Assembly (NCBI GenBank): GCA_033816765.1
Contig: CM066290.1
Coordinates: forward strand, 4,340,001 to 4,404,000
Length of the DNA stretch: 64,000 nt
From: Nothopassalora personata
Taxonomy: Eukaryota; Ascomycota; Dothideomycetes; Mycosphaerellales; Mycosphaerellaceae
Direction: 5' to 3'
This document shows positions 1 to 64,000 of this stretch, one piece after another. Both the position numbers and the translations under genes were made by a program. Under the pieces are notes generated by a model. It was not told where the DNA came from. It saw only the letters and a program-made list of their open reading frames with translations, and ran no database searches. Within the stretch, counting starts at the first letter, position 1, and the number at the start of each line of letters is the position of its first letter.

Positions 1-348
1 TGCCGAAAGTGCACTTCCTTGTCGAGAGACCAGCGCTCGACTTGACACAAAGAGCGGAGGTATCCGTACTACGTACCTCTGTTGAAACTGATCTTGACAT
101 CAGTGCATAAGATCAGGAACGCGGGATACGAATCAGGAAGCAACTTATTTTCACTTAGGTATTCCTCAAGAGTGATGCTTGTGCGACTATCTAGTAAGGT
201 ACCCTCGCATTTGAACATTGAAGTCGTCTGCGAAGCTTGACCATAGGTAGGAATTTGATGCGAAGTCGCGAGTATTCACGGCGAGTGCTAGGTCGCTGAT
301 GATGGTGTTCAGCTTGGTCTCGATTCTGTCGTCTCTGATGTGCGTCAT
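1..348 (-). pseudogene. partial small protein gene, unrecognised, probably frameshifted
   Basis: On the minus strand an ATG at 348-346 opens a frame beginning MTHIRDDRIETKLN and continuing with helix-like sequence to SSFADDFNVQ near 208. It then meets TAG at 193-191. A second frame, offset by one base, carries protein-like sequence from about 205 to 77 (segments TLLDSRTSITLEEYLSEN and PAFLILCTDVKISFN). A possible 36-nt intron (76-41, GTACGT to CAAG) would join it in phase to ERWSLDKEVHFR at the window edge. The same frame stays open upstream of 348 to about 475, so the start is uncertain. The change of frame near 200 suggests a one-base indel or an unrecognised splice. The pattern vaguely recalls small NTF2/SnoaL-like fungal proteins, but this is a guess. 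Confidence 0.35.
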
Positions 349-830
349 GTTGACGATCTTGCCAATGTAAGAACAATGTGGTATAAGACGAGATGTCGGT
401 GCGTCCTTGCAACCAACGCCGTGTAGTATATTGCATTTATCAAGAGCTGGCCCAACAATACTCCTTTGCTGAGACTAATTCAGGCGCTTAGTACAACTGA
501 ATGTGAGTACGCTGCCAGCGTGCATGGCCAAGACGGTCAAAGTCTGGCAGGTCAAATCCATCGCATTGTGACCTCCACGAGTCCCGTTCTGCAGGTTTAT
601 TCGTATAGCGCTCGACATAAATACAGCCACAAGCAGATATTTCCGAGAGCGCGCGATATGCGCAGCTCTGGTCACTTTGAGGTACCTTGGCAGATAGTTC
701 TAAGCTCTGACATACGTTCAAGGCGGGGATTGACAGCCTTGAAAGTGGAGAAGTGCTCGATATAGCTGGTTCTGCAGAACTCGTGCCTGTCAATTGATTT
801 GAACGAAGAAAGTTTCCGTTCCTGTAGTAT
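349..830. other. intergenic, no supported gene
   Basis: Short open frames exist on both strands, but none shows recognisable motifs or splice-consistent structure. The stretch lies between the 3' end of the class II aldolase gene and the partial gene at the left edge. Confidence 0.5.
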
Positions 831-1856
<1,026 letters not shown>

Positions 1857-2297
1857 GTGTTTGACGTCCTTTCGGTTTGGCGGGATGTTGAAGGAATGTC
1901 CGAGCAGATTGTCAATTAATAATGGCGAAGTTGCTCACTGTGGCCGGGTATAGTTCTAGTGGCGAATGTCGAGCTCGTCGGCGGGGTAGACTCGGCCGAA
2001 TTTGTCGAGTTGGCGACACGGAAGGCAGAGAGGTTCTTGCCCCGGTGCAATGCTGCAATTGGCAGTTTGGAGGTCTTGCTGCAGGTACACGCTGACTCCT
2101 CGACTGACCATTGTGAGTGTCGAGAGCGGAAGAGACGGATATGCGTCCGCGGATAAGCATTCAATGCCCGGCTGACCATAGTCGGGTAGCTTGCACCATA
2201 TCAGAAAAGGAGATGCCAAGATGGTGTGTGTGCTCATGATCCATCTATAATGTGCAACTCCACGCTTCAACGCTGCCACATCATATTCCACCCCGCA
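1857..2297. other. intergenic between aldolase-like gene and DUF-type gene
   Basis: This holds the 5' flank of the minus-strand aldolase-like gene and the 3' flank of the minus-strand gene at 2298-3206. No coding signal is seen. Only short overlapping frames occur near 1912-2291. Confidence 0.5.
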
Positions 2298-3206
2298 TCA
2301 ACCTCTACCATCACCACCACCCCCACCACCACCACCATCGACCCCGAGATCCGCCTCTACAGCCTGAATCAACTTGCTCTTCGGCCTCATCGGCAACGGC
2401 TTCCACTTCAACTTCTCAATCGTTCGATCACTCTCGATGATACTGATCAAACTATCGACTCGATCCTGCTCCTCCCTCTCTCCACCCTTGCTATACCTCT
2501 CGTCATCATCAATACCAATGTCATCAAGCAAGCTCTCGCAATCAATGCTGCCCATCCTCTTCTGCTCAACCTCCACCCTCGCCATATAACTCGCAAACAA
2601 CGCATCTGTACTGCTCAGCCTAGCGGCGTTGTACACATAACTCCGCCTCTTCATGCACCGATCAAAAGGCGTGAGTCTGCTCCCCTCTCGCGCGAAAGCT
2701 TCCAGCCTCAGCGCGCTCGGCGCCTCCGGCTCAAGTTCCACGTCATCTTTGTACAACGACATCGCCCTGGAACTCACACGGTGGAGAATTACGAATTCTC
2801 CCTCCCTCCTACCATCAACTTCCACCTCCAACCTGCTCAACATCCTTTCCACCCTAAAGACCAGCGCCTTGGGTCCCATAGCGTTAGTTCGGAGTCTATA
2901 GATTGCAACCTTCTCGTCGTCTCCAGCACTTCTTTTCCTGGCCTTGGCCCATTCCAGCGCCTCGCGGTAGTCCTCGAACGCGGAGATGAAGTAACTGTCC
3001 GCCCGCGAATAGCCCCACTTCAAATGCCTGCTCAGCGCCGCGCGAAGTTCGTACAAACTCTTCGGGACTCGATCAGAGAGCTTAGCGACGAGATCGCAGC
3101 CTTCGTCGAAAGAGGCTTGACTATCAGCGTGTTGGACCCTCCATAGAGTTGGTGGAAGTTTCGTGCAGCGAAGGGAGTTCAGAAAATCAAGAGGGCAGGC
3201 ATCCAT
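2298..3206 (-). CDS. hypothetical protein, fungal domain of unknown function (DUF7587-like?)
   Basis: A single-exon frame of 302 aa from ATG at 3206 to TGA at 2300-2298. Near the N-terminus the sequence LPPTLWRVQHADSQASF, then LRAALSRHLKWGY and DSYFISAFEDYREALEWA, resembles the fungal DUF7587 pattern. In that pattern an L-[YW]-R-V segment is followed by a small-residue 'FISVF.D...AL' block, as in ADP-ribosyltransferase-like folds; that assignment is from memory and tentative. The C-terminal half is charged and ends in a run of nine glycines. No signal peptide or membrane segment is seen. The strongly overlapping plus-strand frame (2226-3146) is a shadow of it: its residues are low-complexity H/T/P runs mirroring the Gly tract. 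Confidence 0.65.
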   Translation of the reverse strand: MDACPLDFLNSLRCTKLPPTLWRVQHADSQASFDEGCDLVAKLSDRVPKSLYELRAALSRHLKWGYSRADSYFISAFEDYREALEWAKARKRSAGDDEKVAIYRLRTNAMGPKALVFRVERMLSRLEVEVDGRREGEFVILHRVSSRAMSLYKDDVELEPEAPSALRLEAFAREGSRLTPFDRCMKRRSYVYNAARLSSTDALFASYMARVEVEQKRMGSIDCESLLDDIGIDDDERYSKGGEREEQDRVDSLISIIESDRTIEKLKWKPLPMRPKSKLIQAVEADLGVDGGGGGGGGDGRG

Positions 3207-3727
3207 ATGTTCGATGTCGGAGAGGTACCGGTGAGGGTCCTTGGAAGCCTGTGCGTTGTGAGTATCAACCTTTGGCTGGTAGGTTGATGGGGTCCCGAGT
3301 CAATGTGGGAGATGGGAGGGTACGTGAGTAGTGGAGTGGAGGCGAAAAAGCGTGGTAGAACTTACTCTCTTGTGCACATGAAACATGTCAAGTAACATGC
3401 TGGACTCTCATTTTGGGTGAAGCCTCAAAAGGATCTGTGTGTCTGTGTGGGTGGTTTCGGATATGAAACGTGAGATGCGCGAGATGACACGGGGTACAGA
3501 GAGTTGTTGATAAGATGTGATGGGCCGTGATGGAAGTGTAAAGCCCCTCGTGGCCCATGTCGTGAGCTGGGGGTGGGCCTGCATATCACACCACCTGGTG
3601 AAGCCGAGCTTGGGAAGTGTGCGAGGTTGGTGTCGATGCAGTATTATACAATGCGGGGACTTCCCGTACTACGCTGGTATCCCTCTCGTCCCTTGCCTAT
3701 ACAGTACAGCATATCGCATTGCACAGC
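3207..3727. other. intergenic, no gene seen
   Basis: Between the 302-aa gene and the 3' end of the superoxide dismutase gene, both minus strand. Only short plus-strand open frames overlap here and continue antisense to the dismutase. No motif is recognised. Confidence 0.5.
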
Positions 3728-4565
3728 TTACTTGAAGCGCTTCTCCGCGGCCTTCCAGTTGATGACATCCCAGATCGCGCTGAAGTATTCCGCTTTGCGG
3801 TTTTGATATTGGAGGTAGTATGCGTGCTCCCAGGCGTCAATGCCGAGGATGGGACGGAATTGTCCAACAACCGGGTCCTGGTTTGCGTACGTCTTGACCT
3901 GAATAGCGCCGGTGTTCACATCTTGTACCAGCCACGCCCAGCCAGAGCCTTGAATGCCTGCGAGGGCAGTGTTTACTTGCGACTTGAGGTTGTCGAGCGA
4001 GCCGAAGTGCGAATCGATGGACTTGGCGAGAGCGCCGCTTGGTGGCTCACCGCCGCCCTGGTTCTTTGGCGCGAGATTCTCCCAGAAGAGTGTGTGGTTT
4101 GTGTGGCCGCCTATAGATATGATTATCAACACACAGCTCCACAGGCGTTGATCATGGCTTGCATGAAGATGCACCAGGCTTACCTCCGTGAAAGTTGATC
4201 AATGGCTGGATCGCGATTTGCTGCTGGATGTCGCCCTTCTGCTGTGCCTCCTGGAGCTTCTCAATCTGGGTGTTGTAGGACGTGACGTATGTGTTGTGGT
4301 GCTTGGAGTGGTGGAGCTCCATGATCTGGCCAGAAATGGCTGGCTCGAGGGCGCCATAGTCGTCTGCAAATGCCGATGTCAGTCTCCATGCCATGCTTCA
4401 CGCCTTCCTAGTCATGGGCAGCCGCAACGTACATGGCAGATCCGGCAGTGTAGCCTTTCCTCGTGTGAAGGTCGTGCTCGCAAGGGCGGCTCGCTTGGTG
4501 GTGGACGAAGCAGCGGATCGAATCGCGGAGCGCAGGGCGCTTTGGCGAAGGAGTGTGCTCGACAT
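3728..4565 (-). CDS. SOD2: mitochondrial manganese superoxide dismutase
   Basis: Three exons, 4565-4433, 4363-4184 and 4110-3728, with phase-1 introns of 69 and 73 bp (GTACGT/TGCAG and GTAAGC/ATAG); the product is 231 aa, normal for fungal MnSOD. The first about 37 residues are rich in Arg, Ser and Ala ([15 protein letters not shown]), a mitochondrial presequence, before mature [16 protein letters not shown]. Mn ligands are recognisable: His in MELHHSKHH, His in NHTLFWENL, and Asp and His in [11 protein letters not shown]. The Gly-rich INFHGGGHTNH segment spans the second junction, confirming the splice. The enzyme converts superoxide to hydrogen peroxide and oxygen in the matrix. The next gene upstream in the same orientation is a complex III subunit, though no co-regulation can be inferred. 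Confidence 0.97.
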
Positions 4566-5145
4566 TGTGGTGGGTGATGGTAGAATTGCGATGAAGAGGA
4601 AGTGTTTCAGCTATGTATCGTCCTCGAAGACTGACGAAGATCGAAGAGCAAGAGGAGCTTTGACAACATCACGTCACAATCGCGCCTCAAGCTTCGGACG
4701 GAGAGCATTGCCGATGATCCGGATGCATATATCGCAATGGAGCTAAACAAAAGTCCGTAGTCTGAGGCGCTCTTTCGTACTTGGTAATGATGAGACCGGC
4801 TCTTTGCAGTCGTCGCTGATGAAGAGCGCTCTGTCGATGTCGATGGCTGCCGCCTTTGGCCTCAGCCCAGCATCTCACGTCGCGAAACCGAAAGGGAAGT
4901 CAACGATGTGGAACGGATCAGGCCATGCCACCGAGTCCTGCTGAACTGGGCAAAATTGCTCTGGTGTGGCTTTCAATGCTATGCTGGATAGTACAATGTA
5001 TATATTGAGACTGCTATACAGGCGGATTGTGGCTCTATGGCTTCGAAGCATGCTCCACTCCACCACGAGGCATAACTCAGACCGTGGAAAGGACCGCCAC
5101 TTGGATGCTGCGTGCCTGATCGGGATGAATGGCTCGAGTTGTCGT
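4566..5145. other. intergenic: SOD2 promoter side and QCR6 3' side
   Basis: The 580 bp between the SOD2 start codon and the QCR6 stop codon, both minus strand, so it holds the SOD2 promoter and QCR6 3' UTR. I see no reliable TATA box or named binding site and no coding signal. Confidence 0.5.
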
Positions 5146-5888
5146 TTACTTTAGCTGGCGGAAAAGCTTGGGTGCCGCGCATTGTGCCGCACAGTGCATC
5201 ATGTGGAAATCTGCATCGCCCGTCAGCTTTCAACTCATACATCAGCCGCATACATACAGCGATGTGCCCGGCAGCAGTGGCGGATATGTACTCACACTCC
5301 TCAACGCAATCCTCATTGGCCTTGCCGTGGGTCTCTTCCTGGTGCTTCACGCGCTCGGCGCACTCATCATAGTGGTGCTTCAGTGGTGCGCACTCCTTTG
5401 TCTTTAGGCAGTCCTCCTCGATCTTTGGCTTGGGATCTTCTGGCTCATCTTCCTCTTCTTCTTCTTCCTCCTCCTCCTCCTCCTCTTCCTCATCGTCGCC
5501 TCCCCCATCACCACCGTCCTCGCCAGCCTCTTCGCTCTCGCCTGCGCACGACCGGGTCAGCATGCTGAGCTCCCTATCTCACGCAAAGACTCCGGTGTAT
5601 TGTCTTGCTGTCCTTACCTTCACCACCCTCACTGCTCTCTTCTTTCTCCTCGCCGCCCTCGGAACTGTCCTCGCCGCCTGTCGGGTGCTCGCGTTAGCAA
5701 GTTTCTCATGTCTGCAAAAGCCGCACATGGTCGCCGCAGCACGATATTGCCATCGCTGGGCTGCGCTGCTGTCTCCGACTTTGTCATGGTGAATGGTCCT
5801 TACCGTCGTCGTTTTGCGGCTCCTCGGCGTGAGTCTCCTGCACGCTCAGTGCTTCGTAGAGGTCGGTGACATAGTCCCAGATACCCAT
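5146..5888 (-). CDS. QCR6: cytochrome bc1 complex acidic hinge subunit (QCR6)
   Basis: Four exons, 5888-5804, 5677-5618, 5541-5296 and 5210-5146, separated by introns of 126, 76 and 85 bp, all phase 1; the product is 151 aa. It starts MGIWDYVTDLYEALSV, typical of fungal QCR6, followed by an acidic low-complexity stretch of about 60 residues including a run of about 14 Glu. It ends in the conserved hinge domain with paired cysteines (DCLKTKECAPLKHHYDEC and EEYFHMMHCAAQCAAPKLF). QCR6 is a small intermembrane-space subunit that helps cytochrome c1 dock cytochrome c; disulfides join two helices. The acidic tract is built from exons 2 and 3, and the symmetric phase-1 introns let it change length without a frame shift. 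Confidence 0.93.
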
Positions 5889-8657
5889 CGTGCCGGTAGA
5901 TGGGATATGATATTGCCAATGGCTGGTCGAGCGAGTGTTGTCGTAGCTGACGATGTTTGAAGCTCGACGGCAGGAGATTCTGTGAATCTGCAGCGCGGAA
6001 CGACATGGGTCTGTGCTTCCGAACAGTCAGCGGAGGAAGGAGCGACCTCATTGGTTCATCATTCCGGACGCAATGAACTGTGATTTCCTTCCTTCATCGT
6101 CGACCTACATTATTATACGACGAGAGTAGTCTTGAGGCTGGCACAGAGATACCGCCCTGCGATGTGTGACGCATGTAAAATGTGCCATCATTCGGGCGGG
6201 GTGCTCGATGGTTTCCGATCGCCTCTGCTGCACCGCGCTCCTATGCAGCGTTCGCCTAAGTTCACCAATACCATCGAGATTGAGATCATTGCACATCGGC
6301 ACCTGCAGTTCCGAGCGACGGTGATGCTCGCCACGGAAGAGGGATCATCTCCGTGCTCTCCAGCGGGCGGTCATGACTTCGTGCAGTGCCTTGGTCCAGA
6401 CTCAGAGAAGTACTGGAAAGGTCGTGGAGGGAACGAGTGATCAACAGCGTAAGGTTCGATGTCATGATCGGCGACTGAGGCATTCCAATGGCATTCCGTT
6501 CTCAACACACGACGGGCACAAGACGTCGTACCATGAGCAGCTATAGTTTGCGCTCAAGTGTGCCATATTCTTGCTAAGCTGCCTCTCTAGCCGTGTGTCC
6601 ACGCGCAGCTATCCCATCATGCCTTGGTCAGAGGAAGCTTGTACAAGTAATGTAGAGGTGCTCGAGGCGCCATCAAGCACGCACCTTGTAACCGCCAGTC
6701 ATGGGCTGCATCCATCTGACGACGCAGCTCCGCTGACATGGTACCCAGAACGCCAGGATCGAGATGCCCGCGCGCATGATGGTGTTGCTGCGTGCTGTGT
6801 TACCGCACGGTGCTGTGGAGGGTTGAGGTTAAGACGTTGAAGTGGTATTGAGGTAAAGCCGACGCGGATGTTCGATGAGGGAAAGCGGTGGCTGAAACCA
6901 TGATAGAAGCGCGACATGTGTCGCAGAGAGGAGCGGCATCCCCACTGGTGGATCATCAACTCCAATCTAAGGACAAATAATACGTCAGGCACGATTTAAC
7001 CTCAGTGTCACTCTATGTGTTGAAGTTCCAATAGCGTCAGACGTCCGACCGTCCCTCGTGCAAGCAGAAAGTTCGGTGTCTTGGCATTCACATGTAGTAA
7101 CCTACAAATAGAATTCGAACCAGCGTATAATGCAAGAAAAAGCCAGTACATAGTACCTCGTATACTAAATGGTCAAAACATCCAGGTCTCACATCGCTGA
7201 TTGATGAACCTAGCCGCATGGTTGTACAACTTCCGGGTTCTTGTACTCGTCGATTTTCCTGGATCGTGCGGGAAAACCCTGAGTCGTCCGGAGAAGTCCT
7301 GGGTCGTCAGTACCAGCAATGTCCTTAGGGGAAGGACCGTCACCAAATGGTAAGTACTCGATCAGAATCACCAGTATCCTTCGCAGGGTCAAGGATTGTT
7401 GCCTATTGGTGGTCATTGATGGAGAAGCAAAATTTCAGATCATACACATACGCCAAAAGTTGTGAGCGCTACGCAGCCGTTAGCGCTTGGGGCGGGCTTC
7501 ACCAGTGTTGGTACTGCTGGTGGCGAAAATTACTTCCGCCATATCATCAGGAGGAGTAGAAGTCTTTCACAACACACTTGTACAGAGCATTTGAGCTTCT
7601 CTTTGGACTGCAATAGCACGCATAACCGTATCAACAGCTCCTCATACTAGACGCTTGAAAGCCACCATTTCACCATCATGGGACGCACAACCAACCATAC
7701 GCCATCATGCCCAAACGGACTCTGCCACTCCCTCATCGCTCGATGACTGGGGCAGTAGTGTGATTGCAATACCCTCCAGCACCCTCGCTCCATATCCCGC
7801 ACCATGCAGGCATTGAAGAACACACCCTCGCCTCCTTCAGTAGCCCCCAGAATCTCCTCATCCAAAAGGCAGGAATGCAAATTTGAGCCTTACACCCCAG
7901 CCCGTCCGTCCTGGCCAGGAGTCGTTAGTCGCTTCATACGCCACTAACTCGCCTAAAGCGCTCTCTCCTCTCTCCTCTCCTCACCCCTCCACCCCCACAA
8001 TAGAAGTCAACAGCCAAAATAGAGCGAGACTGGAGTGTCTGCCCAAAAATAACTCCATCAACATCTACTAGACAGACAGCTACTTCAATAGCAGAGCGTG
8101 CTGCTGTATGGCTCTCGCGCGCGCTTATGTACGGCACAGCACTTCTGGACAGATGCATCGTCATATGTTCGCTCTCTGTTGGCGTCACTGCACGGTATTA
8201 AGTAAGAGCTACCGAGCAGAAGGAAGGGGTCAAGTTCGAGGCTTGGGCTTTGTATAATGATAATGGCGATGATGTTCTTTCTCGCTTGCTCTATAGCCTT
8301 CAGTGGAGCCTTCGTGGCAAAAGTCGTTTTCTCTTATTTCGGGATCGCAGAGAGAGTGGCGAGACCAAATAAATACTTTCGCCTTTTCCTTGTCTGTGGT
8401 AAGTTCGTCTGGCCCCTCTTTAACCCCGGGTCAAATAGCTGAAGATAGAAGAACTGTGATCGTACACTGACCATATACGAGCATCCAGCGCTCTACATAC
8501 ACTCCTGTCCTCAACCATACCTTTCGACCCGACCCAACTCAACGCCTCCAAGCCCATATCCAAAAAGCAAAAGTGGTATCGTCCCAACTCGAATCCATAC
8601 ACCCCCTTCGACAAACGCCGCCCATCCCATCCCAGCCCAAGTCCCAAACACCTCTCA
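5889..8657. other. 2.8-kb intergenic region, no supported gene
   Basis: Composition is ordinary (not RIP-like). Short frames occur on both strands, for example 7647-7880 minus (77 aa, containing ILGATEGGEGVFFNACMV) and 8257-8442 plus (61 aa, hydrophobic N-terminus). None has recognisable domains or convincing splice partners. A pyrimidine-rich stretch lies at about 7955-8010. Confidence 0.45.
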
Positions 8658-10379
8658 TCAATATCTCTGCGCAACCCCAATAGCAGGGAACCTCGGCGCC
8701 ATCTGATGACTGCCAGGAAAGCCTTCAGCTTTCGCCTGCAATTTGACTCGCTCCATGAGTCGACTCGCAGGTAGACTCGGCGCTTGCATTTTCTTGATCA
8801 TTTGGATTCGTTCATCGTCGTCAAATGCGTGTAAGTTGTAGTGTTGTTTGATCAGAAGCTGAGCTTCGGGGGTTGAGGCCGCGTATACTTTGTGCGCGCA
8901 GCCGTCGAGAGCGCAGATCCAGGTGTCCTCTTGGATGGGGTCGAGGTGGTTTAGAGAGCGGATTGGCACGTCGACGAGATTTGGTGTCGCGTCGGATGTG
9001 GATGTGTCATCTGCTGGGTCGGAGTTTGAGGGTGAGGTTGGGATGTCGATGCCTTCGTCTACGTGTTGCCTGCTGTTGAGCCGCTTCGATGAAGGTCTGG
9101 TATCGTTCTCCTCTGCAAGTCTTCGCTTACCTGTTGGAGAAGGTGGAAGTTCTTCGTCATCGTCGTCCTCTCCTCCGAATGTTGGTCTCTTGCCGCCTTT
9201 GCGTGCTGTGCTTTTGGGTGCTTTGCTCGGCCTCGGTCGTAGCGATGATTTGTTCTTTCGTGCACGCAATCTCGTCTCTACATCACTGCCGTCGTCCTTT
9301 GACGGTGTTACAACACCGTCCATCTCTTCTGAATCGACATCCAGTTCTGGTGCGGCATCCGAAGTGGCCCTTGTCCGTCTTGATGTCGATGTTGTGGCCT
9401 TCTCCGCGGTTGTGGATTTTGTCTTCGCGATGCTCGCGGCTGAAGCAGCGGCTGAGCTGCCGTCCAGCGAGATGACTTCGACGGGCTCTTTGACCTTCCT
9501 CAGTGGATTACCTCGCCGTTGTCGCGTGCTGCTTGTTGTAGATGTGGTGTCGATCGAGCCTCGCCTTGTGCTCCGCGTCTTTGCTGTGGGCGCCTTGCTC
9601 TTCCACGAGTCGTTGGTGTCGACCGATGCGTGCCGTGTACTCGTAGCTCTTGACTTCTTCGATTCGCCCTTTGCTGGCAGTGGCGTCTGTCTCTGCTTCA
9701 TCTCTGCCCAAGTTTCGGGAAACTTGACGAACAGATGCTTGTATAGGGGATATTTGCTCCAGCTGAGCCCTTCTTTGCCGGCGATCATGCTCGATATCAG
9801 GAAGTCCTTGTATTCGTAGATTTTGTCTGCGCCTTCTGAGGCATCCTCGGAGCCCAGCTCTTCTGCAGCGTACTTTGCGAATAGCTCCTGCGCCGAGTAG
9901 TCTGGCAGTGTCCTAGCGTTCTTACCTTTACCCTCCTTTTGACCTCCTCGATATGCATCGGCGACAAAGTAGAGCACGTTGACTGCATCGACCATGGCCT
10001 TGTGCATGGCCTTATATTTCCTCGCGGGTTTGATGATGTACCACCCAGCCTTTCCTGCCGCCCATATCGCGATGCTACCGTCGCCGTACTGGCCATATGA
10101 GAAAGTATACACGTCTTCCAGGATGATGTCGACGCGCTTCTTGGCGGGCGGCCCGGACGTATCGCGTTGCACGTAGAGATGCGCGTCTTCCTCGTCCAAC
10201 GGCTCCAGCTGGCCCACGACGGTCAAAGGATAGCCCTCGGCTGCTTCCAGCAGATTCGTCGTCGCCTCAGGATCATCGGGAAGATGGACGTGGACATTGC
10301 TCAGCATGAACTCGGGCCATTGGTCGGTGTCTTCAATGGATGGATGGCGGGGCTTGAGGATGTCGGTTTCTAGCGACAT
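8658..10379 (-). CDS. DNMT1 replication-foci (RFTS/RFD) domain protein
   Basis: A single exon of 573 aa, ATG at 10379 and TGA at 8658. Residues about 20-235 match the fungal form of the DNMT1 replication-foci domain: WPEFMLSNVHVHLPDD, then DIILEDVYTFSYGQYGDGS, IAIWAAGKAGWYIIKPA and AVNVLYFVADAYRG. In DNMT1 this module targets replication forks and gates the catalytic domain, but no methyltransferase domain follows here. The middle third is low-complexity, rich in Ser, Thr, Lys and Asp. Near residue 490 a C2H2-like arrangement (CALDGC followed by HYNLH) suggests a small zinc site. Probably a nuclear chromatin-associated protein of unknown role. It is divergently transcribed from the PUS4-like gene with 420 bp between the start codons. 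Confidence 0.85.
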   Translation of the reverse strand: MSLETDILKPRHPSIEDTDQWPEFMLSNVHVHLPDDPEATTNLLEAAEGYPLTVVGQLEPLDEEDAHLYVQRDTSGPPAKKRVDIILEDVYTFSYGQYGDGSIAIWAAGKAGWYIIKPARKYKAMHKAMVDAVNVLYFVADAYRGGQKEGKGKNARTLPDYSAQELFAKYAAEELGSEDASEGADKIYEYKDFLISSMIAGKEGLSWSKYPLYKHLFVKFPETWAEMKQRQTPLPAKGESKKSRATSTRHASVDTNDSWKSKAPTAKTRSTRRGSIDTTSTTSSTRQRRGNPLRKVKEPVEVISLDGSSAAASAASIAKTKSTTAEKATTSTSRRTRATSDAAPELDVDSEEMDGVVTPSKDDGSDVETRLRARKNKSSLRPRPSKAPKSTARKGGKRPTFGGEDDDDEELPPSPTGKRRLAEENDTRPSSKRLNSRQHVDEGIDIPTSPSNSDPADDTSTSDATPNLVDVPIRSLNHLDPIQEDTWICALDGCAHKVYAASTPEAQLLIKQHYNLHAFDDDERIQMIKKMQAPSLPASRLMERVKLQAKAEGFPGSHQMAPRFPAIGVAQRY

Positions 10380-10799
10380 GGTCGTCGTTGCTTGGCTATG
10401 TCCTGGCTATGTCCTCGGGATCTTTGGATCGTATCGATCGAGCCGTGCGACCATCTCTACCTGGCTGTCGTACGTAGGTGGTGATGGTCTCGGAAGCTGG
10501 AGATGGACACGCTCTCGCGCCTACTGAACCAGGATTCGCGACCGATATTCCGTTCTCCCAAGGGACGGGACGACATCCGGCGGCGCGCGTTCGGCCGTTC
10601 CGACCCGTCCTGCCGATGAGCCCCGATACATCATCCACCATGTCCCAATCCATCTCAAGCATGTGCACTCGGTGCAGTGCTGCAACTCATGGGGCTCCTT
10701 AATAAAGAACAGATTATCAGATCAGCGTTCCGGCGCTCTTTACACATTATCTCTTGTTCGAAACCATCACCACCACCAGCGATACCAAGCCAATCCACC
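10380..10799. promoter_or_regulatory. shared intergenic region of divergent genes
   Basis: The 420 bp between the start codons of the minus-strand RFD-domain gene and the plus-strand pseudouridine synthase gene must contain both promoters. No individual element can be named with confidence. Confidence 0.5.
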
Positions 10800-12081
10800 A
10801 TGGCCTCATCAGGTCCAGTCCCGGAGGGCGTCTTCGGTACAGAGGTTCTACTCCTCTACCATAATCAAGCTCCGTCCCGCTGACACAGGATCCACAGCAG
10901 TCAACAAGCCGCCCGCCATAAGCTCCGCCCAAGTCATTCGCGACGTGCAAGAACACTTCAACCCATCCAAGCTTTTCCGACCCTGGCTCCAACGCGAACA
11001 GTCCAAACGCGATGCCGAGAAACACAACCAGAAGAACAAGCGCAGGTGGCGCGGGAGACGTGAGACGTCGGTCAAGATGGGACATGGCGGGACGCTAGAT
11101 CCAATGGCAACTGGTGTGCTTATACTGGGTGTGGGCAGCGGGACAAAGGATCTGGGCCACTTCTCTACCGAGTGCACCAAGAGTTACGAAGCAGTCGTCT
11201 TGTTTGGCGCGGCGACTGATACATACGACACGGAAGGCCAAGTCGTCGGACGGAAGCCGTACGACCACATCACCAAGGACATGGTCGAACAGGCGTTGGC
11301 CAAGTTTCGCGGCAAAGGTATGCAGAGGCCGCCCATCTTCTCTGCGTTGAGGGTGCAGGGGAAGAGGTTGTACGAGTATGCACGAGAGGGAAAGGAGGTC
11401 CCGGTGGAGATTAAGGAGAGACCAGTCGAAGTGTCGGAGTTGGAGATGGTTGAGTGGATGGAGGGTGGTACACACAAGTGGCACTGGCCGGACACAGAGG
11501 CAGACACCGAGGAGAAGAAGTTCGCTGCGAAGGCTCTGAAGTTGGACAGCCGGGATGACATGAAGCCTGGAGATGAGGCGAAAGTGGAAGACGACGCTAA
11601 TAACGCAGGGGCAAAGAGGAAGCGTGAAGCAGGAGAAGAAGAGGCTGCAACCCAGCCAGAATCAGAGCTTGAGGAAACTGAATCCAAACGACCAAAAGAA
11701 GAAGGTCCTTCGGCCGCTGCGGCGAAGACTGGATCCGAGGAGACGCAGACAGGCAAAGAAGGGAGCGAAGAAGCACAGCCCGAATCACGTGAACCAGCAA
11801 CAGCAACACCCACAGCCGAACGCCCGCGTTGCCCTGCACCCGCCTGCCGCATACGCATGACAGTCACCTCCGGCTTCTACGTTCGATCTCTATGTCAAGA
11901 TCTCGGAGCAGCGGTCGGCTCGCTGGGCATGATGACGGACCTCGTGCGAACGCGGCAATCGAACTTCGAGCTCGGCACAAACGTGCTATGGTACGATGAG
12001 CTGAAGCAGGGTGAGGATGTGTGGGGACCAAAAGTCAAGAAACTCCTCGAAGAATGGCAGGTGAAGAAGACTGCTCAATAG
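10800..12081 (+). CDS. PUS4: tRNA pseudouridine-55 synthase, TruB/PUS4 family
   Basis: Two exons, 10800-10836 and 10889-12081, with a 52-bp phase-1 intron (GTACAG donor, CTGAC branch-like sequence just before ACACAG); 409 aa. Splicing gives PEGVFGSTAVNKPPAISSAQV, the usual N-terminal TruB block, and removes a frame that would otherwise run upstream to 10663. The catalytic motif GHGGTLDPMATGVLILG contains the nucleophilic Asp (about residue 80). SYEAVVLFG and PPIFSALRVQGKRLYEYAR follow, and SGFYVRSLCQDLGAAVG lies near the end. The family isomerises U55 in the T-loop of tRNAs in nucleus and mitochondria. An insert of about 110 residues rich in Glu, Lys, Ala and Pro splits the last conserved block; such acidic inserts are common in fungal orthologues. 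Confidence 0.93.
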
Positions 12082-13526
12082 ATCAATGCACGCTCTACCA
12101 CGATCTCACCCGACCCCGACTCCGCCGTCTTTACTTCACCGTCCGCACTTACACTCCACCACTTCCTGCACTCACTCTTGTACCCTGTCTGAAACTTCGC
12201 ACTGCTTATGCTCCACCCTTCCCACACTCTCACCCGTCCCTCCACTTCCAGTCTTCCACGTCCAGTTCAAACCCTGTCAAACAACGCCTACTCAACACTT
12301 TTTCCTCTTCGCACAGTTCTTTCTCCCCTCCACCAGACATTGCACCAAAAGTTCCACATTCCATTTTGCGTACCATCCGGAAGATTCGCGCAAGCTCAGT
12401 GCTGATGTATCATGAAAATTGTCTCGGAGCTCCAGTTGCATGGCGTTGCGTGGCTCGGGGGTGGTTTGCAAGAACGGCTGGGAATGGGTGTTGGTGAGTT
12501 GAGCTGAGCTGAGCTGGGGCTTACCATAGCTTGTATTGGTGCTGCTGATGAGGTGGATTTTATGGTTAGGGGATGGAGATGGTGGGGAAGATGCTGATGC
12601 TGATGAAGATGCTAATAAAGATAAATGTCCGCAGCAACCAACCAACTCCAAAGTTTACTATGACTATAGTTGAGGGTGGACCAAAATGGAGAGTTAGTTG
12701 GCAGTTGACCCAAAGTTGTCAACTTTAATTGCGACTCTTCAATTTAGTTGCACTTTTTGCCCTAAAAGCGCGCCTCCGGCGGTCTAATGTGAACTTATCC
12801 TCAGTCGACCACTGCTCAACTAAGAGTCAAGGCTGTTGTCAGGGTTGGTTGACTGGTTGAGGGCGTGCAATGCTCAGTTGCTATCTAAAGTCGCAACTTT
12901 GACTCAACCTGATTGGTTGTTGCAGACATTGATGAAGATGCTGATGAGGAGGGGTGGGGATCGTTTGATGGTTTGGGACTCTTATCTAGGGCTGTTCGTC
13001 TGTACGTTCGTCCGATGGGAAGGGAGAACATTAGACTGGGATGGAATTGCTGTCGAGAAGAAGTGAGTTCTCAAAGATGAGTCCCTACTGGTGAGTCAAG
13101 CTGCTTTTATACTCTTCTTGTACATGTGAAGAAGAATTTATCGACGTGGATGGAACGGTGTCGGTGTTTGCTCGGTGTGCTACGCTATGAAGTGCTGTGC
13201 ATGATCAGAGAGTACTAGCCTCTGGACATGAAGCTATACACTGCAACTACTGGGAGTAGATACGCTACCGTGATTGGTGCGATTTGTACCGATTTTGAAT
13301 CCGCTTCGCTTGACCTGGTGCACAGAGAGCTGGACGCAGGAGCGAGGTTGACAGTACCATCAGCACGTATACACAATAAACGTGGAGTGATAGACAACAA
13401 TAGATTCATAGCCTGCACATAGCGGGCACTGCATCGAACCTCGTGGAGATTTGCAGCGCCACGAAGTCACAGAATTCCCTCAGACCCATTCCCATTGTGA
13501 CCAACCACATGACCAAAACCACCACC
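12082..13526. other. intergenic, includes pyrimidine-rich DNA and a possible MITE
   Basis: 12086-12415 is C/T-rich downstream sequence whose apparent plus-strand peptide is low-complexity Ser/Pro/Thr/His. 12485-12520 has short GAGCT repeats. A possible inverted-repeat element lies at about 12630-12927 (listed separately). 12930-13526 shows no coding signal. Confidence 0.45.
12630..12927. repeat. possible MITE-like inverted-repeat element
   Basis: The left end (GCAGCAACCAACCAACTCC, then CAAAGTT) is imperfectly matched by the reverse complement of the right end (AACTTTGACTCAACC...GGTTGTTGC). The interior has repeated AAAGTTG/CAACTTT words, including AAAGTT-GTC-AACTTT at 12712-12726. No target-site duplication is clear and no coding capacity is present, so this is tentative. 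Confidence 0.25.
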
Positions 13527-14260
13527 CTACCCCAAATCAATCGTAGTCAACTGCGTAATCCTCACCTTCGCACTCCCGTACGGCACAAGCTTCGCCTCAA
13601 ACCCGCTCCTCAAATACTTCCTTTCCCCCTTTGGATTTGGCGTCCCTGGCACACTCCCTCTAAACAAGGACCAATCAATCGAGCATCCCTGCTCAGTGAT
13701 AAAGAAATCCGACGCGCCAGCCGCAAGGATAGGCGTTCGTAGCGGAGCGCTGCGATCCTTTCTCGGATGATACTGAGTCGTGGAGGGATCGATGGCGATG
13801 TTCCACGCTGTAATGTTGAGCATTGTGTAATCGAGAGCTTGTGGGGGCGAGCTAGGGGTATCAAGGTTTGGTTGTGGTAGTATTTGGGTGGGGTGGAGAT
13901 GATGGCGGCGCCGATTTCAAGGGCGTAGAGGAGTTGGCCTCTGCAGATGGCCACGGTGTCGTTGTGTAGAGGTTTGATGTGGATGTTGTCGGGGACGATG
14001 GCGTAGGTTAGTGTGGTTTTGCCGGGTGGGATGTGAACTTTGCGGAGAGCTGTTGCTGGGTTGTAGGAGGGTGTTAGGCTGGAGGTGGTTGAAGTTAGAG
14101 ATGAGTTATTTGCCCAGGAGGGCACTCGGACGAAGAAGTCGAAGGGCGTTTCTGTCTGGATGTTGTAGACTAGGATGTCGTCGAAGGGATAGCCTGTCTG
14201 GCATTCCACAGTGACTTTGCGTCCTGCGATTGTCGTGGTTACGGTGGCCCAGTAACGCTG
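13527..14260 (-). pseudogene. C-terminal fragment of a DUF1680 / GH127-like glycosidase
   Basis: The minus strand from 14260 reads RYWATVTTTIAGRK, then TVECQTGYPFDDILVYNIQ and FDFFVRVPSWANN. This is the region of the DUF1680 (GH127/GH146 beta-L-arabinofuranosidase-like) family that follows the catalytic barrel. The frame is broken near 13850: sequence continuing as PPQALDYTMLNITAWNIAI lies one base out of frame and runs to a stop at 13527 after ...TQLTTIDLG. Upstream, an in-frame TAG at 14263-14261 and unrelated sequence replace the catalytic N-terminal two-thirds. So the gene is truncated and frameshifted, next to the retrotransposon nest that begins about 500 bp away. A single-base sequencing error could explain the frameshift but not the missing N-terminus. 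Confidence 0.72.
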
Positions 14261-14780
14261 CTATAGCTACATTCTTAAGCACGTCGATGTTCTCTGAGGC
14301 GACGAAACCGTGACAAGCTCTGTCGAACGGCCGAAGGCGAGGTTATCTGTCGGACTAATAAGCTCGGAAGGAACCAGCATGAAGCAGTTGACTATTAATC
14401 TTTAGCTGTAAGTGTGAAAATTCCCCGTTTCAATGAACATAGAAGTGGATAAATTGTGTGCGTCAAATTCGCTGTTCGAAATTGTGATTGACCCGACATA
14501 GGTCGTATATGAGGCACGGATGCCCTGAATATCTTCAACCATGCCAGACGTTTGCTGGGTAGACGATGCCAGGAACGTCAATTGCGATTGCAATAGCACC
14601 TCTACGCACTTCTACTGGAGATTCCGCACAGGCAGATCGCATGCTCGCAGCTTTGGCCACCCGGTCCGCGACATTCCTCGTCACAAATCATGTGCACGTC
14701 GGTCACCGCCTAGCATAGATTCGCACGACCTGCGTAGAGCGTCTAAGATAGATCCGAGAGTGTTGTGAATCAGGTGACCA
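14261..14780. other. border between the gene arm and the retrotransposon nest
   Basis: On the minus strand 14599-14402 is open (protein-like segment GMVEDIQGIRASYTTYVGS) but has no ATG and an upstream TAG. It may be another gene fragment, unrecognised. Normal composition changes abruptly to AT-rich, TAG-rich DNA at about 14790. Confidence 0.45.
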
Positions 14781-14789
14781 ATGGCTATG

Positions 14790-16317
14790 TTAGTTAGGAC
14801 TTGGCACACATATACTATATTAGACTGTTTCTGTAGCTAGATAGTCTTACACCCTATAGCAATTTATAAGGGTTACTAATCCACCCTTTCGTTTTAATCT
14901 AGAAGCTTATACTCGTTAAATACCTATCTATAATAGGTTATAAGCCCGGGTGCTCCTCTACCTATTTAATTTAAAACCTAAATTGTTATCGAAGCTCTAT
15001 TAAGGATTAGCTTACCTTACTAGTAGACCCGACCCTACACTTGTTTTACGGACAAGTATCTAATCGATTTAAGAACTACTATAGGACATTGGTACTAAGT
15101 ATTATTACCGTAGTATAGTATCTATAAGAGCTAGACTAGATACAGAGTTTAGAAACAATACCTCTAGTAACCTAGTAAGGTCTACTAAGGATAACTAGGT
15201 GCTTAGAAAAGGCGTATAGTTCTAGGTATAGAAATCTATACTAATTAGCGTACTACTAGAGAAGGATCTAGTTAGATATATTATCTATAACCTAGACTAG
15301 GTTAATCTAAAGTATGCTCTAAATAGGGTAGCTTATAAACAACCCTAAGATGCGACTAAGAATACCTAGAATAAGACTACTACCTAGAATAAAGCTCCTT
15401 AGGATATTACTAGTAGTATAGGATATAAAGCTACCTATAAGCAATAGAAGAAAGAGGACATACAATCTTTTAGTATTATTATAGCTAGATTAGACTCTAC
15501 CCTAAGGCTAAACTTTAGAGATATAGACAAGTTAGCTAAGGAATTATATAATTTAATTAAGGCAATATATAAGCCTATTATTACAATTAATCTATATAAC
15601 ACTCTAAAGGTAGTTAGGCATATTAAGTTAGATACTATAAGACCTAGTATATTAAAGTACTATAAAGACTTTTAAGCTTAGGTATATAACTATAAGACTA
15701 CTATAGAGCAATTTATTAGATCCTCCCTAGTTAATAATAAGTTACTACTTAAATCCTTATTTATCCTCCTAGATAGTATCTATAGACTATACTTTGTTAA
15801 AGGCCTAAACTATATTAAATAGCTTAGAACATAGAGATATAATAATCCCCTAGAATTAATTACCCTAGAGAGAATATTTATAATTCTTAGGAAGGAGTAA
15901 GTACCTACTACCTATAAGCCTAGTATTAACGACTGATAGGTTATGTTAACCTTAGGTTTAGAGGGGGTCCCTTAGGTCCAACTTACCCTAATTTCATTTA
16001 GGTTTAATTGGATATTTAGGTAAGCTAGTAGGACCTAGTATAGCTATTAAGATATATACTACGTAGCTAAGCATTGTAAGCGTAGTATTAAGGCAACAAT
16101 TCAATTTATACCTCGCGAGTAGAGGGCATAGGGGTTTAGGGTCGCTAATCCTCTTGTTTTATCTAGCTACTACGCTACTCGTTACGTGACCTAATTTCCC
16201 GGTCCCGGGACCGGTAAATACCCCTACTTACGTAAGTACCGCTCTATACTACTACAACTCGGACAGGCCTACATAGGGTAGTTAGTAGACATTATTTTAG
16301 TAGTTAATAAGGGGGGT
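14790..16317 (+). mobile_element. RIP-degraded retrotransposon gag remnant
   Basis: AT-rich DNA saturated with TAG and TAA where Gln and Trp codons are expected. Ignoring stops, the plus strand at about 15420-16110 reads as a gag-like helical protein ending in a degraded zinc-knuckle-like YYVAKHCK segment. It ends at a purine tract (AAGGGGGGT, about 16309-16317) directly before a probable LTR. The superfamily is uncertain (copia-like gag suspected). Confidence 0.55.
16194..16219. repeat. GC-rich palindrome copy 1
   Basis: Contains GGTCCCGGGACC inside a 26-bp inverted repeat with one mismatch, flanked by AT-rich RIPped DNA. It is near-identical to the copy at 33621-33646. Confidence 0.9.
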
Positions 16318-16560
16318 TGTTAAGTGTACACCCGGTAGCGTATTAGCATCTAGTTTATAAGGTTAAAATCACGGTTTAAGGTCTAAGGTTCACGGTTAAG
16401 GTTATTACTTAAGGTTAAGGTTTAAGGTTAAGGTTCACGGTTAAGGTCGACTAAGGTCGAAAACACTTAAGGTCTAAGGTATTTAGCAACAATTACGGTT
16501 ATAAGGTCCTATTAAGTAACAACTAGTATTAGTACATTCTAAAGTAAGTACTACGTAACA
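16318..16560 (+). repeat. probable RIP-degraded LTR with AAGGTT-type array
   Basis: It begins TGTTAAGTG after a polypurine tract and ends ACGTAACA, so it has TG...CA ends over 243 bp. The interior (16357-16480) is an irregular array of TTAAGG/CACGGTT words. With no second copy in the window it could be the 3' LTR of the element to its left or the 5' LTR of the degraded gypsy element to its right. Confidence 0.4.
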
Positions 16561-17007
16561 ATAGATACAGCTATATTACTAGAAAAACTTAGCACCTTTA
16601 CCGATATAGGTAGAGGCTACAAACAGCCTATAAACCCCACGAAAATAGAAGGGGTCTATAGGGATTCTGTCCCTTATAAGGGGATAGAGGAATCGGAGGA
16701 AGGGGAAACACCTAAATCCGGTAAAGAAGGGAGAAGCGGAACTAGCGCCGCTAAATTAGGTATAGGTGTAGGAACGAATAGCACAATTAGAATAGATGCT
16801 ATAACTGCCCTCTTTAGACGATTAGTAGTAGTAATAGAAAACGCTAGCCCTCGCTTTCTACCTCTAGGAGGTGCTAAGAATCCGTTCTTTAATAGCACTA
16901 ATACTACTAAGTTCTAGGAGCGGTTTAGCGACCTAATAGACTAGTATCCGCCTCGGGCATCTATTAAGAAGGATAATTTCTAGGGTAGGTTTAAGCGCAA
17001 TTGCGAA

Positions 17008-17165
17008 TGTAAGGGGCGAGCCCTTGCATCTTGGCACGGGCTGAGCCCGTGCGGACCTGACTCCGTTTTCTTTGTTCCGGGCTTCGCTCGGTTTTCTCCT
17101 TCTTCTGTATCGAACTTATTGCATACCACACAGAACCTCAGTGTACACGTCGTTCACCCGTGACA
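17008..17165 (+). repeat. Element 1 5' LTR
   Basis: 158 bp, TGTAAGGGG...CCCGTGACA. U3 carries a perfect 8-bp inverted repeat GCACGGGC-TGA-GCCCGTGC (17034-17052). If the element is self-primed like Tf1, R would begin at 17109 (ATCGAACTTA), leaving 57 nt of R+U5. Confidence 0.95.
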
Positions 17166-17166
17166 T

Positions 17167-17176
17167 TAAGTTCGAT
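17167..17176 (+). promoter_or_regulatory. Element 1 primer-binding site, self-complementary
   Basis: TAAGTTCGAT starts 2 nt after the LTR and is the exact reverse complement of ATCGAACTTA at 17109-17118 inside the LTR. In Tf1/sushi elements the 5' end of the RNA folds back on such a site to prime minus-strand DNA. Confidence 0.75.
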
Positions 17177-17223
17177 CCATTCGAATCAACCAGGCACCCG
17201 CCATTAAAGAGACGGAATACGTG

Positions 17224-20200
17224 ATGGCGTCGTCGGGTAGCGAGAACCCCGGGGTTGGTGCCTCGAATGAAAATTTTCAGCTTATGCTCGAGCAATTGTA
17301 CCAGCGACAGGAAGAGATGCAGGCCGAACTGATTGCAACGCGCGCCGCCTTGAAAGAGTCGGAAGACGCTCGACGTCAGTCAACCCCTGCAGTCTCACTA
17401 CCAGTTCCGGACGACGCGTCTACTGGTGACCTAATGAGACAGTTGCTGCAGACGCTGAATGCCGCCGCGAACGCGCCGCGCAGCGGCGGAGAACCGTCGG
17501 GGCCCAGAGGCTGGAACCCGCCCTCATGGGATGGCAAAGCCGAAACATTCAGGGACTACTTCCTAAGGTTGAAAAGTTCCTTCAGGGTGCGTTCCGCACT
17601 GAAACCGACGCTCTCCAATGAATTCTACTGGGACGCGATCAACGACACGTTGCTAGCGAGGGAGCGCACGAGGATGCGGCACTTCTGGGACAAGGGAGAC
17701 GGTGAACTTGGGAAGGACCCCGTTGCTTTCTTTGCGCAACTCGAAAAGGTCTTTGGCGATAGCAACGAACGCGCCAAGGCTCTAGAACAACTCACCAAGA
17801 TTAGACACGTGAACGGACAACCGTGGCACGATCACCAGATGAAATTCGACGGACTCCTGTTGACCGCCGGCGGAGAAGACTGGAGCAATGACGCGAAGAT
17901 CGGCTACCTCCGCAACACCTTCTCGAATCCCGCCAGAATGTATACGGCAGCCATGCCGAAAAAGGAGGATTACTACGAGTTCGCAGAGGAGGTTAAGCGG
18001 ATCATGACCAACCTCGAGGACACAGACCAGTTTAGAATAGCCCACAAGAAGTGGAAGGACAACAACAAGGACTCCAGTGCGACCACCACGGTTACCACTC
18101 GTTCTTTTGCGGGACCTACCGTTACCCGGGTGGACCATGATGGTGACACCATCATGGCACCAACCCGAACGAACGGAGGCCGCTCTAGAAGTCGTGGAGA
18201 CCGGAAGGAGGACAAGGGGAAGCAGAGAGCGAAATGGGTCGACACCGCTGAGAGAGATCGAAGGCGCCAAGAACAGCTCTGTTTCCGTTGCGGAGCGAGC
18301 GGGCATCGAGTGAAGGAATGTCCGTACGCCGCAGCAGTCAACCCCACCAAGATCAACGCAGCCTCAGTTGCGCCGATCCTGGAAGACGACGGGTTTGGGA
18401 AAAGACTAGCTCCTGGGCGAAAGCCAGCACCAGGAGACAAAGAAGCACTGGTAAAGGGGTGGAACGCTGCCAAGAGTTCTATGAACGGGAACCTTGTATA
18501 TACCGACGTACTCCTGAACGAAAGTTACGGCACGTTTGCCCTTATCGATGAAGGATGCATGTGTTATGCTGTAATTAACGGAGACCTAGCGAAAGGACTC
18601 GGTCTCACGTATGTCAGCAACGAGAGCCGCAAGGCTACAGGGTTCACCAAAGCGATGCGAAACTCGATTGAAGGAGTAGTTGCTTTCCACATGGAAATCG
18701 CCGGCATCCACGAGGTCGTGTACGCATACGTCGTGCCCGACTTGGACTTCCCGATGATTCTGGGGAACCCTTGGAAAGCGCACAATCAAATCCGAACTGC
18801 GCCAGAAAAGCACCGGTACTACCACGGTTTGGCAAAGAAATGGGTGCCCGAAGGACGCAACCATAAAGAACGCGAGGCGGGCGAACGTTTTGCTACGATC
18901 GCCGCGGCAACCGTGGAGGACATCAAGAAAGCCCTGAGCAAGAAGGAACCGCCCACGAGGGAGGAGCTCAAAATGAAGCTGCCTCCGGAACTTTGGGACA
19001 TGATCCCACTCTTTTCCACGCGGGAAGCCGACAAGCTCGCGCCCCATCGTGGGGAACTTGACCACAGGATCGAGATCCGGACGAAACCAGACGGATCGCA
19101 GGAGCCACTGCCCTGGGGACCGTTGTATAGCATGTCGAAAGACGAGCTGCTGGTGCTACGCAAGTCGCTAACCGAGCTGCATCGCAAGGGATACATCCGT
19201 CCCTCCACCTCAGAAGCGGCGGCCCCCGTCCTGTTTGTGAAGAAGCCCGGAGGAGGACTACGCTTTTGCTGCGATTATAGGGCGCTGAACGCGATTACGA
19301 AGCAAGATCGCTACCCGCTGCCTTTGATCCCGGAGACCATCCGAAATCTAACGGGAGCCAGATGGATGACGAAGGTGGACGTAGTTGCCGCGTTCCACCA
19401 TCTCCGGATGGCAAGAGGCGAGGAGTACAAGACCGCGTTTAGAACGAGATTTGGCCTGTGGGAGTGGTTGGTGTGTCCGTTTGGTTTGTCCGGGGCGCCG
19501 GCAACTTTCCAACGGTATATTAACAGTTTGCTGCGGGAACACCTGGACGACTTCGCCTCTGCATACGCTGATGACGTAGTGATCTACTCGGATGGGTCGA
19601 AGGAGGACCACTTCAAGAAGGTTCGCATCGTTCTCCATAAGCTTTGGGACGGAGGCCTGTTCTTAGATCCAGGTAAATGCGAGTTCGCACAGAAGAAGAT
19701 CAAGTACCTAGGGTTCATCGTCCACGCCGACGGAAAGGGGGTGGGACCAGACCCGGAAAAGGTGGATGCCGTACGGGACTGGAAGACGCCCGTCACTCAG
19801 AAAGAAGTGCGTCGTTTCCTCGGGTTCGCGAATTACTACAGGATGTTCATCCCCAACTACTCGAAGTTGGCCGAACCCTTGACGTCGCTGACGGGAAAGA
19901 AAACGCCGTTCTCCTGGGGGAAACGTCAGGAGGACGCCTTTCAGGCCCTGAAGAAGAAGTACTGTGAAGCTCCTGTGCTGGCCCATTGGAACCCGGAGCT
20001 TCCCACCTTTTTGGAGACGGACTGCAGTGGATTTGCCCTGGGTGGCGCTCTCCTGCAAGAAAAGGACGGGGTAGTGAAGCCGGTAGGGTTCTACTCAAAG
20101 AAACTGAATAAGGCTGAGATTAACTACGACATCCATGACAAAGAGATGCTCGCAGTAGTCTCCTGCCTCAAAGAGTGGGCCCCCGAGCTGAAAACGTGTG

Positions 20201-22203
20201 GTCCCTTTACAATTTGGACGGACCACAAGAACCTTGAGTACTTTATGACAAAGAGGCAGTTGTCTGAGAGGCAGATCAGGTGGGTGGAGCACATCGCGTT
20301 GTTTCAGTTTACCCTGGTATACAGGCCGGGCGCCGAGGCAATTGTGCCGGATGCATTGTCACGGAGGGAGCAGGATACGCTCGGCCAGGACGACAAATTG
20401 TCGCGTTTTCGCAGGTTTTTGCGGCCGGATGCCATACGCAATTGGCCGGCTCCAGGGGGGGGAGGCGAGGTGGTAGCAGATGCACCTTCATCCGCTACGA
20501 TGGTTTCATCGGTCCAGATTATGGCCACCCAATTCGGAGTCGACTCCACCGAGAAAACGTCGGACTCACCGGGCGCATCATCGGGCCCCTTCACAGATCC
20601 AGAATTGAACGAGATCTGGAGGAAGACCGCCGATGAAGACAGCACGTTTCAGGCAGTACTCCACGCAGTAAGAACCGGGGCGCGTTCACTCCCGAGCGAA
20701 GTGAAGCTCAAGGTACAAGCCGGTGACTGCAGCATCGACGACAACGGACACCTGCGGCACCGCGGAAGAATCTGGGTGCCGGGAGCCCCAGCAACGACGG
20801 AAGCCGACTACAAAGAGGCGGGCGCGGAGATATTGCAGAACGATGTCCTGCGGACGAAGCTCATCCAGTCCGTTCATGATTCACCGGTCTACGGCCATCC
20901 AGGCAGGGACTCCACAGCGTCTATCTTGAGACGTAACTTTTACTGGCCTCTACAGTCAAGGCACGTGAGACAGTTCTTGAGGAACTGCGATCACTGTGGG
21001 AGAAATAAGGTATGGAGGGAGCAAAAGCATGGACTCCTTCAGCCTTTACCGGTACCCGATCGTTTCTTCCAGGAGATCTCTATGGATTTCATGACGGACA
21101 TGCCGGAGTCGCAGGGAAACACTTGCTTGTGGGTAATCAAGGACAGACTGAGCAAGACCGTCGTCTTGGAAGCGATGTCCACCATGAAAGCGGAGGACTG
21201 CGCCGAGAGATTCCTGGACTGCTGGGTGAGATACTACGGGATTCCTAAGGCCATCACGAGCGATAGAGGCACGAACTGGACAAGCACATTCTGGAAGACA
21301 TTCTGTCGTTTAACCGGCGTGAAGCAGAGACTTAGCTCCGCCTACCACCCACAAACGGACGGAGGGCCCGAGAGGTTGAACCAAGAAGTGCAGGCGTACC
21401 TTCGGAATTATGTCAACCACGAGCAGTCCGATTGGAAAAAGTGGCTCTCCACCGCTCAGCTGGCGCTGAACGGACGGTACCAAGCGGGCCTAGGCATGAG
21501 CCCCTTCTTTGCCGTCCACGGTTACGAAGCGCCATTCCCCGTCCAGTTGCAGCCGGACTCAACGACTTCGTCGCTGGATGCCGCCAAACGGGCAACGCTC
21601 TTTGTGGAAAGGATGCAGCAGATCACGGACCTGTGCCAAGCGAGCATGGCGGACTCCGCCCAGGAGCAAGAGGAGAGCGCCAACAAAGATCGGAAGCCAG
21701 CGCCGATTTATCGGGTCGGTGACAAGGTGTGGCTGGATCTAAGGAACTACACTACGACCCGGCCGAAGAAGAGTATCGACCATAAGCACGCAAAGTACAC
21801 GGTGGCGGAGGTCATCTCACCGCTGTCCATCCGATTGTCAGGGATCCCCGATGGAATCCACCCGGTCTTTCACCCAGACTTGTTGCGACCTGCAAGCCAA
21901 GACCCGTTGCCTGGACAGGAGATCGACGACAAACAGCCGGACCCCATCCTCATTGAATCTCATGAGGAATGGCATGTAGAGGAGATTCTCTGCGCCAGAA
22001 CCAAGGCGAAAGGGAGGGGCAAAGCACGCGAAGTCCTAGTGAAATGGACTGGATACCACAAGCCTACGTGGGAACCATTGGAGTATCTAGCGGACACAGC
22101 TGCAGCAGACGACTTTGAGAAAAAGCACGGCAACCCGATGACGCACGATGGACCAAGGCAAGCATGGGAAGTCAAGAAGAAGGGCAGGGCGACAGGTAAG
22201 TGA
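17224..22203 (+). CDS. Element 1 fused Gag-Pol polyprotein with chromodomain
   Basis: One uninterrupted frame of 1,659 aa from ATG 17224 (MASSGSENPG); the frame is open from a preceding GTG. Domains in order: gag with coiled-coil N-terminus (1-340); a CCHC zinc knuckle CFRCGASGHRVKEC (about 353-366); retropepsin (about 430-530) with ALIDEGCMCY in place of the usual D-[ST]-G, and PMILGNPW; reverse transcriptase (about 650-830) with PVLFVKKPGGGLRF and the YADDVVIYSD active site near 779; RNase H starting TDCSGFALGGAL near 930; integrase with a H-H-C-C zinc site (HDSPVYGHPG...CDHCGRNK) and D,D,E residues in ISMDFM, TSDRGTNW and GGPERLNQ; and a chromodomain near 1590-1640 (EEILCARTK, VLVKWTGYHKPTWEP). 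A single gag-pol frame is the Tf1 arrangement. The product makes virus-like particles, copies the RNA and integrates the cDNA, and the chromodomain probably steers integration. Confidence 0.95.
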   Translation: MASSGSENPGVGASNENFQLMLEQLYQRQEEMQAELIATRAALKESEDARRQSTPAVSLPVPDDASTGDLMRQLLQTLNAAANAPRSGGEPSGPRGWNPPSWDGKAETFRDYFLRLKSSFRVRSALKPTLSNEFYWDAINDTLLARERTRMRHFWDKGDGELGKDPVAFFAQLEKVFGDSNERAKALEQLTKIRHVNGQPWHDHQMKFDGLLLTAGGEDWSNDAKIGYLRNTFSNPARMYTAAMPKKEDYYEFAEEVKRIMTNLEDTDQFRIAHKKWKDNNKDSSATTTVTTRSFAGPTVTRVDHDGDTIMAPTRTNGGRSRSRGDRKEDKGKQRAKWVDTAERDRRRQEQLCFRCGASGHRVKECPYAAAVNPTKINAASVAPILEDDGFGKRLAPGRKPAPGDKEALVKGWNAAKSSMNGNLVYTDVLLNESYGTFALIDEGCMCYAVINGDLAKGLGLTYVSNESRKATGFTKAMRNSIEGVVAFHMEIAGIHEVVYAYVVPDLDFPMILGNPWKAHNQIRTAPEKHRYYHGLAKKWVPEGRNHKEREAGERFATIAAATVEDIKKALSKKEPPTREELKMKLPPELWDMIPLFSTREADKLAPHRGELDHRIEIRTKPDGSQEPLPWGPLYSMSKDELLVLRKSLTELHRKGYIRPSTSEAAAPVLFVKKPGGGLRFCCDYRALNAITKQDRYPLPLIPETIRNLTGARWMTKVDVVAAFHHLRMARGEEYKTAFRTRFGLWEWLVCPFGLSGAPATFQRYINSLLREHLDDFASAYADDVVIYSDGSKEDHFKKVRIVLHKLWDGGLFLDPGKCEFAQKKIKYLGFIVHADGKGVGPDPEKVDAVRDWKTPVTQKEVRRFLGFANYYRMFIPNYSKLAEPLTSLTGKKTPFSWGKRQEDAFQALKKKYCEAPVLAHWNPELPTFLETDCSGFALGGALLQEKDGVVKPVGFYSKKLNKAEINYDIHDKEMLAVVSCLKEWAPELKTCGPFTIWTDHKNLEYFMTKRQLSERQIRWVEHIALFQFTLVYRPGAEAIVPDALSRREQDTLGQDDKLSRFRRFLRPDAIRNWPAPGGGGEVVADAPSSATMVSSVQIMATQFGVDSTEKTSDSPGASSGPFTDPELNEIWRKTADEDSTFQAVLHAVRTGARSLPSEVKLKVQAGDCSIDDNGHLRHRGRIWVPGAPATTEADYKEAGAEILQNDVLRTKLIQSVHDSPVYGHPGRDSTASILRRNFYWPLQSRHVRQFLRNCDHCGRNKVWREQKHGLLQPLPVPDRFFQEISMDFMTDMPESQGNTCLWVIKDRLSKTVVLEAMSTMKAEDCAERFLDCWVRYYGIPKAITSDRGTNWTSTFWKTFCRLTGVKQRLSSAYHPQTDGGPERLNQEVQAYLRNYVNHEQSDWKKWLSTAQLALNGRYQAGLGMSPFFAVHGYEAPFPVQLQPDSTTSSLDAAKRATLFVERMQQITDLCQASMADSAQEQEESANKDRKPAPIYRVGDKVWLDLRNYTTTRPKKSIDHKHAKYTVAEVISPLSIRLSGIPDGIHPVFHPDLLRPASQDPLPGQEIDDKQPDPILIESHEEWHVEEILCARTKAKGRGKAREVLVKWTGYHKPTWEPLEYLADTAAADDFEKKHGNPMTHDGPRQAWEVKKKGRATGK

Positions 22204-22426
22204 CGGATTGCGGGTCAGTTGACATGAGCACAGGCGTTTGGGAGCAGGAGTCAGATTGAGAGCACGTGAGAAAAGGAAAAAGTTTTAAAGAATTTCATTC
22301 ATTCATGCCACCAAAAGGCAGCGGGGCCCGACCAAAAAGAAGCGGAGGCCGGCCCACCCCATACGGGGATGGCAAAAGCATTGTGATGGCCCGACCGCGG
22401 CCCGCGCGAAAACCACCGGAGACCAC
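22204..22426. other. spacer between pol and the antisense gene
   Basis: The 223 bp after the pol stop hold no sense ORF with motifs. On the minus strand they would be 3' UTR of the antisense gene. They contain intron-like words (CTCCGG, TTTTCG, CGGGCC) resembling its introns. Confidence 0.4.
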
Positions 22427-23304
22427 TCAAGACATGTCGCGGCGGGTGCCAAGGCGGAGGGCAGGAGGGACGGGGCCGCTGGAAAATGATCGGTCAGCGA
22501 CGTCTTTCAATCGGAGTGCAACACTTACGAGCCAGCTTGCGCGTTGATGGCTCCCTCCATGGAGCCAGTGACCTCAGCAGCCACAGGACTGAGAGACGGT
22601 TAGCGATGGTTTTCAATCGGAGACCGGTGGAAATTACCCGGACAGCAGACCATCGGACTCGAGCTTGGAGAGCGGGCGCCAAGCCTTGATGACCTTCTTG
22701 AGATTGTCGAGTTTGGTGCTTTTCAGGCGTTAGCCGACGGAAAACGATCGCAGGCCGGAGACTTACGCCTTGGAAGCGTTGCCGGCACGGGTCCAGGCCG
22801 CGTACGCCTTGTGGCAGAGTGCTGAGTGTGGGGGGTTAGCGGAGTCCGGTCGAAAGGGGTCGGAGAGCGACTCACAGCGGGCGGCAGCGCTTCTGAAGGC
22901 GGCGGCACTCGTCGCAGCTGCGGACTTGATTGGCGGCCTGCGGATGTTTGTGAGCGGAGTCCGGCTGGAAAACGTCGGACTCAGGCGTCTTACGGCAGGG
23001 CCCACGCAATCGCGGCCAGAGTTGGCGCACTCCAGGCAGTGGTAGAGCATGTTTTCTGCTGGAAACCAGTTAAAAAGCATCGGAGGCCGGCTCAAAAGAA
23101 TCGGACTTACTTGATGGTATTGATTGAAGATGTGGTGTTTGGAGGCTGTTGTGTTGGTGGTGCTGGAATCCGGTTAGTTTCTGTCGGAGCGCGGCGAGAA
23201 GGAATCGGATCGAGGGCGAAGGGGATCGTAGAGAGGGGCGGAGGTGATAGGGCTAGTGGAGGAAGAGGAGGGAGGGTGCTGTCAAGGGGTGTGTTCACAT
23301 ACAT
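22427..23304 (-). CDS. antisense spliced gene inside element 1, Zn(2)-Cys(6)-like
   Basis: Between pol and the 3' LTR the minus strand has seven exon-like blocks joined by six consensus introns: 23110-23056, 22993-22938, 22875-22822, 22766-22719, 22637-22589 and 22528-22479 (48-56 bp, GTAAGT/GTGAGT/GTAATT to YAG or AAAAG, with CTAAC/CTGAC/CTCAC branch sites). From MLYHCLECANSGRDC (23050) into RSCDECRRLQKRCRP the cysteines are spaced C-x2-C-x6-C-x11-C-x2-C-x6-C, the spacing of a fungal Zn(2)-Cys(6) cluster. The last four exons read CHKAYAAWTRAGNAS, TKLDNLKKVIKAWRPLSKLE and LRLGTRRDMS to TGA at 22429-22427, all with phase-2 joins. Two problems remain: the 5' exon (from 23304 or further upstream) does not join in phase, and the exon 3/exon 4 junction is off by one base. 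The gene may therefore be slightly degraded or my splice choice there is wrong. Function unknown; DNA binding is inferred from spacing only. Confidence 0.6.
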
Positions 23305-23384
23305 TCGCTTAATGGTTGCCGAGCAAAAAAAAAAGAAAAAAAAGAGGAAGCTGTCCGGTAGATATATTCTGGAGTCCTATTGTT

Positions 23385-23412
23385 CACATGTGACAATAGC
23401 CATTGTCACATG
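23385..23412. promoter_or_regulatory. inverted repeat upstream of the antisense gene
   Basis: CATGTGACAAT (23387-23397) and its inverted copy ATTGTCACATG (within 23401-23412) form an 11-bp stem with a short loop. It lies about 80 bp upstream of the antisense gene's first possible ATG and 150 bp inside the 3' LTR, so it could be an operator-like site or a structural element of the retrotransposon RNA. Confidence 0.5.
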
Positions 23413-23540
23413 GGTAACAACACGAAACCTCACACTCACCTAGGCAACAATACCACAACACAGCGACGGCGGGACCCGACAATGAAGGCACGGCCTTCGA
23501 CGGCGACAACAAGCAGGCGGAGGAGACGCTGCAGGCGGCG

Positions 23541-23556
23541 GAGGGGAGAGGGGGGG
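23541..23556 (+). promoter_or_regulatory. Element 1 polypurine tract
   Basis: The purine run GAGGGGAGAGGGGGGG ends 3 nt before the 3' LTR, the standard position for plus-strand primer formation. Confidence 0.85.
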
Positions 23557-23559
23557 TAA

Positions 23560-23717
23560 TGTAAGGGGCGAGCCCTTGCATCTTGGCACGGGCTGAGCCC
23601 GTGCGGACCTGACTCCGTTTTCTTTGTTCCGGGCTTCGCTCGGTTTTCTCCTTCTTCTGTATCGAACTTATTGCATACCACACAGAACCTCAGTGTACAC
23701 GTCGTTCACCCGTGACA
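23560..23717 (+). repeat. Element 1 3' LTR
   Basis: 158 bp, identical by eye to 17008-17165, followed by the GCGAA target duplication. Confidence 0.95.
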
Positions 23718-25073
23718 GCGAAACTACTATCCGGCGCGTAGTTATAAGGCTACCTAGGTAGCTTACTAACAAGGTACGTTTTAGGAGTGCGTTCTTATTA
23801 GAGTTCTTAAGGTTTAACGCCTACTCGATGTTAGGGAGTCGGGAATATCTTAAGGAGATTATTAGGGCGTAGTAAGGCAAGAGGCCTAAAGAACAAGATA
23901 TAAAGGAATTTATCTGCCTATTTATATCCTTAAGTAACCTAATTAAACCTAAGGATTTATATAATAGCTCCCGGAGTCGCCTTCTCCTTTAGGGATTACT
24001 AGAGGCAGTCGCGAAAGCGGTCTATAAGGCTTACGGGCTTCACCTAAAGTAACCTAAGAAGTTTAGGGACTTTTAGAGGATTCTCGATAAAGCTACTAGC
24101 ATCGTAGATAGTAAGGAGGGATAGAAAGCTATATATATAGATTTCCCTCTTACTTTACCTTAGCTACACCGCTTAGTCGTAAAGTAAATGCCGCGCCTTA
24201 AGCCTAAGATTAATACGCTTAAGAAGGCTACCTCTAGGACTGTTATTAATAATAACCTAATCTAGAAGGTAGCTAAAATGAGCATACGTATATACTAGCG
24301 CAGTCGCGTCGCGGACGCGGGTACCTTCTACCCGAGCGAGAATTAACGCTCTATACAACCGGAGAGGTACGACCTAGATACTAAACTATAGGTTTACGTA
24401 ATGTAGCGTCCCCTATCGTAGAATCGCAAACAGTCTAAAGCGATAGATAGTTGTTACTACAACTGTAGCAGTTCGAAGTACTAGGCTAGTAATTATAGGG
24501 CGATAAGGTCCTTAATATCCCGGGGCTACGTATACCTTGCCCCGAACAACTAGTAGTATCTAGGGAAAGAAGGTAATCTACGTCCTACTAAGTTCAACTT
24601 TCGGAGGGACTATAGTAAACCGAAACTGCTCTATATACTCCCTCTACTCGAAGAACATTATAGACCGATCGAGTTTAATAACTAGTATAAGATTCCCGCA
24701 CTACGTAAGTAATAGATAGGTAGGGACTATACTAGGGTAACTAAGGTCACGCCTCCTAATCATTTTAAGCCCCCTCCTGACTTTAGGCATTTAATAGAGT
24801 ATAGCCCTTAGGACGCACGGTCTAGCTAAATAGAGAAAGCTACTAGGACATATTAGGTCTTATTCGGAGAAAGTGAAGCGGAGTAGGCAATTGACTTAGG
24901 CGAGCTTAACGAGGTATCTACCTATCCTATATAGTCTAATAAAGTAAAAGGGAAGACACCCGTAGGCATTCTAAAGAATCCGTACCCGAGGACCCGGTCC
25001 TTAGCCTAGGATCTACGAGCCCGAGCTAAGGCTACTAAGAAAGTTCGCCTACAATTAGAATAGGAGATCCGGT

Positions 25074-25265
25074 TGTCACGAAGCGACCTTGATTTGGATG
25101 TTCGGTCACGTGATCAGGGTCACGTGATCTCCCGGCGCTAGCGCGACGCCTCGGCGCTTTGCTTTATCTTTCGTACTTCGCGCGTTACCTCTAGATACTT
25201 CGTCTAACTACGTCTCTATTCCCTACACCCTACGTTTCCCTCTTACACTCGTAGGCCTCGTGTCA
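25074..25265 (+). repeat. intact solo LTR with target duplication
   Basis: TGTCACGAAG...CCTCGTGTCA, 192 bp, flanked by CCGGT on both sides (25069-25073 and 25266-25270). It carries two CACGTG boxes at 25107-25112 and 25121-25126, as does the LTR of element 2, but is otherwise a different sequence. It is not RIPped, whereas the flanks are. A solo LTR implies LTR-LTR recombination removed the element body. Confidence 0.88.
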
Positions 25266-25571
25266 CCGGTAAGCTAAGATTAACTAGTAGGAGGTTAAAA
25301 TAATTAACGAAGTTAGTACTTAAATAAGCGAAACTCAATTATTAGCTAAATCCGGGGTAACCCTAGGAAGGGGAAATAATGCCTAAGTAAATAGATTAGG
25401 GAACGATGCTAATAAAGGACTGCCTAAGGATATACCTATTAGTCCCGTAAACGCCCCCTTCGCATAAAGGAAGCGTATATAGAATGCTAAGACTATAAGG
25501 ATTAATAACTACGTCCGAAAATATAGTTTAGCTAGTAATAGCCCGGTTATAAAGGAAGAGGGTATTATCTA

Positions 25572-25777
25572 TGTCACGGCCGCTCCGCAAGTGAAGGATT
25601 TGGGATGGATCACGTGACCTCAGAGCACGTGACCAGGATGACTCAGCCCGGCCCGAAGCCGACCCGCGACACCTCGGCCCTTAAGTATAGGCCTCGACCT
25701 TAGAACCTACTTCTCTCTTTAGCTATCGACTTTGTTAATACTACACCCCTGCACTCTCGCACTGTAGCCTCGTGACA
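25572..25777 (+). repeat. Element 2 5' LTR
   Basis: 206 bp with 7-bp inverted ends TGTCACG...CGTGACA. U3 has two CACGTG boxes (25611-25616, 25626-25631). A TATA-like TTAAGTATAG (25681-25690) lies about 35 bp upstream of AGCTATCGA (25721), the predicted RNA start if self-primed. Confidence 0.95.
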
Positions 25778-25779
25778 CT

Positions 25780-25788
25780 TCGATAGCT
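25780..25788 (+). promoter_or_regulatory. Element 2 primer-binding site, self-complementary
   Basis: TCGATAGCT, 2 nt inside the LTR end, is the exact reverse complement of AGCTATCGA at 25721-25729 in the LTR. The 57-nt distance from that start to the LTR end equals that in element 1. Confidence 0.7.
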
Positions 25789-25936
25789 CGCCAACAAGGA
25801 CGCTGCCACATTCAGCGCCGCTCAGCTCAAAAATCGCGACATCGCGACTCCTCGAAATCCCCGACTCGCACTAGCGCAAAGGTAGCGCAGTGCTCTCTCT
25901 TTCCCCGAGTCGCCAGAAAGGCGCACGTCGGCCAGC

Positions 25937-28009
25937 ATGGCCAGACTAAATCAACCTGGCGGCGGCGCCGATACTCAACGTGTCGAGCGCCGTTCGCGAC
26001 TGAGTCGAAACTCAGAACTCTTCACGCGATCCGATCAGCACACCCAGTCCGATGACTCCGTTGCGATAGATCCCTACACCAAATACGCCGAACAGGAACG
26101 AGCGATTCTCGATGAACTTCCCGAGGATGAGGAGGAAGAGGCATCACAAATCCCAGACACATTCAACCTCGCAGCATTGATACACGAGAGTGATGTTGAT
26201 AGCCACATGAACGACGACGGCACGAAGGATACCTCACGAAAGGACTTTGCCGTTGATTGGACAGACACACAAGGTCGCTCGGGCACCTACCGCATCCCAC
26301 TCGAACAGCTGCAGTCACTCGATGCGACCCAGCTTCACGAACACGTCAAGAGCCAACCACAAGCCATCTCGTACGCACTTCGTAAGCTCGAGGCCGATCA
26401 CCGCCAAGCCATCCTGGATGGGGCGGCGCTGTTCGATGCCAATGAGCTGAACAAGAAGAAGTTCGAGGAGGTCTTCACAGAACTTCAGCACACTGCGAAA
26501 TCTGAACACGAGTTGAGGCAGGAAGCCGACACCTGGTATAACAACACTAAGGCTGCTGAGAAAGAGGTCGACGCGCTTAAGGACAAAGTCAAGGAACTAG
26601 ACTCTCTAGTTCCTGACGACACCGCACCTACCGCTACCGATATAGCAGGTCTTCAACAAACCATTCAGAAACTCAAGCAGGACCTTGAGGACGCCAAGCG
26701 CGGTCGTCCTGCTGAGAAGCCCAAGGAACGCTCCGCCCGTGAACTCTCTTTGTCTCGACGTCGCCGCGGCGACAAGCCTGCCGACAATCCTGAGAAGCCT
26801 ACTGAGGAGGCTGAAAAGGAGTCTGCACCTAGCAAGGAGCGCAAGGAGCGCAGCAATCCTTACGACTCCGACTCATCCGATTCATCTTCCTCCGACTCCG
26901 ACTCCGACTCAGAATCCGACTACGACGCACGCCCTCAGCGCAAGAGCAAGAGCAAGGGCAAGAGCAAGAAGAAGGGTGAAGACGAGGACTTCGAAGTCAT
27001 TCCCCTCGACTCAGTCGATGTCGTGCGTTACGATCCCACCATGACAGAAGACTTCAAGACAAATAGCCGTGTCGACATGCCTAAGCCCAAGTTCTCAGGA
27101 GAAAACTACGGCAAGGACTCACCAAGCCTGGATGAATGGACAATCCAGGTGGGTAACAAGTTCTCTGTATCCGTCTTCAAGGACGTTCCGTCCGCCTTGC
27201 GCTTCCTGCAGGAGTGCACCACTGGTCTAGCACAGCAGATGTTGCGAAACCACATCCCTCAGAAGATCGTCTTCGGCAGACAGACCACTAGCAAGCAGTT
27301 CACGTCTGTACGCAAAGCACTCAAATTCCTCAACAAGAACTTCGGCGACTACGACCCAGAAGGAACGGCTCGCAACAACATGGACGCACTCAAGATGAAC
27401 GACTCAGACAAGTTCTCCGTATTCTACGCGAAGTATCAGAAGGAGCGCGCGCGCCTACCACCTGCTACGAGCCGTAAGCAAGAGGCACAGGAACTCAAGA
27501 AGAAGCTTAGCTTCAAATACCGCAACCGCCTGGTAGGACTGCCAGAGTTTAAGACCGTCGAGAGTCTGGCGGCACAGTGCTACCGACTGGAGAGTGAGAT
27601 GGCTCAGCTTGATATCGACCTGCCACGAAAGGTCAACGACAACAAGGACAACAAGAAGCCACCTGGCAAGCCCTCGGGCGCCGCACCAGGTGCAACTCCG
27701 CCAACTGTCGGCCAGGTGACACCGCCAGCAATCCCTGCTGATGTGAATGCACCACTCGGTCGCTCCCCACACACCAACCAGGCGTTGCTTCCATGGAAGG
27801 ACCGACCTGAGCAATACAAGAACCTCGCACCACTCACTCAGGATCAGCGTACCCAGATCATCGCGAGTGGTGGTTGCCTACGCTGCCGCGGCACCGGACA
27901 CGCGTCTGGAGCTGCCGGCTGTCCACTCGACCCGTACGAGCGACCCAAGCGCAAAACTGCTAACAACGGCATGACTGCTGCTGCAGCACCACCGGCGGAA
28001 AACGCCTAG
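25937..28009 (+). CDS. Element 2 Gag
   Basis: 690 aa from ATG 25937 to TAG 28007-28009. An N-terminal acidic region is followed by a coiled coil (about 170-260) and a Ser/Asp/Lys-rich linker. The capsid-like region (about 380-560) includes YGKDSPSLDEWTIQVGNKF, and the zinc knuckle near 646 reads CLRCRGTGHASGAAGC. The knuckle spacing is C-x2-C-x4-H-x6-C rather than x4 before the last Cys. The final codons overlap a -1 frameshift region through which pol is probably made. Gag forms the particle and packages RNA. Confidence 0.92.
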   Translation: MARLNQPGGGADTQRVERRSRLSRNSELFTRSDQHTQSDDSVAIDPYTKYAEQERAILDELPEDEEEEASQIPDTFNLAALIHESDVDSHMNDDGTKDTSRKDFAVDWTDTQGRSGTYRIPLEQLQSLDATQLHEHVKSQPQAISYALRKLEADHRQAILDGAALFDANELNKKKFEEVFTELQHTAKSEHELRQEADTWYNNTKAAEKEVDALKDKVKELDSLVPDDTAPTATDIAGLQQTIQKLKQDLEDAKRGRPAEKPKERSARELSLSRRRRGDKPADNPEKPTEEAEKESAPSKERKERSNPYDSDSSDSSSSDSDSDSESDYDARPQRKSKSKGKSKKKGEDEDFEVIPLDSVDVVRYDPTMTEDFKTNSRVDMPKPKFSGENYGKDSPSLDEWTIQVGNKFSVSVFKDVPSALRFLQECTTGLAQQMLRNHIPQKIVFGRQTTSKQFTSVRKALKFLNKNFGDYDPEGTARNNMDALKMNDSDKFSVFYAKYQKERARLPPATSRKQEAQELKKKLSFKYRNRLVGLPEFKTVESLAAQCYRLESEMAQLDIDLPRKVNDNKDNKKPPGKPSGAAPGATPPTVGQVTPPAIPADVNAPLGRSPHTNQALLPWKDRPEQYKNLAPLTQDQRTQIIASGGCLRCRGTGHASGAAGCPLDPYERPKRKTANNGMTAAAAPPAENA

Positions 28010-28040
28010 GCCATCTTCTGAGCGCAACAGATGATGGTCC
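27997..28040 (+). promoter_or_regulatory. Element 2 gag-pol -1 frameshift region
   Basis: In the gag frame the sequence G-GAA-AAC (27997-28003) is followed by 5 nt and a hairpin: GGCCATC (28009-28015) pairs with GATGG-T-CC (28033-28040), 7 bp with one bulged T and a 17-nt loop. The pol frame is -1 to gag and open through this point to 32637. The heptamer is only near-canonical, but the A-site AAC to AAA slip is plausible. Confidence 0.6.
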
Positions 28041-31000
28041 GACACAGGAAGTGTCACATCAGCACGAACACCATCCCCCACACGAACATGAACATCACGA
28101 AATGAGAACAGTACAGGCATTTTCCTTGCAAGCCCGAACGAACACGCCCTCCTCCATAGAAGTAGATAAAGGACCCGAAGTCTCACATCACTTTGTGGTG
28201 GAGGGTAGGGCAAATGGAATACATGCATATACTTTTCTTGATGATGGTGCCAATTCTGAACTCGTGAACACTTCCTACGCGCGCAAACACAAATTTCCCT
28301 TGTATGATATCGAACCCTTCACACTAGGCCTGGGTGATGGCTCTCAAGCACCTACTATCATCACCAAAGCCACAAATATCGAGTTGAACCTCCAAGGCCA
28401 TATCGAAGTCGTCAAATGCTTGGTAACCGACACCTGCTACGACATCGTCCTTGGCCTTGGGTGGCATGCAAAGCACAGCCCACACAAGGACTGGAAACGA
28501 AGCGTGCTCACCTTCAGCGACGACGGATGCCAAGGGCATTCACTTTACAAGAACGTCAACCTGCCAGTCGTGCTCCCTGCCTCCGAACCACCTCCGACGC
28601 CGGACCCCGACTACGACAGCCTTGAGCGGCCAGACATCAGTGACATATCGGCCTCCTCACCTGTCGAAGTCGGCGCCGAACGAGTCGAGCGCGGACGCAA
28701 GCACGACCCAGTTGACATTGAGCAAACCAGCCTCTACGAGTTGCAAAAGCTGTGCCGCACAAGAGGCGCGGAAGTGCACACCATGTGGGTCAACCCACGC
28801 GAAACGCACGCGTCGAAGAGCGCAGCAGATCCAGTCACCGCTCAGGCATTGGGTCTGCATGCTATGACAGCACGGAAAGTCATGGGCGGCAATGCCGCCT
28901 TTGCATGCGCTATGTATGTCGAAGACGACTACCGCAGGACGCTACGCCGCCGGCAGGAACACCAAGCGGAAGTCTACGCCATGAGCGCAGCAGATTATGA
29001 TGTCTTCATGGAGAAACTGCATCGCAAGGAGAAGGAGGCTGATATAACAAAGTTGCCAGCACACTATCAGCACAGAAAGGACCTCTTCTCCAAGAAAGAA
29101 TCCAGCAAACTGCCTCCGCACAGGCCTGGCCTAGACCATGAGATCAAGCTGAAGAAGGACGCTAGGCCACCTTTTAAGAGGCCGTACCCTATCTCCAACA
29201 GGGAGTCTGAAGTGGTGAAAGCGTGGGTGGATGACCAGCTTGAGAAAGGCAACATCCAGCGCAGCAACTCACCAGCAGCGTCACCAGTCATCATCGTGAG
29301 GAAGCCAGGAGGCGGCCTGCGCGTGTGCATTGATTATCGCGCTCTGAACGCGATCACAGTCAAGTCCAGGTACCCCATTCCACTCATCCAAGATACCCTC
29401 AATCGGATCAGTGGCAAGAAGTACTTCACAAAACTGGATGTCATCGCGGCGTTCAATCGACTACGCATCGCTGAAGGGGATGAATGGAAAACTGCCTTCA
29501 CAACGCGATATGGTCAGTTTGAATGCTTAGTAATGCCGTTTGGACTCTGCAACGCCCCTGGGACCTTTCAGTCATACATCAACGACGCCCTTCGAGAATA
29601 CCTTGACGACTTTACCTCGGCGTACCTCGACGATGCCCTGATCTTCAGCGATACTCTGGAAGAACACATCGTGCACGTGGACAAGGTGATGGCCAAGCTT
29701 CAGGCAGCTGGTCTCCAGCTCGATATCGACAAGTGCGAGTTCCACGTTCAGGAGACCAAATACCTCGGACTGGTCATTGGAGCCGAGGGTATTAAGATGG
29801 ACAAGGAGAAGATTGTAGCCATCCAAGAGTGGGAGACGCCACGCAACCCAACCGATATCCTGTCATTCCTAGGCTTCTGCAACTTCTACCGCAGGTTCAT
29901 TCGCAACTATTCAGGCATCGCTTATCCCATGACACAGTTGACAAAGAAAGATGTGCCATGGCTGTGGGATGACACCTGCCAAACAGCCTTCGACTGCATG
30001 AAGCAGGCGTTTGCTGAAGAGGACATAGTGCTCGCTCACTTCGTGCCAGGACGCGAAACTAAGCTCGAAACTGATGCCTCAGATTTCGTCACTGCAGCAG
30101 TCCTGTCACAGAAGGGTGAGGATGGCGTATGGCGTCCTGTCGCATTCATGTCTAAGAAGATGTCACCCCAGGAGTGCAACTACGACATCTACGACAAGGA
30201 GCTCCTTGCCATTGTCAAAGCCTTTGAAGAATGGAAGCCTGAGCTAATTTCAGGGGACATCGACGGGGATAGCGAGGATACCGACTTCGAGAACCTCACT
30301 GATGAGAGTGGCAAGCCTATTCTCGTGTATTCAGATCACAAGAATCTCGAATGGTTCACAAGCACGAAAGTGCTCAACCGCAGACAGGCCCGCTGGTCCG
30401 AGTTCTTGTCACAGTTCTACTTCAAGATCGTCTACATCCCTGGCAAGACCAACATCAAGCCTGACACGCTGACTCGTCGACCGCAAGATGTGCCTGCCAG
30501 CGATGAGGACCCGCGCCGACAACATCAAGAGCAAACCCTGCTGCCCGAGCACAGGTTTCTCAACATTTCACCTATGAAGATCCGCCCCGAAGGCAATGAC
30601 CTTATGACAGAAATTCGCACTGCTTATGGTGCACCAGAAATGCAACAGGCCCTACGAGAGCTGGATGCCGGAGAACCTTGTGGACTGCTACGTCGTCACC
30701 GTATGGACGACAGCGACGCAGTCGCTATAGGCGGCCTGATCTACATGAAGAATAGGTACGGCGGATACAACGTGTTCGTGCCTGATGCTCCGGATCTGCG
30801 CTTCGAGGTGTTCAAGGCCTATCACAGCACCCCTTCTGCAGGGCATCCAGGTCGAGCAAAGACCTTCGAACTGATTACGCGCGATTTCATCTGGCCCGGC
30901 CTCTCGCAGTACGTCCGCAACAAGGTCTTTAAGTGCCACGAATGCCGCTCGTCCAAGCCTTCGCAGACCCAATACCCAGGCCTGCTGAAGCCCCTGCCTA

Positions 31001-32637
31001 TTCCTTTTGAGTTATGGGACGAGATTGCTATGGACTTCGTAGTGGGACTGCCAGAGAGCACCGACTGCAATGGCGTCACATACACTAACGCTCTCACAAT
31101 CACGGATCGCACAGGCAAAGGTTGTCACATGATCCCCGTCAAGGAGATGACGGCTGAGTACATCGCCGAAGTCTTCGTGCGAGACTACTACCGCCTGCAT
31201 GGTGCGCCGCTATCCATTGTCACCGATCGAGGGAGCCAGTGGCTGTCAGCTTTCTGGCAGCGCTTCTGCGAACTAGTCGGCATAGACCACAAGCTGTCTA
31301 CAGCCTTCCACCCTGAGACGGATGGGCAGTCTGAGAACACTAACAAGGAAATGGAGAAGTATCTCCGCGTCTTTATCGACTACGCACAAGGAGATTGGGT
31401 GCAGTGGCTACCCCTTGCGGAGTTTGCGAAGAACAACCACGCTACTGAAGCCACTGGTGTGTCGCCTTTCTTCGCTGAGCGAGGCCGCAATCCTCGCACA
31501 GGTAACTTTAACGGCGATACACTGCCTAAGCGCCTCATGCCGACCAAGCAACGTCTGAGCGCTGAGGGAGCAGAGCGGTTCGCCCAGCAAATGAAGGACC
31601 TCCACGCACATCTCCATGAATGCTTGCGTTACGACCAAGCCCTGCAAGCTGATAATGCCAACATGCACCGCACGGTGCCGCCACGATACGAGCCAGGCGA
31701 CCATGTCTACATCAACACCAAGAACTGGAAGTCATCACGCCCAGCGAAGAAGCTCGACGTCAAGTGGTTTGGACCAGTGACTGTCACTACCGCACTCGGT
31801 GAGAATGCTTACAGTGTTGCCCTTCCAGATAAGATCCGCGTACACAACTCTTTCCACTCAAATCTCCTCAGACTCGCAGATCCGGAAGATGATGCGAGGC
31901 CGCCACCGATCGAAGTCACGGACGAGACCGGCAACACGTTCAAGACCTGGGAGGTTGAGCGTATCCTGGACTCCAAACCGAAGGGCAGAGGCATTACCAT
32001 GCTAGTGAAATGGAAAGGTTACTTGGACAGTGAGTCTACTTGGGAGCCCGCGAGCGTGGTGTGCAAAGATGCACCGAAGGCAGTCGCAGACTTCAAGCAT
32101 AACAACCCAACCAAGTCCATACCGGTCAACTTTCATCCGCCACCTGGTTGGATCCCAAATGAAACGTTGCGCGATATGAGACCTGAAGCAGATGTACACA
32201 TTATGGATCTGGCACCTCAGGTAACCACAGTAGCACGACCGCCCTCTGTCGGCACCGGTGCTGTGGCTCTTCCTGTTGGTGACCACACGCCTTCTAATGT
32301 TGCTGTGGGCAATAGCGAAGGGGTTTCGGTGCCTGCTTCTAATGCAACGACGGATACAACGTCGACGGACGAAGCAATCGAGGCCGCTCAGATGGAGCTG
32401 CTTGATGAAACGGATGGTATGGAGGATGATGAAGCCTTCGCATATGCACTAAGGAAGATTCAAGGTCACACGCTTCGAGACGAAGGTGTTTTGAGGGGGG
32501 GGTGGTGTCACGGCCGCTCCGCAAGTGAAGGATTTGGGATGGATCACGTGACCTCAGAGCACGTGACCAGGATGACTCAGCCCGGCCCGAAGCCGACCCG
32601 CGACACCTCGGCCCTTAAGTATAGGCCTCGACCTTAG
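28003..32637 (+). CDS. Element 2 Pol polyprotein with chromodomain
   Basis: Frame -1 to gag, with no ATG at its start (GTG at 28051), so expression by frameshift is expected. Approximate positions counted from 28051: retropepsin FLDDGANSELV near 63 (D-D-G in place of D-[ST]-G) and IVLGLGWH near 140; reverse transcriptase with VIIVRKPGGGLRVCIDY and the AYLDDALIFSD active site near 524; RNase H from LETDASDFV near 674; integrase zinc site (HSTPSAGHPG...CHECRSSK) near 930; catalytic D, D, E in AMDFVVGL, VTDRGSQW and GQSENTNKE near 994, 1058 and 1094; chromodomain near 1300-1350 (WEVERILDSK, MLVKWKGYLD, STWEP). The frame continues through the polypurine tract and ends 132 nt inside the 3' LTR (...SALKYRPRP). 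Confidence 0.93.
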   Translation, partial: RLGHLLSATDDGPTQEVSHQHEHHPPHEHEHHEMRTVQAFSLQARTNTPSSIEVDKGPEVSHHFVVEGRANGIHAYTFLDDGANSELVNTSYARKHKFPLYDIEPFTLGLGDGSQAPTIITKATNIELNLQGHIEVVKCLVTDTCYDIVLGLGWHAKHSPHKDWKRSVLTFSDDGCQGHSLYKNVNLPVVLPASEPPPTPDPDYDSLERPDISDISASSPVEVGAERVERGRKHDPVDIEQTSLYELQKLCRTRGAEVHTMWVNPRETHASKSAADPVTAQALGLHAMTARKVMGGNAAFACAMYVEDDYRRTLRRRQEHQAEVYAMSAADYDVFMEKLHRKEKEADITKLPAHYQHRKDLFSKKESSKLPPHRPGLDHEIKLKKDARPPFKRPYPISNRESEVVKAWVDDQLEKGNIQRSNSPAASPVIIVRKPGGGLRVCIDYRALNAITVKSRYPIPLIQDTLNRISGKKYFTKLDVIAAFNRLRIAEGDEWKTAFTTRYGQFECLVMPFGLCNAPGTFQSYINDALREYLDDFTSAYLDDALIFSDTLEEHIVHVDKVMAKLQAAGLQLDIDKCEFHVQETKYLGLVIGAEGIKMDKEKIVAIQEWETPRNPTDILSFLGFCNFYRRFIRNYSGIAYPMTQLTKKDVPWLWDDTCQTAFDCMKQAFAEEDIVLAHFVPGRETKLETDASDFVTAAVLSQKGEDGVWRPVAFMSKKMSPQECNYDIYDKELLAIVKAFEEWKPELISGDIDGDSEDTDFENLTDESGKPILVYSDHKNLEWFTSTKVLNRRQARWSEFLSQFYFKIVYIPGKTNIKPDTLTRRPQDVPASDEDPRRQHQEQTLLPEHRFLNISPMKIRPEGNDLMTEIRTAYGAPEMQQALRELDAGEPCGLLRRHRMDDSDAVAIGGLIYMKNRYGGYNVFVPDAPDLRFEVFKAYHSTPSAGHPGRAKTFELITRDFIWPGLSQYVRNKVFKCHECRSSKPSQTQYPGLLKPLPIPFELWDEIAMDFVVGLPESTDCNGVTYTNALTITDRTGKGCHMIPVKEMTAEYIAEVFVRDYYRLHGAPLSIVTDRGSQWLSAFWQRFCELVGIDHKLSTAFHPETDGQSENTNKEMEKYLRVFIDYAQGDWVQWLPLAEFAKNNHATEATGVSPFFAERGRNPRTGNFNGDTLPKRLMPTKQRLSAEGAERFAQQMKDLHAHLHECLRYDQALQADNANMHRTVPPRYEPGDHVYINTKNWKSSRPAKKLDVKWFGPVTVTTALGENAYSVALPDKIRVHNSFHSNLLRLADPEDDARPPPIEVTDETGNTFKTWEVERILDSKPKGRGITMLVKWKGYLDSESTWEPASVVCKDAPKAVADFKHNNPTKSIPVNFHPPPGWIPNETLRDMRPEADVHIMDLAPQVTTVARPPSVGTGAVALPVGDHTPSNVAVGNSEGVSVPASNATTDTTSTDEAIEAAQMELLDETDGMEDDEAFAYALRKIQGHTLRDEGVLRGGWCHGRSASEGFGMDHVTSEHVTRMTQPGPKPTRDTSALKYRPRP
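32493..32505 (+). promoter_or_regulatory. Element 2 polypurine tract
   Basis: A G-rich run (GAGGGGGGGGTGG) abuts the 3' LTR and is also read as pol codons. Confidence 0.8.
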
Positions 32638-32711
32638 AACCTACTTCTCTCTTTAGCTATCGACTTTGTTAATACTACACCCCTGCACTCTCGCACTGTA
32701 GCCTCGTGACA
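32506..32711 (+). repeat. Element 2 3' LTR
   Basis: 206 bp, identical by eye to the 5' copy, followed by ATCTA. Confidence 0.95.
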
Positions 32712-33620
32712 ATCTACTAGATTAATTAGATCCTCTAGACAACGTTTCCTAATGTAAACGCCTAAGATTAGTTTCGATATAGTCGCTAATTCGAGGCTAC
32801 CCTCTTCGGTCGCGTTACTAACACCACCGCTCTTTAGGAGAAGCTCGCTATAGTACGACGTCTTATAGGAAGGGACCCTAAGGTTCGTACTAGATAAGTA
32901 GTTACCTATAAAGATAAACCTAAGTATAATAAGGAGGTCTTCCGCGGAGATAGTTAGGCCTAGTATATCGGAGTATATTTAACTATGCTTTACTCTAAGG
33001 GTACGGTCCCTACTACTAAGCTATATAAGGACGTTAAGAGAATCGGGCTCTCTAGTATCCTTAATAACTTTACTATAGTCCCTAGTCCTTAGGTAGTAGC
33101 GGAGTTTAGGATAAATAAGAACTAGATTAGGTACCTAATTAATAAGGGTTCCGAGGTAAATATTATCGGCTAGAGGAACGCTTATAGGTTTAGGTTACTA
33201 GTAATGTCGAGTACTTAGCTTACCTTTCGAGGTGCTAGAGGGCGGGCCTAGTTTAAAGGTGTTATAGGCAATTTAGATGTTTAGGTATTTAGGGTTTACT
33301 ACTAAGTAGACATGTTCATCTCCTCGGATCTAAACTTACTAATAATCCTAGGACGTCCGTAGGCCCGTAAGGTACGGCTCACTACCCGTAACTACGATAA
33401 TAGTTTATAGGAGGGGACTATTACTAGCCGTAAAGGTAAAAGTGTTATGTTTACTGCCCTAGTTAGCTCGGATAGGTATAAGACCCTTTAAGAACTATTA
33501 AAAGCGTCGGGAAATGGAAGGGTAGGTTAAGTTGCGGCGCTTAACCTACCGATTTGCTAAAGCTGGGTTTAATAAAATTAGTAAGGTTCTCGCACTATCT
33601 CGGAGAAACCTCGGACTTTA

Positions 33621-33646
33621 ATTTACCGGTCCCGGGACCGGTAAAT
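33621..33646. repeat. GC-rich perfect palindrome copy 2
   Basis: ATTTACCGGTCCC followed immediately by its exact reverse complement, 26 bp, in otherwise RIPped AT-rich sequence of element A. Confidence 0.95.
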
Positions 33647-34656
33647 AGCTATAGTGAGGAAAACGGATACTACTACGACACGACGCATCTATAGGAACCC
33701 GGCAAGGCTCTAACGCCTAGCAACCATTTAGCTTACTTATTAGGATTGCTTAGGACTGTTAGAATAAAGGAACGAGTTATAGAAATTGGAATAGGCGCGT
33801 TCGAGGGAGATTCTATTACTAACGTTTATTTAGTTTAAGGGGATTAGCCCTCCGAGATCCTAAGGCAATCTACATTAAATGCTTAGGCACGGAAGCAATA
33901 AGTAGGCTAACATATAGCTAACATTAGGATGCCGTAGGTCTTTACGATATATAAGCGTAAGGCGAATAAGAAGAAGCTAGTAGACGCGAGCGTTTACGAA
34001 CGCCTAGAATCACGAGTTAAGGGAGATATAGAATAGAAGCGTAGGGTACTATACCTAGAATCTAAGATGCCTAAAGGACAAGGTCCGTTCGATAGGAAGT
34101 ACTTAACTAAGAAATTCTTAAGTATTAAGCGAGGTAGCTGGATTACTCTAGAACGACTTACCTTAATTAAGGTTAGCATTAAGCTATTGCTAATAGAAAG
34201 GGCCTTATTCGATAAGATACTCTATAACCGGGAGGCAGTCCTCGCTTAGGATTTTAGTTACATAAGGTAAATTAGGCACGACGTTATACTACCTTAGAAG
34301 ATTAATACGGTCCCTTATAGGCTATAGTAGGCACGCCCTATCCGGTTGTACCTAAGTCTTAGGGCAATTGTTAAGCGCATAATTAGAGCCCGGATTAAGA
34401 ATAACATCCTAGAATACTTATAAGGGGCATATTCTAATAGCTAGTTCCTAGTCGTAAAGAAGGTTAATACCTCTAGAAGCGATGTGCTATATCGGCTAAT
34501 TAACTTAGCTATGCTCCTAAATAAGGTTACTATACGCGATGCTAACATTCCACCGGACACGGATAGCTTCTTAGAGGATTTTACCGGGTACCGAGTCGCT
34601 TCACTTATAGACCTGTTTTTAGGTTATAATTAGATTACTTTAGATAAGTCCTACCG

Positions 34657-34840
34657 TGTAAGGGCGCGCGTACCATAGGGTCCGAATGAGATAGTTGTTG
34701 TTCTACGAAGCTACGAAAGAGGAGCGCGAGGCGCGGCGGATAGATAAAGCATCGCCAAGCCGCGCTAACCCGATGCGGAAGGTCCGAGGTTCCGCCGGGA
34801 CGACGCATCGTCAGTGAAGGGTCGCGGGCTGCCCGTGACA
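34657..34840 (-). repeat. Element 3 3' LTR (left copy)
   Basis: 184 bp; on the minus strand TGTCACGGG...CCCTTACA. Differs from the right copy at 2 of 184 positions. Confidence 0.93.
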
Positions 34841-35496
34841 GTACCCCCCCTCTCAAAACTCGTCTCAGTCCTCTGAGCGTTCAGTCCATTAACTCGCCTA
34901 TCCATCGTCTTGTGCGGCCACTTATCACCCTTGCCTGTCGAACTCCATAATCGTGCAAACGTCCAATCGTCTTCAAGGTCGTCCTCCATCTCTGTCACTA
35001 CTGCTGCGGCTTGCGCATCAGACTCTGTTTGCTCATACTGCTGGCACGCCCAGGGCCTAAGCCCCTCTTCGGCGAACGCTCGCGTCTGATCCTTTTGACC
35101 AAGGTTGGGTATCAATGCAGGCTCTGCAGGGTTCGCTAGAACATCGGTACAACTGTCTGTTCTGTCGTAGAGCTGAGGGCGGCGGCTTGCACCGTGATCC
35201 TCAGTTGGGACGACGGACTTTCCTGTAACCTGATCATCGTAGCGGTGCGTAGTGAACATGCGCTGACCAGATTCTATCAGAGGCAAGGCTCGGCTAGGCT
35301 TATTTGTGGCGGTGTCTCTGTCGACCCTAATCGTGTTAAGTCCGAGCACCTCATTAACTGGAGACCAGTCAGATGGCGTTGCGAAGCCCTGAGGCGTGGG
35401 CAAATCCGGCCGGCTGTGGTGAAAGTCCGCAAGAGCGGCGGCTGCCCTCACAAACAGGTCCTCTGCAGGTTGCCAAGTCTCTCCGGCCTCCATATC
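34765..35496 (-). CDS. Element 3 Pol C-terminal continuation after an in-frame TAG
   Basis: Immediately after the stop that ends pol at VRWTGY, the same frame continues DMEAGETWQPAEDLFVRAAA. This is the second half of the chromodomain (the conserved Trp of ETW). It stays open for about 240 codons, through the polypurine tract and into the 3' LTR, ending at 34765. Element 2 pol also ends inside its LTR, so this is probably the original C-terminus separated by a nonsense change. CAG to TAG would be a CpA-to-TpA change. Confidence 0.7.
   Translation of the reverse strand, partial: DMEAGETWQPAEDLFVRAAAALADFHHSRPDLPTPQGFATPSDWSPVNEVLGLNTIRVDRDTATNKPSRALPLIESGQRMFTTHRYDDQVTGKSVVPTEDHGASRRPQLYDRTDSCTDVLANPAEPALIPNLGQKDQTRAFAEEGLRPWACQQYEQTESDAQAAAVVTEMEDDLEDDWTFARLWSSTGKGDKWPHKTMDRRVNGLNAQRTETSFERGGTVTGSPRPFTDDASSRRNLGPSASG
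34841..34854 (-). promoter_or_regulatory. Element 3 polypurine tract
   Basis: On the minus strand GAGAGGGGGGGTAC directly precedes the 3' LTR, resembling the tracts of elements 1 and 2. Confidence 0.8.
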
Positions 35497-38400
35497 CTAA
35501 TAGCCAGTCCATCGCACCTTGTACCAAGTGTCCACCTTGCGCTTCTTTCCCTTCTTCACTTTGCCTGCGCGCTTCCGCGTGTACATGTCCAAGATCTTGT
35601 CCACCTCATATTCTGGTGCCGGGGCTGTGACTGTGACATCGGCGACTGCGTCAGCTGCAGTTGTGTCGGGTTCGATGGCCACTGGCGGCGGCGGTGCCAG
35701 GTGCTGTCCCTCGAGCGGTGGGAGATCGGGGTTGTCGGCTCGCTGTAACAGGGAGGTGTGGAAGCAATTATCGAGTCCGCTCAATGCATCCGACAGGTTC
35801 AGCTTGTATGACAGCCTAGCGGGCATCACCTCCGTGATCTGGTACGGTCCTGCATATCTGCGGTCCAGCTTCTTGGATGGTCGAGTGGTGCGAATGTTCT
35901 TCGTGCTTAGATACACCCAGTCGCCAACCTTGTAGTCTGGTGGGATGCTTCGGTGCCTGTTTGCTGCTTCGGCTTGCAGCGCCTGTGACATCCTTATGTT
36001 CTCTTGAAGATTGCGATGTAGCTCACAGATGCGTTTGGCGAAGGCTTCGGCTGACTTGCTGTCGAGTCGCTGAAGGGTTGTCATGTGTCGGTCCTTGCCT
36101 GCTTGCAAATCGATACGCTCGGTGAACTCTGGGTTATATCCAACATTGGCGTAGAACGGTGACACTCCAGTGGTCTCCGACACTCGGTTGTTAATAGCGA
36201 ACTGCGCTAAGCACAGCCAGTCGGCCCAGTCGCTCTGTGCCTCATTCGTGAAGGTGCGTAAGTACTGTTCCATCTCTTGGTTAGTGCGTTCTGATTGCCC
36301 ATCCGTTTCAGGGTGGTAGGAGGAACTCAGCTTCCTGCTGATGCGCAGCATCTTGCATAGGCGCTTCCAGAAAGTGGCGATGAACTGCTTTCCGCGATCA
36401 GACGTGATGGTTTCTGGGAGGCCATGCCGGGTGAACACGTGCTTTAAGAAAAGTCGCGCCGCGTTCTGCGCTGTCATCGCGCCGATGGGTATCAGTTCCA
36501 CTTCCTTAGTGAGTCTGTCGGTGACTGTCATAACATTGGTGTAAGTCATGCCGTCGAGTTCGCTTGGTGGCAGGTCAACCACAAAGTCAACTGCGATGTG
36601 TTGCCAAGGTCGTTCTGGCACCGAAAGTGGGTGCAGTAATCCAGGTGGCTGGGTATGCACAGATTTCGTCGTGCGGCACCTGCGGCAATTCGCGTTGTAT
36701 CTGCGCACAGATCTAGCCAAACCAGGCCAGTAGAATTCACGTGCAACGAGCTCGTAGGTGCGGGCTCTGCCTGGGTGACCGGCCGCTGGGGTGTCATGGT
36801 TCATCTTGACTATCCGAGTGCGGAGCTTCTGGTCCTCTGGCACCCATAGACTCCAGTCATTATACTGGTTACGGACGTACAGCAGGTCCCCTTCGACCTT
36901 GCAGTGTACTGGATGCACCTTCGCTTTCTGAAGGAGTGCTGGGGTCTCGCCCTTCTGCAGGGCTCTGATAGCTGACTTCAGGTCTGCATCCGCGGCATAA
37001 GCCATTGTCATTCTGTACTCGAGTTCGGCTTCCTGTTCCGTCTCGGATGCTGTCTGCGTCTGCGTGGACGGTATGAATTCGGTGGCCTCCGGGTTCAGGG
37101 CTTCCTCAATTGGTGCGGTAGGTGTGTTCTCAACAGGTGCAACATCCTCAGCCGCATCTTCGACAGTTGCGCGCATCGAGTCGATCTTAAGAAATCGCTC
37201 AGGCGGCAGCAACGTCTGATGCTGATGCTGATTTCGCGGATCGTCCACCCCCTGCGGAAGGTCCTGGCTGCGTCTCGTGAGGCTGTCAGGCTTTGTGCCT
37301 TGGACACCTGGTCGATAGACAATACGGAAGTTGAACTGGGACAGGAATTCGGCCCAACGTGCCTGGCGCCGATTCAGCTGCTTAGTGGTCATAAAGTACT
37401 CCAAGTTCTTGTGATCCGTGAACACCTTCACGGGTTCGATGGTGTCATCATCCGCCTCGCAGGCCAACTCCGGGCGCCATTCCTCGAAGGCCTTAATAAT
37501 CGCTAGAAGCTCCTTGTCATAAATCTCATAGTTGCATTCCTGCGGGCTCAGCTTCTTTGAATAGAATGCTACAGGGTGAAGCACGCCTTCCTCGTCGTAC
37601 TGAGAAAGCACTCCGGCGTTCACGAAATCTGATGAGTCCGTTTCGACTACTGTTTGCCTACCGGGCACATAGTGTGCGAGCATACCGGCTTTGCTGAATG
37701 CTGCCTTTAGAGCGTCAAATGCTGCTTGGCATGCTGGTGTCCAGTCAACCCTGCGATTCTTGTGATTACTAGGTCCATTTGACTTGGTCAATTCGGTCAG
37801 CGGCGCTGCGAGGCGTGAGAAGGCCTCGATGAACCGTCTGTAAAAGTTGGCGAATCCGAGGAACGCCTGCACATCCTTGAGGTTGGAAGGTGCTTCCCAT
37901 GACTGGATACATTCAAGCTTCTCTGGGTCCATTTCGATGCCATCTGGGGTGATAATAAGTCCCAGGTACTTAACTCGCTGCTGGTGGAACTCGCACTTGT
38001 CGATGTCGACCGTCAGTCCGGCATCCCTCAATTTTGCTAGTACCTTGCGCACATGTTCGATGTGCTCCTCCAGTGTGTCGCTAAAAATTAAAACGTCGTC
38101 CAGGTACGCGGAGACGAAGTCATCCAGGTGTTCTTGTAACACGCTGTTAATGTATGACTGAAACGACGCAGGGCCATTGCATAGGCCGAATGGTAACACA
38201 AGACATTCGTACACCCCATATCGTGTAGCGAATGCTGTAAGCCATTCGTGCCCTTCTGCAATGCGAAGCTTGTTGAAGGCTGCGACGATGTCCAGCTTCG
38301 TGAAGTACCTCTTGCCGTGCATGCGGTTCAGTGTCTCTTGGATTAGCGGTATAGGGTACCTGTTCTTGATAGTGATCGCATTGAGTCCTCGGTAGTCGAT

Positions 38401-39588
38401 GCACACGCGCAGTCCACCGCCTGGCTTTCTGACTACCAGTACTGGTGCCGGCGTTTGGCTCGTCTTCTGTCCTGCTGGCCGGACTTTGCCTTGTTGCTCC
38501 TGTTCGGTGACCCACTTCTTGACTGCTTCATTCTCCTGAGGCGCCAGTCCGTAGGGCTTACGGTATGGCGGTTCTTGGGGCCCATCAGGCTTGATGTGAA
38601 TTTCGTGGTCGATTCCAGGTCTGTGAGGAGGAAGTCCTTCATGGTCTTTCGCTGAGAATGCATCTACGAGATCATGGTATTCTGGTGGGAGCTTCTCCTT
38701 CGGGTTATGGTTGAACTCCTTGTTCAGGAACTGATCCAAGTCATCAGCTGCCATTGCGCTCAGCTTGATCTCACCATCGCCTTCTTCGTCCTCTTTGCCG
38801 GTAGATAGTATGTAGAAACATTCAGCGCCAGGTCGGTGCGCGTACATCTCGAAGGCGCGCTGCGTGACGCCTATACACTCGACTTCCTCATCATCGTCGT
38901 ACAGGCCCATCGAGGATAGGTTCAGTTCTGCTTCTGCCCCTCCTGCCGTGAAGCTGCGATCATCGGTGAAGGGCTCTGGTCCATATTTCATTGCTTCCTT
39001 ACGTTGTCGGTGTCGATGGTTCAGGGACTGGACTGTTGTCGATGTCTTGTTCTTAAGACAGTGACCAAAGCAGTAGTCTGATCTGAGTGCCACTTCACCG
39101 GTCTCCCAGAAGATGTTTGGGTTGTGCGTGCTCAGCCACGGCAGGCCCAGGACGATGTCGTATTCGAGGTCGGTTATGTAGCATAGCATTTGCTCGTGAT
39201 GACCGTCGATATCAACATCGACGAGGGCTACGTGCGTGATGCGACGTGCAGCAGCCTTACCATCCCCAAGGGTCAGGTTCTTGTTGCGCACAAGGGGTAT
39301 CAAGGGTATTCTGTGTTTGCGTGTGAACTTCCAGTCGAGAAAGAGAGAGGTGGAAGCAGAGTCTACAAGGCCTCGTGCCTTCCCATGCTGTATCATTACT
39401 GGGAGTACTATGTGAGGGTGTACATCTGGTTGCTGCGGCTCCAATGCGCAGGCCGATATCTTCAGCTCCTCACCATAGTCTGTATCCGTGTCTTGCTCTT
39501 GCACTCTGTGTCTCTCAATCTCATGCTCTTTCTGTCCTTGGTTGTTCGGTTGACCACTGTCTGCCACGCTTAGGCAGTGGCCTCGCCA
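35497..39588 (-). CDS. Element 3 Pol polyprotein, chromodomain cut by TAG
   Basis: Read in the -1 frame relative to gag from the slip site at 39588; the first possible non-ATG start is GTG 39567, giving 1,356 aa. Domains: retropepsin with LVDSASTSLFL (D-S-A in place of D-[ST]-G) and IVLGLPWLS; reverse transcriptase with PVLVVRKPGGGLRVCIDY and AYLDDVLIFSD; RNase H ETDSSDFVNAGV; integrase zinc site (HDTPAAGHPG...CRRCRTTK) and catalytic D, D, E in AVDFVVDL, TSDRGKQF and GQSERTNQE; and the first half of a chromodomain (YEVDKILDMYTRK...WYKVRWTGY), where TAG interrupts the fold. Without the second half the chromodomain would lack its conserved Trp. Confidence 0.92.
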   Translation of the reverse strand, partial: WRGHCLSVADSGQPNNQGQKEHEIERHRVQEQDTDTDYGEELKISACALEPQQPDVHPHIVLPVMIQHGKARGLVDSASTSLFLDWKFTRKHRIPLIPLVRNKNLTLGDGKAAARRITHVALVDVDIDGHHEQMLCYITDLEYDIVLGLPWLSTHNPNIFWETGEVALRSDYCFGHCLKNKTSTTVQSLNHRHRQRKEAMKYGPEPFTDDRSFTAGGAEAELNLSSMGLYDDDEEVECIGVTQRAFEMYAHRPGAECFYILSTGKEDEEGDGEIKLSAMAADDLDQFLNKEFNHNPKEKLPPEYHDLVDAFSAKDHEGLPPHRPGIDHEIHIKPDGPQEPPYRKPYGLAPQENEAVKKWVTEQEQQGKVRPAGQKTSQTPAPVLVVRKPGGGLRVCIDYRGLNAITIKNRYPIPLIQETLNRMHGKRYFTKLDIVAAFNKLRIAEGHEWLTAFATRYGVYECLVLPFGLCNGPASFQSYINSVLQEHLDDFVSAYLDDVLIFSDTLEEHIEHVRKVLAKLRDAGLTVDIDKCEFHQQRVKYLGLIITPDGIEMDPEKLECIQSWEAPSNLKDVQAFLGFANFYRRFIEAFSRLAAPLTELTKSNGPSNHKNRRVDWTPACQAAFDALKAAFSKAGMLAHYVPGRQTVVETDSSDFVNAGVLSQYDEEGVLHPVAFYSKKLSPQECNYEIYDKELLAIIKAFEEWRPELACEADDDTIEPVKVFTDHKNLEYFMTTKQLNRRQARWAEFLSQFNFRIVYRPGVQGTKPDSLTRRSQDLPQGVDDPRNQHQHQTLLPPERFLKIDSMRATVEDAAEDVAPVENTPTAPIEEALNPEATEFIPSTQTQTASETEQEAELEYRMTMAYAADADLKSAIRALQKGETPALLQKAKVHPVHCKVEGDLLYVRNQYNDWSLWVPEDQKLRTRIVKMNHDTPAAGHPGRARTYELVAREFYWPGLARSVRRYNANCRRCRTTKSVHTQPPGLLHPLSVPERPWQHIAVDFVVDLPPSELDGMTYTNVMTVTDRLTKEVELIPIGAMTAQNAARLFLKHVFTRHGLPETITSDRGKQFIATFWKRLCKMLRISRKLSSSYHPETDGQSERTNQEMEQYLRTFTNEAQSDWADWLCLAQFAINNRVSETTGVSPFYANVGYNPEFTERIDLQAGKDRHMTTLQRLDSKSAEAFAKRICELHRNLQENIRMSQALQAEAANRHRSIPPDYKVGDWVYLSTKNIRTTRPSKKLDRRYAGPYQITEVMPARLSYKLNLSDALSGLDNCFHTSLLQRADNPDLPPLEGQHLAPPPPVAIEPDTTAADAVADVTVTAPAPEYEVDKILDMYTRKRAGKVKKGKKRKVDTWYKVRWTGY

Positions 39589-39594
39589 TTTCCC
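39552..39594 (-). promoter_or_regulatory. Element 3 gag-pol -1 frameshift signal
   Basis: On the minus strand the gag-frame codons CAG GGA AAT contain the canonical X-XXY-YYZ heptamer G-GGA-AAT (39594-39588). It is followed by a 5-nt spacer and a hairpin GGCCACTG (39582-39575) / CAGTGGTC (39559-39552), 8 bp including one G-T, with a 15-nt loop containing the gag stop TAA (39572-39570). The -1 frame is open from the heptamer into pol. Confidence 0.8.
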
Positions 39595-41603
39595 TGCCCG
39601 GCGGCCAGGGAACTGAGGTTGGTGTTGCCTCCGTTGTTGTTACGCGGGCGCGGTGGGCGATAGTCGCCGTCGTAGCCATACATCGGGCACTCGGTATTGC
39701 TGGATAAGTGGGGTCCGGTGCGGCATCGGTAGCACTTGCCCTGCTTCTTCAATTCCTCGCGACCCTCATAGTTGAGCGGTGGGAGGTCCCGAAGGTGAGC
39801 TGGCAAGTCTTCCTTCTTCTTGGTGCCTACGTACTGTGGTGGGCGCTGAACGACGGCGCCGGCAGCACCAGCGGCTGCAGCTGCAGCTGTGTTGCCCTGG
39901 TTCTGGTTGCCGTTGCCGTTGCCGTTCTGGTTGCCTCCTCCATTGCCGCGTGGGCGGTTGTTGTTCTCTTGAGGGTACAGCTGCTCGGTCTCGTAGAACT
40001 GCTCGTCCAGTGCAGTGCACTCTTCGATCACGTCCTGCATGCTGTTCAGACGTCGGTCCACCTCGCGGTCTCCGAAGGTCTTGATGTAGTAGCGCTTGTT
40101 GAGGCGTGTGCGGAACAGCATCAACTCGGTCTCGTCACTCCAGTCAACCCATGCCCTCAGCTTGGAATAGCGTGCGAAGAATGGGACGAAGTTCTCCTTC
40201 TGAGCCTGTTTGCAGGTAGTGATGTCCACTGCAGCCTTGGTGGCCTCGTTGCGGACGCCGTACTGTCGAGTCATCCAGTCCAACAGTTCTTCGCCAGTCA
40301 TGAACTCGTTGAAAGCCTGGTGCCCGGGGATGGGGATGCGAGGCTTCACAGTCTTCTGCACCTCACCGTCCGTCCATCCATACAGGAAGCGTAGGGCGTC
40401 CTGTTCAGTGCGGAACGTCGCGACTGTCAACTTCAGCAGGATGCTTGTGTACCAGCTGTCATAAGTCGGGTCGTCATCGTTCTTGAACTTCTTTGGGTCA
40501 GGCACACCCTTGCCGATCTTCATGCTGCGGTCGAGGGTGGGGTCGATGTTGATGAGACGCTCCGGCAGGTCCACGAGAGGTGTCTGCTGCGTGCGGTTGC
40601 TGCGACCACCGCCTGACCGCTGCGTGCCTTGTGTGCCTTGGCGCTCATCACGACGTGGTCGGTCATGGTCACGACCACGGCGATCCCTGTCCTTGTCTCC
40701 ATTGCCATCGTCATCATCGTCTCCTCCGCCACCTCCTCCTGCTGCCGCCTCACGGTACCGACGCTGGAGCACCTCGAGTGAGGTCTCGCGGGGTGGTGGT
40801 GATCGTGGGCGTGAGCGTGGGCGCGAGCGCGAACGACGTCCTCGTGCCTGGTCCTCTGCTGCTTGCAGACGGACCTTCAGGTCATCAACCTCAGCTTGTA
40901 ATGCCTGGCTCTTCTTCTTCTCCGAGTCGGTGATATCGGCGAACTGCTGACATAGCTCGTTCGCATCCTTGTACTTCTTCTCGACAGCCTTGAGTTTGAG
41001 GGTGTCGGCGTTCTTATTCTTAAGGTCCTGGGCCATCTTCGCGAGGGCGGTCTGTTCGGTCTTGAGCATCCCGTGGATGCGATCGTACTCGGCATACAGC
41101 GTACGGTACTGCTTGTTCTGAAGTGCATTGGCGCGTTGCATCACATCGAGTTGTTGGCTAGATATGATGGCAGTGTTGAATCCTCGTAGCACGAAATCGT
41201 GGACGGTCTTCGGGTGTTCCTTGGTCAGTGTGGCCAGGTCTTCGGCGGTGATGTTCTGGAAGTCGGCGGCAGCGATGTGTTCGGCTTCGTCGTGTGAAAT
41301 GAAGACTGGTGTGTCCTCCTCTTCTCCCACCCTGGGCTCGAAGAGTTCTGTGAAATCAAGCTCACCGTTCTGCTCCCTGTCTTGTGCTTTGTTCCATGCC
41401 TTGTCCAGCTCTTGCTGAAGCGCGACACCGGTGTCAACTGTGACTCGCCGAGTGTCGTCTCCTTGTGTCTGACTGTCGAAACTGGAGAGGTCGGGGAAAA
41501 GAGAGGTGCGCTTGCCTTGTGTCTGTGACTGCTGGGAAGTCATGTTGTTTCCTTCAACGCGGCCTGTTGCTGAGGCCTTTGGTGCGTTGGTTTCCTTGGG
41601 CAT
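39570..41603 (-). CDS. Element 3 Gag
   Basis: 677 aa from ATG 41603 (MPKETNAPKA) to TAA 39572-39570. An acidic N-terminus is followed by a coiled-coil segment (about 150-260), an Arg-rich low-complexity linker, a capsid-like region (about 360-560), a Gly/Asn/Gln-rich stretch and a zinc knuckle CYRCRTGPHLSSNTEC. The knuckle has the same unusual C-x2-C-x4-H-x6-C spacing as element 2, supporting common ancestry. The 5' leader between PBS and ATG is about 160 nt. Confidence 0.92.
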   Translation of the reverse strand: MPKETNAPKASATGRVEGNNMTSQQSQTQGKRTSLFPDLSSFDSQTQGDDTRRVTVDTGVALQQELDKAWNKAQDREQNGELDFTELFEPRVGEEEDTPVFISHDEAEHIAAADFQNITAEDLATLTKEHPKTVHDFVLRGFNTAIISSQQLDVMQRANALQNKQYRTLYAEYDRIHGMLKTEQTALAKMAQDLKNKNADTLKLKAVEKKYKDANELCQQFADITDSEKKKSQALQAEVDDLKVRLQAAEDQARGRRSRSRPRSRPRSPPPRETSLEVLQRRYREAAAGGGGGGDDDDDGNGDKDRDRRGRDHDRPRRDERQGTQGTQRSGGGRSNRTQQTPLVDLPERLINIDPTLDRSMKIGKGVPDPKKFKNDDDPTYDSWYTSILLKLTVATFRTEQDALRFLYGWTDGEVQKTVKPRIPIPGHQAFNEFMTGEELLDWMTRQYGVRNEATKAAVDITTCKQAQKENFVPFFARYSKLRAWVDWSDETELMLFRTRLNKRYYIKTFGDREVDRRLNSMQDVIEECTALDEQFYETEQLYPQENNNRPRGNGGGNQNGNGNGNQNQGNTAAAAAAGAAGAVVQRPPQYVGTKKKEDLPAHLRDLPPLNYEGREELKKQGKCYRCRTGPHLSSNTECPMYGYDGDYRPPRPRNNNGGNTNLSSLAAGQGNGEATA

Positions 41604-41761
41604 CTGTTGCTTAGTGCCTTACCGTGTTCCGTGTTCTGAATCCGTTTGCCTCTGTTGCGATGTTGCGAGTCGCGAGTTCTGTATCTACGCCGTGCGCGGT
41701 TCTGTGAGTCTGTTCCTGTTGTTACGCGTCCCTTACCTGGATCCGCGATCTGGGTAGGGAG

Positions 41762-41770
41762 GTAGAACAA
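41762..41770 (-). promoter_or_regulatory. Element 3 primer-binding site, self-complementary
   Basis: On the minus strand TTGTTCTAC lies 2 nt inside the 5' LTR and is the exact reverse complement of GTAGAACAA at 41822-41814 in the LTR. Confidence 0.65.
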
Positions 41771-41772
41771 AC

Positions 41773-41956
41773 TGTAAGGGCGCGCGTACCATAGGGTCCG
41801 AATGAGATAGTTGTTGTTCTACAAAGCTACGAAAGAGGAGCGCGAGGCGCGGCGGATAGATAAAGCAACGCCAAGCCGCGCTAACCCGATGCGGAAGGTC
41901 CGAGGTTCCGCCGGGACGACGCATCGTCAGTGAAGGGTCGCGGGCTGCCCGTGACA
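41773..41956 (-). repeat. Element 3 5' LTR (right copy)
   Basis: 184 bp. If self-primed, the RNA would start at 41822, giving 50 nt of R+U5. Confidence 0.93.
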
Positions 41957-44900
41957 GGAGTACTTACATTTAGGGAATGCGACTACGTTATCGACATTTA
42001 GCCTACGCATCGATAGCGGACGATAGTGGATAAGGTAAGGAAATAGCTTAACGTATTTAAGCTTACGCCGACTAGAAGGATAGAAGAACTACCTTCGACC
42101 GGGATAGACACTAGCGTAGGGCCGCCGGGTTACAAAGTTACTAGAAGTAATAGAAGTAACGTACTATCGAAGAATACTAACATCTTAGAGTTAAGTATTC
42201 CTAAGGAGTATCGTAAGTAGTCGCGACTCTTTAAAGAGGAGAGAGGTAAAACCGCCTTACCTAAGTACCGCCTATAGGATTATAAGATTAACATTTAGCT
42301 AGGGAAAGAGCCTCTATAGGGACCCCTATATTAAATGTCTAAGAAAGAGCTATAGACCCTACGAGAATAGCTAAAGGAGAAGCTAGCTAAAGGATAGATA
42401 AGAAGATCTACCTCGAGTATAGGAACTCTATATATGTTCGTTCTAAAAGTAAACGGGAAGTTACGACTCGTACAAGACTATAGGAAGTTAAACGAGATTA
42501 CGATTAAGAACCGATACCCGCTACCTAACATCGAAGAAGCATAAGATAGATTAACCGGATCGGACTAGTACACGAAGATTAACCTACGAGATGCCTTCTA
42601 TACTATACGAATAGTAGAAGGAGAAGAATAGAAAACCGCTTTTAGAATAAGATACGGACTCTACGAATTCTTAGTTATGCTAATGGGATTGACTAACGCA
42701 CCCGTATCCTACTAGGACCTTATTAACGAAACACTTAGAGACCTACTCGACGTATGCGTTATCGCCTACATAGACGACATACTAGTCTATATAAAAGGAT
42801 CCCTATAGGAACATATAAAACAAGTCTAGGACGTCTTCGAACGACTTACGCAATTAGGATTTAAGACGGTACCTAAGAAATGCGAATTCTATAAGAAAGA
42901 AGTTAAATTCTTAGGCTTCATTATTAGTACTATAGGGATAATGATCGACCCTACGAAGACATAGTTAATTAGAGAATAGCTGGAACTAAAAACAGTTAAG
43001 GACGTATAATTATTCCTTAGACTAGCGAACTATAACCGGAAATTTATTAAGGACTACGTAAAAACAGCAGCACTAATAACAATGCTTACGAGGAAAGACG
43101 TTACCTAGAAATAGGGAAAGGAACAGATTGAAGCATTTAAGAAACTTAAGGAATAATACGCTTTAGCCCCTACGCTTCGATTATTCGATAGAAGTAAGGA
43201 AGTCTACATCGAGACCGATACGTCTAATATAGCAATAGGCGCGTATCTAATATAGACATACGATAGGTAGAGACACCTAGTAGCCTATTACTCCCGGAAA
43301 ATGACTATAGCGGAACAGAACTACGACATCTATAATAAAGAGCTTCTAGCTATTGTTACTGCTATATAACATTAGAGAGTATATGTCGAGGGCCTACCGA
43401 AGTTAACGATTCTTTCTAACTATAAGAATCTTACGTACTTTACGACGACGAAAGGACTTACCCGAAGGTAAGCCCGCTAGTCGGAGCTACTAGGACAGTA
43501 TAAGTTCAAAATTAAATATACTCTAGAACGAGAGAACGGCCGCGCCGACGCGCTAAGCCGAAGAAGCGACTATATAGAAGGAAAAGAACTAGTGCAACAT
43601 AAAATATTAAAGACGAACCCCGACGGAAGTCTTAGTACTAACATAAGAGAATTTAATAACATCGTACGGATATTAGGCGATAGGGACGAACAATTCCCTA
43701 TATCGTAAGGAAAATACTAGGTACTAAAGGATCGAGAAGAAGAATACATACGATAACATCACGACGGACTAACTTATAGAGACCCCGGAACTTTAAAAAC
43801 GATGGACCTAATATAACGCAGTTTCTCATTTCTATAGATGAGACTTAAGGTGTTACGCTACATTAAATAATACGTACACTACTAACGAAACAAGGCTACG
43901 AGACACGCAAAATACGGTCACCTACAGTTTAGGACACTACCAATGAAACCATAGGACGAGGTTATAATAGACTTTATTATAAAACTCCTACCGTTAAGAG
44001 ATTAAGTTACGAAATAACTATACGACATAATACTAGTTATAGTTAATAGACTTACGAAATACGTACACTTTATTCCTACATCGGAAACGTATAATATAGA
44101 GTAGCTCGGATACCTCGTACTAAATAGACTTATCCGATACTACAGATTCCCTTAAGCGTTTATAACGGATAGAGATAAGCTATTTACATCGAATTACTAG
44201 AAGACGCTTATAGGAACGATCGGAATTAAACATAAGCTATTAATAGCATATTATCCGGAAATAGACGGATAAACCGAAAGGATAAATTAAACGCTAGAAC
44301 AATACCTACGACATTATATTAATTATGCATAAGACAACTAGGTTTCATTACTGCCGATAGCGTAGATTGCACTAAACAACTATAAATTAGAGACAACTTT
44401 AACGACACTATTCTATATAAACTTTAGTAAAGATCCTAACCTATTTAGATTACCTAGATCTTACCTATAAGCCGAAAGAGCAATCGTAACGACGGATACT
44501 CTTAAGGAAGTGCATAAAGAAACACGTAAGGCGATCGAAGATGCATAATAAAAACTGTCTCGATAACGGTAGGGCACGAGAAAAATAGCACCTCTACTAA
44601 AAGAGGGGGATAAGGTCTATCTCCTTATAAAAAACTTAAGAATAAGAACATAGACTAAGAAACTAGATTACGTTAAGGTCGGACTATTTTCTATCGATAA
44701 AGTTATAGGACTAGTTAACTACCGCCTACGACTACCACCCGACGCTAAAATCCACCTAGTCTTCTACATCCCTAAGTTAGAACCCGCGGACGCTAAAATA
44801 CCTTACTAAGAAAGCTTCCATTTCGAGCTAGAAGTAGAAAACGAATTTAAAGTCGAAAAAATCCTAGATAAGAAAGGTTAGCGATACCTTATTAAGTAGA

Positions 44901-45031
44901 AAGGATACGACGAATTAGAAAATACCTAGGAACTAAAACAAAACCTACGAAACTGTTAGTAAAAGATCCGACAATACTAAAAATAGATCCGCTAATATAA
45001 CTAACGATAATTGATCTCTCGGCCGACGAGC

Positions 45032-45104
45032 GACTAGGGTAGGAATCGAACCTACGACCTTAAGAGTTTAGGTAGCTTACACTCTACTACTAAGCTACCT
45101 AGCC
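45032..45104 (-). other. tRNA-like sequence, probably a degraded tRNA pseudogene
   Basis: The minus strand folds with a 7-bp acceptor stem GGCTAGG / CCTAGTC (one G-T), a D-arm-like GCTT...GAGT and a perfect 5-bp T-stem with loop GTAGG-TTCGATT-CCTAC; total 73 nt. The anticodon arm does not form a 5-bp stem, so no identity can be assigned. It lies between the pol end and 3' LTR of degraded element C and is not seen at the same place in the related element D. Confidence 0.5.
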
Positions 45105-45756
45105 GATTAATAGGAATAGGGACACAACTTATAAATAAATACCCTAATAAGTTTCTACCCCTAGGGACTCGCCCTAGGACTCCGCCCTAGAAAGCGCCGC
45201 CTAGTCGTTTACGGGTATCTCTAGGATATTCGAGAAAGAAACTAGCGAAGGCGACACCTCTACCCCCGACGCCTACTTAAGAGACGCTAGCTCCTCGCGC
45301 GCCTCTTCCTCCTCGAGCTCCTCTAACTCCTTAGCAACGGCGTCGTCGGTGCGACGCTTAGCTAAGCGTAGCTATTTCCGAAGACGGACCTTACGTATCT
45401 TTAGCCGCACCTCCTCCTCTTTAATCCTCTTAAGCTCTAGCTTAAGCTTATCGCGCGAATCGCGAAGACGTTCCTACTCCGGACGAGAAAGACGTACGTC
45501 GTAGTCCTTATAGCCTTTTTAAATATAGGCCGAACACTTCCTAGACCGAGAATCTACGATATACTTTACTACTACGCCCGAGGATCGAGACTTCTAATAA
45601 TTTGTGTATAGAGCTATTTTAATTCTAGAAATTTCAGTATCTAGAGCAAGTCGTTAACGGCGTTTATAGGAGGAAGAAGACATAGTTAACTATTACTATA
45701 AGAAATAATAACGGCTTATAAAGCTTCGGGACGAAGCTAGGCTAAAAAGGGGATAG

Positions 45757-46162
45757 TGTTACGGAATGATTCCTATAGACCCTAGAATTATAATAACGAG
45801 ACGAGTACGTAACTTATCCTACCTAAGCGCTTAGACTTAGGGCGATTAGACCGCTTATACTTAGACTAATTAGACTGCTTATACTTAGAATAATTAGACT
45901 AATTACTAAGATCTACGAATCTCCTATGTATTTAGGAACGCTAAGAATCCCTTATAGTTTCGATACGTTTAACTTACTGTTTAATATCACTATTTAGAAT
46001 ACACCAAAACCTAACCTCTACTACATTGTTTCTTAAGTCTTTGTAAGACGAAGACAACTATTGCTTTATTACTCTCCCTTAACTTCCTATTGGCCCGAGA
46101 ATAAACCTAATTAAGCTTATCTTCTTAACTTATAATATTATTAGGTTATACTAAACCTAACA
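45757..46162 (+). repeat. Element C 3' LTR (RIPped)
   Basis: It begins TGTTACGGAATG after a purine tract and ends CTAAACCTAACA, about 406 bp. The central part is homologous to the LTRs of element D, which starts 1 bp later. Confidence 0.65.
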
Positions 46163-46163
46163 C

Positions 46164-46436
46164 TAATACGGTTCGGTTTAAACTACGACGGTACGCCTAA
46201 CTATTAGCTAAAGATATTACGTGCGCCGTATAAGATTACTCGCTTACTAGCAACTTAGTAATTTGAGATTACTCGCTTATTAGTAATTGAGCGATTAAGG
46301 CTAAGACTAGTAATGTCTCCTTTATATTTAGGAATGCTAAAAACCCTTATAGTTTAGAAGCGTTTAACTTACTGTTTAATCTTACTATTTAGAATATAAC
46401 CTTACCTAACCGCTACCTCGCTACTGTTTTATACTG
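46164..46436 (+). repeat. Element D 5' LTR, truncated
   Basis: Homologous to 51662 onward (CGGTTCGGTTTAAACTACG) but departs from it after TTATACTGCTCT, so about 100 bp of LTR plus the primer-binding site are deleted. Confidence 0.65.
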
Positions 46437-46858
46437 CTCTTACCGGACGGCCGAAACTATAGAAATCGAGACGGTCGAATAAGTAAAACGAGAAATCCTA
46501 GAGAAGCTAGAATAAGACCTCTCGGACATTGAGATAAACGAGGTACTTGTAAATAATCCCTAGGAATGCCTCTCGTTATTACGAGACTAACTCTAAAAGG
46601 TAACTAAAAGGGTAAGTAAATTGCTACTAGTAACAAAAAACAAAGTACTAGAACACTTCCTCTAGATTACCTACGGGGAACTCACCTCTAGATATATATA
46701 TATATATATATTATAGTACAACTCGATAGGCTTAGAGAATTCTACTAATAGGGAAAACGAGAACTTAGTATAATAGTAAGAAGAGTCGACTACGAGATCG
46801 AACGAGATACTTAAAATAGTTACGGAGCCCTTTATTAGCGTTTCTATTACTAAGACTC

Positions 46859-46931
46859 GTGCTAAACCTACTACTCCGCTATCGTACTAAACCTACTACT
46901 CCGCTATCGTGCTAAACCTACTACTCCGCTA
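46859..46931 (+). repeat. 25-bp tandem repeat, about 3 copies
   Basis: The unit GTGCTAAACCTACTACTCCG + CTATC is repeated three times with one substitution, in the gag region of degraded element D. A short TA microsatellite lies just upstream at about 46692-46710. Confidence 0.9.
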
Positions 46932-49900
46932 AGGAAGGCGTAGGGTACTTCCTATAGTAACTATAAGGAACCCTAGGAGCGACATATAGGTAGAATACTA
47001 CGCTCCGAGAAGTAGACATCGATAAATCCTACTTCGACGGCGATAGAAGCAATAAGGAGAACTAGGACCTAGGATAGAATAGATCGTAGTTACCGGAACT
47101 ATAGGAAGAAAATTAAGAAACTACCGGGCTAGATACTATCGAAGAAAACTAGGATCTAGAAGAATTAAGCGAAGATGATTCCTCTAAAGGAGAAGAGAGC
47201 GACACTAACGACGATAACGAATAACTAACCTTTACAATCGATGTACCTAAGAAACTATATAACATAATCGTATACCTATAAAGAAGGTACGAAGAATTCC
47301 TACCTAAAATAAGCGGACGGCAAATGCTATACTCTATTAAGTTCGATAAAACACTCGACACCCTACGAGGTATAGCCTAGGGATACCTACTTATAGAGAC
47401 GACTAAAAACCTAGCGACCGCTATTATAGAACGACTACCGATAGGAAGCCGAATAATAGGTACCGGATATCTTACGCCGTTAGGAACATTTATATCGAAT
47501 AAATTACGTAACGTAGTATAATACGCACGCGTACTCTACTTAGAAACGTAGAAGATCTAGGAACGTTACCGAAGACAGGTATAGATATAGAAAGGCTCGC
47601 GCTAGGTTTAAGCGGAGGCCTCGAGATACGAAGTACGACGTTCTATATACGAATAGGGAAAAGGATCGACTCCTTAGGAATAAGCGACTAAAGGGAGTTA
47701 TATAACACATAATAAGCTTAGGTATCGATAGCGGTCTTCCGAACATAAGTAATTATTAACGGTTATAGGACTAGGGTTATAATTAACTCCGGAGCGTGCG
47801 GGAATTTTGCCTCCGAAGTATTTATTAGGACTAAAGGGATCGTAACCTAACATAAGAACGAAGGGTATAAATTAATCGCGGTAGACGGATTATCCTTACC
47901 TAGCGTAGAACGAGAGACGAGACCGTTACTACTAGCTATCTAACGGTACTACGAGGAAATTGTCTTAGATATTACTAACATAGCTAGTTATAAGATCGTA
48001 CTAGGCATACCTTAGTTAAGAAAGCACAATTTAGCTATCGACTAGAGAAGAGGAGTACTTACATTCGAGTAATGCGATTATATTATCGATATTAATCCTA
48101 CGTAGCGGTAGCGTTTACTAGTAGATAAGGTAAAGAGATAGCTTAATCGAATAGAGCTTACGCCGACTAGAAGGATAGAAGAACTACCTTCGACCGGGAT
48201 AGACACTAGTATAGGGCCGCCGAGTTATAAAGTTACTAGAAGTAATAGACTTAACGTACTATCGAAGGATACTAATATTTCGGAGTTAATTATCCCTAAG
48301 GAGTACCTTAAGTAGAGAAGGCTCTTTAAAGAGGGAAAGGACGAGGACGCCTTACCTAAGTACTAACTATAGGATTATAAGATAAACATTTAGCTAGGGA
48401 AGGAGCCTCTATAGAGACCCCTATATTAAATGTCCGTAAAAGAGCTAATAACCCTACGAGAATAGCTAAAGGAGAACCTAGCGAGAGGACGAATACGGAA
48501 ATCGACCTTAAGCGTAGTATCTCTATATATGTTTATTCTAAAAGCAAACGGGAAACTACGACTCGTATAAGACTACCGAAAGTTAAACGAGATTACTATT
48601 AAGAACCGATACCTACTACCAAACATTAAAGAAGCATAGGATAGATTAACCGGATTAGACTAGTATACGAAGATCGATTTATAAGATGCCTTCTATACTA
48701 TCCGTATAGCGGAAGGAGAAGAATAGAAAACCGCATTTAGGACTCGATACGGACTATACAAGTTCTTAGTTATGCCTTTTAGATTAACTAATGCACTAGC
48801 CGCATTCTAAGACCTAATTAACGAGATACTAAGAGACCTACTAGACGTATATATTATTACCTATGTCGACGATATCCTTATCTATACGAAAGGGACACTC
48901 TAGTAGCATATACGGTAGGTCTAAGACGTACTCGAACGACTATCTAAAATAGGTTTTCGGACGGTACTAAAGAAATGCGAGTTCTATAAGAAAGAAGTTA
49001 AATTCTTAGAATTTATTATTGGTACGACTAGAATCTAGATTATCCTAGCTAAGATATAGTCTATTAGAGAATAGCTAGAGCTAACATACGTTAAGGACGT
49101 ACAATTATTCCTTAGCCTAGCTAACTATAACCGGAAATTTACTAAGGATTATTCGAAAACATCGATACCTATAATAATACTTACGAAGAAGGATGTTAAA
49201 TAGGCATAGGGTAGCGCCTAACGACTAGCATTTAAACGACTAAAGAAATAATGCGCCTTAGTACTAACGCTTCGACTATTTAACAGTACGAAGGAAGTCT
49301 AAATCGAGACGGACGTATCAGACATAGCTATTAGAGCATACCTTACGTAAGAGTATAATAGGAATCGATACCTAGTAGCCTACTACTTAAGGAAAGTATT
49401 ACACGCGGAATAAAACTACGACATCTATAATAAGGAACTTCTCGCTATTGTCGCTATAATATAGTACTAGAGAATATATACGGAAGGAGCACCTAAGCTA
49501 ACGATTCTTTCTAATTATAAGAATCTTACTTACTTTACTACGACTAAATAGCTAACGAGAAGATAGTGCCGCTAGTCGGAACTACTCGGTTAGTATAAGT
49601 TTGAAATCCGCTATATACCCGGTAAAGATAATAGTAGGGCCAACGTACTAAGCTAAAGAAGCGACTATATAGAAGGAAAAGAACTAGTACGATAATAAAT
49701 ACTAAAGGCAAATCCTAATAGGAGCCTTAGTACTAATATAAAGGAGTTTAATAACATAGTGCGTGTTCTTTAAGACATAGAGGAACAATTCCTAATAGCA
49801 TAAGGAAAATACTAGGTACTAGAAGAGCGAGAAGAAGAATATATACGATAACATTACAATAAACTAACCTACGGGCACCCCGGAACATCTAAGATAGTAG

Positions 49901-51661
49901 AACTTATTTAGAGAAGCTTCGTATTCCCGTAGTTACGATAGAAAGTACTACGATACATTAAACGATACGAACACTATTAGAAAAACAAAGCCGCGAGACA
50001 CATAAAATACGGCGAGATACAATTCCGGACGCCGCTAACGAACCTATAGGACGAAGTTACGATAGACTTTATTACTAAGTTACTAACATCTTAGGATTAA
50101 ACTATAGGATAACAATATAATATTATATTAGTTATAGTAGACTAACTTATAAAATACGTATACTTTATTCCTATATCTAAGACGTACAATATAGAGCAAC
50201 TCGGACACCTCGTACTCGATCGACTCGTACGATACTATAGACTCCTAAAGGTCTTTATTATAGATAGAGATAATTTATTTACATCTAATTACTAGAAAAC
50301 CTTAGTTTCTACGATCGGAATTAAACATAAGTTATCTACTACCTACTATCTATAAACTAATAGGTAAACGGAAAGAATAAATTAAACCCTAGAATAATAC
50401 CTACGACACTATATTAACTATACATAGGACAATTAGGTTACCCTCCTACCTATAGTACAATTAGTACTAAACAATTATTAGTCCGAGACGACGGACGAAA
50501 CACCTTTCTTCGCGAATTATAGGAAGTACCTAAACCTATTTAGCGAAGAAGGATTACATCTATAAGCTAAAAGGGCAATCGTAACTATAAAAGCGATAAA
50601 AACCATCTACGAAAACTTAATACGAAGGGTTAAGAGTAACTAAGAAAAAATTGCGACACTACATAATAAGAAACGACAAATAGCACCTTAGCTTAAGAAG
50701 GGGGATAAGGTCTACCTCCTTACGAAGAACCTTGAAATAAGAAGAAAGACTAAGAAACTAGATTAGGTAAAAGTCGGACTATTTCTCGTTAAAGAAGTAC
50801 GAGGACCCGTTAACTACTAACTACGGCTACTAAAAGATGTAAGGATCTACCTAGTGTTCTATATTTCGCTATTAGAACCTACGTATACCGAAACACCTTA
50901 CTAAAAGACATTCTACTTTAAACTAGAAGTAGAAAACGAATTCGAAGTCGAACGAATCCTAGATAAGAAGGGTTAGCGATACCTTATTAAATAGAAAGGA
51001 TACTACGAATTAGAGAATACCTAGGAACTAGACGAAAACCTACGAAATTATTAGTAAAAAATCGAAGAATTTAAAGAGAGATAATACCTATAACGGGCTA
51101 CCTAGTAGAACTAGAAGGTACGGAAAAGTCGATCGCGTTATTAATAAAGTCGATTAAGGACTATATAGTAGGAGAAAGGCTAATAGTTACATCGGTAGTA
51201 GGATAATCGACGTCCTTAATCTCTCCGGAAGCCTCTATTTCGGCCTCTAGATACTACGCCTTCTTACGCGCGCGCTCCTCCGCTTAGCGAAGTATTGCCT
51301 TGTCCCGTATTAACCGTACTAAGACCTCCGTAAGCTCCTCCTTATCCTTTTCGACCTTTTTCCGGTATTCCTCCCGGGTCTTATTAAGAGACTCCTAGGA
51401 TAGGTTTATATACTTACGCCCGCGACGAATATACTCCGAACACTAAAGCCGAAAGTTGCCTTCTATAGCGACATAGGATAACCCGTTAAAGAAATAATAG
51501 TTATACGCGAGATCTACTAGACGACCGTATTTATTAATTTCCTTAGCGAGCCGGAGACGGTTTTTAGAAGAAGAAGAAGACATCGTTTATAGCCTACGAA
51601 GAGGGGATATTATATTATCTTATATAAGCTTCGGGACGAAGCTAGGCTAGAAGGGGGATAG

Positions 51662-52036
51662 TGTTACGGTTCGGTTTAAACTACGACGGTACGCCTAACT
51701 ATTAGCTATAGAGATTACGTGCGCCGTACAAGATTACTCGCTTACTAGCGACTTCGTAATTTGAGATTACTCGCTTATTAGTAATTAAGCGATTAAGGCT
51801 AAGACTAGTAATGTCTCCTTTATATAGGAACGCTAAAAACCCTTATAGTTTAGAAGCGTTTAACTTACTATTCAATCTTACTATTTAGAATATAACCTTA
51901 CCTAACCGCTACCTCGCTACTGTTTTATACTGCTCTCCCTCCTACTCCTACTCGACGAGAATAAATCTCGATCGAACGAAGGTTACCTAACTTGTTAGTT
52001 AACTTAGTAAGATTATAGGTTTAACTAAACCTAACA
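51662..52036 (+). repeat. Element D 3' LTR (RIPped)
   Basis: TGTTACGGTTCGG...CTAAACCTAACA, 375 bp, preceded by a purine-rich run AGAAGGGGGATAG. Confidence 0.7.
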
Positions 52037-52640
52037 AGGGCCTTAGATGCCTTATTTACTAACGATAAGGAAACTCGTAGATTAAGTAAGACCTTTATCT
52101 TTTTCCTTTTTAAGGGGATTATTGACTAGAGAGCGGTTAAGTAGGGAATAGTTACGAAATTAAGCACTAAATTAGAGCTATATACCCTTAGTTACGCCGC
52201 CTTAGAGGTCCTATAGTAGGAGAGGCTTTTTAGTATAGTTACCCTTAAATTAGAGAATCGGATACTACTATACTATAACAACTAGTAGACTATAAGGATT
52301 ATTAAGGCCCTAAATAGTAGAATTAATACTAAGATAAGGCATATAGACGTCTAATAATGCTAGCTTAGGGAACAGTACTAAGTAGGATGCCTTAAAATTA
52401 GCTAGATAAGGACGTAGGAGATAGCCGCGGATGGTCTAACTAAGGTCCTAACTCCTTAATAGCACTAGCGGTTTATTAATTACCTTAATTTAGGAGATTA
52501 GTAAACAGGTATACCCTCGCTTTAATAGCTAGGGGGTACTATCTTTACTTTACTTCTAAAATAAACACTCGTAGTTTATTTAGTTAGGGGCTAAGGACAC
52601 CCTTATAATTAGAAAGGACTAAAGGACTTCTAAGAATAAA
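52037..52640 (+). mobile_element. RIP-degraded Ty1/copia RNase H fragment
   Basis: Ignoring stops, the plus strand ends in a typical copia RNase H C-terminus: RHIDV, then WLREQY, EIAADGLTK and VLTP (about 52330-52470). The element is cut on its left by the LTR of element D and interrupted on its right by the solo LTR at 52646. Confidence 0.6.
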
Positions 52641-52645
52641 ATAAG

Positions 52646-52994
52646 TGTTACGGTTCGGACAAGACAACGTGGAGGAGTCTTACTGGACGGACTATAGCGT
52701 ATCCTGGCAGTCGGATAGGCAGCAGTCGAGCAGTCGTGATCGAGCTACTCGGGTCGACCAGTGACTCACCCGGATCGACCGACTGGTCGACCGACCAGGT
52801 CGTGCTCGACCAACCAGTCGCCAAGACATGGCACTATATAGACGACGCTCTTTTGCAAGTAGATAGGAGCCTCGTGCTCAACTCATTTTAAGTATACACC
52901 ATATACTGTTTGGAACCACTACCTTCATAACTGATTGAGACATCCCTGCAAAGATCCAAGCCCGAGTTGTGATAACGTACAGCGGTTCCTAACA
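52646..52994 (+). repeat. intact solo LTR, 349 bp, with target duplication
   Basis: TGTTACGGTTCGGAC...GGTTCCTAACA flanked by ATAAG at 52641-52645 and 52995-52999. Normal base composition in a RIPped surround marks it as young. The first 13 bp match the start of element D's LTR, suggesting a related family. U3 is rich in GGTCGACC/GACCAG-type inverted words, and a TATA-like ACTATATAGAC lies at about 52832-52842. Confidence 0.88.
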
Positions 52995-52999
52995 ATAAG

Positions 53000-54087
53000 G
53001 CCTATAACTCGTAGCAAAGCTTACCTAACGGTTATACGCACTTATAACGTAATAACCTTATATACTTAGCGTAAATATAGCCTGTATCTAACTTCTTAAT
53101 CCTTCTAGTAACCCTCTCTTTTATAATCTACTTCGTACCGCCGTTAATCTCCTTACTAGGTAGCCCCCTTAGCTTAGTTAGTTACCCTTTAACTACTACC
53201 TTAGGGTACGACTATATCCTAGAACACTAGAACATAAGCATTAGAACTCTTAAAATAGAGCCTATTTTAGATATTAAGACATCTACACTACTCGATTTAG
53301 GTCTAGCCGAGCCTAAGAACGCGCTACCTCTACTAACTATACTAGAAGAAGTACCCTTAAACCCTAGAAATAAGTCTACTATATCTATCGAAGAGTTCTA
53401 ATAACTCCTTAAGGCGAGCTAGGAGATAGGCTACGAATCCGATACTAAGCCGATTAGTAGCCTAAGAAAGAAGTACGGGGTAAAGAAGACCCCTATAAAA
53501 GAGGTATTAGAGGAGAAGCAAAAAGCTTAGAGTAAGGCGTATAAGGACTCTAAGTAGAAGAGCTAACTCTAAAACTACGTCTATAGGTTACTTAGGGCCC
53601 TCGCTAAAGGACGAAGACCTCGCCTCCCTAAATTTAACCTTAGAGAGAAAAATAAAGCCTTTAAGCCTATCCTTAGACTTATTAAGCAATTCTTAGGCAT
53701 CCGTAGCGACCTTAGTAACGATTCTAAGGTAGAAATTAACAAGTAGTCCCTAGATTAGTATAAGAGTACTACTCTAGGAAATAAGGACTATATACCTACC
53801 TATAATATTAATAACCTTACTAAGCTACTTTAGGGTATTTAATAGAGTATAATTAAGTCTATTCTAAAGAAGGGAATAGCCTCTAAGAAGAGAGAGGTAC
53901 CCTAAGACGAAGAGACTAATAAAGAGGAAACCCTAAAGAAGAAAATAAAGGGTACTATTACTAGTTAGGAGGGAGTTATCGAGGACTTTATCTATAAAGT
54001 TAAGGGTAATATAAATAAGGTTATAAAGGATATAAAGGTCCTTAGTGCTAAGATTACTCTACTTAGTTCCTATATAGAGTAAGGGGG
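53000..54087 (+). mobile_element. RIP-degraded unidentified transposon sequence
   Basis: AT-rich DNA that, ignoring stops, reads on the plus strand as a Lys/Leu-rich protein (for example KPISSLRKKYGVKKTPIKEV near 53440). It ends at a purine tract before a probable LTR. I do not recognise the protein; it could be gag-like. Confidence 0.4.
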
Positions 54088-54336
54088 TGTATAAAGCGCT
54101 AGGATAATGCATAGATAGCAGGGTTTAAGGGTAACATAACCTAATTAAGTATAGTAATTGCTTGTCTTTAGGAAATAAGATTAGGCACCTAAATTATAGG
54201 GATTAAGGGCTTCTTATTAAAAGAAGACTTATATAAGCACCTTAAGGGTGCTACTACTTATAATAAACATGGTTTTATACCCTGATTTCTAGACTTAATA
54301 CCCTAGTTCCAAACTTCCATCTCTACTAGTTTCACA
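54088..54336 (+). repeat. probable RIPped LTR
   Basis: It starts TGTATAAAGCGC right after AAGGGGG and ends near TTTCACA, where composition returns to normal. About 249 bp; no partner copy in the window. Confidence 0.4.
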
Positions 54337-57025
54337 CTTAGACTGACGCCGCGATTATGGTGCTAGGAACCAAGCACGTAAACAAGTCAAATGAAGCACA
54401 GCAACTTATCCCAGGCTGCCCAAAGGCCGTGTTAGGCATTAGCTCGGCTTTGTTCCAAACAAAGTGAGACATACGTGCCGTGACATGGTTCAGGGCGGGG
54501 AAAAGAGGCTGTTGCAAGAGCGAGAAGTGACTCTGGAGTGTAAATCTTGGCCGATGATAGATTGCGGACGGGAAGGCCTGAGATCACCGCCAGAACTTCA
54601 GACCGGCATCTGTGACTACGTTCGAAAATTGAACCGGGCGATCGGTAGCAAGATGGCAGGAGAAGGGCTTTGGATGCGAGTCAAAGGATGAACCGGACCG
54701 ACGATCCTAGAGAAGACAGTCGCCGATACTGAGGAAATTGGCATCATAGACAAACATCGTCCGATGAGTCTCTTTGATGATGGTGTGCAATCTGGTACAG
54801 ACGATCCCATGCCAAACCTTGGAGGCAGCAGAACAGACGAGCATTCCGGGTTGATTTGGTGCCAATTCTGCAAGTGATGAAGGTCAAAGGCGTTCCTGGC
54901 AGCTAGTCTAATGCTGCATTTTGCCTCTGAATGTATGGGCGGGCGTGTCTCCTTTATCGTGAGAATGTGCTAGCTCTGGAGTCCATAAGCGTACGGGCAG
55001 CGATCGCATTCGAGGAGCACCAAGCTTTGTCTTGGCGCTCACTTGACACTTTTAAGCCTTGACAACGATGACGCAGTCCAGCTTGGCGGAAGCGAGCTAG
55101 TAGAGCAACTCGTATCGCAGAAGTCTGTCATCCTTGTGTCTATAAGCCAATGCTTCGTCCGGAAGATGTCACAGATGCCAGCAGCGTTCCTGGTTGTCAT
55201 CTTCGGATTCGTCCGCCTATGTTTTGGCTGGCAAAGCAATTTATTTGCAGTCTCGCGCCTGTCACTCAGCTTTGTAGAAGTGCTGTTTGCCAGTGCCTTC
55301 GGCGTGAAATCTTCGGCTCAATGGCTGCAAGGTTGGACGTCGACATGATTGCTGCCAGAAGAGTATTTAGCATTCTGATCTATAACGGCGTTGGTTGTAA
55401 CAGGAAAATTGAACTCATCAGAATTTTGTTCCCTTTGACGGAATTGGCAGTGAACACCTGGGCCAGAACATGAGCGGATGAAGTATTAGATCTGCCCGAT
55501 CAGTCCAGAATATCATCAGCAGCGGCTATCGTAGTACTCGCCGGCTAGAGTTGCATCCTGCTGTCTCAGCGACAACCTCAAGAGACAGCTCTCACATAAA
55601 TTTTGCATGATAGAGACGTTCAATACACGAGAGATATCCCATGCGAGGCACAATAGTAGCTGGACACGATCAATGAAGCTTACAACGTCCAGGAGCATGA
55701 AATGAAGTTCACGATTAAGCTTCCGATACTCGTGTGATAGTCAAGACAAGCAATGCTGTTGCGTTTGCTAGAGAAGCGTCGGAGCACGAGAAGATGCGTG
55801 TTTCCAGGTAGCATTCGGCAGTCGTACTGATCGGTCGGTTTCAGGTCGTCTTGGTGAACATTAAGTCTAGCACGCTAATCGATGATGTTGAGCTGAAGAT
55901 GGCACGACTATCAGCCGTAGTACTGGTGAACATGAAGCGGCCTCGTCAGGAGGATAAGCAGCACACACGAAGCCTGGCGCGCGTCTAGCGCTGTATCAAA
56001 GGCGAAGCGCCATGACCACAAAGTCGTCTAGTGAGGTTGATGCTGTGCTAGGACGGCTGCCACAATGCATTAAAACGACACAGCATGCTCGCACGAGACC
56101 AGTCCCGTTTGGTATTCGTGTGTTGATCAAGACATGGCAGAAGGAAGAGAGGACCAGCAACGACGTGTCTTTGAAGATGCGCATTATCATGCGACGCGAG
56201 CGACGTGGATGGTGCCTCGACTACGGCCTCCTATAGCTTCGGAGACTCGCTGTTGCGTAGAGTGGTGAACATGACGTCTGCACTGCCGCTCCCCGAGCCG
56301 TTCATGCAACATCTTTGCATGAGTACGTCGTCGGACTGCAAGTGCATGGGTTGCCTGCATCGTTGTTTGAGAGCGGCAGGAGACCCTCAGGTACTGTAGC
56401 AGCCTTCTATGTCTCCTGCTGCCGTGCCACTGCTATCAGATCTGGTCTGTCGTCTTCCTCTTTCTGGAAAGCTCTGCACTGCTGTGGGTACGCTAGCTCT
56501 GATGGTTGATGCGGCTCACGGCACGCGACAACCCCATGGAACTCTGCGTCTTCGACGGGCCTCGAGTGTCTCGATGGGTTCGTTCGTGCCCTATGTATCG
56601 CGTCCGAATCGAAACAAGAACGCCGGCGATGCTTCGTGCAGGGTGGAGGTGAGGTACCAGGAGACATGAAGTCATGCCGGGAATACGTGCTGCGGCCCGT
56701 CCGAGGAAATAGACCGCAGGACGTGGAACGATCGATTTCTTTCGCATTGACACACGGCGATAACTTGAGAAAGCTACGATTGTGGCAGACAACAGTCGTT
56801 CGAAAGGTAATAGCAAGCACTGGGACTGTCGGCCGCAGCGCGTGCATCGGGTCTGGATGTTTCATTGCCTTCGCCGGTGCCAAAAGTCAAGACGCCACAG
56901 GGTCCTAGCCATGGATGGGACCGGTCTTTAGTGCCCCAATCGCAAAAGATGAGGTCTGAATAAGACCGTCCTATTGCCATGCAGACGCTGATACTTCACC
57001 GAGCCTTGCTAGTGACAAGCGACTA
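54337..57025. other. 2.7-kb normal-composition region, no supported gene
   Basis: Base composition matches the gene arm. Several frames of 60-160 codons exist on both strands (largest 56407-56883 minus), but none has a motif or conserved-looking pattern and they overlap one another. Probably intergenic DNA upstream of the acyltransferase gene, possibly with gene relics. Confidence 0.45.
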
Positions 57026-58495
57026 ATGACCATGAGAAATTTTTCCGAGGATCTGAACCAGTGCGACGACGAAAATGAGAGCACAGCAAAGCGACATCAA
57101 TGCAGTCACAATTTTGATATATCAACAGAAACACGATCCAGGAATGGCCTCAGGACGAAGCACCTCGACGGACTCCGTGGCTTGGCCGCGTTCCTCGTGT
57201 TCCTACATCATATCACCCCAGACATGACCATGGACGTCCACGAATATGGCTACGGACAAAGCGGACGACACTGGCATTTGACCTCGCTTCCGGTTATCCG
57301 ATTGATCTGGAGTGGTGGCAACGCTGCCGTGCCCGTCTTTCTCATAATCAGTGGCTACGTGCTGAGTATCGGGCCTCTAGACCACTCGCGACACGGGTGG
57401 AAAAGGCATCTACTAGAGTCGGCTGTAAGACGTCCAGTGCGGTTGTACGCGCCAGCACTGGCCATCTCCTTGCTGCATGGAGTGCTTTTGCATGTTCCAG
57501 GACTAATAGCCATCAACCCGAATTCTACTCCCTACCCACAAGGGGATCTGATCGATGAGCTGAGTCTCTTACTTGAGAGTCTCCCGTTCTTCAATCCGTT
57601 TACAACAAACGATGAAGGGGTCCAGTTCCCATATAACGTTGTTTACTGGACACTTCCCGTTGAGCTGAGGGGCAGTCTGCTCATCTATGGATTGTTTTTC
57701 GTCTTTCCGCGTGGCATGTTCAAAAGTAAGAGAGCGTCAGCAATGCTCTCTGGAGTAACATTCCTTGGAGGATACGTCGCCCTGCGAATTACTGCGAGTT
57801 GGACCATGGTGTGCTTCCTATGGGGGTTTATGTTGGCGATATTGGATGCGTGGTCAGCGGAGCAATGTGAGAATGATGCGCCGAAATCGACTTCAATGCT
57901 GCCTTTCCACATAGCGACATCCTCAAACTTCACGGCACCGTATCACGCATCGCCTCCCTTCGTTGCCTGGATTTGCTTCGTGGTCGGACTGTACCTCCTA
58001 TCCGAGCCTGGCTATGCACATCACAGGTTCTCACAGGATACACCAGGTTGGCAGTGGCTGGCTTCTATGACTCCTGCAAGCTTCGGTGACACCGACTTTT
58101 ACAGATACTGGCCAACGATTGGATCCCTCTGTGTTGTATATGGGGTCCTTCGCATCCGTTCATTACAACGTTTCTTCGAATCGCATTTGCTCCAGTCCCT
58201 AGGTCGCATAAGCTTCTCGCTTTACCTCGTCCACTTGCCTTGCAAGCAGATCTTCGCAGACCGCTTTAGGAGCGCCATCGGAGGGTACACCAGTCCAATG
58301 CTCGAAGGGACTATCTGGGATCATACGATGACCATCTCTGATGTGGGTCCTCCTGGTTTAAGCTTACGATACCTCACGATGATAGCTATGACTTTGCCGA
58401 CGATCTTGCTGGTAGCATGGATTGCGACCATTGCTGTTGATCTGCCGAGTATAAGGCTAAGCAAATCGCTAACTAGAAAGCTTAGGTTACGCTAA
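57026..58495 (+). CDS. membrane acyltransferase, acyltransferase-3 family
   Basis: 489 aa, intronless, ATG 57026 to TAA. The N-terminal about 45 residues are hydrophilic. The family signature follows: KHLDGLRGLAAFLVFLHHIT (His pair), then AAVPVFLIISGYVLSIGPL, RRPVRLYAPALAISLLHG and VYWTLPVELRGSLLIYGLFF. About ten hydrophobic segments follow, with LGRISFSLYLVHLPCKQIF near residue 410, the usual C-terminal block. Members move acyl groups onto sugars, lipids or secondary metabolites at membranes; fungal relatives include surface-induced and secondary-metabolite genes, so substrate is unknown. It is the only intact host gene on this side and lies in a 4-kb island between RIPped transposons. Confidence 0.9.
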   Translation: MTMRNFSEDLNQCDDENESTAKRHQCSHNFDISTETRSRNGLRTKHLDGLRGLAAFLVFLHHITPDMTMDVHEYGYGQSGRHWHLTSLPVIRLIWSGGNAAVPVFLIISGYVLSIGPLDHSRHGWKRHLLESAVRRPVRLYAPALAISLLHGVLLHVPGLIAINPNSTPYPQGDLIDELSLLLESLPFFNPFTTNDEGVQFPYNVVYWTLPVELRGSLLIYGLFFVFPRGMFKSKRASAMLSGVTFLGGYVALRITASWTMVCFLWGFMLAILDAWSAEQCENDAPKSTSMLPFHIATSSNFTAPYHASPPFVAWICFVVGLYLLSEPGYAHHRFSQDTPGWQWLASMTPASFGDTDFYRYWPTIGSLCVVYGVLRIRSLQRFFESHLLQSLGRISFSLYLVHLPCKQIFADRFRSAIGGYTSPMLEGTIWDHTMTISDVGPPGLSLRYLTMIAMTLPTILLVAWIATIAVDLPSIRLSKSLTRKLRLR

Positions 58496-58977
58496 TGGCG
58501 GCATTAAGTAGAGACGAAGTTATTTGCAAGACTTCTTATCTTCTATATTAGGAAGGAACAAGCCGATATTAGGACATCTTAGAGTGTTAATTGTGTTAAA
58601 AACTCGTTTCTAATAATTGTTAGAGCGATGTAAGTAGCCGACCCGGAGTTACGATCGATTTATCTTATAACATTGTCTCTAACATTGTAACCTTAAAGGT
58701 ATTACGTAGTCCATTCGATTTTTAGGGAGGGCTATACCTAGGACGATATAATAGAAGCGCTAGTAACGTCTATTTTATAAGATTTATAATATTTTTATAG
58801 AAGATCTAGAGGTTTAGAGTATCCTAAAAGTATATAAACTACTAAGGTATATAACTTCTACTAAACTAACTTTACTTCTATTTAGTTAATATTACTTATA
58901 ATACTATTTATATACTTTCTATATATACTTTACTTAATAACATTATAATTTAAGTATAATTTATTACGTTATAAGTG
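58496..58977. other. AT-rich border sequence
   Basis: Immediately after the acyltransferase gene, composition becomes AT-rich and TAG-rich. No coding signal. Confidence 0.45.
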
Positions 58978-59169
58978 GTTGGAAGTTATAAAATGGGCTT
59001 ATAAAGGTGTTTCAAAAGCAGATAGTAGATTGCATGTGTCTAAGCTAGAATTGAAGGGGCTGCTTATAAAAAGGCTGCAGGTAACTAATTAATGTTACCT
59101 AATTCTTAGCGGCTGCTACCTTAGGTTTAATTAGGCTGTAGCGCCGGTGTACGCTTAGATCGTGACACA
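58978..59169 (-). repeat. probable RIPped copia LTR (3' end of a minus-strand element)
   Basis: On the minus strand AGGGGG is followed by TGTGTCACGATC at 59169, the expected polypurine tract-LTR junction. The far end is uncertain; a TG...CA boundary near 58978 would give about 192 bp. Confidence 0.35.
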
Positions 59170-59453
59170 CCCCCTTAGCTTATGCGGCTTGCAGGTGAAT
59201 AAGCTAATCGTATGTAATCGCGTGCACCCCATCTATTACCTATTACCCCACCTACCCACCTTATAACGTTAGGCTTCGTTACTACGTGCTTATTAGAGCT
59301 CCATTATGAGCTGCACAGTAGGGCGCTAAGTTAGCGTTTTAGGTAAGGCTATTGTCCTAGCCTTACATCCCTATTTACAATCTTACTAAGTCCCTCATAC
59401 TATAGTTAACCTATATAATAGGTTCTGAACGATGTGAATCTTGTCCGGTGGGG

Positions 59454-59540
59454 TGGCTAAGCTGTTCTTATAGTACTAAACGGTAAGGCGTGCTATCTCC
59501 CTACATTTTAACGGACATGTAAGGTTATAGGTTCGAGTCC
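59454..59540 (+). other. A-box/B-box pair (possible tRNA-derived SINE relic)
   Basis: TGGCTAAGCTG (59454-59464) fits an RNA polymerase III A box, and GGTTCGAGTCC (59530-59540) fits the B-box consensus exactly. The flanks cannot form an acceptor stem, so it is not a functional tRNA gene. Confidence 0.3.
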
Positions 59541-62500
59541 TAGGGGTTATTATATCTACTGAATTTATTGCTTAGCCTATCGTCCGCTTTAATGTCCGCT
59601 CCATTATTCTTAATTAAAATCCTAGGTGTTATAGTACGCTATTGCTTCGGTAATTAGGGTGCCTTACTACTATCTACTAATGACCGCGCACATGTAACTT
59701 CGGTTACGGTCTTAGAGAACTCCGCTTCCTACCTTAGGTAGAGATTACTATTTAGCTACGTCCTAGTAGGAACTCTTTTGCCTAATGAAAGGTCTTTATA
59801 GCTTATAAAGGCCTTATCTTTTTACTTAGGGCAAGGGTAATCCTAGCGACGGTAGTGCTATAGGTGCTGCACGCCCAGCGGGTGGAGATGCTGTCTCTAA
59901 GTAAGGTAAGGACGATAATAGAGGCATCGATAATGTTATAACGATCGTTATAATATAGTAACGGAGGTAGTAATAGTAATGCTACTAGTAGCGAGGTTAA
60001 TAGTGTTTTGGCGCCTATGATTAGCTACGCCGTTGTAGGTACTTATGCGCTACACCGCTACTAGTAATAGGGGCGTTTCCGGTCCTTTTGCTATAGGCCA
60101 ATAGGAGTCCGAGAAACACCTAGTAATAATAGTACTAGGGCAGCGCCGGTAAATAGTGGACGCTTGCTCTAGCGGTAGCGGCGCTAGCGGCGCTAGGCGG
60201 TAGTGCGGAGCCGGTAGAGGAGACAGTAGTACCGAACATACTATACAGCCTCTACCGATCCATGTTAGTTAAAGAAAGAGGAAGGGTTTAGAACTAAAGA
60301 GGTGTTTTTATGCAGTCCTACTACTGGTTCCTTCCTGTTTTAGCATAAAAAGGATAAAAGGGAAGTCGCCTCCATCCGAATGCGGAAGGAGAGGCATAAT
60401 GGAAGTAGCGCTTAGTAGTAGCTAATTACTATGTCGTGCATACTATAATGCGCCGAGAAGAGGAGTCCTATAGTTAAAGCCTAGTACTAGTAACTATCGA
60501 GAAGAGCCACTAGTGTAGTAGGCCTACGTATCTTAAGCGTTATTATCACCTCCTAAGGTAATGCGGCTAGTGTTAGCATCTATAGTAGGCGCTAAGGAGC
60601 GTAGATCTACGCCTTCCTTAGCTATGTTAAGTAGCTTCACGAAGTGCTTATACTTTTATAGTAGTAGCAGCTTAGTGAGCCTATCTATAGGCATGTCGTT
60701 AGTATTAAGATACCGAATCTCGATATCTCCTCGTTAGTCTCTCTAGCGGAGCTAATAGTAATAGATGTTAACATAGCGTAGCTTAGTATTAAGCTTTTGC
60801 CCTTACTAGTTAACAAGTCGAATGGTCTAGGTGTTGTTATAGTACAGGTGTGTGCACTAGTTGAACTCGAGATAGATCTCGGCGAAGATACGTTCCTACT
60901 AGATTAGCTCTAATGCCGCTTATAATAGGCTAAGGAGTTCGGCTTCGGTTAAGGACTTAGTAATAGTAATCTACTTAGAGGCTTTATAATCGACTAGTCC
61001 GCCGAATAGCATAAAGATCCATCCGCTAGAGCTAGTCCTATCGACGTTTATGCCGTAGGAGGCATCTAATACGCTAAAGAATTTATAGTTCTTACCGAGA
61101 TGTTTAGGCTAACTGTATAGGCTAGTAATGTGCTTACTAGCGCTATATATAAGGTAGAGGTTCTTAGTCTCTAGGAGGTAGCGTAAGCACTAATCCGTAA
61201 GCTTTAGATATATGTCCGTTAGCTTAGTTAGGTACTGCGAGAGTATAGATAGGGAAAAGGCGATGTCTAGACGTATGTGCGTTACTACGAAGTTTAGAGA
61301 CCTAATACGTTATTAGTACGTAAGGATCTTTATAGCGTCTACGACGTAACCCTCGGGCACCGTCTAGTCGAGGTGTTAATCCACTAGCATATTAGTCTTG
61401 CGTGCGCTAGTGGATATGCTGAACTTAGCGGCGAGCTTCTCTATATAGTCCTCTTATAAGAGCTATAGCAGTCTCTTTTACCGGTCTGGTGTTACCTTAA
61501 TTCCTAAGAACTAGGTTAGATCTCCGAGCTCGTGCATCTCGTATACGTTAAGAAGCTGTTACTTAATGTATGCCGCATAGGCCTTGTTCTTGCGATAGTA
61601 GAGCATAACTAGGTCGTCCACGTAGAAGAAGAACATAACCTTGTCGTTATAATAGATGCACTTAGAGTCTAATAGGGGAACTAGGCCTAAAGAGGAGAGC
61701 GTTGTAGTAAGGGAGTTATACTAAAGGAGAGGGGATTCCTTAAGTCCGTAGAGAGCCTTAACTAGTTTAAGAGCATAGCTAGATCTATCCGATAGTCGGT
61801 CGATTCTAGGAGGTGGTTGTAGGTATATAGTGTACGGTAGGTCCGAATTTAGAAAGGCATTCATAACATTAAACTATTCAGCTTCTAGGTCGAAGCTCGC
61901 GGCTATAGCATAGTAGAGGCGGAACATGCTTACTAGCAGTATAGCGGCGTATATATCTAAGTATATGCCCTATAGATCGCCTCTTACGCATAGCCGGGCC
62001 TTGAAGCTCTTTAGCATACTATACTCATCTAGCTTATACTTATACACCTACTTTAGCGGTAGTGGTGGCTGAAGTTCCTCCTCTTCTTACTAAGCATTAT
62101 AATCCTTCTCTTACTAAGTTGCCTATTTGAATGTGCTAGTAGAGATTACCTTAGTAAACTCCTTAGCTATAGCTTTACGCTATTGTTAGGCGAAGCGGTG
62201 CTTCATAGCGGCACGGTAGTTTAGAGGTTCGGGTGGAAGGTTATCGCGGTACATCGACGTAATGGTGTTAACACGGCGTAGAGGAGAGAAGTCGCGTGTG
62301 CGTTCGGATCGAAGGACATCGTAGTACTTACGGCCTAGATAACGAGGTCTCTAGCGGATGCCCGCTATCTAGCTAATAATAACGTTAGCAACCATAATAT
62401 TGTGTAGAGTATAGTAGAAGTAGGCCGTTCTAAGTCTCTTACCGGATCCGGTGAGGGCGTAATTAGTGTTAGCGGAAAAGTTATCTATTTAGCTAAGTTC

Positions 62501-63490
62501 TTCGAAGGGGATTGTAGGCGGAGCGGTAGCGACATTTAAAGTCGTCGAAGCATCTACTATAAGCTCCTTACGATCTTCCTCTATAAGGGCATCTATTAAC
62601 TGCTATTATAGTGTGTTAATGTACTGTTGTTTAGACGCGTTACTGTTGTTTACCGCGTTATTGTTATAGTTAGAGTTCTCTATACTCTTATTAGTCGCTA
62701 GTTCGACCCCGGATTTGACCTAGTCTCGTAAAAGTGTAGGGGTTATAGCGTCATTTATTAATAGCTAATTAAGTAGCTAGAAACTGCTATCACCTTTAGG
62801 TTAGTTAAATGTTGCTAGCGCTTAGTGTTGTGGCTAGTGTAGTTTATGCCTAAGCAGTAATTGTTAATAGGCGTGTTAACGAGGATTTTAATAGAGCGGC
62901 TACTATTAAGCCTATTCTTCTACCCCCTCGGCCTATACTATGTCCTACTTATAGTAAGCTACATACAGGTCGTAGTACTGTTTAGGCTCTTTAGCCGGTT
63001 CTACTATTGCGATGTTCTTAATAGGGGTTAAGTAACTAGTAGTAAGAATTGATGGGTCGTAGAACGTAGTCTTATTAAAGAGGACGTCCTTTACCCGTAT
63101 AACCCTATCTTTCGATAGGTCCTACACCCTATAGATGTTAGTAGAGTCGTAGCCTACAAGGTATCCGATAAGTGCTCGTTCTTTAAGCTTCTTAGTCTTA
63201 CCTAGTTAAGTAGTGCCATAAATGTACACGTAGGCTAGGCAGCCGTACACTACTATATAGCCCACATTTAGTACCCTACCTATTGCTAATTCGAAGGGAG
63301 TCTTCTAGCCTTTTGATTAGATTAGTAACCGCTAGAGAATGTAGACGGTAGCTACTATGCATTTATTCTAGAGCTTTTTAGGTAGGCGAGCATAAATGCG
63401 GATTGTACGAGACATCGTAATAATGACGCCGCCCGCTCGTTCTACTAGGTCCTAGTTAGACGCGTAGTTAGTAGTGTTATGCCACTTAAT

Positions 63491-63865
63491 TTAATTGTTA
63501 TTAATGGTTAAGCGGAAGGCTGTGCTAATGGCTGCTTTATTATCGCTATAGAAGTAAACAAACCTGCGCCTAATGAAATTAATAAAGCTAAGTAGGCTGT
63601 TAAAGCAAGCTAATACTAATGGTTGGTCCCTATTCTTAATGGTGAATTGAAAGTGCCTATAGGTATCTAAATCGTAGAAATAAACTAGGTAACGATCACT
63701 ATTGTATACTAGTGTAAACTTAGCTAAATCCATGGCTACGTGCCTATAGGGAGTCATTGCTCTAATTGGCTTAGTCCTATTAAACACTTTGTGTGCCTTA
63801 GCTAGGCTATATGCTCTATAATGTGCAGTGAGGGGTGCCTTAGGTGCATTAGGGTTAATAACCAC
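63491..63865 (-). pseudogene. copia integrase core fragment
   Basis: A 124-codon stretch that by chance escaped stops. RHVAMDLAKFTLVYNSDRY, YFYDLDTYRHFQFTIKNRDQ and RRFVYFYSDNKAAI match the copia integrase core around the first two catalytic Asp residues. Flanking sequence in the same frame is broken by stops, so it is a relic of the RIPped element rather than a gene. Confidence 0.75.
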
Positions 63866-64000
63866 CCCCTTAACTCTAAACGGAAGCTAGTTAATGCGTT
63901 TAGCGCTAATATAGCCGAAGATTTAGTACTACTAGCGGCCTAAGAGCTTACGGTGTTTAATAGGGGTCCTACTAGACGTTACTGTACCTTTAGTGCCCCC

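Follow-up and report, generated by a model that had tools for sequence, protein, structure and literature searches.

A candidate spliced antisense gene for a six-cysteine protein between pol and the 3' LTR of an intact chromovirus of Nothopassalora personata

The window analysed here is a stretch of 64,000 nucleotides from Nothopassalora personata (assembly GCA_033816765.1, contig CM066290.1, positions 4,340,001 to 4,404,000), and the 54.5-Mb assembly from which it comes (G000) was the genome searched for copies. It holds an intact chromovirus, element 1, with identical LTRs, the target-site duplication (TSD) GCGAA and a single gag-pol ORF. Its features, in window coordinates, are:

17008..17165, plus strand: 5' LTR, 158 bp, matching the 3' LTR exactly, with TSD GCGAA on both sides of the element
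17221..22203, plus strand: gag-pol ORF, 1660 aa, with RT, RNase H, integrase and chromodomain (ORF list, Pfam scan)
23540..23557, plus strand: polypurine tract directly 5' of the 3' LTR (direct reading)
23560..23717, plus strand: 3' LTR, 158 bp, matching the 5' LTR exactly

Element 1 thus has the RT, RNase H, integrase, C-terminal chromodomain and LTRs by which a chromovirus is recognized, the chromodomain scoring 25.3 bits against a Pfam cut-off of 25.1; the CCHC knuckle in gag-pol, at 20.6 bits, falls slightly under its cut-off of 20.8. Directly 3' of the 5' LTR, TAAGTTCGAT (17166-17180) is by direct reading complementary to ATCGAACTTA within the LTR, which would fit self-priming, the mechanism of Tf1/sushi elements. 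About 1.3 kb separate the pol stop at 22203 from the polypurine tract, and the sole plus-strand ORF of at least 150 aa in this interval is one of 205 aa (22826-23443).

The minus strand of the same interval reads as a spliced gene at 22427-23302, between the end of pol (22203) and the start of the 3' LTR (23560), with six short GT-AG introns (A-F), one further intron in the 5'UTR (seven in total) and six coding exons. All of the following features lie on the minus strand and are given in the order of transcription:

23360..23420, minus strand: candidate antisense promoter (direct reading); the upstream stretch is 74% identical to family B, the sister family described below
23163..23302, minus strand: 5'UTR intron, 140 nt (direct reading), for which family B has a comparable donor and branch/acceptor region
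23111..23162, minus strand: 5'UTR exon, 50 nt of which are 86% identical to a host histone H4 gene 5'UTR
23059..23110, minus strand: intron A, acceptor at 23059 or 23056 (direct reading)
22994..23050, minus strand: coding exon 2, the first coding exon (ATG at 23050), with the first C-x2-C-x6-C (spliced translation)
22938..22993, minus strand: intron B (GT-AG signals, phase of join)
22876..22937, minus strand: coding exon 3, with the second C-x2-C-x6-C (spliced translation)
22822..22875, minus strand: intron C, whose acceptor is unlike between window-type and in-phase copies (copy comparison)
22767..22821, minus strand: coding exon 4, with the boundary of the window type (spliced translation)
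22719..22766, minus strand: intron D (splice signals)
22638..22718, minus strand: coding exon 5 (spliced translation)
22589..22637, minus strand: intron E (splice signals)
22529..22588, minus strand: coding exon 6 (spliced translation)
22479..22528, minus strand: intron F (splice signals)
22427..22478, minus strand: coding exon 7, terminating in TGA (spliced translation)

Donors, branch-like sites and acceptors are present in introns A-F. In an intron-motif scan the minus strand gave 5 sites where shuffles averaged 0.32, and 0 of 500 dinucleotide shuffles reached 5; the plus strand gave 1 site, and the adjoining pol, read on the minus strand, gave 0. An earlier note, made from the sequence of this DNA alone, had described six short introns opposite gag-pol, between pol and the polypurine tract of an element with identical LTRs, and both the scan and the LTR/TSD reading bear it out. 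Exons 2 and 3 likewise join in phase, as it had proposed, to give cysteines spaced C-x2-C-x6-C-x11-C-x2-C-x6-C, and exons 4-7 make up a single frame that runs on to a stop ending at 22427. The note had found the phase of the 5' exon difficult; if, as we read it, the ATG directly downstream of intron A is the start codon and the exons upstream are 5'UTR, that difficulty disappears.

The candidate promoter contains two near-palindromic units of ~18 nt around CATGTG (23420-23402 and 23397-23379) and a TATA-like ATATATCT at 23367-23360. The promoter-like stretch is kept in family B, one copy of which, L026, has one additional unit. As a separate observation, the 5'UTR exon (window 23111-23160) matches the host histone H4 gene 5'UTR at 86% over 50 nt (E 6e-9; locus L029, G000:C7:1538314-1538363). 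Allowing at most 2 mismatches, a 22-nt core of this exon occurs at 22 places, namely 17 in family A, two in family B (L057 and L060), the H4 gene and 2 further places; the reversed control occurs at 0.

Queried with the antisense region, the genome yielded 18 full-length copies, 17 of them at 98-100% and one (L018) at 87%, the last a RIP-mutated copy whose differences are, by eye, mainly C-to-T and G-to-A. Because a query derived from the region cannot detect copies that are without it, 1.4 kb of pol was used as an independent query. Among the best 40 of 171 candidates, the 17 copies of the first search came back at 99-100%, followed by a copy on C9 at 90% and by family B at 71-75%; the antisense region was present in 17/17 of the copies matching at 99-100%. 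The earlier note's central claim, a real antisense spliced gene, is upheld by this retention and by its recurrence in family B. Sorted by their TSDs, the 17 copies (family A) represent 12 independent insertions, and LTR pairs are identical in 16 of the 17 non-RIP copies. Since the genomic RNA reads the complement of the introns, they are not spliced from it and would survive retrotransposition; the family A copies fit this persistence, which the note had stated.

The six copies that share the TSD GATAT are arranged in an array on C1 (G000:C1:5715000-5775320) and were counted as one insertion. They lie three per orientation, mostly ~10.8 kb apart, and the whole is a recent segmental array. Numerous one-base indels, which may be assembly errors, occur in the member L012/L044, and L012 was kept out of the intact copies for that reason. 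In the RIP-mutated copy on C9 (L018; G000:C9:2607721-2609120) pol lies ~9 kb, not 1.3 kb, from the antisense region; other DNA seems to have been inserted between the two.

The one-base discrepancy at the exon 3/4 junction, which the earlier note had left unexplained, is real in the window copy. It is, on comparison of the copies, private to one sub-lineage, since 6 of the 12 insertions (L010, L011, L013-L016) and L018 have an intron C acceptor that joins the exons in phase. The acceptor breaks the frame in 5/12 insertions (the window, the array, L007, L008 and L009), at a point after the cysteine module, and in L017 it has been lost through a 10-nt deletion. The part that holds all six cysteines, exons 2-3, is open in 12/12 insertions, and a 123-codon frame is open to the same stop in five (L011, L013-L016); L010 has the in-phase acceptor but a nonsense codon. 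The product of the window copy would be 89 aa long and consist of the cysteine module with an unrelated tail. Twelve positions vary in the family A exons, counted by script after exclusion of L012, L018 and codon 41, which lies in the altered acceptor, and they comprise 2 synonymous changes, 9 amino-acid changes and 1 nonsense change. The frame-broken copies stand at five places with different TSDs and, one array member excepted, identical LTRs; because these 5/12 insertions still transposed, the complete protein is not required in cis.

A second polymorphism of family A lies at the gag-pol junction (window 18380-18430), where a 20-nt segment is found in 5 of the 12 independent insertions and is missing from 7 (loci given: window 18380-18430, L040, L041, L043, L047 and L048). 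In copies with the segment, gag stops right after GGGAAAA, and a hairpin (z -3.6 vs mononucleotide shuffles, one copy folded) and pol in the -1 frame follow. This arrangement is the layout of a -1 ribosomal frameshift site. In copies without the segment gag and pol are one ORF. Each of the four possible pairings of this marker with the intron C acceptor is found (in 3, 2, 3 and 3 insertions, L017 aside), a distribution that points to recombination or template switching among family A copies.

Fourteen of the 15 weaker places found with the region query have the promoter-like stretch, the fifteenth being the H4 5'UTR (L029), and pol fragments at 62-71% protein identity to element 1 are present in 11 of those 14. 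Family B, whose pol is ~68% identical to that of element 1, is heavily mutated in a RIP-like manner (TA/AT 1.45-2.39 in 31 copies). The sample of 31 joins the 11 copies with pol fragments to 20 more from the best 40 of 330 candidates; L030, L031 and L033, which do not align past the promoter, were left out. With copies retrieved through the antisense region itself and exon borders set with family A as guide, the family B gene has the same place, intron layout, frame and six cysteine positions as that of family A. Each exon length is constant in at least 30 of the 31 copies, acceptors are AG in 30-31, and the donors of the five coding introns are GT in 8, 22, 30, 31 and 31, the lost ones being AT in all but two cells. 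At the six cysteine positions TGC or TGT is present in 8, 3, 8, 2, 1 and 26 of the 31 copies; elsewhere the codon is TAC or TAT, the expected RIP product of a cysteine codon. Two copies that are identical over this reading, L057 and L060, have five of the six cysteines together, and the family B spacing is C-x2-C-x6-C-x10-C-x2-C-x6-C, against a linker of x11 in family A.

Alignment of the family A and B proteins in the spliced frame gave z scores of 13.5, 12.8 and 15.6 for three family B copies, against at most 6.2 in other frames or strands and at most 4.5 for translated introns, and this frame-specific match is the main evidence for selection on a protein. Measured on one family B copy, nucleotide identity in the coding exons (47-58%) does not exceed that in the introns (47-62%); it is 62% in the 3' flank, 71% in the 5'UTR exon and, apart from RIP-type changes, 74% in the promoter-like stretch, where the region has its maximum. 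Once RIP-type and stop codons are excluded, dN amounts to 0.64-0.66 and dS to 0.88-1.03, so that dN/dS is ~0.6-0.7; pN/pS is 0.77-0.83 in frame vs 0.90-1.07 in the two shifted frames, for which RIP-type codons were retained. Taken from these comparisons, constraint on the protein is modest, with dS near saturation. Counts of non-RIP differences by codon position (51, 50, 62 in L026; 51, 53, 59 in L020) are nearly flat and were given no weight as proof. The earlier note had looked to other copies for conservation and purifying selection, and the answer is divided: within family A the few changes are mostly non-synonymous and the frame breaks in 5/12 insertions, whereas between the families frame, introns and cysteines have been kept.

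Zn(2)-Cys(6) domains of Pfam family PF00172 span the spacing range C-x2-C-x6-C-x(5-12)-C-x2-C-x(6-8)-C, within which the six cysteines of both families fall (x11 linker in family A, x10 in family B). To this extent the earlier note's assignment to the Zn(2)-Cys(6) class holds; the protein is not a recognised Pfam domain of this class, with a score of 8.9 bits vs a gathering cut-off of 21 (E 2.2, residues 25-38 only), and 2 of the 4 members of alignment A1 match the profile, with a best E of 0.97. The aligned piece is the second half-motif alone, which pairs with the opening half of the profile, as though the two half-modules of Zn2Cys6 had changed places. The Zn2Cys6 fold is pseudo-symmetric, and we infer that such a fold would permit the swap. 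The Pfam scan found no bZIP domain in the antisense protein, no Pfam or PDB match was significant, and the PDB sequence search returned two chance matches only, at E 2 and 0.45. Among 5.8 billion proteins, searched with the single sequence and with alignment A1, there were no homologues at E<=10; the plasmid collection gave no match, and no relatives appeared in viral contigs or a first scan of genome contigs. In the protein search of the fungus's own genome (80 candidates, each of them scored) the matches were copies of family A, two of family B (C13:893839 and C29:21392, known as L057/L060) and C7:1270888 at E 0.15. Capture from the host, which the note had put forward, found no support in these searches, which produced no host source.

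A more distant element offers a possible parallel. Environmental pols in the protein collection are 77-83% identical to element 1 over the RT region, and a chromovirus-like LTR retrotransposon (L070, NZ_JACJRE010000119.1), 60% identical in the RT region, lies on a contig filed under the cyanobacterium Tolypothrix sp. FACHB-123 that is probably a fungal contaminant in the cyanobacterial genome. Behind pol, its minus strand reads as 564 aa in five exons with all junctions in phase 0:

7124-6864, 6809-6729, 6674-6291, 6236-5877 and 5814-5206, minus strand: L070 antisense exons (spliced reading)

The four introns are GT-AG and 54-62 nt long; the intron-motif scan found 4 sites (3/500 shuffles reach 4) and 0 on the plus strand. 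Six cysteines are spaced C-x2-C-x11-C-x8-C-x2-C-x6-C. Comparison with the 123-aa protein gave no significant similarity (hhalign probability 0.4%; BLASTP E 0.57), and the intron positions differ from those of the family A gene; as judged from the spliced readings, L070 repeats the place, strand, splicing and six-cysteine cluster, and its gene is at most a possible homologue. Exon 3 modelled alone reached a pLDDT of 52.8, and the model was set aside.

Antisense genes near the 3' end of retroelements have precedents. HBZ of HTLV-1 is a spliced antisense gene of this kind that regulates the sense genes, encodes a bZIP protein and is started from the 3' LTR. Element 1 shares with it a spliced antisense gene near the 3' end but has an internal promoter-like stretch and a cysteine-rich protein without a bZIP match. 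In fungi, BRTN was reportedly described from Boty-like chromoviruses of Botrytis cinerea by Zhao et al. in 2011 (Virology 417:248). Boty is a fungal chromodomain LTR element with an extra antisense gene, brtn, between pol and the 3' LTR (PMC7264820, PMC8365987, PMC4227169, in the available parts of these articles; brtn is also cited in that of PMC5987419). The likeness to element 1, drawn by description only, is thus an antisense extra gene between pol and the 3' LTR of a fungal chromovirus; a difference is that the available parts of the first three articles mention neither introns nor a cysteine cluster for BRTN. The antisense ORFs of maize Grande (gene23), RIRE2 and Retand belong to the aORF-3R class, in which BRTN can also be placed and which lies antisense between pol and the 3' LTR, has its own promoter in Grande and is kept in most copies (PMC7264820, available part). 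The gene of element 1 has the same position (22427-23302, minus strand) and is present in 17/17 copies (best 40 of 171 candidates), with the 123-aa frame open in 5/12 insertions. Those elements differ in being from plants; introns are mentioned nowhere in PMC7264820, and its available part names no cysteine cluster for them but does mention the HTLV antisense promoter. Additional ORFs of elements, but not antisense ones, are mentioned in the available part of PMC2864245. None of the literature matches listed (titles and abstract starts, with subscription journals largely outside) pointed to an antisense gene with several introns or a cysteine cluster in an LTR element of a fungus, which is weak evidence of novelty.

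The antisense gene appears to be a true accessory gene, not a product of chance, and its function is putative. We give a probability of about 0.55 to the reading that element 1 carries a spliced antisense accessory gene for a 123-aa cysteine-rich regulator or accessory factor. In outline, an internal antisense promoter, consisting of the palindromic units and the TATA-like box just inside the polypurine tract, would drive a spliced mRNA encoding the 123-aa protein; the six cysteines would probably hold zinc in two pseudo-symmetric half-modules and so contact nucleic acid, and the protein would most likely have a nuclear role, regulating the element or assisting it, along the lines suggested for BRTN, gene23 and the antisense genes of retroviruses. 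From the window copy and its sub-lineage the 89-aa variant would be expected, in which the cysteine module is kept and the tail is different. Because of the cysteine module and the promoter palindromes, the product is most likely a zinc- and nucleic-acid-binding antisense accessory protein, functionally like BRTN or gene23, and perhaps it binds its own promoter.

Other explanations deserve weighing against this accessory gene. That the introns and open frames are chance motifs in a GC-rich stretch, or a sense ORF misread on the wrong strand, is highly improbable: a 205-aa plus-strand ORF (22826-23443) does overlap the region, but no shuffle of 500 matched the motif count, the antisense frame is kept in family B and the best sense frame has a z of only 6.2. 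If the ancestor of families A and B had long ago picked up a passenger gene that is of no use to the element and is now in decay, this would account for the 10 of 12 variable exon positions in family A that alter or stop the protein, for the acceptor deletion in L017 and the frame-breaking acceptor of five insertions, and for an A-B dN/dS that indicates weak constraint. We think it distinctly unlikely nonetheless, as the region persists in every well-preserved family A copy (17/17 among the best 40 of 171 candidates) at a cost of ~1.3 kb of added length, and the six cysteines and junction phases were kept in family B while exon identity fell to ~53%.

The two remaining alternatives also give the region a use. 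The antisense RNA itself, whether spliced or not, might be the functional product, pairing with the 3' portion of the genomic RNA into a duplex that limits copy number through RNA silencing, with the frame a relic. Conservation between the families is indeed higher in the promoter-like stretch (74%) and 5'UTR exon (71%) than in coding exons (47-58%), the acceptor breaks the frame in 5/12 insertions, and dsRNA has been raised as an alternative for such elements (PMC7264820, available part); we nevertheless hold it rather unlikely, for a role of RNA only would require neither reading frame nor introns, and protein conservation between A and B is frame-specific, with the six cysteine positions kept. 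It is possible, if still doubtful, that the protein is a trans-acting helper of replication or integration (a nucleic-acid chaperone, or a factor in nuclear import or targeting) rather than a regulator of transcription, with intact copies mobilising truncated ones. Transposition of frame-broken copies would then be accounted for, copies do seem to recombine (two markers in all four combinations), and comparable roles have been proposed for antisense ORFs (PMC7264820, available part). The promoter palindromes, however, suit a self-binding regulator equally well.

Antisense extra genes are known in plants and Boty, and their function, and the origin of most, are unexplained (PMC7264820, available part). 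With its young near-identical copies, naturally occurring frame-broken forms and a sister family that has diverged, the present family allows protein and RNA explanations to be separated, and the intron-rich form may explain why such genes escape notice, since single-ORF annotation is blind to them. A broader conjecture, which we entertain only tentatively, is that fungal chromoviruses commonly bear an ancient antisense gene with several introns whose product, a nuclear protein with six cysteines and swapped zinc half-modules, binds palindromes in its own promoter and sets the balance of sense and antisense transcription; gene finders would overlook such a gene because it is spliced and has short exons. 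If true, it would be a fungal counterpart of the retroviral antisense regulators.

The introns themselves show some further features. A genome-wide origin as introners was rejected as unsupported, low-mismatch motif matches being confined to family A: intron motif 1 occurs at 49 places, of which the 35 with at most 2 mismatches are all family A copies and the 14 with 3 mismatches are 3 known copies and 11 further places, and intron motif 2 has 27/27 places in family A. The introns are also alike among themselves, most of all E/F (z 11.3) and B/C (z 6.5), with the other 13 pairs at 1.0-4.8, as if introns A-F had arisen by duplication within the antisense gene.
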